A DNA stretch of 64,000 bases from Pelagibacteraceae bacterium AG-426-E17. GTDB taxonomy: Bacteria; Pseudomonadota; Alphaproteobacteria; Pelagibacterales; Pelagibacteraceae. The notes beneath the pieces are model-generated. The model did no database searches and was not told where the DNA came from. It saw only the letters and a program-made list of their open reading frames with translations. The DNA lies in the NCBI GenBank assembly GCA_003210095.1, contig QCNP01000001.1, positions 418,001 to 482,000 on the forward strand. The letters are read 5' to 3'. The translations under genes and the position numbers were made by a program. Every line of letters begins with the position of its first letter. Position 1 is the stretch's first letter. Shown here piece after piece: positions 1 through 64,000 of the stretch.

Positions 1-1
1 A

Positions 2-289
2 AGCTTGAACACACGTCCAGAAATTGAAAATTTGATTGGAATTTATTGTTCCTTAACTAAAACAAAACCCGAAAATCTATTCTCTGATTTTAATAATAAA
101 AATTTTTCTTATTTTAAGAAAAAACTCGCTGAAGTTGTTAATGATAAAATTTTCCCAATTTCAAGAGAAATTCAAAAGTTAAATAATGATGTAGAGTATA
201 TAGATAAGGTTTTGGAACAAGGTAGTGAAAAAGCTTATGAATTATCTTCAAAAAAAATAAAACAACTTAAAAATAAATTTGGCTTTTAG
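2..289 (+). CDS. trpS: Tryptophanyl-tRNA synthetase, C-terminal end (partial)
   Basis: This is the 3' end of trpS; the reading frame is already open at the left edge of the window, so the catalytic Rossmann domain lies outside. The visible part starts at TRPEIENLIGIY and covers about 95 residues of the C-terminal helical region that contacts the tRNA anticodon. It ends in the usual pattern of a GxxKA helix (GSEKAYELSSKKIKQLK) and a short basic tail. The enzyme charges tRNA-Trp in the cytoplasm. The call rests on the match to the end of class Ic TrpS. No start is assigned because the gene is cut by the window. Confidence 0.85.
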   Translation, partial: SLNTRPEIENLIGIYCSLTKTKPENLFSDFNNKNFSYFKKKLAEVVNDKIFPISREIQKLNNDVEYIDKVLEQGSEKAYELSSKKIKQLKNKFGF

Positions 290-338
290 TAATAATTTAC
301 TTTAAAATTAACTTCTAATACTTATATTATTTCTAATT

Positions 339-878
339 ATGTATGTTCAGACACAAATAACACCAAATCCGAATTCATTGAAATTTTTGCCAGGTAAAAG
401 TGTATCCTCAGTTGGTCCAATTGAAATAAATAACAAAAATTCCATTAATAATGACTTGGTAAATAATATTCTATCTGTAAATGGAGTGGTGAGTGTATTT
501 CTTTCAGAAGATTTCATTTCTGTAAATAAAAATGAAAACTATGAATGGGAAGACCTTAAACATATAATTATTTCTTTTATTAATGAATTCTACTCAAACG
601 GAAATGATGTTGTGATTTCACAAGATCCTAAAAAAATAAATATCGATACATCTTCAGTAGAAGGGCAGATAATCAAGATTTTAGAAACTAAAATTAGGCC
701 AGCTGTAGCGAGAGATGGGGGTGATATAAAATTTAAAGAATTTAAAAATGGTATAGTACGTGTAGAACTTCAGGGCGCGTGCTCAGGTTGTCCAAGTGCA
801 GCTTTAACACTTAAACAAGGTGTTCAAAACTTGTTATGTCATTATATACCAGAGGTAAAAGAGGTGGAGGCAGTTTGA
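339..878 (+). CDS. Nfu-type iron-sulfur cluster scaffold protein
   Basis: The protein has 179 residues and two domains. The first half (from MYVQTQITPNPNSLKF, about 1-90) is the Nfu N-terminal domain. The second half is the NifU C-terminal domain with the cluster-binding CxxC in GACSGCPSAALTLKQGV. The family carries a transient 4Fe-4S cluster and passes it to apo-proteins in the cytoplasm. A likely client in this window is MiaB, encoded about 3 kb downstream. The ATG at 339 opens directly on the conserved domain. The length and domain order match alphaproteobacterial and mitochondrial Nfu1. The stop overlaps the likely TTG start of the next gene by four bases. Confidence 0.92.
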   Translation: MYVQTQITPNPNSLKFLPGKSVSSVGPIEINNKNSINNDLVNNILSVNGVVSVFLSEDFISVNKNENYEWEDLKHIIISFINEFYSNGNDVVISQDPKKINIDTSSVEGQIIKILETKIRPAVARDGGDIKFKEFKNGIVRVELQGACSGCPSAALTLKQGVQNLLCHYIPEVKEVEAV

Positions 879-2032
879 AAAAAATATTATTTAATAAATT
901 AATGAAAAAAAACTTTGATGTTAATCAGTTTTCAAAATTACAAAAATTGTTATCATCTCAAGGTTTAATTTTAAAAAAAAAACCCTTTACAAGTATTAAT
1001 TTCCAAAAATTTAAATCTTTATATTTAACTGGTTTTTCTAGTGTTGTTATTATTTTATTAGCTTTTACTATTCCATTTTTATCAAATTTATCTTCGAACA
1101 TTGTTCAAAAGCCTAACATAAATGAGTCAGTTAAAAATTTTAAAAAAGTCCTTGAAGGAGGTGACGTTGAAACAAAATCTAAAATAGACGAAGGTTTAGA
1201 CTTATCAAACATACTTGAAGATGTTTTTAAATTTGAGGAGCTACCTAAAGACACAGTAAGATTAAGTGCATCAACAATTGAGCAACTTTTCAAAGATACT
1301 AATTATTCACTCGACGAAGTCAGAAAGAGTAAAAAAGTTAAACCAATAAGGCTATCTTTATTACCTAATGAAATAAAACAAATTGAGAATACAAAAAAAA
1401 GAAAAAATTTATTTATACAAATAATTCTGCCTTTAATTCTTGAGGAAAATAATAGAATATTAATTGACAGAAAAAAATTGTTCAGCGTTTTAAACAAAAA
1501 TAATAATTCAAAAAAAGAAATTAATTGGTTGAATAGAAAGTTCAAACAGTACGGCGTTATAAATAAAGATATACCAACATTAAAAGTTCGAATGGACATT
1601 ATCCCAGTGTCATTAGCAATAGCCCAAGCAGCCAAAGAAACTGGTTGGGGCACTTCTCGTTTTGCTTTAGAAGGCAATGCACTTTTTGGTCAGTGGACTT
1701 GGTCAGGAGATGGAATTAAGCCAGCGGGTGCTGAAAATGATACAACTCATAAAGTAATGAAGTTTAAAGTTTTAAAAGCTTCAGTCAGAGCTTATCAGAG
1801 AAACCTCAATACTCATTCAAGCTATAAAGAATTCAGGCAGATAAGAGCACAATTAAGAGATGATAATAAAAAATTAGACAGTCTTATTTTAGCTGAACAA
1901 CTAAAAAATTATGCAGAAACAGGAAAAGAATATACAAAAATTTTAAAACAAATTATTCAGCAAAATTCTTTAAAAGATTTTGATGAAGTAAAACTTATGC
2001 CTTTGAGTGTTAAATATAAAAATTTAATTTAA
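875..2032 (+). CDS. Bax-like glucosaminidase domain membrane protein
   Basis: A protein of about 385 residues with one membrane segment near residues 45-65 (GFSSVVIILLAFTIPFL), a low-complexity linker, and a C-terminal glucosaminidase / lysozyme-like domain. The domain shows VSLAIAQAAKETGWGTSRFA, GNALFGQWTW and a SVRAYQRNLNTH stretch, as in E. coli Bax. The predicted catalytic glutamate is the E of AKETGWG. The likely role is trimming of peptidoglycan on the outer face of the inner membrane. I chose the TTG at 875 because GAGGTGGAGG lies just upstream and it gives a TTGA overlap with the nfu stop. An ATG at 836 would overlap nfu by 43 bases and the ATG at 902 lacks a ribosome site. Confidence 0.75.
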   Translation: MKKILFNKLMKKNFDVNQFSKLQKLLSSQGLILKKKPFTSINFQKFKSLYLTGFSSVVIILLAFTIPFLSNLSSNIVQKPNINESVKNFKKVLEGGDVETKSKIDEGLDLSNILEDVFKFEELPKDTVRLSASTIEQLFKDTNYSLDEVRKSKKVKPIRLSLLPNEIKQIENTKKRKNLFIQIILPLILEENNRILIDRKKLFSVLNKNNNSKKEINWLNRKFKQYGVINKDIPTLKVRMDIIPVSLAIAQAAKETGWGTSRFALEGNALFGQWTWSGDGIKPAGAENDTTHKVMKFKVLKASVRAYQRNLNTHSSYKEFRQIRAQLRDDNKKLDSLILAEQLKNYAETGKEYTKILKQIIQQNSLKDFDEVKLMPLSVKYKNLI

Positions 2033-3093
2033 TCAGTTTCTACAGTAAATTGAAGTCCTAACCATCTCCATTTATTTCCTTCGTTTAAAGAGCAATTCAG
2101 CCTTCCACGTCTAAATTCAAATTTTTCATTAAATTTAATAAATAATTTATTTTCATCAAATTTCATTTCTGGACTTCCCCAATTTTTACCATCGTTTGAA
2201 AAACAATTTAAGTTTTTAATATTTTTTTGTTCGCTAAAAAATTCTATTTGAACTGAAGGTGGGTTATTATTTTTTTTTATGAATTTGTCAATAGGATCTA
2301 ATTTTTTATAAGGTATTGGGAATAAGTTTAAGATAAACTCAAATCTTTTCAAATCTCCATATTTTTCATTAATAGGAAAACGAGGTAACTCGTATGCATT
2401 TTTAGTAAAATCGATTATTCCTGAATGTTGACCAAAACCATATTTAAAATTCTTTTTTATAAACTCAACTTGTTTAAGATTAAACTCACCAAATGGATAT
2501 GAAAAAAAAATAGGATTATAACCAAGCTTCTTATTAAATATTCCAATTGAAGTATTTATATCTTCTTTAAACTTTTCAAAACTAAAATTAACTAGATAAT
2601 CATGAGTATGAGAGTGATTCCCAATAAATGCAAACTCATGTTTAGAGACTTCAATAATTTGATCCCAACTCATATATCCTTTTTTACCGACAGGTTCTGT
2701 AGATACAAATAATATAAAAGGAATTTTCTCTTTCTTTAAAATTGGCCATGCTTCGTTGTAGAAAGATAAAAAAGCATCATCTACAGTAATAAGAATTTTT
2801 TTGGCATTTTTTATACTATTAAATTTTAAATCAAATTCTCTAGGACTATAAAATTCAACATTATTTTTTTTTATTAATTTTAAATGTTTTTTAAAAACAT
2901 CCATTTTAATGTTAGTTGAAGGGTATTTATTTTCGTTAAATCTGTGATACATAATAGATATAATTCCATGATCATTAGAATAATAAGTAAAATCATTTTT
3001 TTCAGCTGAAGCCATGCCAAAGAAAAAACAAAAGTATATCAAAAAAAATCTGATTGTTGACGCTGCTGGTGATAAAATAATTTTTAAAATCAT
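2029..3093 (-). CDS. Secreted polysaccharide deacetylase (NodB homology)
   Basis: A 354-residue protein with an N-terminal export signal (IRFFLIYFCFFFGMASA). The NodB carbohydrate-esterase-4 core follows: IISIMYHRF, the metal-binding pair in ITVDDAFLSFY, the histidine motif NHSHTH, and SYPFGEFN. The metal ligands (Asp, His, His) are present, so it is probably active in removing acetyl groups from a cell-wall or surface glycan in the periplasm. The C-terminal 100 residues form an extra beta-rich region. The only start that keeps the signal peptide is the ATG at 3093, which forces an 80-base head-to-head overlap with tsaB. The next ATG (3015-3013) would remove the signal. The 3' end overlaps the glucosaminidase gene by 4 bases. 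Confidence 0.82.
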   Translation of the reverse strand: MILKIILSPAASTIRFFLIYFCFFFGMASAEKNDFTYYSNDHGIISIMYHRFNENKYPSTNIKMDVFKKHLKLIKKNNVEFYSPREFDLKFNSIKNAKKILITVDDAFLSFYNEAWPILKKEKIPFILFVSTEPVGKKGYMSWDQIIEVSKHEFAFIGNHSHTHDYLVNFSFEKFKEDINTSIGIFNKKLGYNPIFFSYPFGEFNLKQVEFIKKNFKYGFGQHSGIIDFTKNAYELPRFPINEKYGDLKRFEFILNLFPIPYKKLDPIDKFIKKNNNPPSVQIEFFSEQKNIKNLNCFSNDGKNWGSPEMKFDENKLFIKFNEKFEFRRGRLNCSLNEGNKWRWLGLQFTVETD

Positions 3094-3418
3094 TGATGAT
3101 TCTAAAAACTATACTAATGAATACGAAAACTGTAGAAAAAATTTTGACAAGTTTTCACAACTTCTATTTAAGTTTTTAAGAAAAAACCGTATAAAATTAG
3201 AAAATGTAAAAAACGCTTATGTCAATATTGGACCAGGTAACTTTTCTGGTATAAGGACATCTTTATCTACACTTAAGGCTTTTAAAATTATTTATAATTT
3301 CAATATTTATGGATTTTCGTCAAAAGATGTAGAAAATTTAAATTATTATAAAGTTTTTGACCTTCAAAAAAGGGGAAAATTGATTAAAAATTTGATTAAA
3401 CCACTTTATTTGGGTTAA
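3014..3418 (+). CDS. tsaB: Short TsaB-like tRNA t6A biosynthesis protein
   Basis: A 134-residue protein carrying the N-terminal ASKHA lobe of TsaB, the partner of TsaD in making N6-threonylcarbamoyl-adenosine at position 37 of ANN-decoding tRNAs. Visible signs are NLIVDAAGDKIIFKII (strand 1, IDTS-like) and the family signature YVNIGPGNFSGIRTSLSTLKAF. After this it runs straight into IKPLYLG, which resembles the very C-terminus of TsaB. About 90-100 residues of the second lobe, present in the E. coli protein of about 230 residues, are missing. It is followed by fur, as in other alphaproteobacteria, but without rimI between them. The start at 3014 lies inside the 5' end of the opposite deacetylase gene. 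Confidence 0.75.
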   Translation: MPKKKQKYIKKNLIVDAAGDKIIFKIIDDSKNYTNEYENCRKNFDKFSQLLFKFLRKNRIKLENVKNAYVNIGPGNFSGIRTSLSTLKAFKIIYNFNIYGFSSKDVENLNYYKVFDLQKRGKLIKNLIKPLYLG

Positions 3419-3428
3419 GATTAAAATT

Positions 3429-3854
3429 ATGACAAATTCTATTGAAAGTAAATGTTTAGCTAAAGGAGTAAAATTAACAGATCAAAGAAAGACAATTGCT
3501 AGAGTAATATCAGAATCAAAAAAAAATTACGGAGAGTCTGATCATCCAGATGTTGATGAATTATATAAAAGAGTTTCATCAATTGATCCTAAAATAAGTA
3601 TTGCAACGGTATATAGAACAGTCAAGCTATTTGAAGAATCAGGAATATTAATGAAGCATGATTTTAAAGATGGAAAAGCTAGATATGAGCTCAATGATGA
3701 TCATAATCATTTAATAGATATCAAGACCGGAAACATAATCGAATTTACAAGTGATGAAATTGAAAAAATACAGCAAAAAATTGCGCATAAGCATGGATAT
3801 AAATTAGTCGACTCAAAATTAGAACTTTATTGTGTTAAAGATAAATCTGATTAA
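3429..3854 (+). CDS. fur: Fur-family metal-responsive transcription regulator
   Basis: A 141-residue Fur-family repressor with an N-terminal winged helix (KLTDQRKTIARVI, then DELYKRVSSIDPKISIATVYRTVKLFEESG) and a C-terminal dimerisation and metal-binding domain (HNHLIDIKTGNIIEF). The CxxC structural zinc pair of E. coli Fur is replaced by Asp and Thr. That is usual for alphaproteobacterial Fur/Mur proteins, some of which respond to manganese. It lies between tsaB and miaB, its standard place in this class, and miaB begins two bases after its stop. A second family member, irr-like, is encoded at 20982. The metal sensed cannot be decided from sequence. Confidence 0.9.
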   Translation: MTNSIESKCLAKGVKLTDQRKTIARVISESKKNYGESDHPDVDELYKRVSSIDPKISIATVYRTVKLFEESGILMKHDFKDGKARYELNDDHNHLIDIKTGNIIEFTSDEIEKIQQKIAHKHGYKLVDSKLELYCVKDKSD

Positions 3855-3856
3855 TT

Positions 3857-5191
3857 GTGAAAAAAATTTTCATTAAAACTTTTGGATGTCAAATGAATGA
3901 ATATGATACAAATCGTATTTATGATACAGTAAAAAACATTGGTTATTTTAAAACAAATGATCTGTCAGATGCTGACTGTTATCTTTTAAATACTTGCCAT
4001 ATTAGAGATAAATCAAAAGAAAAAGTGTACGATGAAATAGGAAGAGTTAGAAAGATCTATAGAAATAAAAAAAAACCAATTGTAATTATATCTGGTTGCG
4101 TTGCTCAAGCAGAAAGTGGTGAAATGATAAAAAGAGAGCCTTATATTGATATAATTGTCGGCCCTCAGTCTTACCATAAATTAAATAAAATAATTGAAAG
4201 TTTTAATCATAAAAAAAAAAGAGAACTGACAGAATTTGATACTGAAAATAAATTTAATTATTTAGATAAGATTAAAAATAATGATAGCAAGGTATCATCT
4301 TTTTTGACAGTTCAAGAAGGATGCGATAAGTTTTGCAGTTTTTGTGTAGTGCCTTACACAAGGGGACCAGAGTATTCTAGACCCTTTAAAAAAATCATTG
4401 AGGAAGCAGAGAATTTGATAAATAATGGTACAAAAGAACTAATTCTACTAGGACAAAACGTAAACGCTTATTTTTACAGTTGCGGAGATAAAAGTTATAA
4501 ATTATCAGATTTAATATCGGAGTTGGAAAAAATAAAAGAGTTAAAAAGAATTAGATATACAACTTCTCATCCGAGAGATATGACTGATGATTTGATTGAG
4601 TGTTATACTAGTTCAAAAAAATTAATGCCGTTCGTTCACTTACCTATTCAAAGTGGTTCAAATAAAATTTTAAAATTAATGAATCGAAATCATAATGTAG
4701 AAAAATACTTAGATATTTATAAAATGATTAAACAAAAAAACAGTAAAGTAGAATTTTCTAGCGATTTTATTATTGGTTATCCAGGAGAAACAGATAATGA
4801 TTTTCAAAATACAATTAATTTAGTGAAAGAGATAAAATTTATTAATTCTTTCTCATTTATATATAGTCCCAGACCCGGAACTCCAGCTGCAAAACTAAGT
4901 CTTGTTGATAAAGATGTTGCTAAAGACCGTTTGACTAACATTCAAAGTTTATTAGAGGAATATCAAATTAAAAAAAATAAATCATTAATAGGTTCATCAG
5001 TAGAAGTTTTGGTAGAAAACAAATTGAAAAATCAGAATAAATATTTTGGTAGAAATATTTATTTAAATTCTGTTATATTTGAAGGTGAACAAAAATATAT
5101 TGGAAAAGTCATTAATGTTAAAGTAACAAAAGTTAATCGTAATACTTTATTTGGAAAAATTGATCATAATAAAAATATGAGAGCAGCCTAA
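3857..5191 (+). CDS. miaB: tRNA-2-methylthio-N6-dimethylallyladenosine synthase
   Basis: MiaB adds a methylthio group to i6A at position 37 of tRNAs reading UNN codons. The 444-residue sequence shows the three domains in order: the UPF0004 domain with cysteines in FGCQMNEYD, LLNTCHIR and ISGCVAQ (auxiliary 4Fe-4S cluster); the radical SAM core with EGCDKFCSFCVVPYTRG; and a C-terminal TRAM domain. The start is a GTG at 3857, two bases after the fur stop, giving MKKIFIKTFGCQMN, the family N-terminus. It is one member of a tightly packed plus-strand run (fur-miaB-phoH-ybeY-lnt-metK) that probably forms a single transcript. Confidence 0.95.
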   Translation: MKKIFIKTFGCQMNEYDTNRIYDTVKNIGYFKTNDLSDADCYLLNTCHIRDKSKEKVYDEIGRVRKIYRNKKKPIVIISGCVAQAESGEMIKREPYIDIIVGPQSYHKLNKIIESFNHKKKRELTEFDTENKFNYLDKIKNNDSKVSSFLTVQEGCDKFCSFCVVPYTRGPEYSRPFKKIIEEAENLINNGTKELILLGQNVNAYFYSCGDKSYKLSDLISELEKIKELKRIRYTTSHPRDMTDDLIECYTSSKKLMPFVHLPIQSGSNKILKLMNRNHNVEKYLDIYKMIKQKNSKVEFSSDFIIGYPGETDNDFQNTINLVKEIKFINSFSFIYSPRPGTPAAKLSLVDKDVAKDRLTNIQSLLEEYQIKKNKSLIGSSVEVLVENKLKNQNKYFGRNIYLNSVIFEGEQKYIGKVINVKVTKVNRNTLFGKIDHNKNMRAA

Positions 5192-5192
5192 T

Positions 5193-6191
5193 TTGAACAA
5201 CGTATATTATAAAAATATTGTCAACGACCTAAAATTTGTATACTCAGAAAATAATACCTTAAGTATTATATTTAAAAATAATGATATATTGATGGGTGTT
5301 GTTGGTGAGTTTAATAACAATCTAAAAGAATTAGAGAAAATAACAAATACTAGCATTTATTCTCGTGGAAATTCAATTTTGATTAAAAGTTCACCTAAAA
5401 AAAATGAAATTGTTAAAAATGCAATTGTTTTTTTATTTGATCAATTTATAAATAATGGAGCAATCGAGAAAAAAGATATTATATCTTCAGTAAATAAATT
5501 TATGATTGAAGAAAAAAATGATAAAATTGAGTATATAATTAAAACTCCAAAAAAGTCGGTAATTCCAAGGTCAGAGAAACAAAAAAACTACGTTAGAGCA
5601 TTAAGGGATAAAGAAATTATAATATCGTCAGGACCTGCAGGAACTGGAAAAACATATTTGGCTGTAGCTGTTGCACTAACAATGCTTTTAGATAAAAAAA
5701 TAGAAAGAATAATACTATCTAGACCTGCGGTTGAGGCCGGAGAAAGACTAGGTTTTTTGCCAGGAGATATGAGAGAAAAGGTAGACCCTTATTTACGACC
5801 TTTATACGATGCGCTTTATGATCTTTTAGATTTTGAAAAAATTCAGAAACGTATTGAGATCGGAGACATAGAAATAGCACCTTTAGCTTTTATGCGAGGT
5901 AGAACTCTCAAAAATTCATTTGCTATTTTAGATGAAGCACAAAATGCCACTGACACTCAAATTAAAATGTTTTTAACAAGAATTGGTGAAAATTCCAAAA
6001 TAGTTATTAATGGCGACCCCTCACAAATAGATTTACCTAATAAATCTCTATCAGGTCTTAAAAGATCTAAGGAGATACTTGAGCACTTGAATGAGATATC
6101 AATAGTAGATTTTGATCACACAGATGTTGTAAGACATCCTCTTGTCTCAAAAATTGTAAAAGCTTACTCTGATCAAAATTTTAAGAAATGA
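5193..6191 (+). CDS. phoH: PhoH-like ATPase
   Basis: A 332-residue PhoH-family P-loop protein. The Walker A motif is SSGPAGTGKTYLA, followed by the conserved SRPAVEAGERLGFLPGDMREKVDPYLRPLYDAL block and a Walker B-like FAILDEAQN, then GDPSQIDLP. The N-terminal 100 residues resemble the KH-like domain of the family. The start is TTG at 5193, one base after the miaB stop. The family is linked to RNA metabolism and its gene is almost always next to ybeY, as here, where the two overlap by four bases (ATGA). The precise substrate is unknown. Confidence 0.92.
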   Translation: MNNVYYKNIVNDLKFVYSENNTLSIIFKNNDILMGVVGEFNNNLKELEKITNTSIYSRGNSILIKSSPKKNEIVKNAIVFLFDQFINNGAIEKKDIISSVNKFMIEEKNDKIEYIIKTPKKSVIPRSEKQKNYVRALRDKEIIISSGPAGTGKTYLAVAVALTMLLDKKIERIILSRPAVEAGERLGFLPGDMREKVDPYLRPLYDALYDLLDFEKIQKRIEIGDIEIAPLAFMRGRTLKNSFAILDEAQNATDTQIKMFLTRIGENSKIVINGDPSQIDLPNKSLSGLKRSKEILEHLNEISIVDFDHTDVVRHPLVSKIVKAYSDQNFKK

Positions 6192-6628
6192 TCAAAATCA
6201 ATGTTGTAGTTGGATTTCCAAAATGGAAAAAAAAAATTAAAAATATAAAAAATTACTTTAAATTAAAGCAAAGAAAATTTAACAATTATTACAACTCACA
6301 AAAAAAAATTAAAGAATTTACTGTATTCTTAACAAACAATTCTAAGATGAAAAATTTAAATAAAAAGTATAGAAAAATAAATAAGCCAACTGATATTCTA
6401 TCCTTTCCATTAAATATGAAAATAAAAAGCAAAATTTACCTTGGTGATATAGCAATTAGTTATGAAATAGTTAATAAACGGTCATACAATTCTTCGTTTG
6501 TCTATGAATTAGACAAAATGTGGATACATGGATATTTACATTTAAGTGGATATGATCATATAAAAAATTTAGATTTTGAAAAAATGTATAAAAAAGAAAA
6601 TCTAATATTTAAACAACTCAATTCATAA
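6188..6628 (+). CDS. ybeY: Endoribonuclease YbeY (rRNA maturation factor)
   Basis: A 146-residue metal-dependent endoribonuclease that acts in 16S rRNA 3' processing and ribosome quality control. The zinc motif HGYLHLSGYDH is complete, and NKKYRKINKPTDILSFP matches the conserved block before it. The start ATG overlaps the phoH stop (ATGA). In most alphaproteobacteria corC follows ybeY; here lnt follows directly, so corC is absent from this position. Confidence 0.93.
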   Translation: MIKINVVVGFPKWKKKIKNIKNYFKLKQRKFNNYYNSQKKIKEFTVFLTNNSKMKNLNKKYRKINKPTDILSFPLNMKIKSKIYLGDIAISYEIVNKRSYNSSFVYELDKMWIHGYLHLSGYDHIKNLDFEKMYKKENLIFKQLNS

Positions 6629-6629
6629 A

Positions 6630-8156
6630 TTGTCCCAAATATTAAAAAATAAATTTGCAATAGGAATAACATTAATTTTCTTAGGAGTCTTTTCCTCATT
6701 TAGTTTACCACCGTATAACTACTTTTTTATAAATTTTTTTACATTTCCATTTTTATTTTATATTTTGGTGTTTAACCTCAATAATAATTTGATAAATAAT
6801 TTTCTAACAGGGTGGCTTTATGGATTTGGATATTTTTGTTCAAACTTATATTGGATTTCAAATTCATTAAAATTTGATGAAAATTTTGAAAATTTAGTTG
6901 TATTTTCTATTATATTCATACCTTTTTTATTATCGTTGTTATATGGAATATTTTCCTTTTTACTGAAATTTCTAAATCTTAAGATGAATTTTAGTTCAAT
7001 TTTAATTTTTTCACTTCTTTTATCTATAATAGAATATTTAAGAGGAAATATATTTGGTGGATTTCCATGGAATCTGATTTCGTTTAGTATGGTAAATCTC
7101 ACAAGTTCTTTACAAATACTTAATTTAATCGGAACTTATTCATTCAATTTAATAGTTATAACTATCTATTGTTTGCCAACAATAATTATATTCAAATTTA
7201 ATAGGCTTAAAAAAGTCATCATTTTTTTATCAGTAATACTAATTTTAGTAATTAATTATTTTTACGGAAACAACAGAATTGAACAAATTCAACTTTCAAA
7301 AAAAAAACAAATTTATCCAACAATTAAACTAATTTCACCAAGTTTTAATATAGAAAGATTTTTTATAGAAGAACCAATTATTAATAAACTTGAAGAATTA
7401 ATGGAAATTGGCCATCCTTTTAATAAAGATTTTTTATTAGTATTTCCGGAAGGTATCTCTGATAATTTTGAATTAAACGATTTACGTAATAGTAATAGTT
7501 TTAATAAAATTTCTAATCAATTGAATGCTAATTCTAAAATTATTATAGGTATATCCTACGATGATGGTGAAAAAATTTTCAATTCATTAGCTCTATTGAA
7601 TAGTAAATTTGTATTAGAAGACAAATATAGTAAGAACAAACTAGTACCTTTTGGGGAATTTCTTCCATTTGAAAAATTTTTAAGTAATTTTGGTTTAAAA
7701 AAAGTAACTTATGGCTACAGATCATTCAGTTCATCTAATGAAAGAAGTATTATGAATTTCGGTTCAATTTCATTTTTACCATTAATTTGTTATGAAATTA
7801 TATTTTCTGGTAAATTAAATTTATATAATAAAGATTATGACTTCATTTTAAATATTTCTGAAGATGGTTGGTTTGGCAATAGCATAGGCCCTATTCAACA
7901 TTTTTCTCATTCTATATTTAGATCAATAGAGGAAGGTAAAGATGTTTTGAGAGTAGCTAATAACGGAATTTCAGCTCATATAAGTTTAAACGGTAAAGTT
8001 GTGAAAATGTTAGACACAACCGAAAAGGGAAGCATTGAAATAAATTCAGTTTCTAAGGTTTTTCCTACATTCTTTAGTATTTATGGTAACAAGATTTTCT
8101 TTTGTTTAGTATTTTTTTATACTAGTTTAATTTTCTTATTAAAAAGATTTAAATGA
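6630..8156 (+). CDS. lnt: Apolipoprotein N-acyltransferase
   Basis: Lnt transfers an acyl chain from phospholipid to the amino group of the lipoprotein cysteine, the last step of lipoprotein maturation in the inner membrane. The 508-residue protein has about seven N-terminal membrane segments (1-210), a periplasmic nitrilase domain, and a final membrane helix. The catalytic triad is visible: Glu in [10 protein letters not shown], Lys in [14 protein letters not shown], and Cys in [10 protein letters not shown]. The start is TTG at 6630, one base after the ybeY stop. The gene ends in an ATGA overlap with metK. A probable client is the tiny LptM-like lipoprotein at 35521. Confidence 0.94.
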
Positions 8157-9316
8157 AAAAAAATTATTTATTTACAAGCGAGTCAGTCTCAGAAGGACAT
8201 CCAGATAAAGTATGTGATAGAATTTCGGATATGGTGGTAGATACCTACCTGGATGCTGAGCCTCATTCAAGAGTAGCATGTGAAACTTTAACCACAACGA
8301 ATAAAGTCGTTTTAGCTGGCGAAGTAAGAGGACCAGAAATAAAAAAAGACGATTTAATAGAGAAAGTTAGAAATTGTATAAAAGACATTGGATATGATCA
8401 GGATGGATTCACTTACAAAGAAGCAACTAAAATAGAAAGTCATTTACATGCTCAATCTTCAGATATAGCTATGGGAGTAGATTCTTCGGGAAATAAAGAT
8501 GAGGGAGCTGGAGACCAAGGAATAATGTTCGGATATGCGTGTAATGAAACAGATGTTTTAATGCCTGCACCAATACATTATTCTCACAAAATATTAAGGT
8601 TAATGGCTGAGGATAGAAAATCTGGAAAGCTTAAAAATATTGAGCCAGATTCTAAAAGTCAAATAACAATTGAATATAAAGATGGAAAACCAGCTAATGT
8701 AAAATCTGTAGTTATATCCACACAGCATTCTGCAGATGTTAATCAGTCACAAGTTAGAGATTTAGTGAAACCTTATATTGAAAAATCAATACCAAAAGAA
8801 TTGCTAAATAATCTTATAGAGGAGGAAATTTACGTAAATCCTACAGGTAATTTTGTTATTGGTGGCCCAGATGGGGATAGTGGTTTGACAGGTAGAAAAA
8901 TTATAGTTGATACTTATGGAGGAGCTGCACCGCATGGTGGAGGCGCATTTTCAGGGAAAGATCCAACTAAAGTTGATAGATCAGCTGCGTATGCATCGAG
9001 ATATTTAGCAAAAAACATTGTAGCTTCAAAAATAGCTGACAAGTGTTTAATACAATTGGCATATGCAATAGGTGTATCAAAGCCACTATCAATATATGTA
9101 GATTTGTTTGATAATGATGAAGAAAAGAATAAACACATTGAAAGTTTAATTAAGAAAAATTTTGATTTAAGTCCTAGAGGAATTAGAGAGATGCTTGGGT
9201 TGAACAAACCAATTTATGAAAAATCAGCAGCCTACGGTCATTTTGGAAGAGATCCTGGTTCAGATGGCTCATTTTCATGGGAAAAAACTGATAAAAAAGA
9301 TATTTTTTCAAAGTAA
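8153..9316 (+). CDS. metK: S-adenosylmethionine synthetase
   Basis: MetK makes S-adenosylmethionine from methionine and ATP. At 387 residues it is full length. It shows [19 protein letters not shown] at the N-terminus, the substrate-loop hexapeptide GAGDQG followed by IMFGYA, and the P-loop-like [19 protein letters not shown]. It overlaps lnt by four bases and is the last gene before a rho-independent terminator at 9373-9397, so it closes this transcript. No SAM riboswitch is recognisable in front of it, since the upstream DNA is lnt coding sequence. Confidence 0.97.
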
Positions 9317-9372
9317 TATATTGAAATATAAGGAAAATTTATTATAAGCATACTTAAATTGTAAAATACAAA

Positions 9373-9397
9373 AGTGGGCTTCGGCCCATTTTTTTTT
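9373..9397 (+). terminator. Rho-independent terminator between metK and nusA
   Basis: A seven-pair stem AGTGGGC / GCCCATT (one G-U pair), the stable loop TTCG, and nine T residues form a textbook intrinsic terminator. It starts 56 bases after the metK stop and ends 12 bases before the nusA ATG, with the GGAG of nusA directly behind it. It may simply end the metK transcript, or attenuate read-through into nusA. Confidence 0.85.
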
Positions 9398-9409
9398 GGA
9401 GTGAAACAA

Positions 9410-10954
9410 ATGCTTAACAGAAGAGCAGATAAATTAGAGTTATTAAGAATAGCAGAAGCAGTAGCCCTAGAGAAATCGATTGACAAGGAGCTCATTATTA
9501 ATTCTATGGAAACAGGGATTGCTAAAGCAGCTAAATCAAAATTCGGAAACGAAAATGAAATACATGTTTCAATAAATAGAGATAATGGAGATATAGAAAT
9601 TTTTAGGAAATTAATAGTAGTTGAAAAACCAGAAAATACTAATACAGAAATAAGTGTTGAAAGTGCGAAACTTCTTAACAAAGAAAAAAAAATTGGGGAT
9701 GAAATATTGCAGCCTTTGCCAACCTTTGACTTTGGTCGTATTGCTGCTCAAACAGCCAAACAAGTGATCAGCTTTAGTGTAAGAGAAGCAGAAAAAGAAA
9801 GACAATTTAATGATTTTATAGATAAAAAAGATACAATATTAAGTGGTATTGTAAAAAGACTTGAATTTGGAAATGTAATTGTTGATCTAGGTAAAGCTGA
9901 GGCTATTATTCAAAAAAATGAGATGATACCAAGAGAAAATATTAAAGCTGGAGATAGAGTTAAAGCTTATTGTTATGATGTACGAAGAGAACAAAGGGGT
10001 CAACAAATTTTTTTGTCAAGAGCTCATCCAAAGTTTATGGAAAAATTATTTATTCAAGAAGTACCCGAAATCTATGATGGATTAATTGAGATTAAATCTT
10101 CGGCAAGAGATCCTGGTAGTAGAGCAAAAATTAGTGTTAAAGCTATTGATACATCTTTAGACCCTGTTGGTGCTTGTGTTGGTATGAGAGGTAGTAGAGT
10201 TCAGGCTGTGGTAAATGAACTTCAAGGTGAAAAAATTGATATAGTAAACTGGTCTGAGGATATTTCTGTGGTTGTGTCAAATGCTTTATCACCTGCTGAA
10301 GTTCAAAAAGTCAATGTTGATGAAGAAGCGAAAAAGTTAGATGTGATATTGACTGAGGAAAATTTAAGTAAGGCAATTGGAAGAAGGGGTCAAAATGTAA
10401 GGTTAGCTACTAAATTGCTTAACTATGAGATAAATATCATGACTGATAAAGAAGAGTCTGAGCGAAGACAAATAGAGTTTAAAGATAGAACCGAAAGTCT
10501 TATGAAAAACTTAGAAGTGGATGAAACTTTAGGTCAACTTTTAGTAGCAGAGGGTTTTTCAACAGTCGACACAATTAAAGACAGTGCATTAGGAGATTTA
10601 ACAAAAATTGAGGGCATAGAGGAAGAAACAGCGAAAGAATTAATAGATAGAGCAAAAGAATTTCATAAAAAGAATGAGGAAGAAATACAAACAAAAATTA
10701 GAGAATTAGGATTAGAAGCAGAGTTAATAAATCATAAAGGACTTACACCTGGTATGCTTTTAACACTGGGTGAAAAAAAAATTTTATCATTAAATGATTT
10801 TGCTGATCTTGCAACAGATGAGTTGATAGGTGGATATGATATAATAAAAGGTGAAAGAATTAAAATATCAGGATATCTAGAGGATTTTGCTTTATCTAAA
10901 ACAGAGGCAGATAACCTAATTATGACTGCAAGAGAAAAAATCTACACAGACTAA
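9410..10954 (+). CDS. nusA: Transcription termination/antitermination factor NusA
   Basis: A 514-residue NusA: N-terminal RNA polymerase-binding domain (MLNRRADKLELLRIAEAVALEKSI...), S1 domain (DTILSGIVKRLEFGNVIVDLG), two KH domains (VGACVGMRGSRVQAVVNEL and LSKAIGRRGQNVRLATKL), and two C-terminal acidic helix-hairpin-helix repeats. I start it at the ATG at 9410, because GGAG lies eight bases upstream and upstream in-frame codons would put the terminator stem inside the protein. In relatives rimP precedes nusA and ylxR follows it; neither is here, and infB begins ten bases after the stop. Confidence 0.95.
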   Translation: MLNRRADKLELLRIAEAVALEKSIDKELIINSMETGIAKAAKSKFGNENEIHVSINRDNGDIEIFRKLIVVEKPENTNTEISVESAKLLNKEKKIGDEILQPLPTFDFGRIAAQTAKQVISFSVREAEKERQFNDFIDKKDTILSGIVKRLEFGNVIVDLGKAEAIIQKNEMIPRENIKAGDRVKAYCYDVRREQRGQQIFLSRAHPKFMEKLFIQEVPEIYDGLIEIKSSARDPGSRAKISVKAIDTSLDPVGACVGMRGSRVQAVVNELQGEKIDIVNWSEDISVVVSNALSPAEVQKVNVDEEAKKLDVILTEENLSKAIGRRGQNVRLATKLLNYEINIMTDKEESERRQIEFKDRTESLMKNLEVDETLGQLLVAEGFSTVDTIKDSALGDLTKIEGIEEETAKELIDRAKEFHKKNEEEIQTKIRELGLEAELINHKGLTPGMLLTLGEKKILSLNDFADLATDELIGGYDIIKGERIKISGYLEDFALSKTEADNLIMTAREKIYTD

Positions 10955-10964
10955 GAGATGAGAG

Positions 10965-13136
10965 ATGGAAAAACAAAAAAAAAAATTAACAATATCTGGA
11001 AAACCAAAAAAAAATTTTTTAAATCAACAAAATTTTGAAAGTAAAAACAATCAAAGACAATTTGAAAAAAAATTTTCTAAACCCGTAAATAAATTTTCAA
11101 CTAATTTTAAAAAAAATTTTAAAACTAAGCCATTACCTCAAAAGCTCAGTGATTATGAGAGAAGAAAGTTAGCTGAACAAAAAGCTACAAAAAGTATTCG
11201 TGGTGAAAATAATCAAAAAGATAAAGAAAATAAAACAAAGTTTTCAACAAAAAAAAGAGAAACAAAACTAACGGTTTCTAGGGCATTAAGTGAGGATTTA
11301 GAATTTAAATCAAGAAGTCTTGCATCAATAAAGAGAGCAAGGGAAAAAGAACTTAGAGCATCAAAAGAGAAAAATAATGGTGATATAAACTCTTCAGTAA
11401 AAAAAGAAATTAATATTCCTGAGTTTGTAACTATAAGAGATCTAGCTAACAGAATGGCAGAACAATCATCAAATATTATCAAACATCTAATGGGAATGGG
11501 AGTAACAGTAACTATCAATCATACCATAGATTCTGATACAGCTGAGTATTTAGTTAAAGAATTTGGACATGTTCCCATAAGAGAAAAAAAAGCTGAAGAG
11601 ATAATCAAAAACATTAAACAAATTAAAACTGAGGATCTTAAAAGTCGCCCTCCTATCATAACGGTGATGGGTCATGTTGATCATGGCAAAACCTCAGTTT
11701 TAGATGTAATTAGAAGCACGAATATAGTCTCTGGTGAGTTTGGTGGTATCACACAACATATTGGCGCTTATCAAATTGAAAAAAATGAAAAACAAATAAC
11801 CTTTATAGATACACCAGGTCATGCGGCATTCACTGAAATGAGAGCCAGAGGTTCGAAATTAACTGACATCGTTGTTCTCGTTGTAGCTGCTAATGATGGT
11901 GTTAAACCACAAACTATTGAGTCAATTAAACATGCAAAAGCAGCTAAAGTACCTATAGTAGTTGCAATAAATAAATGCGATTTACCAGATGCTGACGTAC
12001 AGAAAGTAAAAAACCAACTTTTAGAACATGAACTAATCGCTGAAGATTTATCAGGTGATACCATAATGGTTGAAATTTCAGCAAAAACGAAAAATAATAT
12101 AGATAAACTTTTAGAGCTGATTTTACTACAGGCAGAAATTTTAGATCTTAAGAGTGATTTTAGTAGTAATTCAAATGGAGTAGTTTTAGAATCTAAAATA
12201 GACATTGGCAGAGGCCCAATAGTTAATGTAATTATTACCTCTGGCAAACTTAAAAAAGGTGATTATTTTGTTTGTGGAACAAAGTGGGGCAAAGTTCGAG
12301 CAATAATTAATGATAAGGGCAAACCTATTGATTTTGCTTTACCCTCGACTCCAGTGGAAATTTTAGGAATTAACGGTGCAGCCAAATCCGGAGATGATTT
12401 TTTAGTTGTAGATTCTGAGAAGGAAGCAAAATCATTATCTGAAGCAAGAATTGAGGAAAAGAAAATATCAAAAAATCCTCTTGCTTTATTTACTCAAGAA
12501 TCAGCTTTTAAAGATAATAAATCAGATGATCTTAACATAATAATAAAGTCAGATGTGCATGGCTCATCGGAGGCTATTAAAAATGCGTTAAATCAAATAA
12601 AACATGATGAAGTTAAGATAAAAATTATTTTATCTGATGTTGGTATGGTTACAGAAACAGATGTTAATTTAGCCAAGGCCTCAAACGCCACTTTAATAGC
12701 TTTTAATGTGAAACCAAGTAAGGAAGCTAAAAAAATAGCTGAGCAAACACAGGTAAAAATTTCGTCATACAATATTATTTATGAACTTATTGATTTTGTA
12801 AAAAAACAGATGTCTGGATTACTAACACCTGAAATAGAGGAAAAAGTAATTGGATCTGCGGAAATACTTGAAATCTTTAAAGTTTCTAAAGTTGGTAAGG
12901 TAGCAGGTACAAAAGTCCTAGAAGGAGAAATCACTCAAGATTCAATGGCAAGAGTAATAAGAGATGGAGCAATAATATTTAATGGCAAAATAGGCACTAT
13001 ATTTAGGGAAAAAAACCAAGCTAAGCAAGTGTCAGCAGGTTTGGAATGTGGTATATCATTTAAAGATTTTAGTGACTTTCAAAAAAAAGACATTATAGAA
13101 GCATATAATTCAACAACTACAGAGAGGGTTATATAG
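10965..13136 (+). CDS. infB: Translation initiation factor IF-2
   Basis: A 723-residue IF-2 that brings initiator tRNA to the 30S subunit. A short lysine- and asparagine-rich N-terminal region (about 1-145) replaces the long variable region of larger relatives. The IF2_N fold follows (VTIRDLANRMAEQSSNIIKHLMGMGV). The GTPase domain has G1 GHVDHGKTS, G3 DTPGHAAF, G4 NKCD and SAK. Domains II, III and C2 complete the protein. It is encoded ten bases after nusA and four bases before rbfA, the standard nusA-infB-rbfA operon. Confidence 0.97.
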   Translation: MEKQKKKLTISGKPKKNFLNQQNFESKNNQRQFEKKFSKPVNKFSTNFKKNFKTKPLPQKLSDYERRKLAEQKATKSIRGENNQKDKENKTKFSTKKRETKLTVSRALSEDLEFKSRSLASIKRAREKELRASKEKNNGDINSSVKKEINIPEFVTIRDLANRMAEQSSNIIKHLMGMGVTVTINHTIDSDTAEYLVKEFGHVPIREKKAEEIIKNIKQIKTEDLKSRPPIITVMGHVDHGKTSVLDVIRSTNIVSGEFGGITQHIGAYQIEKNEKQITFIDTPGHAAFTEMRARGSKLTDIVVLVVAANDGVKPQTIESIKHAKAAKVPIVVAINKCDLPDADVQKVKNQLLEHELIAEDLSGDTIMVEISAKTKNNIDKLLELILLQAEILDLKSDFSSNSNGVVLESKIDIGRGPIVNVIITSGKLKKGDYFVCGTKWGKVRAIINDKGKPIDFALPSTPVEILGINGAAKSGDDFLVVDSEKEAKSLSEARIEEKKISKNPLALFTQESAFKDNKSDDLNIIIKSDVHGSSEAIKNALNQIKHDEVKIKIILSDVGMVTETDVNLAKASNATLIAFNVKPSKEAKKIAEQTQVKISSYNIIYELIDFVKKQMSGLLTPEIEEKVIGSAEILEIFKVSKVGKVAGTKVLEGEITQDSMARVIRDGAIIFNGKIGTIFREKNQAKQVSAGLECGISFKDFSDFQKKDIIEAYNSTTTERVI

Positions 13137-13140
13137 AACT

Positions 13141-13506
13141 ATGTCATCAGATGGAAGACAGATTAGCCAAAGACAATTAAGAGTTGGAGAAATGGTAAAG
13201 CAAGCATTGAGCATGATATTTTTAAAAGATGAAGCTAAAATTCCAAATATTCAGACAAAAGAAATTACAGTTACAGAAGTTAGGATGAGTCCTGATTTAA
13301 AAACTGCTAAAGCCTTTGTATTGCCTTTGGGAGGTAAAAATTCCGAGGAGATAGTTAAAAATCTTAAAGACTTTTCTTTTCTTATAAGAAAAGTATTATC
13401 AAAAAAAATTACAATGAAATTTTTACCAAAAATTTTATTTGTTAAAGATGAGTCTTTTGATTATGCAGAAAAAATAGAAAATTTAATAAAACAAGCTAAT
13501 AAATAG
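13141..13506 (+). CDS. rbfA: Ribosome-binding factor A
   Basis: A 121-residue RbfA, the small KH-like factor needed for late 16S rRNA maturation and growth in the cold. The sequence shows RQLRVGEMVKQALSMIF, ITVTEVRMSPDLKTAKAFV and a C-terminal LPKILFVKDES block. It sits between infB and rpsO. In many alphaproteobacteria truB lies between rbfA and rpsO; here the gap is six bases and truB is absent. Confidence 0.93.
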   Translation: MSSDGRQISQRQLRVGEMVKQALSMIFLKDEAKIPNIQTKEITVTEVRMSPDLKTAKAFVLPLGGKNSEEIVKNLKDFSFLIRKVLSKKITMKFLPKILFVKDESFDYAEKIENLIKQANK

Positions 13507-13512
13507 GAAATT

Positions 13513-13761
13513 ATGAAAAAAAATATTACACAAATGAGTTTACATGAAAAAGATACAGGATCTTCAGAGATACAAGTAGGTCTGTTAACAGAAAAGATCG
13601 AGACTCTGTCAAAACATATGAAGAAATTTAAAAAAGATAAACATTCTTCAGTAGGTTTGTTAAAAGCTGTTAACAAAAGGAAAAAACTTTTAGAATATCT
13701 AAAAAAAAATAACGTTGAGTCTTATAAAAACGTTTTAACAAAATTAAACTTAAGGAAATAA
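13513..13761 (+). CDS. rpsO: 30S ribosomal protein S15
   Basis: S15 binds the 16S rRNA central domain. The 82-residue product is a few residues shorter than the usual 89 at its N-terminus, but the core is intact: HEKDTGSSEIQVGLLTEKIETLSKHMK, DKHSSVGLLKAVNKRKKLLEYLKK. The gene is placed directly before pnp, with which it abuts (stop at 13761, ATG at 13762), the rpsO-pnp pair found across proteobacteria. Confidence 0.95.
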   Translation: MKKNITQMSLHEKDTGSSEIQVGLLTEKIETLSKHMKKFKKDKHSSVGLLKAVNKRKKLLEYLKKNNVESYKNVLTKLNLRK

Positions 13762-15834
13762 ATGTTTAAAGTTTTTAAAAAAGAAATTGAAATTAGTGGA
13801 AAAAAAATTAGCTTAGAAACAGGAAAAATTGCCCGTCAAGCAGATGGAGCAATAGTTGCAACTTGTGGAGAAACCGTAGTTTTGGCAACAGTAGTTGGAG
13901 CTAAAAAAGTAAATCCAGATGTAGATTATTTTCCATTGTCAGTTAATTATCAAGAAAAATACTATGCTGCAGGAAAAATCCCTGGTGGTTATTTTAAAAG
14001 AGAAGCAAGACCCACTGAAAGCGAAACACTCATTTCAAGATTAATTGATAGACCTATAAGACCTTTGTTTCCAGACGAATTTAGAAATGAAGTTCAATTA
14101 TTACCTACGGTAATTTCTTATGATAAAGAAAATGAAGCTGATATTCTATCTATTATTGCATCTTCGGCTGCATTAGCAATATCTGGAATGCCATTTATGG
14201 GACCAGTAGGAGCATCTAGAGTAGGCTTTATAGGTGGAAAATATGTCTTAAATCCTACGAAAAAAGAATTAGAAAATTCAAAATTAGATTTAGTTGTAGC
14301 GGGAACAAAAGATGCTGTTTTGATGGTTGAGTCTGAGGCTAAAGGTTTAACTGAACAGCAAATGTTAGACGCAGTAAAATTTGGTCACGAAGGTTTTGTA
14401 CCTGTCATAAAAATGATCGAGGAGCTGGCAAAAGAATGTAAAAAATCTGATTGGGTTGTGGAAAAGAAGGACTTATCAGAAGTAAAGAAAAAATTAGAGG
14501 ATGAATTTACTAAAGATCTGAAAAAAGCCTTTTCTATTAAAGATAAACAAGAAAGATCAAACTTAATATCTGAAGTAACTGAAAAAGCTAAAAAGTTATA
14601 CGAAGAAGATGAAAATTTCTCAGAGTTAGACGTTATGCATGAATTGAAAAATCTAGAGAAAGGTATTGTAAGAACTGACATATTAAAAAATAAAAATCGT
14701 ATTGATGGCAGAGGCTTATCTGATGTAAGACCAATTAAATGTGAAGTTGGAATACTACCAAGAGTTCATGGATCGGCATTATTCACCAGAGGAGAAACAC
14801 AAGCAATTGTTACAACAACACTAGGGACATCTGATGATGAACAAAGGATCGAAAGTTTAGAAGGTCTTCAACGTGAGAGATTTATGCTCCATTATAACTT
14901 TCCGCCTTTCTCAGTTGGAGAAACTGGTAGAATAGGAACTGGAAGAAGAGAAATAGGTCATGGAAAATTAGCATGGAGAGCAATAAATTCATCTTTGCCT
15001 ACAAAAGAAAGTTTCCCATATACATTTAGAATAGTTTCAGAAATCACAGAGTCCAATGGTTCTTCATCAATGGCTACTGTTTGTGGTTCATCTTTAGCGC
15101 TTATGGATGCAGGTGTGCCAATTAAAGAACCCGTGGCTGGAATAGCAATGGGATTAATTAAAGAGGGAGATGATTTTAGTGTTCTTTCAGATATTTTAGG
15201 CGACGAGGATCATTTAGGTGATATGGATTTTAAAGTTGCCGGTACAAAAGATGGAATTACTTCTTTGCAAATGGATATAAAAATAACAGGAATTACATTT
15301 GAAATTATGGAGCAAGCTTTAAAACAAGCTAAAGATGGTAGAGTACATATTCTTGATGAAATGAATAAAGCATTATCCAAATCAAGAGACGACGTAGGAA
15401 AACACACCCCTAAAATGGAAAAAATAACTGTAGAAAAGAAAGATATAGCTACGGTAATTGGAAAAGGTGGTGCAACAATTAGAGAGATTGTTGAAAAATC
15501 AGGAGCTAAAGTTGATGTGAATGATGAAGGTGAAGTAACTGTAGCAGCACCAGATGAAGACTCGAGAAATAAAGCAATGCAAATGATTAAAGATTTAACA
15601 GCTAAAGCTGAACTCAACAAAATTTATAACGGTAAAGTTATGAAGATTATGGAATTTGGTGCATTTGTTAATTTCTTAGGCAAACAAGATGGACTTGTAC
15701 ACATATCAGAACTAGCTGAAAAAAGAGTTGCAAAAGTTACAGACGTTGTAAAAGAAGGTGATGAAGTAAAAGTAAAAGTTATAGGTTTTGATAGAGGTAA
15801 AGTTAAACTATCTATAAAACAAGCAGCTGTCTAA
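13762..15834 (+). CDS. pnp: Polyribonucleotide nucleotidyltransferase
   Basis: PNPase degrades RNA 3' to 5' using phosphate. The 690-residue protein has two RNase PH domains (first from [26 protein letters not shown]; second with [35 protein letters not shown]), a linking helical domain, a KH domain ([25 protein letters not shown]) and a C-terminal S1 domain ([30 protein letters not shown]). Both phosphate-binding and RNA-binding motifs look complete. It ends the rpsO-pnp pair, and a small membrane-protein gene starts three bases later. Confidence 0.97.
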
Positions 15835-15837
15835 TTA

Positions 15838-15990
15838 ATGTTCTCATTATCAAAATTTAAAAATATTTTATCTAAGAATAAATACGGTAAATATTTAGCT
15901 ATTGGAGGTTTTGCTTTCTTTTTTATAAAAGGTCTTATTTGGTTAGCAGTCATATTTTCTGTTGGTTTTAGCGCTTTTAACTTCATTTAA
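15838..15990 (+). CDS. Small membrane protein of 50 residues
   Basis: A short open frame starts three bases after the pnp stop and encodes 50 residues. The first 20 are basic (FSLSKFKNILSKNKYGKY). The rest is one long hydrophobic stretch (AIGGFAFFFIKGLIWLAVIF and SVGFSAFNFI) that should span the inner membrane once or twice. No ribosome site is obvious, so it may depend on translational coupling to pnp. I do not recognise the family. The lysine-then-hydrophobic pattern and tight coupling support a real gene. Confidence 0.55.
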   Translation: MFSLSKFKNILSKNKYGKYLAIGGFAFFFIKGLIWLAVIFSVGFSAFNFI

Positions 15991-16062
15991 ATCTCTGTTC
16001 ATTTTGTGTTTGATATTCCTTAATTAGTTGTAATAACTTTTTAAAAATGTAAAGTTTTATTA

Positions 16063-16135
16063 ACCATATCTCATGGTGATAAAGAGACCGATATCGCATC
16101 GGTTAAAAGCGAGTTTTGGAAAAACTAACAAGGAG
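16063..16135 (+). promoter_or_regulatory. Structured 5' leader with three hairpins and ribosome site
   Basis: Three short perfect hairpins follow each other: ACCAT-ATCTC-ATGGT (16063-16077), ACCGAT-ATCGC-ATCGGT (16087-16103) and AGTTTT-GGA-AAAACT (16112-16126). They are followed by a strong AAGGAG at 16130-16135 and the ATG at 16141. The first two are alike in stem and loop. The arrangement suggests an RNA element acting on expression of the 63-residue gene. It matches no riboswitch class I can name. Confidence 0.5.
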
Positions 16136-16140
16136 TGTGT

Positions 16141-16332
16141 ATGAAAAGAATGCACAGAGTTCTTAATTCGTTTAGCCGAGGCTCAAAGATCGCTAGGCTA
16201 AATCAATTAATGTTCCGAAATTTAAAATCTGTTGAAGCTAATGGCAATGGCACAAGCGGATACGTTATTAAATCTGGAAAAAACTCTGGAAAAGTTGTCG
16301 GGCATTTAAAAAAAGAGCCTAAAAACATTTAA
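16141..16332 (+). CDS. Unrecognised small basic protein, 63 residues
   Basis: The gene has one of the strongest ribosome sites of the window (AAGGAG, five bases before the ATG at 16141). An in-frame ATG at 16135 lies on top of the ribosome site and is unlikely. The product is soluble and basic: an Arg/Lys-rich N-terminal half (MKRMHRVLNSFSRGSKIAR, then NQLMFRNLK) and a Gly/Asn/Ser-rich middle (EANGNGTSGYVIKSGKNSG), ending in KKEPKNI. I do not recognise the family, and there is no membrane segment. It stands alone between a structured leader and a terminator-like hairpin, so it is probably monocistronic and well expressed. Binding to nucleic acid is only a guess from charge. Confidence 0.65.
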   Translation: MKRMHRVLNSFSRGSKIARLNQLMFRNLKSVEANGNGTSGYVIKSGKNSGKVVGHLKKEPKNI

Positions 16333-16348
16333 CTAAGATTGGGGTATG

Positions 16349-16377
16349 GGGGCACCTGGCAACAGAACGCCCCTTTT
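16349..16377. terminator. Hairpin terminator, possibly bidirectional
   Basis: GGGGC (16349-16353) pairs with GCCCC (16369-16373). Inside, CTG-GCAA-CAG makes a small apical stem with a GNRA-type loop, and TTTT follows. On the plus strand it ends the 63-residue gene. On the minus strand it lies just after the TGA of the secreted-protein gene. The core AACAGAACGCCCCTTT recurs at 17546-17561. Confidence 0.55.
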
Positions 16378-17306
16378 CAATTCTTAACAATCTGATATTT
16401 CAATTTTTTGATTTTCATTTCTCCAATACCATCCCATATTTCGGTAGTAACCTCTATTCCTGGCACGATATCAGTATTTTTAACTAATTTTCTTTCTACT
16501 AAATAATCAAAAACCTGTTTTAGATTGATATCTATAGAATAGTTTCCATCTTTGTTAATTTTTGTATTTCTTTCAAAAGAGTCTATAGAAAAGAAATATT
16601 CTAAACCTTCAATTTTTCTTTTTGATTCTTGTCCTTTATTCGACCAAACTATAAATTCATAATTATCAGTTTTAAGATTTTTAAATCTTATTTTTTTATG
16701 TTTTCTTGCTGTAGCATCAAATTTTAACATAATTTCAATAAAAGGTTTAACATCATCAGGATGTCTCAAAAAAAAAGTTATGTTATTGTTATAGGTTCCT
16801 TTAGATTTAAAATTATAATCGTAGGCAAGTTGGAATTTCTTAATTTTTCCAATGGATAGAGGAAAATCTTTATTTGTTTCCCCATAACGATTTCCAGAAC
16901 TACCTGTCCATGCCCTTTTACCAATAAGAGATGTGATATTTACCCAGGATTGTTTTTTTCCTGCTCTTACTGAATATGATTTTACAGCGGTATAATAAAA
17001 ACCAGTACCGTCTGGTTTTATACAAACCCCTAAACTTTTGCCATGTTTATATTTTTTTTCTATTCCTCTTTTATGTTTAATTCCCCATGCATCAAATAGA
17101 TACCAATCTGTATCAATATTTTCGTTTTTACTGACCTGACCAAAATATTTTGTTCTTGAAAAATTTTCATCATAAATATTACAGTCTAGTTTATTGTCTT
17201 TATTCATCTTAAATTTATCAATATTTTCAACAGCATACTTTTCTGCAAATGAATTTGCTGTAAAAGAAGTAAATATTAAAATTATAATGAATAAAATTTT
17301 TCTCAT
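16377..17306 (-). CDS. Secreted protein with GH12-like jelly-roll features
   Basis: A 309-residue protein with a clear signal peptide (MRKILFIIILIFTSFTANSFA, cut near AEK). The mature part is beta-rich. Its C-terminal end (LKQVFDYLVERKL, then DIVPGIEVTTEIWDGIGEMKI) resembles the end of glycoside hydrolase family 12 and related concanavalin-like jelly rolls, where a late glutamate in a GxE-type strand is catalytic. FDAWGIKH would be an early aromatic strand. This is a fold-level impression, not a firm family call; a non-enzymatic carbohydrate-binding protein is equally possible. The signal peptide and 3' hairpin are shared with the next minus-strand gene. Confidence 0.5.
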   Translation of the reverse strand: MRKILFIIILIFTSFTANSFAEKYAVENIDKFKMNKDNKLDCNIYDENFSRTKYFGQVSKNENIDTDWYLFDAWGIKHKRGIEKKYKHGKSLGVCIKPDGTGFYYTAVKSYSVRAGKKQSWVNITSLIGKRAWTGSSGNRYGETNKDFPLSIGKIKKFQLAYDYNFKSKGTYNNNITFFLRHPDDVKPFIEIMLKFDATARKHKKIRFKNLKTDNYEFIVWSNKGQESKRKIEGLEYFFSIDSFERNTKINKDGNYSIDINLKQVFDYLVERKLVKNTDIVPGIEVTTEIWDGIGEMKIKKLKYQIVKN

Positions 17307-17326
17307 ACTAAATAATTATAGAAATA

Positions 17327-17364
17327 TTATTAAAACAAATAAATGTATTTATTTGTTTTAATAA
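17327..17364. repeat. Perfect 17-base inverted repeat with 4-base loop
   Basis: The arm at 17327-17343, which contains ATTAAAACAAATAAA, is exactly complementary to 17348-17364, with TGTA between. It starts 21 bases upstream of the ATG of the minus-strand secreted gene (ATG at 17306-17304). It could be an operator, an RNA hairpin in the leader, or a terminator remnant; there is no adjacent T run on the minus strand. Confidence 0.7.
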
Positions 17365-17474
17365 ATCGTAATATCAATTTTAAAGGCAATTTAAGGTTTT
17401 AGGGTACGATAAGAGAGTAATTGCCCCCGATTTCAATGAAGTTTCAAAACAAGGTTCAGGACAAAAGTTAAAAC

Positions 17475-17498
17475 TCTCAATGAAGTTCTCAATGAAGT
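17475..17498 (+). repeat. Two perfect 12-base tandem repeats
   Basis: TCTCAATGAAGT occurs twice without a gap (17475-17486, 17487-17498), and the related TTCAATGAAGT lies at 17432-17442. The repeats are in the 255-base gap between the two secreted-protein genes. Nothing else coding is convincing in that gap apart from short open frames of about 20 codons. Confidence 0.6.
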
Positions 17499-17536
17499 CT
17501 TTCAAAAAAGTCTTATTTTCTGTCATAAACTGGTTT

Positions 17537-17561
17537 AAGGGGTAGAACAGAACGCCCCTTT
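17537..17561. terminator. Hairpin after the LytM-like gene, repeat of the element at 16349
   Basis: AAGGGG (17537-17542) pairs with CCCCTT (17555-17560) around a 12-base loop. It lies directly beyond the TAG of the minus-strand gene ending at 17562. The 16-base core AACAGAACGCCCCTTT (17546-17561) is the same as at 16361-16376. T richness after the stem is weak on both strands, so termination strength is uncertain. Confidence 0.45.
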
Positions 17562-18377
17562 CTAATTATAATAACCAATCTCCTTTAAATATTTCTTAGA
17601 CATGATTGGTAATAAAAATGCTTTTGGATTTTTAGGATAATTTTCCCATAGAATTCTATGAACTTTACTTTCGGGAGATTTTAAAAATCCCTCACTGTTA
17701 GGACTTATATTGAAGGAAATATGGTCGTTGGTTGCATGACCTACGAAACCAATAAGTTCACCTTTTTTAACAAATTTCTTTTTTATGCCACCGCAACTTT
17801 CTGGACCCACAATTTCATTTAGTCTTTGATTGGAATAAAATTTTTTATAAAACATTCTAATTTTACATTTACCTTTACCAAATCCGGGAACCAAAGGATT
17901 TTGAGGCATTAAATGATAATATAAGATCATATCATTATTTACTGTTCGAAATGTAAAAGATAGCGCGTCAAAAGGATATCTGCATTTGAGTTTTTCATTA
18001 GTATCTGGATGAATGATTTTCTTGAATTTTGCACCTTTAATATTTCTTGTATGAGTATTATTTTCAACTAAACAATGATACTCGGCGCTTCTCTCGGTTG
18101 CTGAGATTAACTCCATATCCATAACTGCAAAAACTGGTGTACCTCTTTTAACTTCAATAGATGTTCCCATTTTTCCTGCATATCCTTTTCCAGTTGTACA
18201 TGGACCACCTGTAATTGCTGGTAACCAAGAGTTTGGTTGAGCTGTGGCAGTTACTCTAGCTCCATTAAATTTGCAAGGTAGTTTGTTGTAGGTCTTATAT
18301 TTAATCTTGGTCTCAGCAAACGAATTTGCAGTAAAAAAAGAAAAAATTAAAATTAAAATCCATAAAATTTTTTTCAT
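17562..18377 (-). CDS. Secreted LytM/M23-like protein with degenerate active site
   Basis: A 271-residue exported protein (signal MKKILWILILIFSFFTANSFA). The mature part has an M23 (LytM) layout: a strand with KRGTPVFAVMDMELISA, a central MILYYHLMPQNPL, and a late KKGELIGFVGHATNDHISFNI. In active M23 peptidases the first motif carries H-x3-D before GTPV and the last is HxH. Here the first reads KMGTS and the last HIS, so at least two zinc ligands are gone. It is probably a non-catalytic relative, as for EnvC/NlpD-type amidase activators, or has another role. The first 22 codons are 55 of 66 bases identical to those of the neighbouring secreted gene. Confidence 0.6.
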   Translation of the reverse strand: MKKILWILILIFSFFTANSFAETKIKYKTYNKLPCKFNGARVTATAQPNSWLPAITGGPCTTGKGYAGKMGTSIEVKRGTPVFAVMDMELISATERSAEYHCLVENNTHTRNIKGAKFKKIIHPDTNEKLKCRYPFDALSFTFRTVNNDMILYYHLMPQNPLVPGFGKGKCKIRMFYKKFYSNQRLNEIVGPESCGGIKKKFVKKGELIGFVGHATNDHISFNISPNSEGFLKSPESKVHRILWENYPKNPKAFLLPIMSKKYLKEIGYYN

Positions 18378-18409
18378 ATTTAATTTAAATGCTTATTCTA
18401 TATATAAAA

Positions 18410-19195
18410 TTATGAAATATTTTTTGGGTCTGGCATTCCTACCTTATTATAACCAGCATCAACATAGTGTATTTCACCAGTGACACCTCCAGCCATATCG
18501 CTTAATAGATATAAAGCAGAATTTCCAACATCAAGATTATCAACGTTTCTTTTCAGAAAGGAATGATCAGCGTTCCATTTATATAAAAATTTTGCATCTC
18601 CAATTGCTGATGCAGCTAAAGTTTTAATGGGTCCAGCGCTTATTGCATTTACTCTAATACCTTTTGAACCTAAGTCTCTTGCAAGATATTTAACACTTGC
18701 TTCAAGTGCAGCCTTACATACACCCATCACATTATAATTTGGAATAGCTTTATTAGCTTCATAACTTAGGGTAATCATGCTTCCACCTTGTTTCATTATT
18801 TTAGATGCTTCCTTTGCAACTTCTGTAAATGAGAAACAAGAAATTAACATGCTTCTTAAAAAATTTTCTCTAGTTGTGTTTAGATATTCACCTGATAATT
18901 CAGATTTATCTGAAAATGCAATTGCATGAACTACAAAGTCTATTTCACCCCATTTAGACTTTATATCCTCAAATAATTTTGTTATTTCTTCTTTTTTCTC
19001 TACATCACAACTAAAAGTAACATTTGAATTTAATTTTTCTGCTAAAGGAACAACTCTTTTCTTTAGCGCATCACCTAAATAGGTAAATGCAAGTTCTGCT
19101 CCTGCTTCTGCAAGTTTTTGAGAAATACCCCAGGCTATTGATCGCTCATTAGCAACACCCATTATCAATCCTTTTTTACCTTTCATCAAACTCAT
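18410..19195 (-). CDS. fabI: Enoyl-[acyl-carrier-protein] reductase (NADH)
   Basis: FabI reduces the trans-2 enoyl-ACP in the last step of each fatty acid elongation cycle. The 261-residue short-chain dehydrogenase shows the FabI-type nucleotide motif GKKGLIMGVANERSIAWGI. The active site reads LSYEANKAIPNYNVMGVCKAALE, with the catalytic Tyr-x6-Lys in YNVMGVCK, and ends with DAGYNKVGMP. The start at 19195 or the ATG three codons later are both possible. It is the last gene of fabA-fabB-fabI, two bases after fabB. Confidence 0.95.
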   Translation of the reverse strand: MSLMKGKKGLIMGVANERSIAWGISQKLAEAGAELAFTYLGDALKKRVVPLAEKLNSNVTFSCDVEKKEEITKLFEDIKSKWGEIDFVVHAIAFSDKSELSGEYLNTTRENFLRSMLISCFSFTEVAKEASKIMKQGGSMITLSYEANKAIPNYNVMGVCKAALEASVKYLARDLGSKGIRVNAISAGPIKTLAASAIGDAKFLYKWNADHSFLKRNVDNLDVGNSALYLLSDMAGGVTGEIHYVDAGYNKVGMPDPKNIS

Positions 19196-19197
19196 TA

Positions 19198-20409
19198 TTA
19201 AACCTTTTCAAATACCAAAGTGGCGTTAGTTCCACCAAAACCAAAACTGTTAGACATTACAGCATTTAAATTAACATCTTTTTCAACTTTAGTTACTATT
19301 GGGTAATTTTTTGCTTCATCATCCATATCCTGAATATTTGCAGATGCAGCAATAAACTTATTTTTCATCATTATTAAACTATAAACTGCTTCATGAACTG
19401 AGGTTGCACCTAACGAGTGACCAGCTAATGATTTTGTTGAACTTATTTTTGGTTTGTAATCTTTAAAGGCCTCTCCAACTGCTTTTAATTCTGTTATGTC
19501 TCCAACTGGAGTAGACGTTCCGTGAGTATTTATATAATCGATTTTATTTTTTGTTGTACCTAAAGCCATCTGCATACATCTTACTGCCCCTTCTCCTGAT
19601 GGAGCAACCATATCGTAACCATCAGATGTTGCACCATAACCAGTTAATTCTGCGTAAATTTTTGCACCTCTTGCTTTTGCATGTTCGTATTCTTCTAGTA
19701 CTAAAACTCCACCTCCACCAGATATAACAAAACCATCTCTAGTTTTGTCATAAGGTCTTGATGCTTTTTCAGGAGTATCGTTGTATTTAGAAGAAAGAGC
19801 AGTCATTGCATCAAACATAGCTGTCATTGCAAAATGCACTTCATCACTTCCACCAGCAAAAATTATTTTTTGTTTTCCTAATTGAATTATTTCCATTGCA
19901 TTTCCAATACAATGGCCACTTGTTGCACATGCTGAACTGATTGTGTAATTAATTCCTTTAATCTTAAATGGTACGGCTAAGGTTGCCGATGCTGTACTAG
20001 ACATTGTTCTTGGAACAATAAATGGACCCATACGTTTAGGGCTCTTCGCTCTAGTTTTGTCTGCTGCTAAAATAACATTTTCAATAGAAGGGCCACCAGA
20101 TCCCATAATCATACCAGTTGAAGTATTACTTACATCTTTTTCTTCTAGACCAGAGTCTTTTACCGCTTCTGCCATAGAGATATAATTATAAGCTGATCCT
20201 GGTCCCATAAATCTTATAAATTTTCGATCTACATGATTTTCAAGATTAATATTTGGCTTACCATGCACGTGGCTCTTTAAATTGTATTCTTTGTATTCTT
20301 CTGAAAAAGAAATTCCTGATTTTGAATTTAATAGTGATTGATAAACTTCCTCTTGATTGTTTCCTAAACAAGAAACAACCCCTATCCCTGTTACAACAAC
20401 TCTTTTCAT
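19198..20409 (-). CDS. fabB: 3-oxoacyl-[acyl-carrier-protein] synthase I
   Basis: FabB condenses malonyl-ACP with growing acyl-ACP and is needed to elongate unsaturated chains made by FabA. The 403-residue thiolase-fold protein has the active-site Cys in [12 protein letters not shown] and both His residues in [11 protein letters not shown] and [12 protein letters not shown]. The gene order fabA-fabB-fabI is standard in alphaproteobacteria. The start codon overlaps the fabA stop by one base (TAATG), which suggests translational coupling. Confidence 0.95.
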
Positions 20410-20909
20410 TATTTAAATAAACCTACTTTTAAATTTTCTGTTGAGTAAATTTTTTTGCCATCTGCCAGCAAAATTCCATTTGCTAAGCCAACTGTAGTGC
20501 CTTCTTTTATAAGAACTCTTTTCATATTAATCTCATAAACTGCTTTTTTGACATTTTTAAGAACTTCGCCAGTAAACTTTACCGTGTTAACTCCTAGAGC
20601 TCTCCCTCTTCCAGGATTTCCTAGCCATCCCAAATAAAATCCTACTAGCTGCCACATAGCATCTAATCCAAGGCATCCTGGCATTACAGGATCTTTTTTG
20701 AAATGACAGTCAAAAAACCATAGACTATCTTTTATATCCAATTCAGCAACAATAAATCCTTTGCCAAATTCACCTTTGTTTTCACTTATTTCTGTAATTC
20801 TATCAAACATTAACATTGGAGGTGCAGGCAGTTTTGCGTTTCCTGGACCGAAAAGATCACCATTTGCACAACTGATTAGATCGTCGTAAGTGTATGAGCT
20901 TTTTTTCAT
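20409..20909 (-). CDS. fabA: 3-hydroxydecanoyl-[acyl-carrier-protein] dehydratase/isomerase
   Basis: FabA introduces the double bond of unsaturated fatty acids at the C10 stage. The 166-residue hotdog protein carries the active-site block [19 protein letters not shown] with the catalytic His, and the catalytic Asp in [17 protein letters not shown] precedes the ATG. It heads the fab operon and is transcribed away from irr. The 72-base gap between them must hold both promoters and contains an Irr-box-like palindrome. Confidence 0.95.
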
Positions 20910-20943
20910 TTTTCGATATCCTTAATACTTGATTTAACAAAAA

Positions 20944-20949
20944 TATAAT
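20944..20949 (+). promoter_or_regulatory. Probable -10 element of irr
   Basis: A consensus TATAAT lies 32 bases before the irr ATG. No good -35 hexamer is seen 16-18 bases upstream, so the promoter is a weak assignment. The predicted start site would fall just before the palindrome at 20960-20976. Confidence 0.4.
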
Positions 20950-20959
20950 ATAGATTTAG

Positions 20960-20976
20960 TTTAGAATAGTTATAAA
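20960..20976 (+). promoter_or_regulatory. Irr-box-like palindrome (iron control element) before irr
   Basis: The sequence TTTAGAATAGTTATAAA matches the rhizobial iron control element pattern TTTAGAA-N3-TTCTAAA in 13 of the 14 defined positions. It ends five bases before the irr ATG, consistent with autoregulation by Irr. Because the fabA promoter shares this gap, an effect on fabA is also possible. Confidence 0.55.
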
Positions 20977-20981
20977 TTACT

Positions 20982-21401
20982 ATGTTAAATAATAGCCAAT
21001 ATATTGAAAAATTAAGAAGTTCTGGCTTAAGACCAACAAAACAAAGAATAAAAATTTGCGAAGTTCTGTTCAATACACAAAAGACTTTTCATTTTACAAT
21101 TAACGAACTTGTTAAAAGAATAAGTAAGTCAACAAACGACAAAATTTCACTTGCAACTGTTTATAACACAGTTCATGCATTCAAAAACAAAGGTTACTTA
21201 AAAGAGATACCAATTAATTCTGATCAAAGTTATTTTGATACCAATACGTCGCATCACCACCATTTCTATGATGAGACCCAAAAAGATTTAATCGATATAG
21301 ATGATGCAGATGTTGAACCAGTTAAAATTAATACAAGAATTCCTGGAAAAAAAATCAAGTCAGTAGAAGTACTTGTTAAAGTCGAAGACGACAAATCTTA
21401 A
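20982..21401 (+). CDS. irr: Irr-type iron/heme-responsive regulator (Fur family)
   Basis: A 139-residue Fur-family regulator: winged helix from YIEKLRSSGLRPTKQRIKICEVL with the recognition helix in ISLATVYNTVHAFKNKGYLKEI, then the Irr hallmark HHHHFYDETQKDLIDI. In Bradyrhizobium the histidine cluster takes part in heme-dependent control of Irr stability. The cysteine heme motif at the N-terminus of that protein is not present here. Divergent placement from fabA is conserved in alphaproteobacteria, which supports the call. Directly downstream lies katG behind its own promoter, carrying two more Irr-box-like sites. Confidence 0.88.
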   Translation: MLNNSQYIEKLRSSGLRPTKQRIKICEVLFNTQKTFHFTINELVKRISKSTNDKISLATVYNTVHAFKNKGYLKEIPINSDQSYFDTNTSHHHHFYDETQKDLIDIDDADVEPVKINTRIPGKKIKSVEVLVKVEDDKS

Positions 21402-21414
21402 TTCAATTTCTACA

Positions 21415-21462
21415 TTATAATAGTTCTAAACTGTTGACAAATTTATTTAGAATTATTATAAA
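21415..21462 (+). promoter_or_regulatory. katG promoter with paired Irr-box-like palindromes
   Basis: A near-consensus promoter is present: TTGACA (21434-21439), 17-base spacer, TATAAA (21457-21462). Two inverted copies of one motif flank the -35. The first, 21415-21430, reads TTATAATAGTTCTAAA. The second, 21446-21461, reads TTTAGAATTATTATAA and is complementary to it at 15 of 16 positions. The second copy (to 21462) has the same TTTAGAA-N3-TTATAAA form as the site before irr and covers the -10, a position suited to repression. Confidence 0.65.
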
Positions 21463-21468
21463 ATATAA

Positions 21469-23715
<2,247 letters not shown>

Positions 23716-23719
23716 TAAA

Positions 23720-24331
23720 ATGGAAAACGTACTTAATACACCTAAAGTAAGCTTTGAAGATTTCTACGAAGTACCTAACTTAAAATTTGATATTGAAAAA
23801 CTAAGAGCTGATTTAGACAAAATTCTTGAAGAAAAAAAGTTTAATTCCCCAGGAGTCACGCACTTTGGTGCGATCCCGCTTAACCAGATACCTAATGATG
23901 AAAATTCTATTAAAGGTAATAATATTAGAGGTAAATATTGGACTATAGCAGACGAGACAGGAAAAGAAGTTTCAAGAGATGTAGAAATTGAAGAGTCTAA
24001 ATATACTAAACTTTTACCAGAATTTGAAAAAACATATTTTAAAGAAGTTTATGAAACTTTAAGTAAAAAATTTAAATTAGGAAGAGTAAGATTATTGTTA
24101 AAAGAACCAAGATCTACTTTAAGTTGGCATAAAGATCCAGAGTGCAGATTGCATGTTCCAATAATTACAAACCCAGGTTGTTCGATGGTAATCGAAAACG
24201 TTGCAAAACATTTGCCAGCCGATGGCAGGGTTTGGATAACAAATAACACTAAATACCATAACTTTTTCAACGGGGGGGAGCAAGCGAGAATACACTTAGT
24301 AGCGTGTGTATTAGACAGTCCATTTGTGTAA
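23720..24331 (+). CDS. Aspartyl/asparaginyl beta-hydroxylase-like Fe(II) oxygenase
   Basis: A 203-residue protein whose C-terminal half is a double-stranded beta helix of the aspartyl/asparaginyl hydroxylase type. The metal triad would be His and Asp in STLSWHKDPECRLHVPI plus the distal His in NTKYHNFFNG. GEQARIHLV supplies the Arg that binds 2-oxoglutarate. The N-terminal 80 residues are unassigned. No signal or membrane segment, so it should act in the cytoplasm on a protein or small molecule that cannot be named from sequence. The gene begins four bases after katG and overlaps the DUF2061 gene by one base, so it is probably co-transcribed with katG. Confidence 0.72.
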   Translation: MENVLNTPKVSFEDFYEVPNLKFDIEKLRADLDKILEEKKFNSPGVTHFGAIPLNQIPNDENSIKGNNIRGKYWTIADETGKEVSRDVEIEESKYTKLLPEFEKTYFKEVYETLSKKFKLGRVRLLLKEPRSTLSWHKDPECRLHVPIITNPGCSMVIENVAKHLPADGRVWITNNTKYHNFFNGGEQARIHLVACVLDSPFV

Positions 24332-24570
24332 TGACTGAATTAACAAAAGGTATATTTGAAGTAAGTAAAAACGTTTATAAAAATAACAAAGGCTCCATAT
24401 TAAGGACTATAGTTTATACAATTGGTCACTTTGCGATTGCTATTACAGTTTTGATGCTTGTGGCAGATGTATCTTTTATGATTGCTCTAACAGATGCAAT
24501 TGTTGAGCCAATAGCAAATTCAGTTTGGTATTTTGTTTTAGATAAGTGGTGGGCTAGTAAAAGCAAATAA
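24331..24570 (+). CDS. DUF2061 small membrane protein
   Basis: A 79-residue protein with two membrane helices, matching DUF2061: KGSILRTIVYTIGHFAIAI, a short turn at ADVSFMIALTDAIVEPIAN, and SVWYFVLDKWWAS at the end. I place the start at the ATG at 24331, which overlaps the preceding stop as TAATG; an earlier in-frame start at 24304 would run inside the hydroxylase gene. The function of the family is unknown. The position suggests co-expression with katG and the hydroxylase. Confidence 0.75.
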   Translation: MTELTKGIFEVSKNVYKNNKGSILRTIVYTIGHFAIAITVLMLVADVSFMIALTDAIVEPIANSVWYFVLDKWWASKSK

Positions 24571-24572
24571 TA

Positions 24573-25025
24573 TTAAAATTTTTTCAATCCCCATAAATCT
24601 TTTTTAGTGACCCAACCAGAATATTTAAGAGTAGATATTTTACACCACTTCCCATCACATTTTTTTATTTCAATAAGCCTTCCAGGAGCAAGCAAAGCTA
24701 GGGCCTCAGAAAATTTGGTTGGTTTTTTAAAGAGAACTTTTTCACTAAGAACTATAGAATTTTGATTTTTTTTAAGTTGAGAAATATGTATCCAACCACT
24801 ATTTTTTTTGTAATCTTCAATCTTTCTAAAGTTCTCTTTTTTGTCGACTATTTCAACAGGAAAATTCTTTTTTTTATAAATAAATTTAATTGGGTAATCG
24901 ATGCCAGGTCCGTATCTAACGTTCACTTTGTTATATTTTAAGGATAAATAATAATTTTCATTTGATATTGCATTATTAAAAAAAAATAAAAAAGGAATAA
25001 TGAATAATAATCTTACTATTGTCAT
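24573..25025 (-). CDS. Exported bacterial SH3-domain protein
   Basis: A 150-residue protein with a signal peptide (IVRLLFIIPFLFFFNNAISN) and two bacterial SH3-like repeats: KVNVRYGPGIDYPIKFIYKK with GWIHISQLKK, then KPTKFSEALALLAPGRLIEI with GWVTKKDLWGL. Such domains often bind peptidoglycan or other periplasmic partners. It overlaps the end of the MoeB/ThiF gene by four bases and is the last member of the minus-strand run ubiE-ubiB-coaBC-dut-moeB. This protein is known as a conserved alphaproteobacterial neighbour of no firm function. Confidence 0.8.
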   Translation of the reverse strand: MTIVRLLFIIPFLFFFNNAISNENYYLSLKYNKVNVRYGPGIDYPIKFIYKKKNFPVEIVDKKENFRKIEDYKKNSGWIHISQLKKNQNSIVLSEKVLFKKPTKFSEALALLAPGRLIEIKKCDGKWCKISTLKYSGWVTKKDLWGLKKF

Positions 25026-25747
25026 TTAATTAAATCACAAATTCTAAAATCTAGAGTTAATAAATTAATAATTAAGACCTTACCGTTTAGGCATTTTCCA
25101 ACACCTAGTATATATTTTATTGCTTCATTTGCTTGAATGTTACCTACTACACCTGCAACTGTACCTATCACACCATCTGTTTCACATGTGGATATGTTAT
25201 CACTGGGCATAGTTTGATAAAAAGATTTTAAGCAGGGTTTTGATTTTTTAAAGAAATCAAAAGCAAAAATATGACCATCAAATTTTCCAATTGATCCAGA
25301 AATAAATATTTTTTTTAAACTTTTTGAAAATTTGTTTAATAAAAACTTACTGGTAAAATTGTCTGTTCCATCTATTACTATATCAAAAAATTTAATTATT
25401 TTTTTGACATTAGAACTATCAATTTTTTTTTTATAAGCTTTTATTTTAATGTGTGAATTAATTTTTTTTAGTCTTTGTTTTACAACATCGACTTTATATT
25501 TTTTTATATCACAAGTGGCAAACATAGATTGCCTGTGAATATTTGATAAATTGATTTTATCGTGATCAATTAATCCTATTGTTCCAACACCAGCTCTGCA
25601 CAAGTATTCTACCGCAGGACATCCTAGCCCTCCAAGACCTACGATCAAAACTTTTGAACTTTTAAGCTTTTTTTGACCTATTATTCCGATATTCTTTAAA
25701 ATAATTTGTCTTGAGTACCTTTCAATTTCCTTATTTTTAAAATTCAT
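25022..25747 (-). CDS. MoeB/ThiF-family adenylyltransferase
   Basis: A 241-residue E1-like enzyme that activates the C-terminal glycine of a ubiquitin-fold sulfur carrier (MoaD, ThiS or similar). It shows RYSRQIILKNIGIIGQ, the nucleotide loop VLIVGLGGLGCPAVEYLCRAGVG, DHDKINLSNIHRQ, and IVIDGTDNFTSKFLLN. No C-terminal rhodanese domain is present. Which carrier it serves cannot be read from this window. I use the ATG at 25747 because it starts on the conserved NKEIERYSRQI block. An upstream GTG/ATG-type extension to 25771 would lie inside dut. Even so it overlaps dut by 11 bases. Confidence 0.88.
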   Translation of the reverse strand: MNFKNKEIERYSRQIILKNIGIIGQKKLKSSKVLIVGLGGLGCPAVEYLCRAGVGTIGLIDHDKINLSNIHRQSMFATCDIKKYKVDVVKQRLKKINSHIKIKAYKKKIDSSNVKKIIKFFDIVIDGTDNFTSKFLLNKFSKSLKKIFISGSIGKFDGHIFAFDFFKKSKPCLKSFYQTMPSDNISTCETDGVIGTVAGVVGNIQANEAIKYILGVGKCLNGKVLIINLLTLDFRICDLIK

Positions 25748-26183
25748 TTTTTCCTGTAGACCCAAAGCCACCCTCTCCTCTTAAAGTATCAGGCAAATTA
25801 TCAACTTCTTCCAATTCCATTTTAAGAATTGGAACCAAAACCATTTGAGCAACTCTGTCCCCATTATTGATTATAAAATCTTTACTACCATGATTAAATA
25901 AAATGATCTTTAATTCACCTCTATAGTCACTGTCTATAGTGCCAGGAGAGTTTAATACGCCAATACTTTCTTTTGCAGCTAATCCTGACCTTGGTCTTAT
26001 TTGAATTTCTAAATCCACTGGTATTGCAACTTTAATTCCAGTTGGAATTAACTTAGAGCTTTTGGGTTTAATTATAACTGTTTTATTTAAAAACGCACAC
26101 AAGTCTAATCCAGAAGAACCTTCAGTTTTGTATTTTGGTGTGATTACTTTCTCGCTTAATTTTTTAATTAATATTTTAACCAT
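25737..26183 (-). CDS. dut: Deoxyuridine 5'-triphosphate nucleotidohydrolase
   Basis: Dut cleaves dUTP to dUMP, keeping uracil out of DNA and supplying thymidylate synthesis. The 148-residue trimeric dUTPase has the motifs in order: GSSGLDLCAF, RPRSGLAAKESIGVLNSPGTIDSDYRGE, GDRVAQMVL, and the C-terminal P-loop-like GEGGFGSTGKNEF that closes over the substrate. It follows coaBC with a one-base overlap, the standard coaBC-dut pair. Confidence 0.95.
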   Translation of the reverse strand: MVKILIKKLSEKVITPKYKTEGSSGLDLCAFLNKTVIIKPKSSKLIPTGIKVAIPVDLEIQIRPRSGLAAKESIGVLNSPGTIDSDYRGELKIILFNHGSKDFIINNGDRVAQMVLVPILKMELEEVDNLPDTLRGEGGFGSTGKNEF

Positions 26184-27391
26184 TAAATCAAATTTAGCTG
26201 ATTGATAACCCTTTTAACAATCTCATCAGCTATTACTGATTTATAAGTTTTAGAAATAATTTCATTATCTACTTTTTCGTCTTTATAGAATATTGAAACC
26301 TCATTAAAATCAGAGTCAAAACCAATATCACTTTTACTAACATCATTAGCTATTATCCAATCACAACCTTTATTTTGAAGTTTTTGTTTACTATTAAAAT
26401 GCAAATTACTTGTCTCAGCTGAGAAACCAATAACTAATTTTGGTTTATTATTATTTGTAGATATTAACTTTAAAATATCTATATTTTTTTCAAAATCTAA
26501 TTTTAATTCATCATTTTTTTTAATTTTATCTCCACTTAGTTGTTTTATTTTAAAATCACCAACAGCTGCACAAAAAATAGCAACATCACATGGTAAATTT
26601 TCTATTGTCTTCTGATACATTTCCTCAGCAGTATTTACTTTTAAGAAATTAATGTTTGGATCAGGAATAAGCTTTGATGGACCAGAAATCAAAGTTGTAT
26701 TAAAACCATTATTAAATAATGATTTTGCTATCTCATATCCTTGTTTGCCACTTGATCTATTTGAAATATATCTAACTGGATCAATAAATTCTTGTGTTGG
26801 ACCTGCTGTTACAATTGCTTTAAATTTTTTGTTATTACTTTTAAATTTAAAAAAATTATCAAGTTCTTTAAGTATGTAATCAACATCAGCCATTCGTCCT
26901 TCACCATATTCTCCACATGCCATTTCACCATTAAATGGTCCTATAATCCTGTAATTATAACTTTTAATTTTTTCTATATTTTGTTTATTTGAAGCGTGTT
27001 CCCACATTCTTACATTCATAGCGGGGCATACAAATATGTTTTTGTTAGATGCTTGAACAACAGTTGTTGCTAAATCACTACTTATACCCTGACTCATTTT
27101 TGCAATGATATTTGATGTGGCTGGAGCTATTAGGATTAAATCTGCCCATCTTGAAAGAGAGATATGATCCATTTCGGACTCATTCTCAACCGAATATATA
27201 TCTGAATAAACTTTATTTCTTGAAAGAGATGCTATAGATAAAGGGGTAACAAATTCAGCACCACCTTTAGTAAGTATAGTTTTAATTTCACATTGAAGTT
27301 TTGCGAAAGATCTAATTAATTCTAATGATTTATAAGCAGCTATGCCACCAGAAATTATAAGCAATATTTTTTTTTTTTTCAAAAAATTCAT
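26183..27391 (-). CDS. coaBC: Bifunctional phosphopantothenoylcysteine synthetase/decarboxylase
   Basis: CoaBC makes 4'-phosphopantetheine for coenzyme A in two steps. The 402-residue protein has the flavin-dependent decarboxylase (CoaC) half first (ILLIISGGIAAYKSLELIRSF, ILIAPATSNIIAKMSQGISSDL, CPAMNVRMWEH) and the CTP-dependent synthetase (CoaB) half second (AIVTAGPTQEFIDPVRYISNRSSGKQGYEIA, AAVGDF, FSAET). A run of 13 A residues (27379-27367 on the coding strand) falls in codons 5-9. It lies between ubiB and dut. Confidence 0.95.
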   Translation of the reverse strand: MNFLKKKKILLIISGGIAAYKSLELIRSFAKLQCEIKTILTKGGAEFVTPLSIASLSRNKVYSDIYSVENESEMDHISLSRWADLILIAPATSNIIAKMSQGISSDLATTVVQASNKNIFVCPAMNVRMWEHASNKQNIEKIKSYNYRIIGPFNGEMACGEYGEGRMADVDYILKELDNFFKFKSNNKKFKAIVTAGPTQEFIDPVRYISNRSSGKQGYEIAKSLFNNGFNTTLISGPSKLIPDPNINFLKVNTAEEMYQKTIENLPCDVAIFCAAVGDFKIKQLSGDKIKKNDELKLDFEKNIDILKLISTNNNKPKLVIGFSAETSNLHFNSKQKLQNKGCDWIIANDVSKSDIGFDSDFNEVSIFYKDEKVDNEIISKTYKSVIADEIVKRVINQLNLI

Positions 27392-27397
27392 AACAAA

Positions 27398-28954
27398 TTA
27401 AAATACTATGACACCTAAAAAAACAAGTATTAATACACCAATAATACTTTGGTTTCTTAGAGATTTCATCTCGTTTTTCTTCTGAGTTAGGGATGAATAA
27501 GAGTTGGTATTTTGTGGAATTTGACCACTAGCTAAAAATGCTAAAGCTTGATTTGCGTTTTCCATAACTTTTGGAAATTCTGGAATCTTTTTTAAAATCT
27601 CTGCAGAATCTTTTAGAGAATCCATAACATTTTTAATTGGATCTTTGGTTTCTTTCAACCAGTTTTCTAACACAGGTCTTGAAGTTTCCCAAATATTAGT
27701 ATTTGGATCTAGTTTCCTTGAAACTCCCTCTACAACTACCATTGTTTTTTGAAGCAATAAAAGCTGTGGCTGTGTTTGCATATTAAATTTTTCAGTTATA
27801 TCAAATAGCTGTTTTAGCAATTTTCCACCAGATATATCTTTAATACTTTGACCAAATATTGGTTCTCCAATTGATCTCAATGCTTGAGCAAGCTCATCAA
27901 CTGAAACATTTTTAGGTACTAATCCTGCAATTAAATGAACTTCTGCTACTTTCTTATAATCTCGACTCACAAAACCAAATAATATCTCAGCTAAGTATCT
28001 TCTATTTAACTTATCAATTCTTCCCATAATTCCAAAATCTATAGGTACAATTTGTCCAGCGGAATTGATAAAAATATTTCCTTGGTGCATGTCGGCATGA
28101 AAAAAACCATCCCTCACAGCTTGTCTCAAAAAATGTTGTATTAAATCGGAGGCAATTTTTGAAGTACTTTTTCCATTCTCAATTAATTTGTCTTTTTCTC
28201 TTATAGATATTCCATCAACCCAATCTAAAGTCAGCACACTCTCACTAGTAAAGTTCCAATATATTTTAGGCACATTAAAACCCAAATCATTTTTTGTATT
28301 TTCTAAGTATTCATTAGCAGCTGCTGCTTCAAATCTTAAGTCCATTTCATGATTTGTTATCTCTTTAAATAAAAAAACTACTTCAATTAATTTTAATCTC
28401 TTTGTTTTTGGAATAAATGTCTCGATCAAATAAGCCAGCATCATTATTGCATCTATTTCAGAATTAAATATTTCTTTAATATTAGGTCTTAAAACTTTTA
28501 CAGCTACATCTTTAATGGTACTTGCCTCATTTATTTTAGCTTTGTGAACTTGAGCAATGGATGCTGCTGCAACAGGTTCGGAAAATTCAATTATATTTTT
28601 TTCTGTTAACTCCCCAAGTTCTTTTCTTATAATATCTTCAGCCAATGACTTTGAAAATGGAGGCAATTTATCCTGCAATTTTTCTAAATTCTTTGTGAGC
28701 TCCTCTCCGATTATATCTGGCCTTGTTGCTAAAAATTGCCCAAGTTTTATAAAAGTAGTTCCAAGGTCTTGAATTGTTGAACTCAAATCATTTGTATTAT
28801 TTGTTTTCTGGTTTTTACCAAAAGACAAAGAGACTAAGTTAAAGAAAAATTTGATTAAAAAAGGGACCTTGTGAGTTCTATCAATAATTTTTATAATATC
28901 AGAGGAGCCTATTTTTCTTGCAATCTTGAACAATATAACAATCTTATTAATCAT
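27398..28954 (-). CDS. ubiB: Ubiquinone biosynthesis ABC1-family kinase-like protein
   Basis: A 518-residue ABC1/ADCK-family protein, an atypical kinase-like ATPase needed for ubiquinone assembly at the inner membrane. Signature parts are the KxGQ motif in TTFIKLGQFLATRPD, the Ala-rich loop AAASIAQVHKA, VKVLRPNIKEIF, ADMHQGNIFI, and VPIDFGIMGRI. A hydrophobic C-terminal anchor (IIGVLILVFLGVIVF) is present. I use the ATG at 28954, which makes an ATGA overlap with ubiE, rather than the GTG three codons upstream. Confidence 0.94.
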   Translation of the reverse strand: MINKIVILFKIARKIGSSDIIKIIDRTHKVPFLIKFFFNLVSLSFGKNQKTNNTNDLSSTIQDLGTTFIKLGQFLATRPDIIGEELTKNLEKLQDKLPPFSKSLAEDIIRKELGELTEKNIIEFSEPVAAASIAQVHKAKINEASTIKDVAVKVLRPNIKEIFNSEIDAIMMLAYLIETFIPKTKRLKLIEVVFLFKEITNHEMDLRFEAAAANEYLENTKNDLGFNVPKIYWNFTSESVLTLDWVDGISIREKDKLIENGKSTSKIASDLIQHFLRQAVRDGFFHADMHQGNIFINSAGQIVPIDFGIMGRIDKLNRRYLAEILFGFVSRDYKKVAEVHLIAGLVPKNVSVDELAQALRSIGEPIFGQSIKDISGGKLLKQLFDITEKFNMQTQPQLLLLQKTMVVVEGVSRKLDPNTNIWETSRPVLENWLKETKDPIKNVMDSLKDSAEILKKIPEFPKVMENANQALAFLASGQIPQNTNSYSSLTQKKNEMKSLRNQSIIGVLILVFLGVIVF

Positions 28955-29655
28955 ATTTTCCACCCTGAGTGAATTGAAACTATACCTCCTGAAAGATTCT
29001 TATAATTTGGTTTATAAAATTTGTTACTCTTTAAAATTTCTGTCAATTCCTCTTGATTTACAAAATTTTCAATGCTTTTTACTAAGTATTCATATGGCTT
29101 GCTCTCACCAACTACAATTCTACCGATTGTTGGAATTAATTTTGAATAATTTTTATATAAAATTTCTAAATTTTGATTTTGAATTTTTGAGAATTCCAAA
29201 CAAAAAAATCTACCTCCCTTTTTTAAGACTCTGTAAGCTTCCTTTATAGATTTATTGATATTTTTTGTGTTTCTCAGACCAAAACTGATCGTATAAAAAT
29301 CAAAACTATTACTTGGTACATTTAAATTTTCAGCATTTGAAAGTTTCCATTTAATATTTTTATAATTTTTTAACCTTTTTTTTCCTTCATTTAACATTTT
29401 AAGGTTAAAGTCTACACACAATATCTTTGATTTATTTTGATTAATATCTGAAAATAGTTTTGCTACATCACCGGTACCACAAGCTACATCAACAAGAGAA
29501 TTATTTGATGATGGATTAATTTGTCTTATTAATTCTCTTTTCCAATATCTGTGTATGCCAAATGACATAAAGTCGTTCATTAAATCATATTTATTGTAAA
29601 CTGTGTCAAAAACACTTTTAACTAAACCTTTTTTTTGCTGAAGATTTTGCTGCAT
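28951..29655 (-). CDS. ubiE: Ubiquinone/menaquinone C-methyltransferase
   Basis: UbiE methylates the ring carbon of the demethoxy-benzoquinol intermediate of ubiquinone using SAM. The 234-residue class I methyltransferase has the SAM site LVDVACGTGDVAKLF and the family signatures YDLMNDFMSFGIHRYWKREL and SFGLRNTKNINKSIKEAYRVLKKGGRF. It is the first gene of the minus-strand run and is transcribed divergently from mutM across a 35-base gap. A later ubiquinone gene, coq7, is at 39.1 kb. Confidence 0.95.
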   Translation of the reverse strand: MQQNLQQKKGLVKSVFDTVYNKYDLMNDFMSFGIHRYWKRELIRQINPSSNNSLVDVACGTGDVAKLFSDINQNKSKILCVDFNLKMLNEGKKRLKNYKNIKWKLSNAENLNVPSNSFDFYTISFGLRNTKNINKSIKEAYRVLKKGGRFFCLEFSKIQNQNLEILYKNYSKLIPTIGRIVVGESKPYEYLVKSIENFVNQEELTEILKSNKFYKPNYKNLSGGIVSIHSGWKI

Positions 29656-29690
29656 AGTAATAATATTATTTTTTATTAATATAATATTAA

Positions 29691-30545
29691 ATGCCAGAAT
29701 TACCAGAAGTAGAAGTAGTCACACGTTCACTGAAAAAGACGATTAAAAACCGTAAAATTATTAAGATTACTGTTAACAATCGAAATTTAAGGTTTAAACT
29801 TTCAAAAAACTTTGAACACATTTTAAAAAATAAAGTAATTAAAAATATTGAAAGAAAGTCTAAATATATAGTATTTTATTTTGGTAATCATCTTTACGCT
29901 ATTTTACACTTGGGCATGTCAGGTACTTTGCATATTCCATCTAAAAAGAATATTACAAATTTGAGTTTTTATAGTAATCCAACATTACCAAAAAAACATA
30001 ATCATATAATTATTGATTTTGAAAAAATTAAATTAATTTACAATGACCCTAGAAGATTTGGGTACTTCAAAATATTAAAAAACAAAAATGACTTTGATAA
30101 TTATTTTACAAGGATTGGACCAGAAGCATTAGATAAAAAGTTTAATTTAATATACCTAAAAAAAAAAATTAAAAATAGAAAAAAAAATATAAAAAATTTA
30201 TTGTTGGATCAAAAAATTGTTTCAGGCATAGGCAATATTTATGCAAATGAAATATTGTATAAATCAAAAATTTCACCTATGAAAAGTGTAAGAAAATTAA
30301 GTTCTACTGACTTAATTAAAATAATTAAATTTTCAAGAATAACATTAAAAAATGCAATAAAATTTGGAGGTTCATCAATCAAAGATTTCAAAGATATTTC
30401 TGGTGAAGGAGGTAGTTTTCAAACAAAATTTACTGTGTATAATAGAGAAAATCAGAAATGTGCCGAAAGTAAATGTAAAGGTATAATCCAAAAGAGGTAT
30501 ATATCAAATAGGTCAACTTTTATTTGTAATTTTTGTCAAAAATAA
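29691..30545 (+). CDS. mutM: Formamidopyrimidine-DNA glycosylase
   Basis: MutM (Fpg) removes 8-oxoguanine and related lesions from DNA. The 284-residue protein starts with the catalytic MPELPEVEVVTR (Pro and Glu essential after Met removal). It has the helix-two-turn-helix in IVSGIGNIYANEILYKSKISP, and ends in a zinc finger with cysteines in CAESKCKG and CNFCQK. The mutM-rpsT-dnaA order is typical of alphaproteobacteria. Confidence 0.95.
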   Translation: MPELPEVEVVTRSLKKTIKNRKIIKITVNNRNLRFKLSKNFEHILKNKVIKNIERKSKYIVFYFGNHLYAILHLGMSGTLHIPSKKNITNLSFYSNPTLPKKHNHIIIDFEKIKLIYNDPRRFGYFKILKNKNDFDNYFTRIGPEALDKKFNLIYLKKKIKNRKKNIKNLLLDQKIVSGIGNIYANEILYKSKISPMKSVRKLSSTDLIKIIKFSRITLKNAIKFGGSSIKDFKDISGEGGSFQTKFTVYNRENQKCAESKCKGIIQKRYISNRSTFICNFCQK

Positions 30546-30553
30546 AAAAAATA

Positions 30554-30582
30554 TTGACCATGTCTTGTTCAAAGGTTATACC
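30554..30582 (+). promoter_or_regulatory. Strong sigma70-type promoter of rpsT
   Basis: TTGACC (30554-30559) and TATACC (30577-30582) are separated by exactly 17 bases. The predicted start site, six to eight bases after the -10, lies at about 30588-30590, only three to five bases before the rpsT ATG. The transcript would be leaderless or nearly so. Confidence 0.6.
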
Positions 30583-30592
30583 ATCGCGTTTA

Positions 30593-30853
30593 ATGGCAAA
30601 TACAAAATCAGCAATCAAAAGAATTAGAAGAATTAAAAAACAAACCTCTGTGAATAAAGCAAGGAAGAGCAGATATAAAATAGCTTTAAAAAAAATGAAC
30701 GGCCTAATTGAAAATAAAGATAAAAAAAAAGCTCTAGCGTACTTGCCTAAGTTGAATTCAGAACTAATGAAGATAGCTAAAACTGGTGTGATAAAAAAAG
30801 GTAATGCCTCGAGAAATATTTCAAGGATAACTAGAAAGATTGGTACACTTTAA
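30593..30853 (+). CDS. rpsT: 30S ribosomal protein S20
   Basis: S20 binds the 16S rRNA 5' domain and helix 44. The true start is the ATG at 30593 (MANTKSAIKRIRRIKKQ), giving 86 residues, the normal size. The open frame upstream to 30533 has no family similarity and contains the promoter. There is no Shine-Dalgarno sequence before this ATG, which fits a leaderless message. Confidence 0.95.
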   Translation: MANTKSAIKRIRRIKKQTSVNKARKSRYKIALKKMNGLIENKDKKKALAYLPKLNSELMKIAKTGVIKKGNASRNISRITRKIGTL

Positions 30854-31107
30854 TCAACCTAGGGTTACGAAAAAAAACAACTTTAAATTTACTCCCACTA
30901 TATATAAACACTTCGATACTCCCCTAACTACATATTGAGTCAAATAAAATATCAAAATTGATCAAAACTTTTAGTAATTATTTTTTTACTATCTAAAAAA
31001 TTAAAAATTCAATTCATAATTTATTCAATTGAGGATTTAATTTTTTTTTTTCTAATTCAAAAATTTTATTGAATATTTTTCTTTAAGATTTTACATGGAG
31101 TTTCCCA
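30854..31107 (+). other. rpsT-dnaA intergenic region
   Basis: A 254-base very AT-rich gap with a GGAG ribosome site at 31097-31100 for dnaA. It holds two TACTCCC copies (30890 and 30917), two ATTCAATT copies (31007 and 31023) and a long T tract near 31040. No DnaA boxes of the TTATCCACA kind are visible, so I cannot claim a replication origin here. Confidence 0.5.
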
Positions 31108-32496
31108 ATGAAAAATAATTTAAATGTAAATCTTGAAAAAAATTTTAACTGGGAAATCATACAAAAAGAATTACGACACCAGTTTGGTAATGAAATTTAT
31201 GAAAGCTGGTTAAAAAAAATTGTTTTTGAAGAGAGTCATCCTAACTATATTTTAGTTTCAGTATCTACAAGATTTATAAGGGATTGGATTGTTTCTAGAT
31301 ATTTAGATCAAATATTAAAAGTAATAAGAAAATCTAATAAAGAAATTATAAGAATTGAATTTAAAATAGCGGATAAGGCAATTGAAAATATTCAAAAAGA
31401 AAAAAAAGAATTTAATACAAATGTCTCTTTTATTAAAGATTCTTTTATTCAATTTAGTCGAATAGACCAAAATAAATCTTTTGATAATTTTGTAATTGGC
31501 GCAAGTAACAAGCTTGCTTATGAAGCTTCAAAAAAAGTTTCAGAGAATATATCTCATTATAATCCTTTATACCTCTATGCCGGAGTAGGTATGGGTAAAA
31601 GCCATCTACTAAATGCGATAGGTTTAAAATTAAAAGAAAAATACAAAGTTACTTTTATTTCAGCTGAGAGATTTATGTATCATTTTGTAAAGTCAATTAA
31701 AATGAATGACATGGTCAAATTTAAAGATAACTTTAGAAATACAAATGTTTTAATTATTGATGATATTCAATTTATGAATGGCAAGGAGGCTATGCAAGAA
31801 GAGTTTTTTCACACTTTCAATTCTCTTATCGAAAAAGGCTCACAAATAATTATTTCTGCTGATAGAGCTCCAAATAAATTAATGAAAATTCAAGAAAGGA
31901 TAAAATCGCGTTTTTCTGGAGGGCTTGTCGTAGATATTCAGAACCCTGAATATGACTTAAGACTAAAAATAGTTAAGAAAAAAATAGATGAGTTTAATCT
32001 TATTAATAAAGAAAAAGTAAATATATCCGAAGAGATTCAGGAATTTATAAGTAATGAAATAAGGACAAGTATTAGAGAGTTAGTAGGAGCTCTAAATAGG
32101 ATTGCTTCATTTTCTAGGATATACAGCCGTACTCCTAATTTGAGTGAGATTAAAATAATTCTGAAAGATCTTTTAAACATAAATGATACAAAAATTAATA
32201 TTGATAATATTCAAACGCTAGTCTGCAAATATTTTAAAATTAGTAAAAATGAGATGTTATCATCAAGAAGATCACGATATTTAGTAAGACCAAGACAAGT
32301 GGCAATTTATTTATCAAAAATATTGACTACAAAATCCTTACCTGAGATTGGTAGGGAATTCTCTAATAGAGATCACACAACTATAATTCACTCAGTAAAA
32401 ACAATAGAAAAATTAAAAAATGAAAACGGAGAAATTTCTAGTGGGATAAATAATTTGAAAAATCAAATCCTCTATAAAAGAGAAAATGAAATTTAA
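31108..32496 (+). CDS. dnaA: Chromosomal replication initiator protein DnaA
   Basis: DnaA opens the replication origin. The 462-residue protein has domain I (WEIIQKELRHQFGNEIYESWL), a short linker, and the AAA+ domain with Walker A YAGVGMGKSHLLNAIG (Ser where most have Thr), Walker B VLIIDDIQFM and an arginine finger region RIKSRFSGGLVVDI. Domain IV carries the DnaA-box reading signature SNRDHTTIIHSVKTIE. GGAG is placed seven bases before the ATG. It overlaps dnaN by 11 bases, the usual dnaA-dnaN pair. Confidence 0.97.
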   Translation: MKNNLNVNLEKNFNWEIIQKELRHQFGNEIYESWLKKIVFEESHPNYILVSVSTRFIRDWIVSRYLDQILKVIRKSNKEIIRIEFKIADKAIENIQKEKKEFNTNVSFIKDSFIQFSRIDQNKSFDNFVIGASNKLAYEASKKVSENISHYNPLYLYAGVGMGKSHLLNAIGLKLKEKYKVTFISAERFMYHFVKSIKMNDMVKFKDNFRNTNVLIIDDIQFMNGKEAMQEEFFHTFNSLIEKGSQIIISADRAPNKLMKIQERIKSRFSGGLVVDIQNPEYDLRLKIVKKKIDEFNLINKEKVNISEEIQEFISNEIRTSIRELVGALNRIASFSRIYSRTPNLSEIKIILKDLLNINDTKINIDNIQTLVCKYFKISKNEMLSSRRSRYLVRPRQVAIYLSKILTTKSLPEIGREFSNRDHTTIIHSVKTIEKLKNENGEISSGINNLKNQILYKRENEI

Positions 32497-33598
32497 TATC
32501 AATCAAAAGGATCTTCAAGAATCCTTATCCTATTGTCAAAATGTTATTGAGAGAAGAAGTACTTTACCTATTCTTTCAAACGTATTGATCGAGGCAAAAA
32601 GTAAAAAACTGACAATAACAGCCACAGATCTTGACATGATATTTATACATGAAATATCTAATGTAGATATTATAGAAGATGGAAAAACAACTACTAATTC
32701 TTCAATAATGCATGATATAATTAGAAAATTCTCGACTGGAAAAAAAATAAATGTTCAACTTATTTCAGAAAATAAATTACAATTAGAGTCTGAAAAATCA
32801 CTTTTTAAACTTAATTGTATTGATGCTCAGGAATTTCCTGTTACGGATGAAAATATAGATGGATCTGAAGTAACAATTAATTCAAATAGTTTTTTAAAAC
32901 TGCTAAACAAATGTAAGTTTTCGATATCTAGTGACGAAACTAGACACTATTTAAGTGGTATCTATTTTCATGTGACTCAAAACGATGATAAGAAGTTTCT
33001 TACAGCAGTTTCAACCGATTCACATAGAATGTCCATCTCAAAAATGAAATTAAATGAGACAATAGAATTTGAACCAATAATTTTACCAAGGAAAACAATT
33101 TATCAATTGTGTGCGCTTTTAGAAAATTTCAGTGAGGACATTAAAATAATTAGTAAAAAAAATAAAATTAAATTTATTTTAAAAAATAGTATTTTAACCT
33201 CAAAAGTTATTGATGGCAAATTTCCAAATTACGTACAAGTAATTCCAAAAAATAACAAAAAAAGATTACAAGCAGATCTAAATTTATTTCAAAATAGTGT
33301 AGATAGGGTTGCTTCAGTATCTACCGATAAAAAAGATGGGGTAAGGTTTAATATTTCAAAAGATAAGTTAGATTTGTCAGTAAACAACGCAAATAGCGGT
33401 GATGGAAAAGAAAGTTTGTCCGTAAAATTTGAACACGATTTAGATATAAGCTTTAATTCTAAATATCTAATTGATGTTGCCAGTCAGTTAGAAGGTGAAA
33501 ATATCGAGATTTATTTTAATGATACTGCTTCCCCAGCGTTAATAAAGGATCCGAGTGATTTTGATAGTATTTTTGTAATAATGCCAATGAAAGGCTAA
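32486..33598 (+). CDS. dnaN: DNA polymerase III sliding clamp (beta subunit)
   Basis: The beta clamp tethers the replicative polymerase to DNA. The 370-residue protein shows three repeated clamp domains: MKFNINQKDLQESLSYCQNVIERRSTLPILSNVLIEA, the ATDLDM motif, HYLSGIYFHV with AVSTDSHRMSISK, and the C-terminal end SPALIKDPSD followed by FVIMPMKG, which forms part of the partner-binding pocket. The start lies inside the end of dnaA, so the two are probably translated together. Confidence 0.96.
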   Translation: MKFNINQKDLQESLSYCQNVIERRSTLPILSNVLIEAKSKKLTITATDLDMIFIHEISNVDIIEDGKTTTNSSIMHDIIRKFSTGKKINVQLISENKLQLESEKSLFKLNCIDAQEFPVTDENIDGSEVTINSNSFLKLLNKCKFSISSDETRHYLSGIYFHVTQNDDKKFLTAVSTDSHRMSISKMKLNETIEFEPIILPRKTIYQLCALLENFSEDIKIISKKNKIKFILKNSILTSKVIDGKFPNYVQVIPKNNKKRLQADLNLFQNSVDRVASVSTDKKDGVRFNISKDKLDLSVNNANSGDGKESLSVKFEHDLDISFNSKYLIDVASQLEGENIEIYFNDTASPALIKDPSDFDSIFVIMPMKG

Positions 33599-33600
33599 TT

Positions 33601-34302
33601 TCAATAAATTTTATTCAGTTCTTCATATATTGATCGCTCAATTTCATTTGCAAATTTATTTTGTTCAATACCTGGAGGAAAAATTTTTAATATTGAAATA
33701 GTAATTTTTTGATTTGGTATTAATCCCCCCTTTTTTGGCCACACCTTCCCCGAATTTATTGCAACAGGCAAACAAGCAATATTTAAATCATTATAGATTC
33801 TTGAAAAACCTTTTTTAAACTTTGATCTATCATCAGGATTTTTTCTTGTACCTTGAGGAAATATTATTAAAATTTTGTTTGTATTTTTTATTATTTTACC
33901 AACATCCTCAGAAAAATTTAGATTTTCTTTAGATATTTTATTTCTATCAATCGAAATGCATCCTAATTTTTTTAGATACCACCCAAATAATGGTATTTTT
34001 GTAAGTTCTTTTTTTAATATAAAAACAGAATTATTAAACAAAGTTTGTAAAAACAAAGTTTCAAAAATTGATTGGTGAGAACACACAACAAAATATTTTT
34101 GATGATTTAGAATATTTTCAGACCCTTTTACTATTATTCTAGTTGCCATTATATATTTAAGACAAAACGCAGCCCAATGACCCAATAATTTACCTCCTTG
34201 GACGACTATATATTTAGGGAGTATAAGGCTTGGTATGAATAAAATTAAAAAGAATATTAGACCAAAATAGAAAACTATTAAAAAAACTAAATTTCTAATC
34301 AT
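33601..34302 (-). CDS. 1-acyl-sn-glycerol-3-phosphate acyltransferase-like (PlsC family)
   Basis: A 233-residue membrane acyltransferase that would add the second acyl chain in phosphatidic acid synthesis. It has an N-terminal hydrophobic helix (LVFLIVFYFGLIFFLILFIPSLILP) and the acyltransferase motifs: motif I as H-x4-E in VCSHQSIFETL (the HQSxxE form is common in this class), the GCISIDR block, and FPQGTRKNPDD. It follows dnaN convergently with a two-base gap and is downstream of lysA on the same strand by five bases. Confidence 0.85.
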   Translation of the reverse strand: MIRNLVFLIVFYFGLIFFLILFIPSLILPKYIVVQGGKLLGHWAAFCLKYIMATRIIVKGSENILNHQKYFVVCSHQSIFETLFLQTLFNNSVFILKKELTKIPLFGWYLKKLGCISIDRNKISKENLNFSEDVGKIIKNTNKILIIFPQGTRKNPDDRSKFKKGFSRIYNDLNIACLPVAINSGKVWPKKGGLIPNQKITISILKIFPPGIEQNKFANEIERSIYEELNKIY

Positions 34303-34306
34303 TGAT

Positions 34307-35521
34307 TTAGATTATGTCATTCAAACTTTGTTTCGCGCTAATCTTTTTTACTTTTAAATTATCAATAATTAACTCTATTGGCCGCGGCCTTAAATTATAG
34401 TTTGAGCTTAAAACTATACCATAAGCGCCAACATCTTTAATTGCTAAATTATCACCTTCGTTTATTTTTTGATATTTTTTTGTTTTAAGAAACCGATCTG
34501 AGGTCTCACATATTGGTCCTACAAAATCATGAGAAATGGAATTTTTAGATAAATTTTTCTTTAATGGTATAATATCATGTTTAGCATTGTAAAGGGCTGG
34601 TCTTATTAAATCATTCATTCCAGCATCAATAATAATAAATTTTTTATTTTGGTTATTCTTCACATATATGACCTTAGTAAGTAAAACTGCAGTATCACCA
34701 ACAATTGAACGTCCTGGTTCGAAGATTATTTTACAGTTATTTTTTTTTGAAAAATCATAGATACTTTTCGAAAGTTTTAAATAATTTAACTTTTTATTAT
34801 CTTTATTATAATTAATACCCATACCTCCACCCAAATCTATATAATCAAATTGGTATTTTGATTTTGATAAAATTTTGTTTATTGCAGTAAGAACTTTTTC
34901 GTATGGTTTATTTTGTGTTATTTGACTTCCGATATGTACACTTAAACATTTGATATGAATATATCTTGAATGTAAAAATTTTTTTAAAATTTTTAATATG
35001 TCACTATCATTTAACCCAAATTTATCTTGTGTTCTACCTGTTGAAATTTTAGAGTTAGTTTTTGCATCAATATTTGGATTTAATCTAAGACCAATATCTA
35101 TTTTTTTTTTTAGATTTTTAGCTATTTTTTCAATGTTATTTAGCTCGCTTTCTGACTCAACATTTATAAGAAAAATATTTTTTTTAATTGCAAATTTTAA
35201 TTCATGGAACTTTTTCCCAACTCCAGAATATACAATTTTGCTTGGTTTAAATCCTATAGATAGTGCCTTTTTTAATTCACCGTCAGAAACCACATCTGCT
35301 CCAAGACCATTATTTTTGATAATTTTTAGTATGGATGAATTGTAGTTTGATTTAACAGAGAAACAAACCAAAGGATCAAAAGATTTAAAATAGTTTGTAA
35401 AATTTTTTATATTTTCAACCAATCTTCTATTCGAGTAACAATAAATTGGAGACCCATATTTTTTAATTAAATTCTCTGCTTTTACTTTTTCTATATAAAA
35501 GTTATTATTTTTATAATTCAT
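34307..35521 (-). CDS. lysA: Diaminopimelate decarboxylase
   Basis: LysA makes lysine from meso-diaminopimelate using pyridoxal phosphate. The 404-residue fold-III enzyme has the PLP lysine in PLVCFSVKSNYNSSILK. It also has the IKCLSVHIGSQI barrel strand, the glycine loop DLGGGMGINY, the FEPGRSIVGD phosphate site, and the active-site CETSD near the C-terminus. It overlaps the LptM-like gene by one base (TAATG), in the conserved order argH-lptM-lysA. Confidence 0.95.
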   Translation of the reverse strand: MNYKNNNFYIEKVKAENLIKKYGSPIYCYSNRRLVENIKNFTNYFKSFDPLVCFSVKSNYNSSILKIIKNNGLGADVVSDGELKKALSIGFKPSKIVYSGVGKKFHELKFAIKKNIFLINVESESELNNIEKIAKNLKKKIDIGLRLNPNIDAKTNSKISTGRTQDKFGLNDSDILKILKKFLHSRYIHIKCLSVHIGSQITQNKPYEKVLTAINKILSKSKYQFDYIDLGGGMGINYNKDNKKLNYLKLSKSIYDFSKKNNCKIIFEPGRSIVGDTAVLLTKVIYVKNNQNKKFIIIDAGMNDLIRPALYNAKHDIIPLKKNLSKNSISHDFVGPICETSDRFLKTKKYQKINEGDNLAIKDVGAYGIVLSSNYNLRPRPIELIIDNLKVKKISAKQSLNDII

Positions 35522-35634
35522 TAAATAATTAATTTTTGATTTTGGATTTCATTTGAGGCTTTATACTCTGGATCACCTTTTTTTCCACATGAGATTAATA
35601 ATAGAAATATTATTATTAAAAAAATATTTTTCAT
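35521..35634 (-). CDS. lptM: LptM-like small lipoprotein, 37 residues
   Basis: A 37-codon gene fits exactly between argH and lysA with one-base TAATG overlaps on both sides. The product has a lipoprotein signal (MKNIFLIIIFLLLISCG) with a lipobox LISC, then GKKGDPEY, the conserved CGKKGP-like start of the LptM (YifL) family, which in E. coli assists the LPS-transport protein LptD. In E. coli the gene is also near lysA. The remainder (KASNEIQNQKLII) is a short polar tail. It would be matured by Lnt, encoded at 6.6-8.2 kb. Confidence 0.8.
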   Translation of the reverse strand: MKNIFLIIIFLLLISCGKKGDPEYKASNEIQNQKLII

Positions 35635-37025
35635 TAAATTTCCTTTTTAAGTTTGTTTATCATTTTCTTTACATTTTCAAAAGATGTTCCTCCATATGAT
35701 TTCTTTGAGTTAACGGAATTATGCAACTTAGCGAGTTCTAGGATTTCTTTATTTAATCGTTTATCAATATTTTTAATCTGTTCTAAATTAAGCTCCTCAA
35801 ATGACAAATTTGTTCTTTCAGCAAAATTCACAATTTTTGAAGTGATTTTATAAGCCTCCCTAAAAGTAATATTTAAATTTTTTACTATGTTGTCAGCTAA
35901 GTCTGTTGCTGTTGTGTAGCCGACGTTTGCAGCACTAAGCATTTCTGATTTATTGATAATTAAACCTTTTAAAACTTCATCAAATATTAACAAACTATTT
36001 TTTAGTATATCAAATGAATTAAACACTAATTCTTTATCATCTTGCAGATCTTTAAAATAGGATAAAGGCAATCCCTTCAAAATAGTTAACATAGAAAGTA
36101 AAGAACCATAGCTCATCCCTGTTTTTCCTCTTAAATATTCTAAAGTATCAGGATTTTTTTTTTGAGGCATAATAGATGAACCTGTTACTAAGTTGTCTTT
36201 TAACTTTATAAAATTAAATTGATCAGAATTCCAAATAATTAGCTCCTCTGAAATCCTAGAAATATGCATGGAACACAAAGATACGTTATATAAAAAGTCT
36301 AAAACAAAATCTCTATCAGATACTGTATCTACCGAATTGTTTGTAGGCTTTTTGAATTTTAGTTTTTTTGTTGTATACCATCTGTCAATATTAAATGAAG
36401 TTCCAGAAATAGCACAAACTCCTAATGGATTTTCATTTAAATTTTCTAAACTATTCTTAAATCTCTTTCTATCCCTTATAAACATTTCGACACATGACAT
36501 AAAGTAATGTGCTAATGAAATAGGTTGAGCATTTTTGAGGTGTGTGAAACCTGGCAAAACGGTTTTTATATTCTTCTCTGCATTATGTGTTAGGCTTTTA
36601 ATTATTTTAATTAAGAGTTTATCGATTTCATTTACAGAATTTTTCATCCAAATTTTTAGATCTGTTAAAACCTGATCATTTCTAGATCTTGCGGTATGTA
36701 AAAATCCAGCATCATCTCCAATTAATTCAAATAACCTACTCTCAATATTCATATGAATATCCTCTTTGGAAATATCAAATTTGAATTTTTTCTTCTCCAT
36801 TTCATTTTTAATTCTATTCAAACCCCACAAAATTTTAGCTTTTACTTTGAGTGAAATAATTTTTTGCTTGTAAAGCATTTCCGTATGCGCAATTGAACCT
36901 TGAATATCTTCTTTGTACAATCGTTTATCTATATTTATAGAGGAACCTATTTTCTTAAAATTATTTGATGTTTGTTTCTTAATGCGCGAACTCCAAACTG
37001 CATAGTTGTTTTTATTTTTTCTCAT
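35634..37025 (-). CDS. argH: Argininosuccinate lyase
   Basis: ArgH cleaves argininosuccinate to arginine and fumarate. The 463-residue protein has the fumarase/aspartase-superfamily signature GSSIMPQKKNPD with the catalytic Ser loop, HTARSRNDQV, and PGFTHLKNAQPISLAHYFM. It heads the minus-strand operon argH-lptM-lysA and is divergent from tlpA across a 23-base gap, the alphaproteobacterial arrangement. Confidence 0.96.
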   Translation of the reverse strand: MRKNKNNYAVWSSRIKKQTSNNFKKIGSSINIDKRLYKEDIQGSIAHTEMLYKQKIISLKVKAKILWGLNRIKNEMEKKKFKFDISKEDIHMNIESRLFELIGDDAGFLHTARSRNDQVLTDLKIWMKNSVNEIDKLLIKIIKSLTHNAEKNIKTVLPGFTHLKNAQPISLAHYFMSCVEMFIRDRKRFKNSLENLNENPLGVCAISGTSFNIDRWYTTKKLKFKKPTNNSVDTVSDRDFVLDFLYNVSLCSMHISRISEELIIWNSDQFNFIKLKDNLVTGSSIMPQKKNPDTLEYLRGKTGMSYGSLLSMLTILKGLPLSYFKDLQDDKELVFNSFDILKNSLLIFDEVLKGLIINKSEMLSAANVGYTTATDLADNIVKNLNITFREAYKITSKIVNFAERTNLSFEELNLEQIKNIDKRLNKEILELAKLHNSVNSKKSYGGTSFENVKKMINKLKKEI

Positions 37026-37048
37026 GATAATTACTAATAATATTTAGT

Positions 37049-37576
37049 ATGCGTAATTTAATTAAATTTTTTATAGCAGTTATAATTATTTTTTCTACAT
37101 TTAGTAGCTATTCACAAGATTTAAATTTACCAAAAAATTTGGTTATTTACGATAAACCAAAAGAATACAAGGATGTATTTTTTAAAAATAGATTAAATGA
37201 GGAGACTAATTTAATCAAATACGAGGGAAAGCTATTATTAATGAACTTTTGGGCTACATGGTGTGAACCTTGCAAGGAAGAAATGCCATCACTTGATAAA
37301 CTAGCTGTTGATCAAAATTTTCAAAACTTAAAAATTTTACCAGTAAATATAGGCCAAGAAAAAACAAATAAGATTCAGGAGTTTTATGATAAAACTAAAA
37401 TCAAAAATTTGGAAATTTTTTATGATACGGACGTTAGACTAGCAAAAAAGTTTTTACTTAGAGGTGTACCAACAACACTCATAGTTGGCAAAGATGGAAA
37501 AGAATTTGCAAGAGTTGTTGGATCTATAGATTTCCAGGATGAAAGTTTTAAAACATGGCTTCAAGCCTTTGATTAA
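37049..37576 (+). CDS. tlpA: TlpA/ResA-type exported thioredoxin
   Basis: A 175-residue protein with an N-terminal export or anchor segment (NLIKFFIAVIIIFSTFSSYS) and a thioredoxin fold with the redox pair in MNFWATWCEPCKEEMPSL, plus the cis-proline segment GVPTTLIVGKDGKE. TlpA-type proteins keep periplasmic cysteines reduced, for example for cytochrome oxidase copper sites. It is divergent from argH and convergent with the HIG1 gene, overlapping it by four bases. Confidence 0.9.
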   Translation: MRNLIKFFIAVIIIFSTFSSYSQDLNLPKNLVIYDKPKEYKDVFFKNRLNEETNLIKYEGKLLLMNFWATWCEPCKEEMPSLDKLAVDQNFQNLKILPVNIGQEKTNKIQEFYDKTKIKNLEIFYDTDVRLAKKFLLRGVPTTLIVGKDGKEFARVVGSIDFQDESFKTWLQAFD

Positions 37577-37776
37577 TCCTTAAAGAAATATGCAAGACAA
37601 ACTAAAACTATTATGGCAATAAATTGTAGAAGAACTCTAAGTTGCATAAGTTTATTTGAGTATTTTTTGCTTGTCGAACCACCTTTAAAAAGAGTACCAA
37701 TACCTAAAACTAAAACAATAGCTACAGCTAATATTAAAACAATTGCTATTACTTTTATAAATATTTCAGAAACCAT
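37573..37776 (-). CDS. HIG1-domain small membrane protein
   Basis: A 67-residue protein with two membrane helices: IFIKVIAIVLILAVAIVLVLGIGTLF and LLQFIAIIVLVCLAYFF. The family loop SKKYSNKLMQLRVLLQ between them is the HIG1 (hypoxia-induced) domain pattern, with the NKLMxxRVLLQ core. Mitochondrial relatives act in respiratory supercomplexes. A respiratory role in this bacterium is inference. The gene is convergent with tlpA. Confidence 0.85.
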   Translation of the reverse strand: MVSEIFIKVIAIVLILAVAIVLVLGIGTLFKGGSTSKKYSNKLMQLRVLLQFIAIIVLVCLAYFFKD

Positions 37777-37826
37777 TAAAACTATTTATTACATATATAT
37801 AAAAAAAAAAATAAAATAATTTGTTT

Positions 37827-38486
37827 ATGACATTTTGCCTTGATACAAAAATTATAAAACCAGACACTAATAATGATATAAAAAATATTGTAGTTTTGCT
37901 CCATGGTTATGGAGGGGATGCAAATGATATTGCACAAGTAACATTAAATTGGAAAAGATTTTTACCCAATACACTTTTTATATGTCCAAATGCTCCAGAA
38001 ACATGTTCAATAAATCCATCTGGATTTCAGTGGTTTGACCTTAGTCAAGATGATGAAGAATTTGTTCTAAATGAAAGTAAAAAAAACGAGTTAATCCTAA
38101 AAAAATTTTTGAAAGAAATTAACGAAAAATTTTCATTACCTAACTCAAAAATTTGTATATCTGGATTTAGTCAAGGTTGCATGATGTCGATCAATGTAGG
38201 ACTTTCATCAGATGATAAATATTCTGGAGTCCTAGGTTTCTCTGGAAAAATTATTAACAAAAAAGATTTATCTAAAAGAATAAATTTTAAGCCAGAAATT
38301 ATGCTGATACATGGTGAAAATGATGAAATTGTTTCATGTGTAAATTCTTTAGAAGCTAAAGATTTTCTAGAAAGAAACAAAGTTCCAGTTAAACTCGAGA
38401 TAATCAAAAATTGCGGTCATCATATACCTATTGAAGCATCAAGTATAGGATTAAAATTTATTAAAAAAATATTAAATATAAATTAA
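37827..38486 (+). CDS. Phospholipase/carboxylesterase family hydrolase
   Basis: A 219-residue alpha/beta hydrolase of the LysoPLA/APT family. It shows the oxyanion segment VVLLHGYGGDANDIAQV, the nucleophile elbow ISGFSQGCMMSI, the acid residue in LIHGENDEIVS, and the catalytic His in NCGHHIPIEA. It should hydrolyse carboxylic esters in the cytoplasm; the natural substrate is unknown. The ATG at 37827 is preferred over the TTG six bases upstream. Confidence 0.88.
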   Translation: MTFCLDTKIIKPDTNNDIKNIVVLLHGYGGDANDIAQVTLNWKRFLPNTLFICPNAPETCSINPSGFQWFDLSQDDEEFVLNESKKNELILKKFLKEINEKFSLPNSKICISGFSQGCMMSINVGLSSDDKYSGVLGFSGKIINKKDLSKRINFKPEIMLIHGENDEIVSCVNSLEAKDFLERNKVPVKLEIIKNCGHHIPIEASSIGLKFIKKILNIN

Positions 38487-38543
38487 TTTAAAATTAACAA
38501 TTTGAAGCATTGAATTAATATTTCTTTTAGGTTAATTTAAATT

Positions 38544-39110
38544 ATGAATTTTCAAGATCATAACGTTTCATTGGAAAAATGTCCTGCGTTAGTATTGAAT
38601 GCAGACTATAGACCACTAAGTTATTATCCATTGTCTTTATGGAGTTGGCAAGATTCAATTAAATCAGTTTTTTTAGATAGAGTTTCAATAGTTTCTTATT
38701 ATGATAGAGTAATTAGAAGCCCCTCTTTCAGCATGAAGCTACCAAGTGTAATTGCTCTTAAGAGTTATATAAAGCCACTTTCAAATCCAAATTTCACAAG
38801 ATTTAATGTTTTTTTAAGAGATAAATTTTCTTGTCAATATTGTGGAAGCAAACATGAGTTAACTTTTGATCATTTATTGCCAAGATCAAAAGGAGGAAAA
38901 ACTGATTGGGATAATGTAGTTACGGCTTGTTCAGCCTGTAATGTAAAAAAAGGTGGTCGATTATTAGAAAAATCTGGAATGAAATTGAACCAAAGACCCT
39001 TTCAACCCACTACTGAAGATCTTCATAAAAATGGTAGAAATTTTCCACCAAACTTTTTACACAAAAGTTGGATGGACTATTTATATTGGGATGTTGAACT
39101 TGAACCTTAA
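38544..39110 (+). CDS. HNH endonuclease family protein
   Basis: A 188-residue HNH-family protein common in alphaproteobacteria and cyanobacteria. N-terminal part: ALVLNADYRPLSYYPLSLWSWQDSIKSV. The nuclease core has two zinc pairs (CQYCG and CSACN) around the HNH residues in LTFDHLLPRSKGGKTDWDNVV. It is a stand-alone gene without a methylase or specificity partner nearby, so I do not read it as restriction. The cellular role of this conserved group is not established. Confidence 0.88.
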   Translation: MNFQDHNVSLEKCPALVLNADYRPLSYYPLSLWSWQDSIKSVFLDRVSIVSYYDRVIRSPSFSMKLPSVIALKSYIKPLSNPNFTRFNVFLRDKFSCQYCGSKHELTFDHLLPRSKGGKTDWDNVVTACSACNVKKGGRLLEKSGMKLNQRPFQPTTEDLHKNGRNFPPNFLHKSWMDYLYWDVELEP

Positions 39111-39644
39111 TTAAATTTTTTCTGATATATTTATTGCAATTTTAGAGCCAGTTTTAATCACTTTATCAAAAATAGAATAAATTCCATCTTTAGTTGCTCC
39201 TTCATCATATGCAATATCTTTATGATCTATCTCATCTTGTCTAAACTTTTCTATTTTTTTTCTTAAAACTTTTTCATCGTTCCTGATTTCTTTTATCTGA
39301 TTTAAATAATGTTCATCAATTACTTCTTCTACAGAAGCTGTGCAAAGCATCGCTGCTTTTTTCCCTAGTAAAGTACTCCCAAAACCTAAACCTAATCCCA
39401 AAAGATCCCATAAAGGTAAAAATTTAGTTGGTTCAATACCTCTTTTTTTAATTTCTTTTTCAAAAAATTCACAGTGTTCTACCTCGTGTTCTTTCATGTG
39501 TTCAATAGTTTTCTTTAATTCTTCATTTTTCACTATCGTATTTAATGCTAATAATTGGCCTTCATAAATTTTGATGGCTCCTCTCTCACCTGCGTGATCT
39601 ACTCTAATAAATTCTTCAATTTTTTTTTTATTACTTTTTTGCAT
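39111..39644 (-). CDS. coq7: COQ7-type demethoxyubiquinone hydroxylase
   Basis: A 177-residue di-iron monooxygenase that hydroxylates demethoxyubiquinol, a late step of ubiquinone synthesis. The carboxylate-bridged iron ligands are in IRVDHAGERGAIKIYEGQ, EHEVEHCEFFE, SVEEVIDEHY and DEIDHKDIAYDEGA. COQ7 is an alphaproteobacterial and mitochondrial alternative to UbiF. It works with UbiB and UbiE encoded at 27.4-29.7 kb. I use the ATG at 39644; a start at 39662 would overlap dsbB further. Confidence 0.92.
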   Translation of the reverse strand: MQKSNKKKIEEFIRVDHAGERGAIKIYEGQLLALNTIVKNEELKKTIEHMKEHEVEHCEFFEKEIKKRGIEPTKFLPLWDLLGLGLGFGSTLLGKKAAMLCTASVEEVIDEHYLNQIKEIRNDEKVLRKKIEKFRQDEIDHKDIAYDEGATKDGIYSIFDKVIKTGSKIAINISEKI

Positions 39645-40104
39645 ATTTAAATATATAAACAATGGCCATAGTTAAAACAAACGAATTTATGAAATTTAAA
39701 GTCGCAAGCGATACACCAAATAATGAAAAATCAACATTTTTGCAATCAGGCTGAATCTCTTTAAGAGATCTTAGAATTTCTTCTTTATTAACAATTCCAG
39801 TGTTTATATTAGTACATGAAAAAAGTGGTTCTATAATACCTTTTTCGATACCAACATGATATCCGGATATTAAAAAACTTGATATGAAAGTTAATGCTAA
39901 AAGCACTAATAATAAATTTTTATTATTATAAAAAAAATAGGTTAAAGCAATTATCAAAGCTATCAGGTATGGTAATCTTTGATAGAGACAAAGTATACAA
40001 GGTTTAAAACCAAGAATATATTCAATATATAAAGCCGCTATTAAAGAGAATAAACTTAAAGTGAAAATGAATAAAAAAAAAATTTTAATTTTTTGTTCTG
40101 ACAT
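39631..40104 (-). CDS. dsbB: DsbB-family disulfide bond formation protein
   Basis: A 157-residue membrane protein with four helices and two periplasmic cysteine pairs: CILC in GFKPCILCLYQRLPYLIAL, and the second pair in LFSCTN and QPDCKN. It would pass electrons from a DsbA-type oxidase to ubiquinone; no dsbA is in this window. It overlaps coq7 by 14 bases, linking it to quinone synthesis by position, and lies four bases after the DedA-like gene. Confidence 0.88.
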   Translation of the reverse strand: MSEQKIKIFFLFIFTLSLFSLIAALYIEYILGFKPCILCLYQRLPYLIALIIALTYFFYNNKNLLLVLLALTFISSFLISGYHVGIEKGIIEPLFSCTNINTGIVNKEEILRSLKEIQPDCKNVDFSLFGVSLATLNFINSFVLTMAIVYIFKYAKK

Positions 40105-40108
40105 ATAT

Positions 40109-40714
40109 TTAAAAATTTATAAGAAATTTATACACAAAAAATGCAAAAACTATAATAATTATTGATACCAATATTGAGACTGGCAATAGTTTCTTTTCAA
40201 TAATTTTTTTCATTGTGGCACCAAAATTTCCAAGTAGAAATGCAATTATAAAAAATCTTGATCCTCTAGTCAGTAGCGAAACTATAACGAAATAAAAAAA
40301 ATTAAAGTGGACAAAGCCGCTAGTAATTGTAAGTAATTTAAAAGGAACTGGTGTAAAACCCGCAATTGCTAACAATGTAATCCAGGCGATTGCGCCCCCA
40401 TCGGAGGAAACCTTATCTTTCAAAAAATTTGTATTATCAACTCCATATAATTCAAAAATTTTTATTCCAATCTCGTTGAAGAAAATAAATCCTATTAAAT
40501 ATCCTAAACACGCACCTAAAACTGACCCTGTTGTTGCTATTATTGCTATTTTCTTCCACTCACTTTTTTTTGCAAGAGTCATTGGAATTATAAATACATC
40601 TGGAGGTATAGGAAAAATAAAGCTTTCAATAAAGGATATAAATCCTAAAAATTTTTTTGAGTTTTTATGGCCAGCTATTCTAATTGAATTATTGTAAATA
40701 TTTTTAATAATCAT
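40109..40714 (-). CDS. YqaA/DedA-family membrane protein
   Basis: A 201-residue inner-membrane protein of the SNARE-associated / DedA superfamily, YqaA branch. It shows FIESFIFPIPPDVFIIPMTLA, a small-residue helix GSVLGACLGYLIGF and AGFTPVPFKLLTITSGF, the proline-bearing re-entrant loop. Relatives move lipids or keep membrane potential. It precedes dsbB and coq7 on the minus strand. Confidence 0.85.
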   Translation of the reverse strand: MIIKNIYNNSIRIAGHKNSKKFLGFISFIESFIFPIPPDVFIIPMTLAKKSEWKKIAIIATTGSVLGACLGYLIGFIFFNEIGIKIFELYGVDNTNFLKDKVSSDGGAIAWITLLAIAGFTPVPFKLLTITSGFVHFNFFYFVIVSLLTRGSRFFIIAFLLGNFGATMKKIIEKKLLPVSILVSIIIIVFAFFVYKFLINF

Positions 40715-40771
40715 TTAACTATTCTAAAAACTCTATTTATACTATAAATTTTAAATTATATTAAATAAAAA

Positions 40772-40858
40772 GGGCGAATGGCGGAACTGGTAGACGCGTT
40801 GGACTCAAAATCCAATAGCAGCAATGTTGTGAGAGTTCGATTCTCTCTTCGCCCACCA
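40772..40858 (+). tRNA. tRNA-Leu (anticodon CAA)
   Basis: An 87-base class II tRNA. The acceptor stem GGGCGAA pairs with TTCGCCC, followed by discriminator A and an encoded CCA. The anticodon arm TTGGA-CTCAAAA-TCCAA gives CAA, reading UUG. A long variable arm (AGCAGCAATGTTGT region) and GTTCGATTC T-loop are visible, as expected for leucine. Confidence 0.95.
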
Positions 40859-40866
40859 ATTAAAGT

Positions 40867-42567
40867 ATGAAATTGAAAAATTTTAATAATTTGTTAGATC
40901 TTTTTTTTGATCAATATAACAAACAAGATAAAAATAAGATTTTTTTAACTAACTTAGGTAATCCTAAACATAAATTAAGTTGGGAAAAAACCTATTTAAT
41001 TGTTAATCACTTATCAAATAATATATCAAAAGATATTAAGTTAGGTGATAGATGTATCTTAATATCCGAGAATAGACCAGAATGGTTTATATCTGATTTA
41101 GCAATTATGTTAGCAGGCGGAATTAGTGTGCCATCATATACTACCTATACCACTAAAGATTATGAATATATTATAAATGATTGTGAGCCTTCAATTGTAA
41201 TAGTCTCAAATGATGATCAATTTAAAAAAATTAAAGATATATTAGATTATAAAAAAATAAAAAAAATTATTTCTTTTGACAGATTAAAAAATCTACAATT
41301 TGAAAATTATCTATGTATAGAAGATATTATTAATAAAAAAGATAATTTTGAAAACTTCGATAACGAAATAAGTTTAAAGCGTTCAGATCCAGCCTGTATT
41401 ATATATACATCTGGTACACAAGGAAATCCTAAAGGGGTAATTTTAAGTCATGGAGGAATTCTAAGTAATTGTGAGGGTGGCTACGAATTACTCAAATCAA
41501 TTATATCAAAAGATATGAAATTTTTGACTTGGCTTCCACTATCACATTCCTATGAACACACTGTACAATTTATACAAATTGCAGTAGGTGCAAAAGTTTT
41601 TTACGCAGAAAGTATAGATAAACTTCTCAAAAATATTAGCGATTGTTCACCTGATATTATGACCGCTGTTCCAAGATTTTACCAAAACCTATACCAAAAA
41701 ATAAATTCTACTTTTAGTAAAGCCAAAGGTATTAAAAAATTCCTAGTTGAAAATACTGTAAAACTTGGCACAAAAAAATTTAAAAAAGAAAAAATGACTA
41801 TTAAAGAAAAAATGATAAATAAAATATGTGAAATCACAGTTCGATCTAAGATAAAAAAACAATTCGGTGGTAGTTTAAAAACATTTGTATCTGGCGGTGG
41901 TGCACTCGACCCAAAAATTGGTACTTTTTTAAATTCAATAGGATTACCAACTTTACAAGGATATGGCTTAACAGAAAGTTCTCCTGTTGTAAGTTGCAAC
42001 CCAATTGAGGATATAAGAATTGAAACAGTAGGAATTCCTTTTAGATGCAATAATGTAAAAATAGCTGAGGACGGTGAGATATTAGTTAAAGGAGAAAATG
42101 TAATGTTGGGTTATTGGAACAAAAAAGCTGAAACAAATAAAATTTTAGTGGATGGATGGCTTCATACAGGAGACATTGGAAATTTTGTAAATGGTTACTT
42201 AAAAATTACAGATAGAAAAAAAGACATATTAATTACCCCGGGTGGTGACAATATCTCGCCAGTTAAAGTAGAAACTGCACTAACTAATTCAAATTTTATA
42301 GAGCAAAGTTTAGTATACGGTGATAACAAACCTTATCTTGTAGCTTTAATAGTTTTAAATTCTGAAATTAATATAAAAGATAAAGAATTAAATGATGAGA
42401 TAGAAAAAATAAATAAAAATCTAACCAAAATAGAAAAAATAAAAAAATATTTTGTAATAAAAAAAAAATTTTCAATTGAAAATGGAATGATGACACCAAC
42501 ATTAAAGCTTAAAAGATATAAAATAATAAATATTTATAAAAAAGATTTTGAAAAACTTTATAATTAA
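40867..42567 (+). CDS. Long-chain acyl-CoA synthetase (AMP-binding)
   Basis: A 566-residue adenylate-forming enzyme. The AMP/ATP loop is ACIIYTSGTQGNPKGVILSHGG, followed by MTAVPRFYQNLY, GYGLTESSPVVSCN, GWLHTGDIG and the hinge ITDRKKDILITPGGDNISP. The best match is the FadD/FAA1-like group that activates fatty acids to acyl-CoA. It starts nine bases after tRNA-Leu. No beta-oxidation genes lie beside it except the thiolase 6 kb away. Confidence 0.88.
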   Translation: MKLKNFNNLLDLFFDQYNKQDKNKIFLTNLGNPKHKLSWEKTYLIVNHLSNNISKDIKLGDRCILISENRPEWFISDLAIMLAGGISVPSYTTYTTKDYEYIINDCEPSIVIVSNDDQFKKIKDILDYKKIKKIISFDRLKNLQFENYLCIEDIINKKDNFENFDNEISLKRSDPACIIYTSGTQGNPKGVILSHGGILSNCEGGYELLKSIISKDMKFLTWLPLSHSYEHTVQFIQIAVGAKVFYAESIDKLLKNISDCSPDIMTAVPRFYQNLYQKINSTFSKAKGIKKFLVENTVKLGTKKFKKEKMTIKEKMINKICEITVRSKIKKQFGGSLKTFVSGGGALDPKIGTFLNSIGLPTLQGYGLTESSPVVSCNPIEDIRIETVGIPFRCNNVKIAEDGEILVKGENVMLGYWNKKAETNKILVDGWLHTGDIGNFVNGYLKITDRKKDILITPGGDNISPVKVETALTNSNFIEQSLVYGDNKPYLVALIVLNSEINIKDKELNDEIEKINKNLTKIEKIKKYFVIKKKFSIENGMMTPTLKLKRYKIINIYKKDFEKLYN

Positions 42568-42725
42568 TAATTATTTAAAACAGTTGATTAGTCGCATAAA
42601 CATTAATGTTTTTACTTTTAAATTAATAATAAATTAAAAAAAATTTTTTTTACTTTCACAACTAATTTAATCAATAATTATATGTTTGACATAACATAAG
42701 AAAAAATTTAAAAATTATACTAATA

Positions 42726-42744
42726 ACGAATCAAAAAGATTCGT
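42726..42744 (+). promoter_or_regulatory. 5' hairpin and promoter region of the tiny basic gene
   Basis: ACGAATC-AAAAA-GATTCGT is a perfect seven-pair hairpin. A TATACT (42716-42721) lies just upstream, so the hairpin could be the 5' end of the transcript. A consensus TTGACA is present at 42686-42691, but its spacing to TATACT is 24 bases, too long. A weaker TAAAAA at 42709 is at 17. The exact promoter is open. Confidence 0.4.
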
Positions 42745-42763
42745 AACAAACAGGGAGCTAAAG

Positions 42764-42835
42764 ATGGCTAAAAGAAGAAAAAAAGCTAAAAAAAAAGCTA
42801 AAAAGAAAGCTAAAAAAAGAAGAAGAAGAAGATAA
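42764..42835 (+). CDS. Minute Lys/Arg/Ala-rich basic protein, 23 residues
   Basis: A 23-codon gene with a strong ribosome site (GGGAG, six bases before the ATG) and an intrinsic terminator 14 bases after its stop. The product starts MAKRRKKAKKK, repeats the unit AKKK, and ends in five Arg. It contains only Met, Ala, Lys and Arg, so all but five residues are basic. Such a peptide can hardly do anything but bind nucleic acid or another polyanion. Comparable cases are the small ribosomal peptide Thx and histone-H1-like tails, but I see no proof of homology. Leader hairpin, ribosome site and terminator argue that it is real and strongly expressed. Confidence 0.7.
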   Translation: MAKRRKKAKKKAKKKAKKRRRRR

Positions 42836-42848
42836 TATTCTTTTCTTT

Positions 42849-42891
42849 AAAAACGCTTCTCATAACGATTGTGTGGGAAGCGTTTTTTTTT
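42849..42891. terminator. Bidirectional rho-independent terminator
   Basis: AAAAACGCTTC pairs with GAAGCGTTTTT over 11 bases, extendable to 13, with a 13-base loop, and T runs lie on both strands. It ends the tiny basic gene on the plus strand. The carD stop codon (42892-42890) sits in its T tract, so it also ends carD on the minus strand. Confidence 0.9.
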
Positions 42892-43786
42892 ATTCCGGTT
42901 CTTCATTTTCATTATTATCACCTAGACCAGTATCTTCGTTTTCTCCCAGGTTTTGAGGATTTTCTTTATTTATCTCAACTTCGCTTTTAGGATCTTTTTG
43001 CAACGCTACATTTTTATCTAAGTTTCTTTTTAATGCTTTATCAAGTTTTTTTTGTGTATTTTCAAATGACAAATTTAAAACTATTTGAAATTCTGATAGA
43101 ATTCTTTCGTAAGCCTTTTCAAACAATTGTCTTTCGCTATATGATTGGTCAATCATAATATCATCCCCTTTATTCAAATCCCTCACTACTTCTGCTAAAT
43201 CATATACTTTACCAGATGTAATTTTCTGTTCGTACTCCTGAGCTCTTCTGCTCCACATGGATCTTTTAATCTTAGGCTTGCCTTTAAGGATTGATATAGA
43301 TTTATTTACCTGGTTTATAGTAGAAAGAGGTCGAAGATGTGTTTGTTTATTAATTGGAAGAAGACCTATAGCTTTGTCTTTTTCAAATTTTATGTCATAG
43401 CATTGCACCTCAATACCTCCTATTTTTTTTTGACTAATTGATAGTATTTGTCCAACACCATGTTTTGGATAAACTACATAATCTTTAACTTTAAAATCTC
43501 TTTTTTCGGTCGCTTGTTTTTTAATTTTTACTATTTCTGGTTTCTGGTCTGGACTTTTATTGAATTTAGTATTTTCATTTTGTTTAATAATTTTTTTTGT
43601 TTCTTTATTTTTTTCTTTTGTATTTGCTTTAATTTCTTTTTTTATTAATTTAGGTCTACCTTTTTTTTTTAATATTTTTAATTTAACTTTTTTATTAAAC
43701 TTTTTTACAGTTTTCTTTTTTTCAGTCTTTTGTTTTTTTTTTTTAAAGGTTTTCTTTAAAATACTTTTCAAATTTATTTTCTTCAT
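42890..43786 (-). CDS. CarD-family RNA polymerase regulator with long basic N-terminus
   Basis: A 298-residue protein. Residues 97-260 are the CarD/CdnL module: [20 protein letters not shown] (RNA polymerase-interacting Tudor-like domain), [16 protein letters not shown], and a helical DNA-contacting part with [13 protein letters not shown] and LAEVVRDL. CarD stabilises the open promoter complex. Ahead of it is an unusual run of about 95 mostly Lys residues, and behind it an acidic tail (NENEEPE). Typical relatives are about 160-200 residues. The start at 43786 overlaps fdxA by 44 bases. Beginning near the CarD domain is unsupported because no start codon with a ribosome site is seen there. 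Confidence 0.85.
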
Positions 43787-44069
43787 TTTTATATTTTTCG
43801 TGATCGGATGGTGGAGTTTTTTTCTCTGAGATATTTGGCCATAATTCTGAATACTTTTTATTGACTTCTACCCATTTTTCTGAACCAGGTTCGGTATCTG
43901 CTTTTATAGCATCAACCGGACATTCAGGTTCACAAACGCCACAATCTATACACTCATCTGGTTTAATTACAAGCATATTTTTTCCCTCATAAAAACAGTC
44001 CACAGGACAAACCTCTACACAGTCCATTAGCTTACATTTTATACATTTATCATTTACTATGTATGTCAT
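43743..44069 (-). CDS. fdxA: Seven-iron ferredoxin (FdxA type)
   Basis: A 108-residue ferredoxin with one 3Fe-4S and one 4Fe-4S cluster. Cysteine pattern: [18 protein letters not shown], then [16 protein letters not shown]. The C-terminal extension with [10 protein letters not shown] is the FdxA type found in alphaproteobacteria. It is an electron carrier in the cytoplasm. The order helicase-(other)-fdxA-carD is conserved. The stop lies inside a run of 12 T (43733-43744) that also encodes Lys codons of carD. Confidence 0.95.
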
Positions 44070-44488
44070 TGTTTTAATTTAGTTTTAATATTTAATTTTA
44101 TTTCACCCATAGTCTTAGAATCTATATAGAGCAATCCTGCCAAACGTCTCATTAAATTTTCCTCATATACGTCTGATGTACCATCAGATAAAATAATACT
44201 CCAAATATTTTTTATAACTTCTATTTTATTTTTCTTATCCATGGCTTTTATATTTTTAGTAAAATCTTGTATATGGTTAGAGTCAGCCTCTTTCTTCTCA
44301 GCTTCTAACATTAATTTGTCCATATCTTCGTTATCATCAAGTTTTGTAAGAGTTTTTTTTATAATTTCCCTCTCTTTTTCTGTATAGTTTTCATCTATTC
44401 TAGCCGCATGTATCATTAAACAAGCTACATTTAGCAGATCACTATCTTTACTTAACGGTTTTTGTTTATCAAAAAATTTAAATATCAT
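44066..44488 (-). CDS. TerB-like protein
   Basis: A 140-residue, mostly helical protein of the TerB fold. [32 protein letters not shown] holds the conserved acidic D-x-x-x-x-x-E-x-E motif, and a second similar one is in [23 protein letters not shown]. TerB proteins bind metal ions; the role here is unknown. It overlaps both neighbours by four bases (fdxA and the helicase). In other alphaproteobacteria this slot usually holds an S4-domain RNA-binding protein. Confidence 0.82.
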
Positions 44489-46965
44489 TCAATGTTCAAT
44501 TGTTTTAAAGCAGCAAATGGATTGTCGTTTTGTAATTTGCTTTTAGTTTTTTTATTAATTTTTTTTGTAGGATTATATTTAAAATAATATTTGTCATTTT
44601 CAAGTGACACATTGTAATCCATTTTCTTAATTAATTTGAGGAAATTTTCTTTACTGCAGCCTAAAAGATTTAACATTTTAGGCACTAGTTCAATTTTACT
44701 GCTTTTGATCGTATCCGAGCTTATTATTTCTAAAAATAACCTCTCTAAAATATCTATTCGAACAAAAAATTCATCAAATTTTTCAAAGCCACAAAGTAAC
44801 ATAAAGTTCTTATCAGCAAATTTTTTATCATTTATAAAATTTAATCCAAAAGTTGGGGGTTCCAAATTATAATTTTTTTCGTTATAATTTTTCCATAATA
44901 TCAATCTTAGTGAAACAATATTCGGTTTAAATAGTTTATATAAAAATATATGATATCTACCAAACTTAACGCCTTGATCTCTTAGTATTTTTCTCTCTTT
45001 TTGATCAATACTTTTTAATAATTTCTCTAGGAACTCTCTTTTTAAAACACCATTATTTTCATAAAGCATATAAGATAAAGCTCTAGTAGAAGAATTGGAT
45101 GATTCTATATCTTTTAATTTTAATAGACTTCCAAGCTCGTTATTAATCTTTTCATTTAACCATTCTTTTAAAAAACTTTGTAACTTATTTTTATCGTCTG
45201 TTTCTACAACGTCATCAACTATTGGTATTATTTCTGGTTTTAAATAGTCATTACCTTTTGTTAAATATGCTATCGGAAAGTTATTCCAGTAAATTTTTAG
45301 GTCATTTTTTAACTCAATATTTTTTGTTTTAATTATTTGATTAATCCTATCTAATATTTCAGGACCTACATTCTGTCTTGATGCCTTTTTTAAAGATTTT
45401 ATATCTGAGTCTAGATCTCCTATCTTAAAGTCTAGTTCAAGTTTAAGACCTTTCAAATTTCCTATAAATTGATTATTAATCATTACCTTCTCATTATTAA
45501 CTATTTTAGTCTCAAAAATAATATCTTGTTTTAAACCTTTAGCTAAAACACTCGCGCGTTTATCTATAAAACTTTTTGTTAGCTCATCATGCAGTCGGTC
45601 TGACAATCTATCCTCTAAAAATTTGGTTCTTTCAATCCAATAATCCTGATTTTCTACCCAGCCATTTTTATTGGCTACATATGACCAAGTCCTAACATTT
45701 GCTATCCTATTTGATATTGAGTCAACGTTTCCGTCTAATTTGTCTAATATAGACAATTGTTGTTTCATGTATTTATTGGTTATTTTTCCTGGTGTCTCTC
45801 TTAAAAAATTAAATACCTTACCAACAACTTCTAAATGATTACCGTAGGTTTTTTTTACAAAATCTGGTATTTGGCAGCATTCCCACAATAATTTAAGCTC
45901 ATTTTCATTATTAAAGATTTGAAGTTTTTCTGTATCCTTAAGTATATATTTTAATACCTTCTCATCTTCACATTCTGAGATTTTTCTTAACCAACTTTTG
46001 CTCGGTTTTTCCTCTAAAGATTTAACTAATGTATTTCCATTTTTAAAATTTAATTTTGGATTTCTCCAAAAAATTGTGTGAATCTCATCTATTTTATGAT
46101 TCTCTAATAGATCTATTTCTTCAGCACTTATTTCACCACAATCTCCAGTTATTCCAAATGAACCATCATTTAAGTATCTACCTGCTCTACCGGCGATTTG
46201 TGATATTTCTGAAAGTTTTAACCTCCGTAATTTTTTTCCGTCAAATTTTTTTAAGTTTGAGAAATAAACATTATTTAAGTCCATATTTATTCCCATTCCA
46301 ATTGCATCTGTTGCCACTAAAAAATCAACATCCCCTGATTGATATAAACTCACTTGAGAATTACGTGTTTTTGGACTTAGCGAACCCATTACAATTGCAG
46401 CACCTCCCTTTTGTCGTCTTATTAATTCTGCAATTGCGTATACTTCTTCCGCAGAAAAGGCGATTATTGCGCTTTTTCTCTCAATTCTAGATATTTTTTT
46501 ATGCCCTGAGTACGTTAATTTAGAAAGTCGTTTTCTATCAATATATTCAATGTCCTCATCTAATTTTTCGATAATATTTCTCATGGAGTTTGAACCCATA
46601 AACATTGTCAGTTTCTCGCCTCTCAAATTTAATAGTCTATCGGTAAATATATGACCTCTTTCGTGGTCGCTGCACATTTGTATTTCATCTATACCTACGA
46701 AATCTAAAAATTTATCTACTGGCATAGATTCTACTGTGCAAAAATAATACTTTGCATTAGCAGGTATAATTTTTTCTTCACCAGTTATTAAAGCTACTTT
46801 ATTTGGATCTACTTTTTTTACTACTTTATCGTAAACCTCTCTTGCAAGAAGTCGTAATGGAAAACCCATCATACCACTGTCAAAAGAGAGCATAGTTTCA
46901 ATAGCTAGAAAAGTTTTTCCGGTATTTGTTGGGCCTAGAACTGCTGTAATTTTATTTTTTTTCAT
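44485..46965 (-). CDS. SUV3-like ATP-dependent RNA helicase
   Basis: An 826-residue superfamily 2 helicase of the mitochondrial SUV3 type. Motif I is LGPTNTGKTFLA, the DEAD-box equivalent is FVGIDEIQMC, and motif VI is ISQIAGRAGRY. MGFPLRLLAREVYDKV and the TDAIGMGINMDL segment are typical of the group. The C-terminal 450 residues are helical and end with a conserved short NPFAALKQLNI. In mitochondria SUV3 works with PNPase in RNA decay, and a pnp gene is in this window at 13.8 kb, though not adjacent. It heads the run helicase-terB-fdxA-carD. Confidence 0.9.
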   Translation of the reverse strand: MKKNKITAVLGPTNTGKTFLAIETMLSFDSGMMGFPLRLLAREVYDKVVKKVDPNKVALITGEEKIIPANAKYYFCTVESMPVDKFLDFVGIDEIQMCSDHERGHIFTDRLLNLRGEKLTMFMGSNSMRNIIEKLDEDIEYIDRKRLSKLTYSGHKKISRIERKSAIIAFSAEEVYAIAELIRRQKGGAAIVMGSLSPKTRNSQVSLYQSGDVDFLVATDAIGMGINMDLNNVYFSNLKKFDGKKLRRLKLSEISQIAGRAGRYLNDGSFGITGDCGEISAEEIDLLENHKIDEIHTIFWRNPKLNFKNGNTLVKSLEEKPSKSWLRKISECEDEKVLKYILKDTEKLQIFNNENELKLLWECCQIPDFVKKTYGNHLEVVGKVFNFLRETPGKITNKYMKQQLSILDKLDGNVDSISNRIANVRTWSYVANKNGWVENQDYWIERTKFLEDRLSDRLHDELTKSFIDKRASVLAKGLKQDIIFETKIVNNEKVMINNQFIGNLKGLKLELDFKIGDLDSDIKSLKKASRQNVGPEILDRINQIIKTKNIELKNDLKIYWNNFPIAYLTKGNDYLKPEIIPIVDDVVETDDKNKLQSFLKEWLNEKINNELGSLLKLKDIESSNSSTRALSYMLYENNGVLKREFLEKLLKSIDQKERKILRDQGVKFGRYHIFLYKLFKPNIVSLRLILWKNYNEKNYNLEPPTFGLNFINDKKFADKNFMLLCGFEKFDEFFVRIDILERLFLEIISSDTIKSSKIELVPKMLNLLGCSKENFLKLIKKMDYNVSLENDKYYFKYNPTKKINKKTKSKLQNDNPFAALKQLNIE

Positions 46966-47091
46966 TTCTATTATTTGTGTGTCAAAATTTTTACCTACTA
47001 TATGTTGTTACCCGGTAAGAACAAAAATGGTCTAAAACATGACCGAATCGAAGAAAAAAAAGTTCTCATTTTCATATATTGTATATTCAAT

Positions 47092-47796
47092 CTAAATTTT
47101 AATACCTTTATATTTTTTCATACATACATTTGCTAATAATAAATTAGGATCTATAAATATTTTCGATTTCTTAGCTTTTTTAAAAGATTTAAAAGCAAAA
47201 ATCGCAATTGGTATTTCTGTACACCCGAGAATAATTTTTTTACACCTTATTTTAATTAAATATCTTACAGCAGGACCAATGATTTTTTCAGCTTCTTTAA
47301 CCTTACCAGATTTAACTAACTGTATAGCTTTATTAACACATTTTTTTTGTAGATTTTTAGTTGGTGTAACTAACTCAAAGTTTCTGGATAAATAATTATG
47401 ATAAATCTTTGTATTTATAGTAGCTTCAGTTGCCAATAATCCAATTTTACAATTTTTTTTACACGTTTTTTTAGTGTGAAGAAAAACTTCTTTAGGCATA
47501 CTAATAATTGGAATTTTAATTTTTCTTTGCAAATCATTATACCAGTAATGCGCTGTATTACATGGCATTACAATAAACTTACACTTATTTTTTTGAAGTA
47601 ATCGACAACCTTTAACTAGCTCGCCAAGAACATTAAAATATCTTTTCAAATTCTCAGGTCTTTTTGGAGTATCAGATTTATTATATAATATAAATTTAGG
47701 ATATTGTTGGTCTTTCTTACCTCTATTTAAAACTGCAATTTTATTACAAAAATCTAATCCTGCTTGGGTTCCCATACCGCCTAAAATACCAATCAT
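47092..47796 (-). CDS. Aspartate/glutamate racemase family protein
   Basis: A 234-residue two-domain racemase with the paired catalytic cysteines in VMPCNTAHYWY and ILGCTEIPIAIF, and the N-terminal signature MIGILGGMGTQAGLDF. It interconverts L- and D-aspartate or glutamate; the amino acid cannot be fixed from sequence. It overlaps the thioesterase gene by four bases. Glutamate racemase MurI for peptidoglycan is a separate subfamily. Confidence 0.87.
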   Translation of the reverse strand: MIGILGGMGTQAGLDFCNKIAVLNRGKKDQQYPKFILYNKSDTPKRPENLKRYFNVLGELVKGCRLLQKNKCKFIVMPCNTAHYWYNDLQRKIKIPIISMPKEVFLHTKKTCKKNCKIGLLATEATINTKIYHNYLSRNFELVTPTKNLQKKCVNKAIQLVKSGKVKEAEKIIGPAVRYLIKIRCKKIILGCTEIPIAIFAFKSFKKAKKSKIFIDPNLLLANVCMKKYKGIKI

Positions 47797-48194
47797 ATTT
47801 TCCTAATCACCTTCCAAATCCCTGTTGCAGATGCAATTAATTGATCTTTTTTTTTTAAGGTGCAATTAACAAATACCATACTTTTTGTTTTTTTAAGTAT
47901 TTGCACATTTCCTATCAACTCATCCTTTTTTCTTGATGGTGCTATAAATTTAATATCAAGCGATACGGTAACACAAGATTTTTGATTAGTCGTTCTATGC
48001 ACAGCAGTTCCTGCTCCAGCATCTATCAATGAGCAAATAAAACCACCGTGAGTAATATCTCTTTTATTTAAATGAAACTCCCTAATTGTAGCTTTAAACT
48101 CATATTCATTTTCAGAAATTTCTCTAAAATAAAGACCACCATTGTGGTGCATAAATCCAGATACTCTACTAATTTGTTGAAAATCTTGTTTCAT
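47793..48194 (-). CDS. Hotdog-fold thioesterase (PaaI-like)
   Basis: A 133-residue hotdog protein of the PaaI/YiiD type. It shows GGLYFREISENEYEFKATI, the active-site segment THGGFICSLIDAGAGTAVHR, and VTVSLDIKFIAPSRKKDELI. It would hydrolyse an acyl-CoA thioester. The ATG at 48194 starts directly before the domain. It is the upstream partner of the racemase gene. Confidence 0.85.
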   Translation of the reverse strand: MKQDFQQISRVSGFMHHNGGLYFREISENEYEFKATIREFHLNKRDITHGGFICSLIDAGAGTAVHRTTNQKSCVTVSLDIKFIAPSRKKDELIGNVQILKKTKSMVFVNCTLKKKDQLIASATGIWKVIRKI

Positions 48195-48200
48195 ATATAA

Positions 48201-48284
48201 TTAAAGAATTACAGTTAGTAACAATAAAAATAAAAATACAATCGCAAAAAAAACTATTACACTTTTCTGTAAGGAAATTTTCAT
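48201..48284 (-). CDS. Possible 27-residue membrane peptide
   Basis: A 27-codon frame between tRNA-Arg and the thioesterase gene encodes KISLQKSVIVFFAIVFLFLL followed by LLTVIL, a single membrane helix with a short basic head. There is no clear ribosome site, though AATT-rich sequence precedes it. In such AT-rich DNA a frame like this can arise by chance. I list it because the basic head plus clean helix looks protein-like. Confidence 0.3.
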   Translation of the reverse strand: MKISLQKSVIVFFAIVFLFLLLLTVIL

Positions 48285-48289
48285 ATAAT

Positions 48290-48366
48290 TGGTGCGCCTG
48301 CTAGGAGTCGAACCCAGAACCTCCTGGTCCGTAGCCAAGCGCTCTATCCAATTGAGCTACAGGCGC
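48290..48366 (-). tRNA. tRNA-Arg (anticodon ACG)
   Basis: A 77-base tRNA on the minus strand. The acceptor GCGCCTG pairs with CAGGCGC, then A and an encoded CCA. The D-arm contains GCTCAATTGGATAGAGC, the anticodon loop is CTACGGA (ACG at 34-36), and the T-arm has GGTTCGACTCC-type sequence. Adenosine 34 would be deaminated to inosine to read CGN codons. Confidence 0.95.
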
Positions 48367-48431
48367 AAATAAATTAACATAAATCATCTATATTTTAATG
48401 TAATTTTTAAATTTAAGTTTATTCTATCGTA

Positions 48432-49538
48432 ATGTCAAAAAATTCTAAAGATATAGTTTTAACATCTGCCTTGAGAACATCAGTGGGCAAATTTGGAGGC
48501 ATTCATAAGAAACTTCAAGCCCATGAATTAGGCTCAATAGTTATAAAAGGTATTTTAAAAAAAACCAACGTAGATCCCTTAGAGATAGATGAAGTCATTC
48601 TTGGCCAAGTTTTACCAAGTTTAGGAGGACAAAATCCTGCAAGACAAGCCTTAATAAAATCTGGGATCCCTAAAGAGAAAACTGCTTTTAATATTAATCA
48701 AGTTTGTGGATCAGGACTAAGAGCTATTGTTTTAGGATACCAGTCAATTTCTATGGGCTCATCAAAATTTGTTATCGCTGGTGGGCAAGAAAGTATGTCA
48801 AATTCAGATGAGAAAGAAATGTTAACAAATGGTTTAATAGATGCTTTTAACAATTACCATATGGGTGTAACTGCAGAAAATGTTGCAGAGAAATTTAATA
48901 TTTCAAGAGATGAACAAGATTATTTTGCACTAGACTCACAATCTAAAACAGAAAGTTCAATTAAAAGCAAAAAATTTTTAAATGAAATAATTGATAATAA
49001 TCAAGACGAACACCCAAGGTTTAATTTAAATATTGAAAATCTTAAAAAGTTAAAACCTGCTTTTAAAAAAGAAGGTACTGTTACTGCTGGTAACTCATCT
49101 GGTATAAACGATGGTGCAGCCGGTGTATTACTTACCACAAGAGATTTAGCAGAGAAAAAAAATTTAGATATCCAAGCAAAAATTGTTTCTTGGGCCACTT
49201 CTGGAGTTGATCCAACTTTAATGGGTTTGGGACCTATTCCGTCCTCTACAAAAGCTCTTGAAATTGCTGGTTGGAGTATAAATGATTTAGATTTAATAGA
49301 GTGTAATGAAGCTTTTGCTGCACAAACAATTGCAGTTGTTAAAGAGCTTAAAGTCCCTAAAGAAAAGTTAAATGTAAATGGAGGAGCAATTGCTATTGGT
49401 CATCCAATTGGAGCATCAGGTGCAAGATTGATAGTCACATTAATTCATGAAATGATTAAAAGAGATAATAAAAAAGGTTTAGTTACTCTTTGTATAGGTG
49501 GTGGTATGGGTATTTCTATGTGTATTGCTCGGGATTAA
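48432..49538 (+). CDS. Acetyl-CoA C-acetyltransferase (thiolase)
   Basis: A 368-residue thiolase that joins two acetyl-CoA to acetoacetyl-CoA, or acts in reverse. The nucleophilic Cys is in INQVCGSGLRAIVLG, the His in NVNGGAIAIGHPIGASGAR, and the second Cys in TLCIGGGMGIS. It is about 25 residues shorter than the usual 390-395. The missing parts lie after GGQESMS (the stretch that forms the tetramerisation loop in Zoogloea thiolase) and near IIDNNQDEHPRF. The active site is intact. It stands alone after tRNA-Arg. Confidence 0.92.
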   Translation: MSKNSKDIVLTSALRTSVGKFGGIHKKLQAHELGSIVIKGILKKTNVDPLEIDEVILGQVLPSLGGQNPARQALIKSGIPKEKTAFNINQVCGSGLRAIVLGYQSISMGSSKFVIAGGQESMSNSDEKEMLTNGLIDAFNNYHMGVTAENVAEKFNISRDEQDYFALDSQSKTESSIKSKKFLNEIIDNNQDEHPRFNLNIENLKKLKPAFKKEGTVTAGNSSGINDGAAGVLLTTRDLAEKKNLDIQAKIVSWATSGVDPTLMGLGPIPSSTKALEIAGWSINDLDLIECNEAFAAQTIAVVKELKVPKEKLNVNGGAIAIGHPIGASGARLIVTLIHEMIKRDNKKGLVTLCIGGGMGISMCIARD

Positions 49539-49651
49539 TATTTTAAAGATTTTAAGTTTTTATTTAATAGTGCCAATTGTATCCATACTCTTGCATCAAA
49601 TTTTTTGCTATTATCTCTGTTTAATAATAATTTTTTAAATAAATTAATCAT
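49535..49651 (-). CDS. Possible 38-residue protein convergent with thiolase
   Basis: A 38-codon frame on the minus strand fills most of the gap before aceE and ends four bases inside the thiolase gene. The product (MINLFKKLLLNRDN, then KKFDARVWIQLALLNKNLK) looks like an amphipathic helical protein rather than random AT-rich translation. No ribosome site or known family is visible. It could be a gene remnant. Confidence 0.28.
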   Translation of the reverse strand: MINLFKKLLLNRDNSKKFDARVWIQLALLNKNLKSLKY

Positions 49652-49719
49652 ATTAGTATTTTCATATTTAAGGATGTCAAAAAAAAGATATAAATATGTT
49701 ATAAATATAGCTTCAAATA

Positions 49720-52700
49720 ATGAAAAAAGATCTTTTAGTACCCGATATTGGTGATTTTGAAAATGTTGAAATTATAGAGCTGTTAGTAAAACAAGGCCAA
49801 AAAATCTCTATTAACGATCCAATTGTAACATTAGAAAGTGATAAATCTAGTGTTGAAGTGCCATCAACAGAGGAAGGCATTGTAGAAAGTATATCAATTA
49901 AGATAGGAGATAAAGTTTCAAAAGGTGACAAATTAATTTCAATTTCTGTAGAAGGTGGAAGTGAAAAAATCGAGGAAGTTAAGGAAGTTAAAAAAGAGAC
50001 AGAAATACCAAAAGATACAGAAAAAATTATAAGTGATGCAGAAAAAGTACAAAAAATTGAGGAACCAAAAATTATCAGACAAGAAGTTTCGGAGACAAAA
50101 AAAATCTCCAAATTAGAAAATTCAAAAATTGAGATTGTCTCAGATACAAATGATGTAGATCCTAGTGAGACCAAAGAGTGGCTTGAGTCATTATCTGCAG
50201 TACTTAACAGCGATGGTAAAGAACGAGCACAATATATAATCAGACAATTAATAGAGCATTCATACAGAGAGGGTTCTGGATTAGTAATGTCTAGAAATAC
50301 TCCGTACATTAATACAATACCTCCCGAGGAAGAAAAAAAACTACCTGGCGATCAAAATATAGAGCGAAAAATTAGATCTCTAATTAGATGGAACGCAGCT
50401 GCCATGGTTGTAAGAGCTAATAAAAAAAACCCAGAATTAGGTGGACACATAGGAACTTTCGCTTCAGCCGCAACTCTATACGATGTTGGAATGAACCATT
50501 TTTGGAGAGCAAAAAATAATAAATTTGGTGGAGATTTGATATATTTTCAAGGTCATAGTGCTCCAGGAATTTATGCAAGGTCTTATCTTGAAGGAAGATT
50601 AAACGAAAAACAATTAGATAATTTCAGACAAGAAGTTAAACCGGGTGGACTGTCATCTTATCCACATCCATGGTTGATGCCAGAGTATTGGCAGTTTCCA
50701 ACCGTATCAATGGGGTTAGGTCCTATGCTTGCAATTTATCAAGCAAGATTTATGAAATACTTAATTAATCGAGGCCTCATTAAAGATGAAGGTAGAAAGG
50801 TTTGGGCTTTCTTAGGTGATGGAGAAATGGATGAACCAGAATCTTTAGGAGCTATAGGCTTAGCTGCTAGAGAAAAATTAGATAATTTAATTTTTGTAGT
50901 AAACTGTAACCTTCAAAGACTGGATGGACCAGTAAGAGGTAATGGTAAAATTATTCAAGAGCTTGAGGGTATTTTTAGAGGAGCTGGCTGGAATGTGCTT
51001 AAGGTAATTTGGGGGTCATACTGGGATCAGCTATTAGCAAATGACAAAAAAGGTCTGTTAGTAAAAAGGATGAATGAAGCTGTTGATGGTGAATACCAAG
51101 CATTTAAAGCTAAGGGTGGATCATATGTGAGAGAGAAGTTCTTCGGAAAATATAAAGAATTAAAAGATATGGTGTCTTCTATGACAGACCAAGATATTTG
51201 GAAACTTAACAGAGGTGGACATGACCCACATAAAGTTTATGCAGCTTATCATCAAGCAGTTAACAATGTTGGAAAACCCACTGTTATTATAGCTAAAACG
51301 ATAAAAGGTTACGGAATGGGTAAATCAGGAGAAAGTATAAATACCACTCACCAACAAAAAAAATTAGATGTAAAAGATCTTATGTATTATAGGGACAGGT
51401 TTGATGTTCCATTAACAGATGAGCAAGTAAAAAATATTCAATATTATAAACCAGACGAAAATTCAGAAGAAATAAAGTATTTAAAAGATAGAAGAATAAA
51501 ACTTGGTGGAAATATACCTGAAAGATCCACTTTTGCAAAATCAATTAAGGCTCCACCAAAAGATATTTTTGATGCTCTTAAAAAGTCGACTGGTTCAAAA
51601 GAAATGTCTACTACTATGGCACTTGTAAGAATGCTCACCAATCTTTTAAGAGATAAAAATGTTTCGCCAAGATTAGTTCCTATTATTCCAGATGAAGCCA
51701 GAACTTTTGGAATGGAAGGTTTTTTTCAAAAAATCGGTATATATGCTCACGAAGGGCAAAAGTATGAGCCAGTAGACTCAGAACAATTATTTTCTTATAG
51801 GGAGGATAAAAAAGGTCAAGTTTTAGAGGAAGGTATAACCGAAGCTGGATCAATGTCATCTTGGATAGCAGCTGGTACAGCATATTCAAACCATGATATT
51901 GAAATGATCCCTATTTATCTATTTTACTCAATGTTCGGATTTCAAAGAGTAGGAGATTTTGCATGGGCTGCTGGAGATAGTCAAGCAAGAGGATTTCTAA
52001 TTGGAGCAACATCAGGAAGGACTACGCTCGCAGGTGAAGGTTTACAACACCAAGACGGACATAGTCATTTACTAGCCTCAACTATACCAAATTGTGTTTC
52101 CTATGACCCTACTTTTGCATATGAGTTAGCTGTAATTTTTAGAGATGGTTTAAAGAGAATGCATGAAAACAAAGAAAATATTTTTTACTATATAACAACA
52201 TTAAATGAAAATTACCCACATCCAGAAATACCTAATGAGAAAGGTATTGAAGACTCAATTTTAAAAGGAATGTATAAATTAAAATCTATAAACATGAATA
52301 AAAAAACAAAAATCACACTTTTAGGATCAGGTTCAATATTAAGAGAAATGTTAGAGGCATCAGAAATCTTAAATAAAGATTATAAAATTGACTCTGATGT
52401 GTGGAGCGTGACAAGTTACAACGAATTACGAAAAGATGGTTTAGAGATAGAGAGATATAATTTACTTAATCCAGATGAGAAACCTAAAGAAACGTATGTA
52501 GAAAAATGTTTAAAAGATTCTGAAGGACCTATATTAGCTGCATCAGACTATATGAGAATTTCATCTGATCAAATAAGACCATATACAAGCAAGAGCTTTT
52601 ATTCCCTTGGTACAGACGGGTATGGAAGAAGTGATACAAGAAAAAATCTTAGAAACTTTTTCGAAGTAGATAAAAAATATATTGTTACTTATGCTTTGAG

Positions 52701-52800
52701 CGTTCTTTCAAAAGAACAACTAATTGCATCAAAATACGCTGAGGATGCAATTAAAAAATATAATATTGATAAAAATAAACCGATGCCAACCAAGTTATAA
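49720..52800 (+). CDS. aceE: Pyruvate dehydrogenase E1 (homodimeric) with N-terminal lipoyl domain
   Basis: A 1026-residue protein. Residues 1-78 are a complete lipoyl domain (LLVPDIGDFENVEIIELLVK with the attachment Lys at about 42 in LESDKSSVEVPS), followed by a charged linker to about 150. The rest is AceE-type E1: HIGTFASAATLYDVGMNHFW, the thiamine-diphosphate motif GDGEMDEPESLGAIGLA with NCNLQRLDGPVRGNGKIIQ, and GEGLQHQDGHSHLLAS. E1 decarboxylates pyruvate and loads the acetyl group on a lipoyl arm. Normally that arm is on E2; here it is fused to E1. aceF follows after two bases. Confidence 0.94.
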   Translation: MKKDLLVPDIGDFENVEIIELLVKQGQKISINDPIVTLESDKSSVEVPSTEEGIVESISIKIGDKVSKGDKLISISVEGGSEKIEEVKEVKKETEIPKDTEKIISDAEKVQKIEEPKIIRQEVSETKKISKLENSKIEIVSDTNDVDPSETKEWLESLSAVLNSDGKERAQYIIRQLIEHSYREGSGLVMSRNTPYINTIPPEEEKKLPGDQNIERKIRSLIRWNAAAMVVRANKKNPELGGHIGTFASAATLYDVGMNHFWRAKNNKFGGDLIYFQGHSAPGIYARSYLEGRLNEKQLDNFRQEVKPGGLSSYPHPWLMPEYWQFPTVSMGLGPMLAIYQARFMKYLINRGLIKDEGRKVWAFLGDGEMDEPESLGAIGLAAREKLDNLIFVVNCNLQRLDGPVRGNGKIIQELEGIFRGAGWNVLKVIWGSYWDQLLANDKKGLLVKRMNEAVDGEYQAFKAKGGSYVREKFFGKYKELKDMVSSMTDQDIWKLNRGGHDPHKVYAAYHQAVNNVGKPTVIIAKTIKGYGMGKSGESINTTHQQKKLDVKDLMYYRDRFDVPLTDEQVKNIQYYKPDENSEEIKYLKDRRIKLGGNIPERSTFAKSIKAPPKDIFDALKKSTGSKEMSTTMALVRMLTNLLRDKNVSPRLVPIIPDEARTFGMEGFFQKIGIYAHEGQKYEPVDSEQLFSYREDKKGQVLEEGITEAGSMSSWIAAGTAYSNHDIEMIPIYLFYSMFGFQRVGDFAWAAGDSQARGFLIGATSGRTTLAGEGLQHQDGHSHLLASTIPNCVSYDPTFAYELAVIFRDGLKRMHENKENIFYYITTLNENYPHPEIPNEKGIEDSILKGMYKLKSINMNKKTKITLLGSGSILREMLEASEILNKDYKIDSDVWSVTSYNELRKDGLEIERYNLLNPDEKPKETYVEKCLKDSEGPILAASDYMRISSDQIRPYTSKSFYSLGTDGYGRSDTRKNLRNFFEVDKKYIVTYALSVLSKEQLIASKYAEDAIKKYNIDKNKPMPTKL

Positions 52801-52802
52801 AA

Positions 52803-53699
52803 ATGAGCCAAATTATACATGCGAGCCCAAAGGTAAGAAAGTTTGCAAGGCAACTTGGTGCAGACATTTCTCAATTAAAAGGTTCAGAAAGAAATGGCAG
52901 GATTACAGAGAATGATGTCCGAAATTTTATAAAAAATCAAATTAAGAAACAAGAAAACACTCCGAAGAAATCAATAAAAGACGAAAAAAAGAAACTAGAG
53001 TTTGATCATAGTGAGTTTGGTGAAATAGAAATAACACAAATGCCACGAATAAAAAGGTTGGCAGCACCAAATTTATCTGAATCTTGGCGAACGATTCCAC
53101 ATGTAACTCACCATGACGAGGCTGATGTTACTGAACTTGAAAGTTTTAGAAAAAATTTGAAGGATAATTTTACCGGTGAAAAGAAAAAAATAACCCCTTT
53201 AGCTTTTATTATTAAAGCTCTAGTGAATAGTTTAAAAAAATTTCCTCATTTTAATTGCTCTATTAAGGATGAAGAAAACTACGAACTTATATTAAAAAAA
53301 TATTTTCATATAGGAATAGCAGTTGATACAGAGCATGGCCTAATGGTACCAAAAATAAGAAATGCAGATAGCAAAAAGATAGAAGACTTATCAATTGAAC
53401 TTAAAGATATAAGTGAAAAATGTAGAAATTTAAAAATTGATAAAAAAGAATTTTTTGGAGGCTCCATGACAATTACAAGTTTAGGAGGTATTGGTGGGAC
53501 TTTTTTTACACCGATTATCAACCCTCCTGAAGTTGCAATATTAGGTATTGGTAAAATAGTAGAACGAAATAAAAATTTAATGCTTCCATTATCTTTGTCT
53601 TATGATCACAGAGTAGTTAATGGTGCAGATGCGGCAAGGTTTTGTAACGAATTAAAAGACAACCTTGGGCAAAATTTTGCTTATAAATTATCACTTTAA
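52803..53699 (+). CDS. aceF: Pyruvate dehydrogenase E2 acetyltransferase lacking a lipoyl domain
   Basis: A 298-residue E2 made of a peripheral-subunit-binding domain (SPKVRKFARQLGADISQLKG followed by NGRITENDVRNF), a linker, and the catalytic core with TPLAFIIKALVNSLKKFPHFN, GSMTITSLGGIGGTFFTPIINPPEVAILG and the active site SYDHRVVNGADAARF. Normal E2 proteins begin with one to three lipoyl domains; none is encoded here. The ATG at 52803 is two bases after the aceE stop, so no lipoyl sequence can be hidden upstream. The acetyl arm must come from the N-terminus of AceE. No E3 gene is in this window. Confidence 0.93.
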   Translation: MSQIIHASPKVRKFARQLGADISQLKGSERNGRITENDVRNFIKNQIKKQENTPKKSIKDEKKKLEFDHSEFGEIEITQMPRIKRLAAPNLSESWRTIPHVTHHDEADVTELESFRKNLKDNFTGEKKKITPLAFIIKALVNSLKKFPHFNCSIKDEENYELILKKYFHIGIAVDTEHGLMVPKIRNADSKKIEDLSIELKDISEKCRNLKIDKKEFFGGSMTITSLGGIGGTFFTPIINPPEVAILGIGKIVERNKNLMLPLSLSYDHRVVNGADAARFCNELKDNLGQNFAYKLSL

Positions 53700-53703
53700 T
53701 TAA

Positions 53704-54600
53704 ATGACAAAAAAGGCTTCTTTAGCAAGTGCACTACTTTGTTGTTTTATTTGGGGAACAACTTTTATTGCACAAGACACAGGTATGGACAACATAGGGC
53801 CTTACACTTTTAATGGTGTAAGATTTATGGTTGGCTTCTTTGCTTTATTACCTATTTTTTTACTGATAGAAAAAAAAAATTTTGCATATGAGTTTAATAA
53901 AGACAAAAAAAAATTTGTATATTTATCTTTTTCAATCGGTATTTTTCTCTTTTTAGGAACTGCTTTGCAACAAGTCGCTCTATTATACACTGATATTGCT
54001 AATGCAGCATTTTTTACAATTTTTTATGTTCCAATGGTTCCTTTTATAGTTCTTTTTTTATTTAAAAAAAAAGTTCATTGGAGTGTTTATCCCTCTGTAG
54101 TTTTATGTGTAATCGGTGGGTATTTATTGACTAATTTTTATGATGCTACTGTTAGAAAAGGAGACATGTTAGTTATTTTTTGTGCATTTTTTTGGGCTCT
54201 ACATATTATTTTTATAGGCGAACTCGTAAAAAGTTTTGAGCTTCCAATTACCGTTGGTTTAGTACAAACTTTTATTGTATCTGTACTTTCGTTGTTAATT
54301 AGTCTCTATGTTGAGGAAATAAACCTTCAAAAAATATTATCTGAAAAATACGAAATCCTTTATGCAGGAGTTTTATCAGGTGGGTTTGCGTTTGTTTTGC
54401 AAATATATGCTCAAAAGAATATTAATCCAGCTCCTGCTGCTATAATATATTCTTTAGAGGGTGTTTTCGCTGCTATTGCTGCTTGGCTTATTTTAAGTCA
54501 AGTTTTAAATATAAATAACATTCTTGGATGTGTATTTATTCTAATTGGAGTTTTATTATCGCAGTTACTTCCTGAACTTAAAAAAGTTAGCTATAAATAA
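53704..54600 (+). CDS. EamA-family (DMT) transporter
   Basis: A 298-residue inner-membrane protein with ten predicted helices in two EamA repeats. The first starts at SLASALLCCFIWGTTFIAQDTG with GPYTFNGVRFMVGFFALLP. The second has a YAGVLSGGFAFVLQIYAQKNINPAPAAIIYSLEGVFAAIAA signature. The family exports or imports small metabolites such as amino acids; the substrate is not predictable. It starts four bases after aceF, so it may be co-transcribed, and it overlaps uppP by 14 bases at the 3' ends. Confidence 0.88.
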   Translation: MTKKASLASALLCCFIWGTTFIAQDTGMDNIGPYTFNGVRFMVGFFALLPIFLLIEKKNFAYEFNKDKKKFVYLSFSIGIFLFLGTALQQVALLYTDIANAAFFTIFYVPMVPFIVLFLFKKKVHWSVYPSVVLCVIGGYLLTNFYDATVRKGDMLVIFCAFFWALHIIFIGELVKSFELPITVGLVQTFIVSVLSLLISLYVEEINLQKILSEKYEILYAGVLSGGFAFVLQIYAQKNINPAPAAIIYSLEGVFAAIAAWLILSQVLNINNILGCVFILIGVLLSQLLPELKKVSYK

Positions 54601-55354
54601 TATAAAAAATGAATAAAGATAAAATAATTCTATAAATTATAAATATATTAAAGTTAAAATTTTTTATGAAGATCAAAAAATATTTAATTGTGATATAAGA
54701 AAAAATAAAAGATAAGATTACAGATAATATTATTAATGAATTAAAAGTTGCATCGTTTATAAATACATCCTTCAAACTTAAAAAACTCGCACCAGCTATT
54801 GCTGGTACAGATAAGTAAAAAGATATTTTAGTAGCATCATATCTATCAAAATTTAAAAATCTTCCTGCTGTTATCACTATTCCAGATCTACTTACTCCAG
54901 GGAAAAGAGAGGCAATTTGGAACAGTCCAATAATTAATATTGTTTTTAAATTCAAATCAGTATCTATTTTTTTTGTTACTTTAATTTTATCTGCAAAATA
55001 AAGCACTATTGCAAAAATTAACGATAACCAAGCAAGCAGTTTTAGGTCTCTTACAAAATCTATTAAACCTGTCGTATAAATTATAAAGCCAGCTATAATT
55101 AGAGGAATAGATCCAATGACCATTAAATTTAAAATTTGTTTGTTTTTAAGAATATTTAAGAAGTCTTGTCTGAAATAGAATAGAACTGCTAAAAGAGACC
55201 CTAAATGCATCCCCACATCAACCATTAGTGATTGATTTTTAAAATCAAATAATTCTGAAATTATATAAAGATGTGCAGAGGAACTTACTGGTATAAATTC
55301 TGAAATTCCTTGAATTAATGAAAGAATTAATATTTCGTAGTAATCAAACAACAT
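54587..55354 (-). CDS. uppP: Undecaprenyl-diphosphatase
   Basis: UppP (BacA) recycles undecaprenyl diphosphate, the lipid carrier for peptidoglycan and O-antigen. The 255-residue membrane protein has the two signature regions: LIQGISEFIPVSSSAHL near the N-terminus and FPGVSRSGIVITAGRFLNFDR with the catalytic Arg. About seven membrane helices are expected. The gene is convergent with the EamA transporter. Confidence 0.93.
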   Translation of the reverse strand: MLFDYYEILILSLIQGISEFIPVSSSAHLYIISELFDFKNQSLMVDVGMHLGSLLAVLFYFRQDFLNILKNKQILNLMVIGSIPLIIAGFIIYTTGLIDFVRDLKLLAWLSLIFAIVLYFADKIKVTKKIDTDLNLKTILIIGLFQIASLFPGVSRSGIVITAGRFLNFDRYDATKISFYLSVPAIAGASFLSLKDVFINDATFNSLIILSVILSFIFSYITIKYFLIFIKNFNFNIFIIYRIILSLFIFYIIYS

Positions 55355-55488
55355 CTTATTTTCTTAAGATATTTCAAAATTATAGCAATAAGATGTATGC
55401 ATACTTGCTATGCAAAATATGAATTAATGCCTAATTTTCTTACTTTTTTTAAATTTTAGGTCAATTATTATGTCCCAATTTTGATTTA

Positions 55489-55522
55489 TATACTCGATCG
55501 CTTATTGTATAAGAGCGATCGA
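55489..55522 (+). promoter_or_regulatory. Dyad and -10 element in the gltD leader
   Basis: A TATACT -10-like hexamer (55489-55494) overlaps a dyad, 55494-55522. TCGATCGCTTAT pairs with ATAAG-(AG)-CGATCGA, twelve pairs with a two-base bulge and TGT loop. The dyad ends two bases before the gltD ATG, and no Shine-Dalgarno sequence is apparent. It may be an operator covering the start site or an RNA hairpin blocking initiation. Confidence 0.55.
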
Positions 55523-55524
55523 TT

Positions 55525-56964
55525 ATGTCAGAAAAAATGCTCAAATTCGTAAATATAGGTCAGCAAAATCCACCTAAAAGAGATACCGATAATAGAAAGG
55601 AGGATTTTAATGAGATCTATAAGGAGTTTATTCATGGAAAAGCTCAAGAACAGTCTAGCCGATGTTCTCAATGCGGAGTTCCATTTTGCCAAGTACATTG
55701 TCCTCTAAGTAATAACATACCCGATTGGCTTAAGTTAACAGCTGAGGGTAGACTTGAAGAGGCTTATAATTTAGCTCAAAGCACAAATAACATGCCCGAG
55801 GTCTGTGGTAGAATTTGTCCTCAAGACAGATTATGTGAAGGAAATTGCGTAATAGAACAATCTGGTCACGGCACAGTTACAATAGGATCTGTAGAAAAAT
55901 TTATCACTGATAATGCTTGGGCAAATGGTTGGGTAAAACCAATCAAAATAGAAAAAGAATTAAATCAAAGTATTGGAATAATAGGATCAGGACCAGCGGG
56001 CTTAGCTTGCGCCGAACAACTAAGAAAGAAGGGTTACAAAATAACTGTTTACGATCGTTATGACCGTGCAGGAGGTTTGTTAATTTATGGAATACCAAAT
56101 TTTAAACTTGAGAAAGAAGTTGTTGAAAGAAGAATTAAACTTTTAAAAGATGGTGGAATAAATTTTAAATTAAATTTTGAAGTTGGAAAAGATGCAACTT
56201 TAGATGAATTAAAAAAAGAGCACGATGCAATACTTATTGCTACAGGTGTTTATAAACCTAGAGAAATAGATATTAAAGGTAGTGATCTTGGAAATATATT
56301 TCCAGCAATGGAATTTTTAACAACTTCAAATAAAAAAGGTTTAGGTGATAAAGTTGAGAACTTTGAGAACGGAACTTTAAATGCAAAAGATAAGAATGTA
56401 GTAGTCATTGGCGGTGGTGATACAGCAATGGATTGTGTCAGAACTGCTGTTAGACAAAAAGCTAAATCTGTAAAATGCCTTTATAGAAGAGACAAAGAAA
56501 ATATGCCTGGGTCTGCAAGAGAGGTTGCTAATGCAGAAGAAGAGGGTGTTGAATTTGTTTGGTTAAGTGGTCCAAAAGAATTTATTGGAAAAAATAAAGT
56601 TCAAAAAGTTTTAGTAAATAAGATGAAACTAGGTGATCCAGACGATGGCGGAAGGAGAAAGCCAATTGTGGATGAAGGATCTGAATATGAAATTGAGACT
56701 GATATTGTTATAAAATCATTAGGATTTGATCCTGAAGATCTACCTAAATTATTTGATGAAAAAGATCTTCAAGTTTCCAAGTGGGGAACAATTAAAATTG
56801 ATTTTGATACTATGGAAACAAATTTAAAGGGAGTTTTTGCTGCTGGTGATATTGTAAGAGGTGCCTCACTTGTAGTTTGGGCCATTAAAGATGGTAGAGA
56901 TGTAGCGGAGAGTATCGATAAATTACTAAAGTCAAAAAGAAAACAGGATTTAAAAGTAGCATGA
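55525..56964 (+). CDS. gltD: Glutamate synthase small subunit
   Basis: GltD passes electrons from NADPH to the large subunit of glutamate synthase. The 479-residue protein has N-terminal Fe-S cysteines in SSRCSQCGVPFCQVHCPLSNNIPDW and EVCGRICPQDRLCEGNCV. The FAD-binding motif is IGIIGSGPAGLACAEQL, the NADPH-binding motif VVVIGGGDTAMDCVRTAVR, and AAGDIVRGASLVVWAI lies at the C-terminus. It precedes gltB with an ATGA overlap. Assimilation of ammonia through GOGAT is expected to be regulated; the leader dyad is a candidate site. Confidence 0.95.
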   Translation: MSEKMLKFVNIGQQNPPKRDTDNRKEDFNEIYKEFIHGKAQEQSSRCSQCGVPFCQVHCPLSNNIPDWLKLTAEGRLEEAYNLAQSTNNMPEVCGRICPQDRLCEGNCVIEQSGHGTVTIGSVEKFITDNAWANGWVKPIKIEKELNQSIGIIGSGPAGLACAEQLRKKGYKITVYDRYDRAGGLLIYGIPNFKLEKEVVERRIKLLKDGGINFKLNFEVGKDATLDELKKEHDAILIATGVYKPREIDIKGSDLGNIFPAMEFLTTSNKKGLGDKVENFENGTLNAKDKNVVVIGGGDTAMDCVRTAVRQKAKSVKCLYRRDKENMPGSAREVANAEEEGVEFVWLSGPKEFIGKNKVQKVLVNKMKLGDPDDGGRRKPIVDEGSEYEIETDIVIKSLGFDPEDLPKLFDEKDLQVSKWGTIKIDFDTMETNLKGVFAAGDIVRGASLVVWAIKDGRDVAESIDKLLKSKRKQDLKVA

Positions 56965-59900
56965 ACAAGTTAAGAAAAAAAAATTTAGATTTATTAAAAA
57001 AATCAGGTGTTTACCATGAATCTATGGAACATGACGCTTGTGGTGTTGGTTTAGTTGCATCAACTGATGGAAAAAAATCTAGAAAAGTAGTTGAGTATGG
57101 TATTCAAGCTTTAAAAGCTGTTTGGCATAGAGGAGCAATTGATGCAGATGGAAAAACAGGTGATGGAGCTGGTATTCATATAGAAATTCCCTCTGATTTC
57201 TTTATTGAAAAAATAGAGGCTACTGGACATAAGCACGATGACTCCGAAGTTTGCGTCGGAATGCTTTTTTTACCAAGAAATAATTATTCAGCGCAGGAGG
57301 AATGTAGATCAATTGTGGAGAGTGAATTAACAAAAAGTAACTTTAATATTTATGGATGGAGACAAGTTCCAGTCGATCCATCAGTATTGGGTGAAACAGC
57401 AGAGTCAAATAGACCTGAAATTACGCAAGTGCTTTTTAAACATAATACCAAAGAAGAGAAAGGCAAAAAATTAGAAATAAAGCTTTATGAAGCTAGAAGA
57501 AAAATTGAAAAGAAAATTTTAGAGGCGAATTTAAATGACTTTTATATTTGTTCATTTAGTTCCAAATCAATCATCTACAAAGGCATGTTTCTCGCCGAAG
57601 CTTTATCAGACTTTTATTTGGATTTAAAAGATGAGAGATTTACATCGAGATATGCAATTTTTCACCAACGTTTTTCTACAAACACAGCACCTAGTTGGGA
57701 CCTAGCTCAACCGTTTAGAGCTTTAGCTCATAATGGAGAGATAAATACATTAAAAGGTAATATTAATTGGATGAAAGTCCATGAGGAAGAAATGTTTAGC
57801 CCCATATTTGAAGATATGGAAAATTTAAAACCGGTTATACCAAGTGGTAATTCAGACTCTGCTTCATTAGACAATGTTTTCGAAATACTCAATATCTCTG
57901 GACAACCAGCACCGTTAGCGAAATTAATGCTGATACCAGATGCCTGGTCAAAAAAGAGTAAAATACTACCTGCTGATCACCAAAAATTATTTAATTTTTT
58001 AAATAGTACAATGGAACCTTGGGATGGCCCTGCAGCTATTGCAGCTACAGACAATGAATGGGTTATTGTAGCAACTGACCGAAACGGTTTAAGACCTATG
58101 AGATACACATTGACAAAAGATAATCTTCTTTTTGCTGGATCTGAAACTGGAATGATTGAGCTTAATGAAAAGAAAATTATTTCTAAAGGTAGATTAGGAC
58201 CAGGAGAAATTTTGGGAGTTAGAATAGAGAAAGGAAAAGTTTTTAATAATAAAGATATTAAAAATTATCTTGCTAAAGAATATAAACATTTCAATAACCA
58301 AATTATAGATTTAGACAAAAAACTACCTATCAAAAATGAAAAAAATATATTTTCAGGAGATAGTTTAAGAAAACTACAACATTGTTTTGGATATAGCTTA
58401 GAGGATTTAGAATTAATACTTCACCCAATGGCAGAAGATGCCAAAGAGGCTACAGGTTCAATGGGAGATGACACCCCACTTGCAGTCTTGTCAAATAAAT
58501 ATAGACCACTTTACCATTTTTTTAGACAAAATTTTAGTCAAGTAACCAATCCTCCAATTGACTCATTAAGAGAAAATAAAGTTATGAGTTTAAAAACTAG
58601 ATTTGGAAATTTAGGTAATATTTTAGATTTTAATAATTTAACAGAGGAAAATATTTACGTTTTAAATAGTCCTATACTTACAAATAATCAATTTGAAAAA
58701 TTTGTAAGTTTTTTTGATAAGAACAATAAAACCATAGACTGTACTTTTAAAACTGATGAAAACATTGAGTCAAAACTGAACTCTATTAAGCAAGAAGCTG
58801 AAATTTATGTAAGACAAGGTGTAACTCAGATAATATTAAGCGATAAAAATGTTTCCAAAGAAAACTATCCTATTCCAATGCTTTTATGTATCGGTGCTGT
58901 TCATACTCATTTAACAAAAATGAGATTAAGAGGCTATGTTTCAATAAACGTACAGACCGGAGAAGCGCTTGATACACATTCATTTGCTACTTTAATAGGA
59001 GTGGGCGCAACTACAGTAAACCCTTATTTAGCCCTTGATAGTTTGTATCAAAGATTTGAAAAAAAATTATTTGGTAAGTACCTGTATGAAGAGTGCGTTG
59101 AAAGATATGTAAAATCAGTAAATTTAGGTCTTTTAAAAATCATGTCGAAGATGGGTATTTCGGTAATAAGCTCATATAGAGGTGGATGTAATTTTGAAAC
59201 AGTTGGTCTAAGTAGAACAATTGTAAGAGACTTTTTCCCTGGTGTTTTGTCTAAAATTTCAGGTATTGGATTAACAGGTATTGAAAAAAAAGTTAGAAAA
59301 ATACACGAAGAGGCGTTTAACAATGAAAATAATGTATTACCTATTGGAGGAATTTATAGATACAGAAAAAATGGAGAAACGCATCAGTATCAAGGAAAAT
59401 TAATACATTTACTCCAATCAGCTGTGACTGCAGGCTCTTACGATTTATATAAAAAATATTCAAAGGGCATACAAGATTTACCACCTATAAATTTAAGAGA
59501 CTTAATCGATTTTAAAAAAAGAAGCCCGATATCTATAGACTTAGTAGAGTCAGTTGAAGACATACAAAAAAGATTTGGCAGTGGAAGTATGTCTCATGGT
59601 GCCCTATCAAAAGAAGCACACGAAACTCTTGCTATTGGCATGAATAGAATTAAAGGAGCATCATGCAGTGGTGAAGGTGGAGAAGACGCTTCCCGATTTA
59701 AAAAAATGGAAAATGGAGACAGTGCTAATTCACGTGTAAAACAAGTTGCTTCAGCTAGATTTGGGGTAACCATTGATTACTTAAATAATTGTAACGAAAT
59801 TGAGATAAAAATTGCTCAAGGCGCAAAACCTGGTGAAGGAGGACAACTACCTGGATTTAAAGTCACAAAAGAAATTGCAAGACTTAGACACTCAACCCCA

Positions 59901-61457
59901 GGAGTTACTTTAATTTCTCCACCTCCACACCACGATATTTACTCGATAGAGGATTTAGCTCAGCTTATTTATGATTTAAAGCAAATTAATCCAAAGGCTA
60001 GAGTCGGCGTAAAACTTGTTGCATCCTCAGGAATTGGTACGATTGCAGCAGGCGTAGCTAAAGCAAAAGCTGATATTATACTCATATCTGGTCATAACGG
60101 AGGTACAGGAGCAACACCGCAAACAAGCGTAAAATACGTTGGTATACCATGGGAGATGGGATTAACAGAAGCGAACCAAGTTTTAACGTTAAATAATTTA
60201 AGACATCAGGTGACTTTAAGAACAGATGGAGGAATAAAAACTGGTAGAGATGTAGTCATTGCAGCAATGATGGGAGCAGAGGAATTTGGAGTAGCCACAA
60301 CTGCATTAGTTGCAATGGGTTGTATAATGGTAAGACAATGTCATTCAAACACATGTCCGGTTGGAGTTTGTACACAAGACGATGAGTTAAGAAAGAAATT
60401 TACAGGCACACCAGATAAAGTTGTAAATTTATTCAAATTTATCTCTGAAGAGGTTAGAGAAATACTTGCAGAATTAGGATTTAAAACACTTAATGAAATA
60501 ATTGGAAGAACTGATTTACTAAGGCAGGTAAGCAAAGGCTCACCTAATCTAGATGACCTAGATCTTAACCCTTTGTTTGTTAAAGCTGACCCGGGTAAAA
60601 ACAAAAGGTATTGTGAAGATCCTAAAATTAACTATGTTCCTGATACAGTTGATCAAAAAATCTGGCCAGAGATATTAAATAACTTAGATAACAAAACACC
60701 TTTAAAAGATGAGTATTTAATTGAAAATACTGACAGAGCAGTTGGTACAAGAATATCTTACGAATTATATAAAAAATTCCAAAATAAAACTCTGGATGAT
60801 AGTTTTTTAAAAATTAATTTTAAAGGTTCTGCAGGTCAATCATTTGGTGCATTTGGAATTAAAGGTTTAAAACTAATATTAAATGGTGATGCAAATGATT
60901 ATGTTGGAAAAGGTCTTTCAGGCGCGACTCTTGTAGTGAAACTTCAAAAAGAAAGTAATCTAATTTCTTTTGAAAATACAATTATTGGTAATACAGTTTT
61001 ATATGGAGCAACTTCAGGTAAATTATTTGCGGCAGGACAAGCTGGAGAGAGATTTGCTGTTAGAAATTCAGGTGCAACAGCAGTAGTTGAGGGCTGTGAC
61101 TCAAATGGTTGCGAGTACATGACAGGAGGTAATATAGTAATTCTAGGTGAAACAGGTGATAATTTTGGAGCTGGTATGACAGGTGGAATGGCCTTTATTT
61201 ACGATACAAAAAAAGAATTTGATAAAAGAGTTAACCCAGAGTCAGTAATTTGGCAAAAGATTGAGACAGATTATTGGAAATCTTTTTTAAAAAATCTGAT
61301 TACAGAACATCAGCATGAAACAGAATCTTTACTATCAAAAAAGATAATTGATAATTTTGATCAAGAAATAGAAAATTTTATTCAAGTTTGTCCAAAAGAA
61401 ATGATTGATAAATTAGAAAATCCAATTTCAAATAAAGTTGTTAGTTTCGCAAGTTAG
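56961..61457 (+). CDS. gltB: Glutamate synthase large subunit
   Basis: A 1498-residue GltB making two glutamates from glutamine and 2-oxoglutarate. The glutamine amidotransferase domain begins at the catalytic Cys of HDACGVGLVAS after a short propeptide of about 26 residues. The central domain, the FMN synthase domain (GEGGEDASRFKK, PGEGGQLPGFKV, SGHNGGTGATPQTSVKYVGIPWEMGL, TDGGIKTGRDVVIAAMMGAEEFG) and the 3Fe-4S cysteines in CHSNTCPVGVC follow. The GXGXG beta-helix lies at the end (GNIVILGETGDNFGAGMTGGMAFIYD). Full length. Confidence 0.97.
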   Translation: MNKLRKKNLDLLKKSGVYHESMEHDACGVGLVASTDGKKSRKVVEYGIQALKAVWHRGAIDADGKTGDGAGIHIEIPSDFFIEKIEATGHKHDDSEVCVGMLFLPRNNYSAQEECRSIVESELTKSNFNIYGWRQVPVDPSVLGETAESNRPEITQVLFKHNTKEEKGKKLEIKLYEARRKIEKKILEANLNDFYICSFSSKSIIYKGMFLAEALSDFYLDLKDERFTSRYAIFHQRFSTNTAPSWDLAQPFRALAHNGEINTLKGNINWMKVHEEEMFSPIFEDMENLKPVIPSGNSDSASLDNVFEILNISGQPAPLAKLMLIPDAWSKKSKILPADHQKLFNFLNSTMEPWDGPAAIAATDNEWVIVATDRNGLRPMRYTLTKDNLLFAGSETGMIELNEKKIISKGRLGPGEILGVRIEKGKVFNNKDIKNYLAKEYKHFNNQIIDLDKKLPIKNEKNIFSGDSLRKLQHCFGYSLEDLELILHPMAEDAKEATGSMGDDTPLAVLSNKYRPLYHFFRQNFSQVTNPPIDSLRENKVMSLKTRFGNLGNILDFNNLTEENIYVLNSPILTNNQFEKFVSFFDKNNKTIDCTFKTDENIESKLNSIKQEAEIYVRQGVTQIILSDKNVSKENYPIPMLLCIGAVHTHLTKMRLRGYVSINVQTGEALDTHSFATLIGVGATTVNPYLALDSLYQRFEKKLFGKYLYEECVERYVKSVNLGLLKIMSKMGISVISSYRGGCNFETVGLSRTIVRDFFPGVLSKISGIGLTGIEKKVRKIHEEAFNNENNVLPIGGIYRYRKNGETHQYQGKLIHLLQSAVTAGSYDLYKKYSKGIQDLPPINLRDLIDFKKRSPISIDLVESVEDIQKRFGSGSMSHGALSKEAHETLAIGMNRIKGASCSGEGGEDASRFKKMENGDSANSRVKQVASARFGVTIDYLNNCNEIEIKIAQGAKPGEGGQLPGFKVTKEIARLRHSTPGVTLISPPPHHDIYSIEDLAQLIYDLKQINPKARVGVKLVASSGIGTIAAGVAKAKADIILISGHNGGTGATPQTSVKYVGIPWEMGLTEANQVLTLNNLRHQVTLRTDGGIKTGRDVVIAAMMGAEEFGVATTALVAMGCIMVRQCHSNTCPVGVCTQDDELRKKFTGTPDKVVNLFKFISEEVREILAELGFKTLNEIIGRTDLLRQVSKGSPNLDDLDLNPLFVKADPGKNKRYCEDPKINYVPDTVDQKIWPEILNNLDNKTPLKDEYLIENTDRAVGTRISYELYKKFQNKTLDDSFLKINFKGSAGQSFGAFGIKGLKLILNGDANDYVGKGLSGATLVVKLQKESNLISFENTIIGNTVLYGATSGKLFAAGQAGERFAVRNSGATAVVEGCDSNGCEYMTGGNIVILGETGDNFGAGMTGGMAFIYDTKKEFDKRVNPESVIWQKIETDYWKSFLKNLITEHQHETESLLSKKIIDNFDQEIENFIQVCPKEMIDKLENPISNKVVSFAS

Positions 61458-61464
61458 GATATAA

Positions 61465-62316
61465 ATGAATCTTTTATGTTTTGGTTATGGTCAAGTTGCC
61501 AAAAACTTAGTATCAAATCTTTTAAAAAAAAAAGTAAACTTAAATTTGACAATTTCAACTAGAGAAAACTCATCAATTAAAAAATTGGGTGACTTTGAAT
61601 TTGAAAACTTAGAATTTAAAGAAAACACCTACGACAAGAAAATTTTGGATAAATTAAATGGCTATGATTATATTTTAATTTCTGTTCCACCAATTAATTC
61701 AAACGATTTATTTTTAAAAAATCTTGCTAATCATTTAAGCGAAAGTAGTAAAATTAAATCTATTTTGTACTTGTCATCAACTAGCGTATACGGAGATCAT
61801 AACGGCGCATGGGTAAATGAAGAAAGTGAAACTAAACCAAAAACTAAAATGGGGATTGACAGACTACATATAGAAAATAAGTGGATAGAATTTTCAAAAA
61901 AAAAAAAATTACCAATTCAGATATTTAGATTAGCTGGTATTTATTCGGAAAAAAATAATGCAGTCACAAGGCTTAAAAATAAACAAAGTTTTTTGGTGAT
62001 TAAAGAAAATCATTTTTTCTCAAGAATACATGTTAAGGATATATCTGAAATATTATATCTGTCTTTAGTAGACATAAAAAAAAATCAAATATTCAACCTT
62101 GCAGACAATAAGCCTGCATCAAGCTTTGAGGTTACAAGTTATGCATCTAAATTATTAGGATGTGAGTTACCTACTAAAATTAATTTCGAAGACTTAGAGG
62201 ATGGTGTTTTGAAAGATTTTTATAGAGATTCGAAAAAGGTTTCTAATGAAAAAGTAAAAAAAGAATTAAATTACGAGTTTATTTACCCATCATATAAAGA
62301 GGGTTTAGCACTGTAA
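61465..62316 (+). CDS. NAD(P)-dependent epimerase-like SDR protein (YeeZ type)
   Basis: A 283-residue extended short-chain dehydrogenase. The Rossmann loop is LLCFGYGQVAKNL (GxGxxA form), and LYLSSTSVYGDHNGAWVNEES follows, with RIHVKDISEILYLSL later. The usual Tyr-x3-Lys catalytic pair is not obvious (GIDRLHIENKW at that position), which is typical of the YeeZ-like branch. The substrate is unknown. A run of 13 A (61896-61908) encodes KKKK. It starts seven bases after gltB and overlaps the convergent hydrolase gene by 34 bases. Confidence 0.8.
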   Translation: MNLLCFGYGQVAKNLVSNLLKKKVNLNLTISTRENSSIKKLGDFEFENLEFKENTYDKKILDKLNGYDYILISVPPINSNDLFLKNLANHLSESSKIKSILYLSSTSVYGDHNGAWVNEESETKPKTKMGIDRLHIENKWIEFSKKKKLPIQIFRLAGIYSEKNNAVTRLKNKQSFLVIKENHFFSRIHVKDISEILYLSLVDIKKNQIFNLADNKPASSFEVTSYASKLLGCELPTKINFEDLEDGVLKDFYRDSKKVSNEKVKKELNYEFIYPSYKEGLAL

Positions 62317-63056
62317 TCAATTATTTTGTTTATATAATTACTCAAAATTTTTAGGTCTCTAACTCTTGAAAGACTATGATCTCCATTTTTAATTTTTATA
62401 AATTTCTTTTTTGAATTTGGGAATACTTTTAATATTTTTCTTGATAAACTTTGAGGAACCACTTTATCTTTTTCACCGTGAAGAAGATAAATTGGAAATT
62501 TAGATTTGTTTTTTTTATTAAGAACCTTATTTTTTCGACCGTCTTTAATTATTTTTAAAGTAATTTTATATGAATAATCATCATTCTCTAAATTATAATA
62601 TTTGTTTCTAAGGACTAAATTTTTATTTTTTTTGTTTAATTTTTTCCATATTAATCTGTCAAGAAATTCAGGTGCTGCCCCAATTCCTATAAAACCTATT
62701 ATGTTTTCAAAATATTTAAGTTGGATTAATCCTAACCAAGCTCCCAGGCTAGATCCCACAATGATTATTTTTTTTTTTTTTAATTTTTTCTCAATAATAA
62801 ATTTTACGTCGTTCGACCAACTAGTAATAGTACCTTTTTCAAACTTACCATAAGATTTACCATGACCAGAGTACTCAAGAGCCATGAAACCAATTTTTAT
62901 TTTTTTGCAATATCTCAAAAGATATTCTGGTTTTTTTCCGTTTAAATCTGATTTCAAACCATGTAAAAAAACTAAAAAAATATTTGATTGGGAATTCTTA
63001 AATAGAACCCTTATTTTCTTGTTTGTTTTAAATTTTATAAATTTAAATTTAGTCAT
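62283..63056 (-). CDS. Alpha/beta hydrolase
   Basis: A 257-residue alpha/beta hydrolase: LVFLHGLKSDLNGKKPEYLL, FMALEYSGHGKSYG, nucleophile elbow IIVGSSLGAWLGLI, acid residue in LLHGEKDKVVPQSL, and catalytic His in KNGDHSLSR. The group is called BAAT/ABHD10-like hydrolases in mitochondria and alphaproteobacteria; the substrate is unknown. The coding strand carries a 14-A run (62781-62768) encoding KKKK before the nucleophile strand. The 3' end overlaps the SDR gene by 34 bases. Confidence 0.82.
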   Translation of the reverse strand: MTKFKFIKFKTNKKIRVLFKNSQSNIFLVFLHGLKSDLNGKKPEYLLRYCKKIKIGFMALEYSGHGKSYGKFEKGTITSWSNDVKFIIEKKLKKKKIIIVGSSLGAWLGLIQLKYFENIIGFIGIGAAPEFLDRLIWKKLNKKNKNLVLRNKYYNLENDDYSYKITLKIIKDGRKNKVLNKKNKSKFPIYLLHGEKDKVVPQSLSRKILKVFPNSKKKFIKIKNGDHSLSRVRDLKILSNYINKIIDYSAKPSLYDG

Positions 63057-63092
63057 AAAGAATTATAAAATATGATAATATATGAATATTAA

Positions 63093-64000
63093 ATGTCATC
63101 TAAATTAAAAGTTTTACAGGTAATACCAAGATTGGACTATGGGGGAGCTGAGATAGGATGTTATGATCTAGCACATTATCTTAGTGAACAAAAAAGCAAG
63201 TCTTATATTGCTACAAGTGGCGGTAAATTAATCAAATATATCAACAAAAAAAAAGTTAAATTATTTAAAACCCCTGTTCATAGCAAAAATCCAATATTAA
63301 TTTTTTTAAACATTTTTATTTTAACTTTAATAGTACTTTTCTATAGAATTAATATTATTCATGTTAGAAGTAGAGCACCTGCATGGTCATGCTATTTTGT
63401 TGCTAAAATTACTGGGTGTAAATTGGTTACAACATTTCATGGTACTTATAATTTTAACTCATCGTTGAAAAAATATTATAACTCAATTATGCTTAAATCA
63501 GATTGTGTAATTGCTGGATCAAATTTTATCTTCAAACATATTACAGAAAATTATTCCGAACATGTATCTAAAATAAAAAAATTTTTGGTAATATTTAGAG
63601 GAATCAATACAGAATATTATGATCCAAATAATATTAATAAAAAAGAGAGAGCTAAATTTTACTCTAAATTAAATATTGAATTTGGAAAAAAAATTATATT
63701 AATGCCTGGGCGTCTTACTGAGTGGAAAGGTCAAGAGTTGTTAATAGAATCTTTAAATATTCTTAAAACTAACTTTGGATACAAAAATTTTGTGGCTATT
63801 ATACTTGGGTCGGACCAAGGGAGGGATACATATAAAAAAAAATTATTAAGATTGGTTGAACAATATAGACTCAATAAAGATGTAATTTTTTTGGAACATG
63901 CAAACTCAATGCCAATAGCTTATAGCATAGCAAATGTAGTTGTATCAGCTTCAGTTGAGCCTGAGGCTTTCGGTAGAGTTTCAGTAGAGGCACAGTCAAT
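63093..64000 (+). CDS. Glycosyltransferase family 4 protein (partial)
   Basis: The gene runs off the right edge of the window; 302 codons are visible. The N-terminus KLKVLQVIPRLDYGGAEIG is the GT-B donor/acceptor start of family GT4. NIIHVRSRAPAWSCYFVAK, TTFHGTYNFNSSLKKYY and the donor-site entry MPGRLTEWKGQELLIESL follow, then PEAFGRVSVEAQS with the conserved E-x7-E region. It probably adds a sugar in LPS or capsule assembly and could be the first gene of a surface-polysaccharide cluster to the right. A gap of 36 bases separates it from the divergent hydrolase gene. Confidence 0.9.
   Translation, partial: MSSKLKVLQVIPRLDYGGAEIGCYDLAHYLSEQKSKSYIATSGGKLIKYINKKKVKLFKTPVHSKNPILIFLNIFILTLIVLFYRINIIHVRSRAPAWSCYFVAKITGCKLVTTFHGTYNFNSSLKKYYNSIMLKSDCVIAGSNFIFKHITENYSEHVSKIKKFLVIFRGINTEYYDPNNINKKERAKFYSKLNIEFGKKIILMPGRLTEWKGQELLIESLNILKTNFGYKNFVAIILGSDQGRDTYKKKLLRLVEQYRLNKDVIFLEHANSMPIAYSIANVVVSASVEPEAFGRVSVEAQS

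Follow-up and report, generated by a model that had tools for sequence, protein, structure and literature searches.

In the textbook view of active-site coupling in the pyruvate dehydrogenase complex (PDH), the swinging lipoyl arm sits on E2. In the stretch of DNA analysed here (the window; 64,000 nucleotides from Pelagibacteraceae bacterium AG-426-E17) the neighbouring genes aceE and aceF encode an E1 with a lipoyl domain (LD) and an E2 with none, which raises the questions of where this PDH carries its arm and how the arrangement arose. We regard it as highly probable that this is a SAR11 PDH in which E1 alone carries the lipoyl arms, the E2 copy having been lost some 9–10 times after an ancestral duplication.

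Domain composition of AceE and AceF

The features of the locus are these:

49720 to 52800, plus strand: aceE, 1026 aa, an LD followed by a linker and a homodimeric pyruvate dehydrogenase E1
49732 to 49944, plus strand: LD, AceE residues 5–75 (Pfam Biotin_lipoyl, 59.9 bits, E=2e-16, cut-off 22.1; beta fold in the AlphaFold model, block pLDDT 78–91)
49843 to 49845, plus strand: codon of AceE Lys42, the predicted lipoyl attachment site in ESDKSSVEV (invariant motif; hairpin turn in the model)
49945 to 50145, plus strand: linker, AceE residues 76–142, charged, rich in Lys and Glu and predicted to be disordered (AlphaFold pLDDT <50 at 80–138)
50146 to 50271, plus strand: AceE residues 143–184, N-terminal region of E1p and probable docking region (matches the E1 fragment of PDB 9h1n)
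50146 to 52791, plus strand: complete homodimeric E1p, AceE residues 143–1024 (NCBIfam aceE equivalog TIGR00759, 1438.7 bits, cut-off 859.9)
52801 to 52802, no strand: gap of 2 bases from the aceE stop to the aceF start, in which an LD cannot fit
52803 to 53699, plus strand: aceF, 298 aa, an E2 without an LD (Pfam and NCBIfam)
52815 to 52922, plus strand: peripheral subunit-binding domain (PSBD), AceF residues 5–40 (Pfam E3_binding, 48.6 bits)
53028 to 53666, plus strand: acyltransferase catalytic core, AceF residues 76–288 (Pfam 2-oxoacid_dh, 247.6 bits)

The preliminary description, made from the DNA sequence alone, had claimed that AceE consists of an N-terminal LD (residues 1–78), a charged linker and a full homodimeric-type E1, that AceF starts directly with the subunit-binding domain, and that with only two bases between the genes nothing is hidden upstream of aceF. 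The domain searches and the AlphaFold models bear this out on every point. In the model of AceE beta strands extend across residues 2–76 and Lys42 is placed between the strands 34–39 and 44–48. In the PDB the E1 part finds its counterpart, from end to end, in E. coli-type E1p, and the N-terminus finds its own in the LDs of E2p; the lipoyl part of the NCBIfam E2 models also aligns to the N-terminus of AceE, though TIGR01348 remains under its cut-off for both AceE and AceF. In AceF, Pfam finds a weak CAT match in addition to the two domains listed above and no lipoyl match, and the predicted structure is made up of a subunit-binding domain and a core. As the gap between the genes is 2 bases, there is no room for an LD upstream of aceF. 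Residues 143–184 of AceE match chain C of 9h1n, an E1 fragment (phmmer E=1.1e-7), and residues 4–55 of AceF match chain A, an E2 fragment, suggesting that AceE 143–184 is probably the region through which E1 would dock on AceF.

Set against an AceE/AceF-type PDH, the genome has an aceE-type E1 (TIGR00759), an E2 with a PSBD (PF02817) and an acyltransferase core (PF00198), and a separate E3, while the one to three LDs of such an E2 are missing from AceF. The E1 is not the heterotetrameric alpha/beta enzyme of the Zymomonas type. It seems very unlikely that the enzyme is a 2-oxoacid dehydrogenase acting on a substrate other than pyruvate: although AceE scores 1275.6 bits against TIGR03186 (‘AKGDH_not_PDH’), this is under the cut-off of 1408.3, the aceE equivalog cut-off is passed widely, and at E≤1e-20 the genome yields no AceE-type E1 other than AceE itself.

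Lipoyl domains elsewhere in the genome

The source genome is 1.15 Mb and 99.3% complete. Across it three biotin/lipoyl domains score over the cut-off, in an AccB-like frame of 139 aa, a SucB-like frame of 448 aa and AceE (GcvH lies outside this search), and there are two acyltransferase domains, those of the SucB-like protein and AceF. A second aceF or a free lipoyl protein elsewhere in the genome had been left open by the preliminary description; the search of the source genome found neither a free LD protein nor a second LD-bearing PDH E2. There is a single E3 (dihydrolipoamide dehydrogenase), a frame of 470 aa adjoining sucB that is filled by TIGR01350 (582.5 bits); it has no match to PF00364 and so no LD. 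The gene for lipoyl synthase, lipA, is present, and a search of the genome with NF008854, the model for an E1-beta with an LD, gave nothing at E≤1e-20.

A census of LDs covered 32 genomes of the family, of which 17 have a short AceF and the remaining 15 a long AceF. Three biotin/lipoyl domains were found in 15 of the 17 short-AceF genomes, the exceptions being G054, which adds a partial borderline match, and the draft G176, which shows two. Among the 15 long-AceF genomes G036 has three, and the other 14 have four or five. This bears on whether the missing AceF domain might be an artefact of assembly, frameshift or annotation. Many of the genomes are drafts, and the E1 of one (L135 in G185) does contain a frameshift in a run of A. 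However, at all LD-less AceF loci that were measured the stretch from the aceE stop to the subunit-binding domain is just 2–36 nt long, the LD-less AceF recurs in single-cell genomes (L232, L233) and the short-AceF genomes contain no extra full LD. An artefact is therefore scarcely conceivable.

Origin and loss of lipoyl domains in the family

A full-length AceE search of 298 genomes of the order revealed an LD-bearing AceE throughout family f1, with weak matches only in the sister family f2; in a scan of the species collection the records matched were uncultured Pelagibacteraceae, the nearest being AG-349-C06, at 94% identity. All of the Pelagibacteraceae E1s with an intact N-terminus (~146 distinct) have one or two LDs: a single one is the rule in most genera, and g2 as well as the greater part of g4 have two. 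Four apparent cases of an E1 without an LD inside the family were set aside: in L135 the LD is still encoded upstream of the frameshift, and the N-termini of L145, L255 and L259 are cut by contig ends. Two family genomes without AceE, G038 and G142, have E1-beta-type genes. As these lie in unrelated neighbourhoods, one of them beside a sugar-epimerase-like gene, they are not evidence for a replacement of PDH. The single-contig genomes checked (G003, G005 and G011 among them) have LDs on E1 as well as on E2. The AceFs of family f1 carry zero, one or two LDs, most of them one or two, so that the source pair, with one on E1 and none on E2, is the minimal state, relatives having up to two on each. 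Thus, of the architecture compared over SAR11 genomes, the E1-borne LD proved general in the family; the LD-less E2 did not prove uniform.

Outside the family the fusion was not seen. In 399 genomes of the phylum and 386 of the class no E1p match among those listed starts before query residue 113, and an LD profile found nothing on ~95 non-family E1ps, 12 of which were fetched for their oversized frames. The non-family E2s in view have one to three LDs.

The LDs on E1 and E2 within the family are 62–64% identical to one another, while the LD of the source AceE has a mean identity of ~43% to outside E2p LDs and ~33% to the LD of SucB. In a tree of the LDs, which have too few columns for full resolution, most of the family E1 and E2 domains group together and the divergent second LDs of E2 fall outside this grouping. 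Since the E1 and E2 domains are closer to each other than to outside E2 LDs, the simplest reading is a duplication in the ancestor of the family, by which the E2 LD was copied onto the N-terminus of E1. The preliminary description had spoken of a domain moved from E2 to E1. This has to be revised: relatives usually have LDs on both proteins, and the E1 LD would be an older, family-wide duplicate left after deletion of the E2 copy. The source locus taken alone does look as if one rearrangement had carried the LD out of AceF and into AceE, with its single LD on E1 and none on E2; given that most relatives, the deep genera g2–g4 included, have LDs on both proteins and that AceFs without an LD turn up in separate parts of the tree, a single transfer is most improbable.

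To count the losses we used a tree built on the E1 and E2 core sequences, with all LD columns excluded. For 121 loci the state of the E2 LD needs at least 8 changes, or 9 events if only losses are allowed; for 149 loci the numbers are at least 9 and 10. A single clade of all LD-less AceFs is rejected (p-AU 3.5e-13), and the N-terminal peptides left on these AceFs are unlike from clade to clade. Loss is the likely direction because the deep genera and the AceFs outside the family carry E2 LDs. In all likelihood, then, the E2 LD was deleted independently about 9–10 times, in the source lineage among others. No loss of the E1 LD was seen in the family against these 9–10 on E2; if both copies were equally losable, the two-sided probability of nine losses all falling on E2 would be ~0.004.

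Among the E1 LDs of the family the lipoylation motif ESDKSS is invariant (124 of 124), and in the clades lacking an E2 LD the dN of the E1 LD is far below dS (e.g. 0.018 vs 0.52), indicating that it is under purifying selection. The docking region of E1 is conserved as well. These observations bear on the main rival reading, that the E1 LD is accessory or regulatory and that PDH borrows the LD of SucB from the oxoglutarate complex, as in the hybrid PDH–ODH of Corynebacterium. SucB retains a normal LD, the single E3 next to sucB must be shared, and hybrid complexes are known in actinobacteria (PMC7568260). Against this, the E1 LD is the copy that was never lost, its Lys motif is invariant, the domain is under purifying selection, and the identity between the SucB and AceE domains is low. 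We consider borrowing from SucB to be unlikely, and conclude that the working arm is probably that of E1.

Lineages whose E2 lacks an LD have a longer linker behind the E1 LD, 73.9 residues against 62.5 in those whose E2 has one (first set of genomes). Phylogenetic regression (PGLS), carried out on this first set only, puts the difference at +7.4 residues (t=5.9, n=113); of the 9 sister contrasts in the set, 8 are positive. In the enlarged genome set 7 contrasts go up, 2 are equal and 1 goes slightly down (Wilcoxon p=0.016), several of them sharing a comparison group. Splitting the linkers at the median length left too few informative pairs and the trend was not significant; continuous length was used afterwards. 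A longer linker in AceF as compensation was also considered and rejected, the distance from PSBD to core being alike in the two groups (64.6 vs 63.9).

A proposed complex with its arms on E1, and known systems

The sequences themselves show the architecture, the common ancestry of the LDs on E1 and E2, the repeated losses, the purifying selection and the linker trend; from them we infer a scheme for lipoylation, docking, catalysis and the stoichiometry of the complex. Lys42 of AceE would be lipoylated, and the arm, borne by a disordered linker ~70–78 residues long, would be reductively acetylated at an E1 active site. The E1 dimer would dock via its N-terminal region on the subunit-binding domain of AceF, which would let the arm reach the E2 core and hand its acetyl group over to CoA; the single E3, sitting on other subunit-binding domains, would then reoxidise the reduced arm. 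Since two arms would come with every E1 dimer, their number would, on the E. coli model, follow the docking sites held by E1 and not the copy number of E2. The preliminary description likewise had the arm attached to E1 and brought in along with it, which follows from the architecture; the arrangement may also alter coupling and stoichiometry, as that description proposed. The duplicate on E1 would have made the E2 LD dispensable, later deletions usually going with a longer E1 linker. We think it probable that a homodimeric E1p bearing the arm is, in about ten Pelagibacteraceae lineages, the sole carrier of the PDH arm, with the number of arms depending on how far E1 occupies the E2 core, and with the arm tethered to the loading rather than the unloading enzyme.

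These very abundant ocean bacteria thus appear to have put an arm on E1 and to have dropped the E2 arm repeatedly, and never the E1 arm in this sample. Close relatives with between 1 and 4 LDs per E1/E2 pair and with varying linkers form a natural series for asking what number and length of arms is needed, and an AceF annotated without a lipoyl domain need not signal a broken PDH.

A paper on SAR11 genomes mentions aceEF and extra aceE copies and does not mention LDs (PMC10030771); searches of the open literature for lipoyl in SAR11 or Pelagibacter found nothing relevant. Nor did that open literature yield any account of a homodimeric-type E1 with an LD, or of a complex whose sole carrier is E1. 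While an LD is already known from E3 and from E1-beta, an LD solely on a homodimeric E1 appears to be unreported.

The closest comparison is the E. coli-type PDH, in which AceF has 1–3 LDs. The two have in common the E1p family, the N-terminal docking region, the subunit-binding domain, the acyltransferase core and a separate E3; they differ in that here E2 has no LD and E1 has one. The E. coli core is a 24-mer, and its PSBD can bind E1p or, alternatively, E3 (PMC8421416).

In the Zymomonas mobilis PDH, E2 also retains an LD. As here, an LD lies at the N-terminus of an E1 subunit (compare NCBIfam NF008854), which the title of a 1999 FEMS paper gives as E1-beta (cited in PMC7873978). That E1, however, belongs to another, heterotetrameric family, whereas the SAR11 E1 is of the homodimeric type and carries the only arm. 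In Mycoplasma hyopneumoniae the LD is likewise on a peripheral enzyme, the E3 PdhD, where mass spectrometry showed it to be lipoylated at K42 (PMC7873978); in the SAR11 complex E1 has the LD and E3 is free of one. Families of short E2s free of an LD exist as well (NCBIfam NF008815 and NF011416). A rearrangement of E1 and E2 domains with shared arms is also seen in actinobacterial OdhA and the hybrid PDH–ODH. In OdhA a single polypeptide combines an E2 transferase with E1o (PMC10415282); it is thus the acyltransferase of E2 that is fused to E1o there, while the SAR11 AceE instead bears the LD.

Tandem lipoyl domains and a frameshifted linker

Two tandem lipoyl domains are found on AceE in genus g2 and in most of g4, both deep genera of the Pelagibacteraceae (L042, L043, L141, L143 and L144), giving a protein of 1111-1133 residues. 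At L141 AceF likewise has two lipoyl domains, which makes four arms per E1/E2 pair. The aceE of another locus, L135 (G185), is frameshifted within the linker, at a run of A, with the lipoyl domain still encoded upstream; this is either an assembly error or real slippage.

Other E1 enzymes in the order

An additional E1 of 887-896 residues (53-55% identical) is present in three genomes, G158 (L146), G001 (L147) and G096 (L148). It carries no lipoyl domain in any of the three, and there is no E2 gene within the flanking sequence covered. In G001 its neighbours resemble, by sequence, a TRAP transporter and an enzyme of the isocitrate lyase family, and for this reason its substrate there may be other than pyruvate.

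No AceE-type E1 was found in f2, the sister family within the order (G002, G004, G006 and others). Of ten f2 genomes examined for E1-beta, only G010 gave a match (L217), which sits amid methyltransferase- and aminotransferase-like genes.

The DHRxxNG motif of AceF

53601-53627, + strand: DHRxxNG motif region, AceF residues 267-275 (also at L011-L022)

AceF of the window's clade has DHRxxNG where most relatives have DHRxxDG. The segment immediately N-terminal to it is shorter in the window and its closest relatives, at 9 residues compared with 17. Asparagine at the same motif position is also present in two outside E2s.
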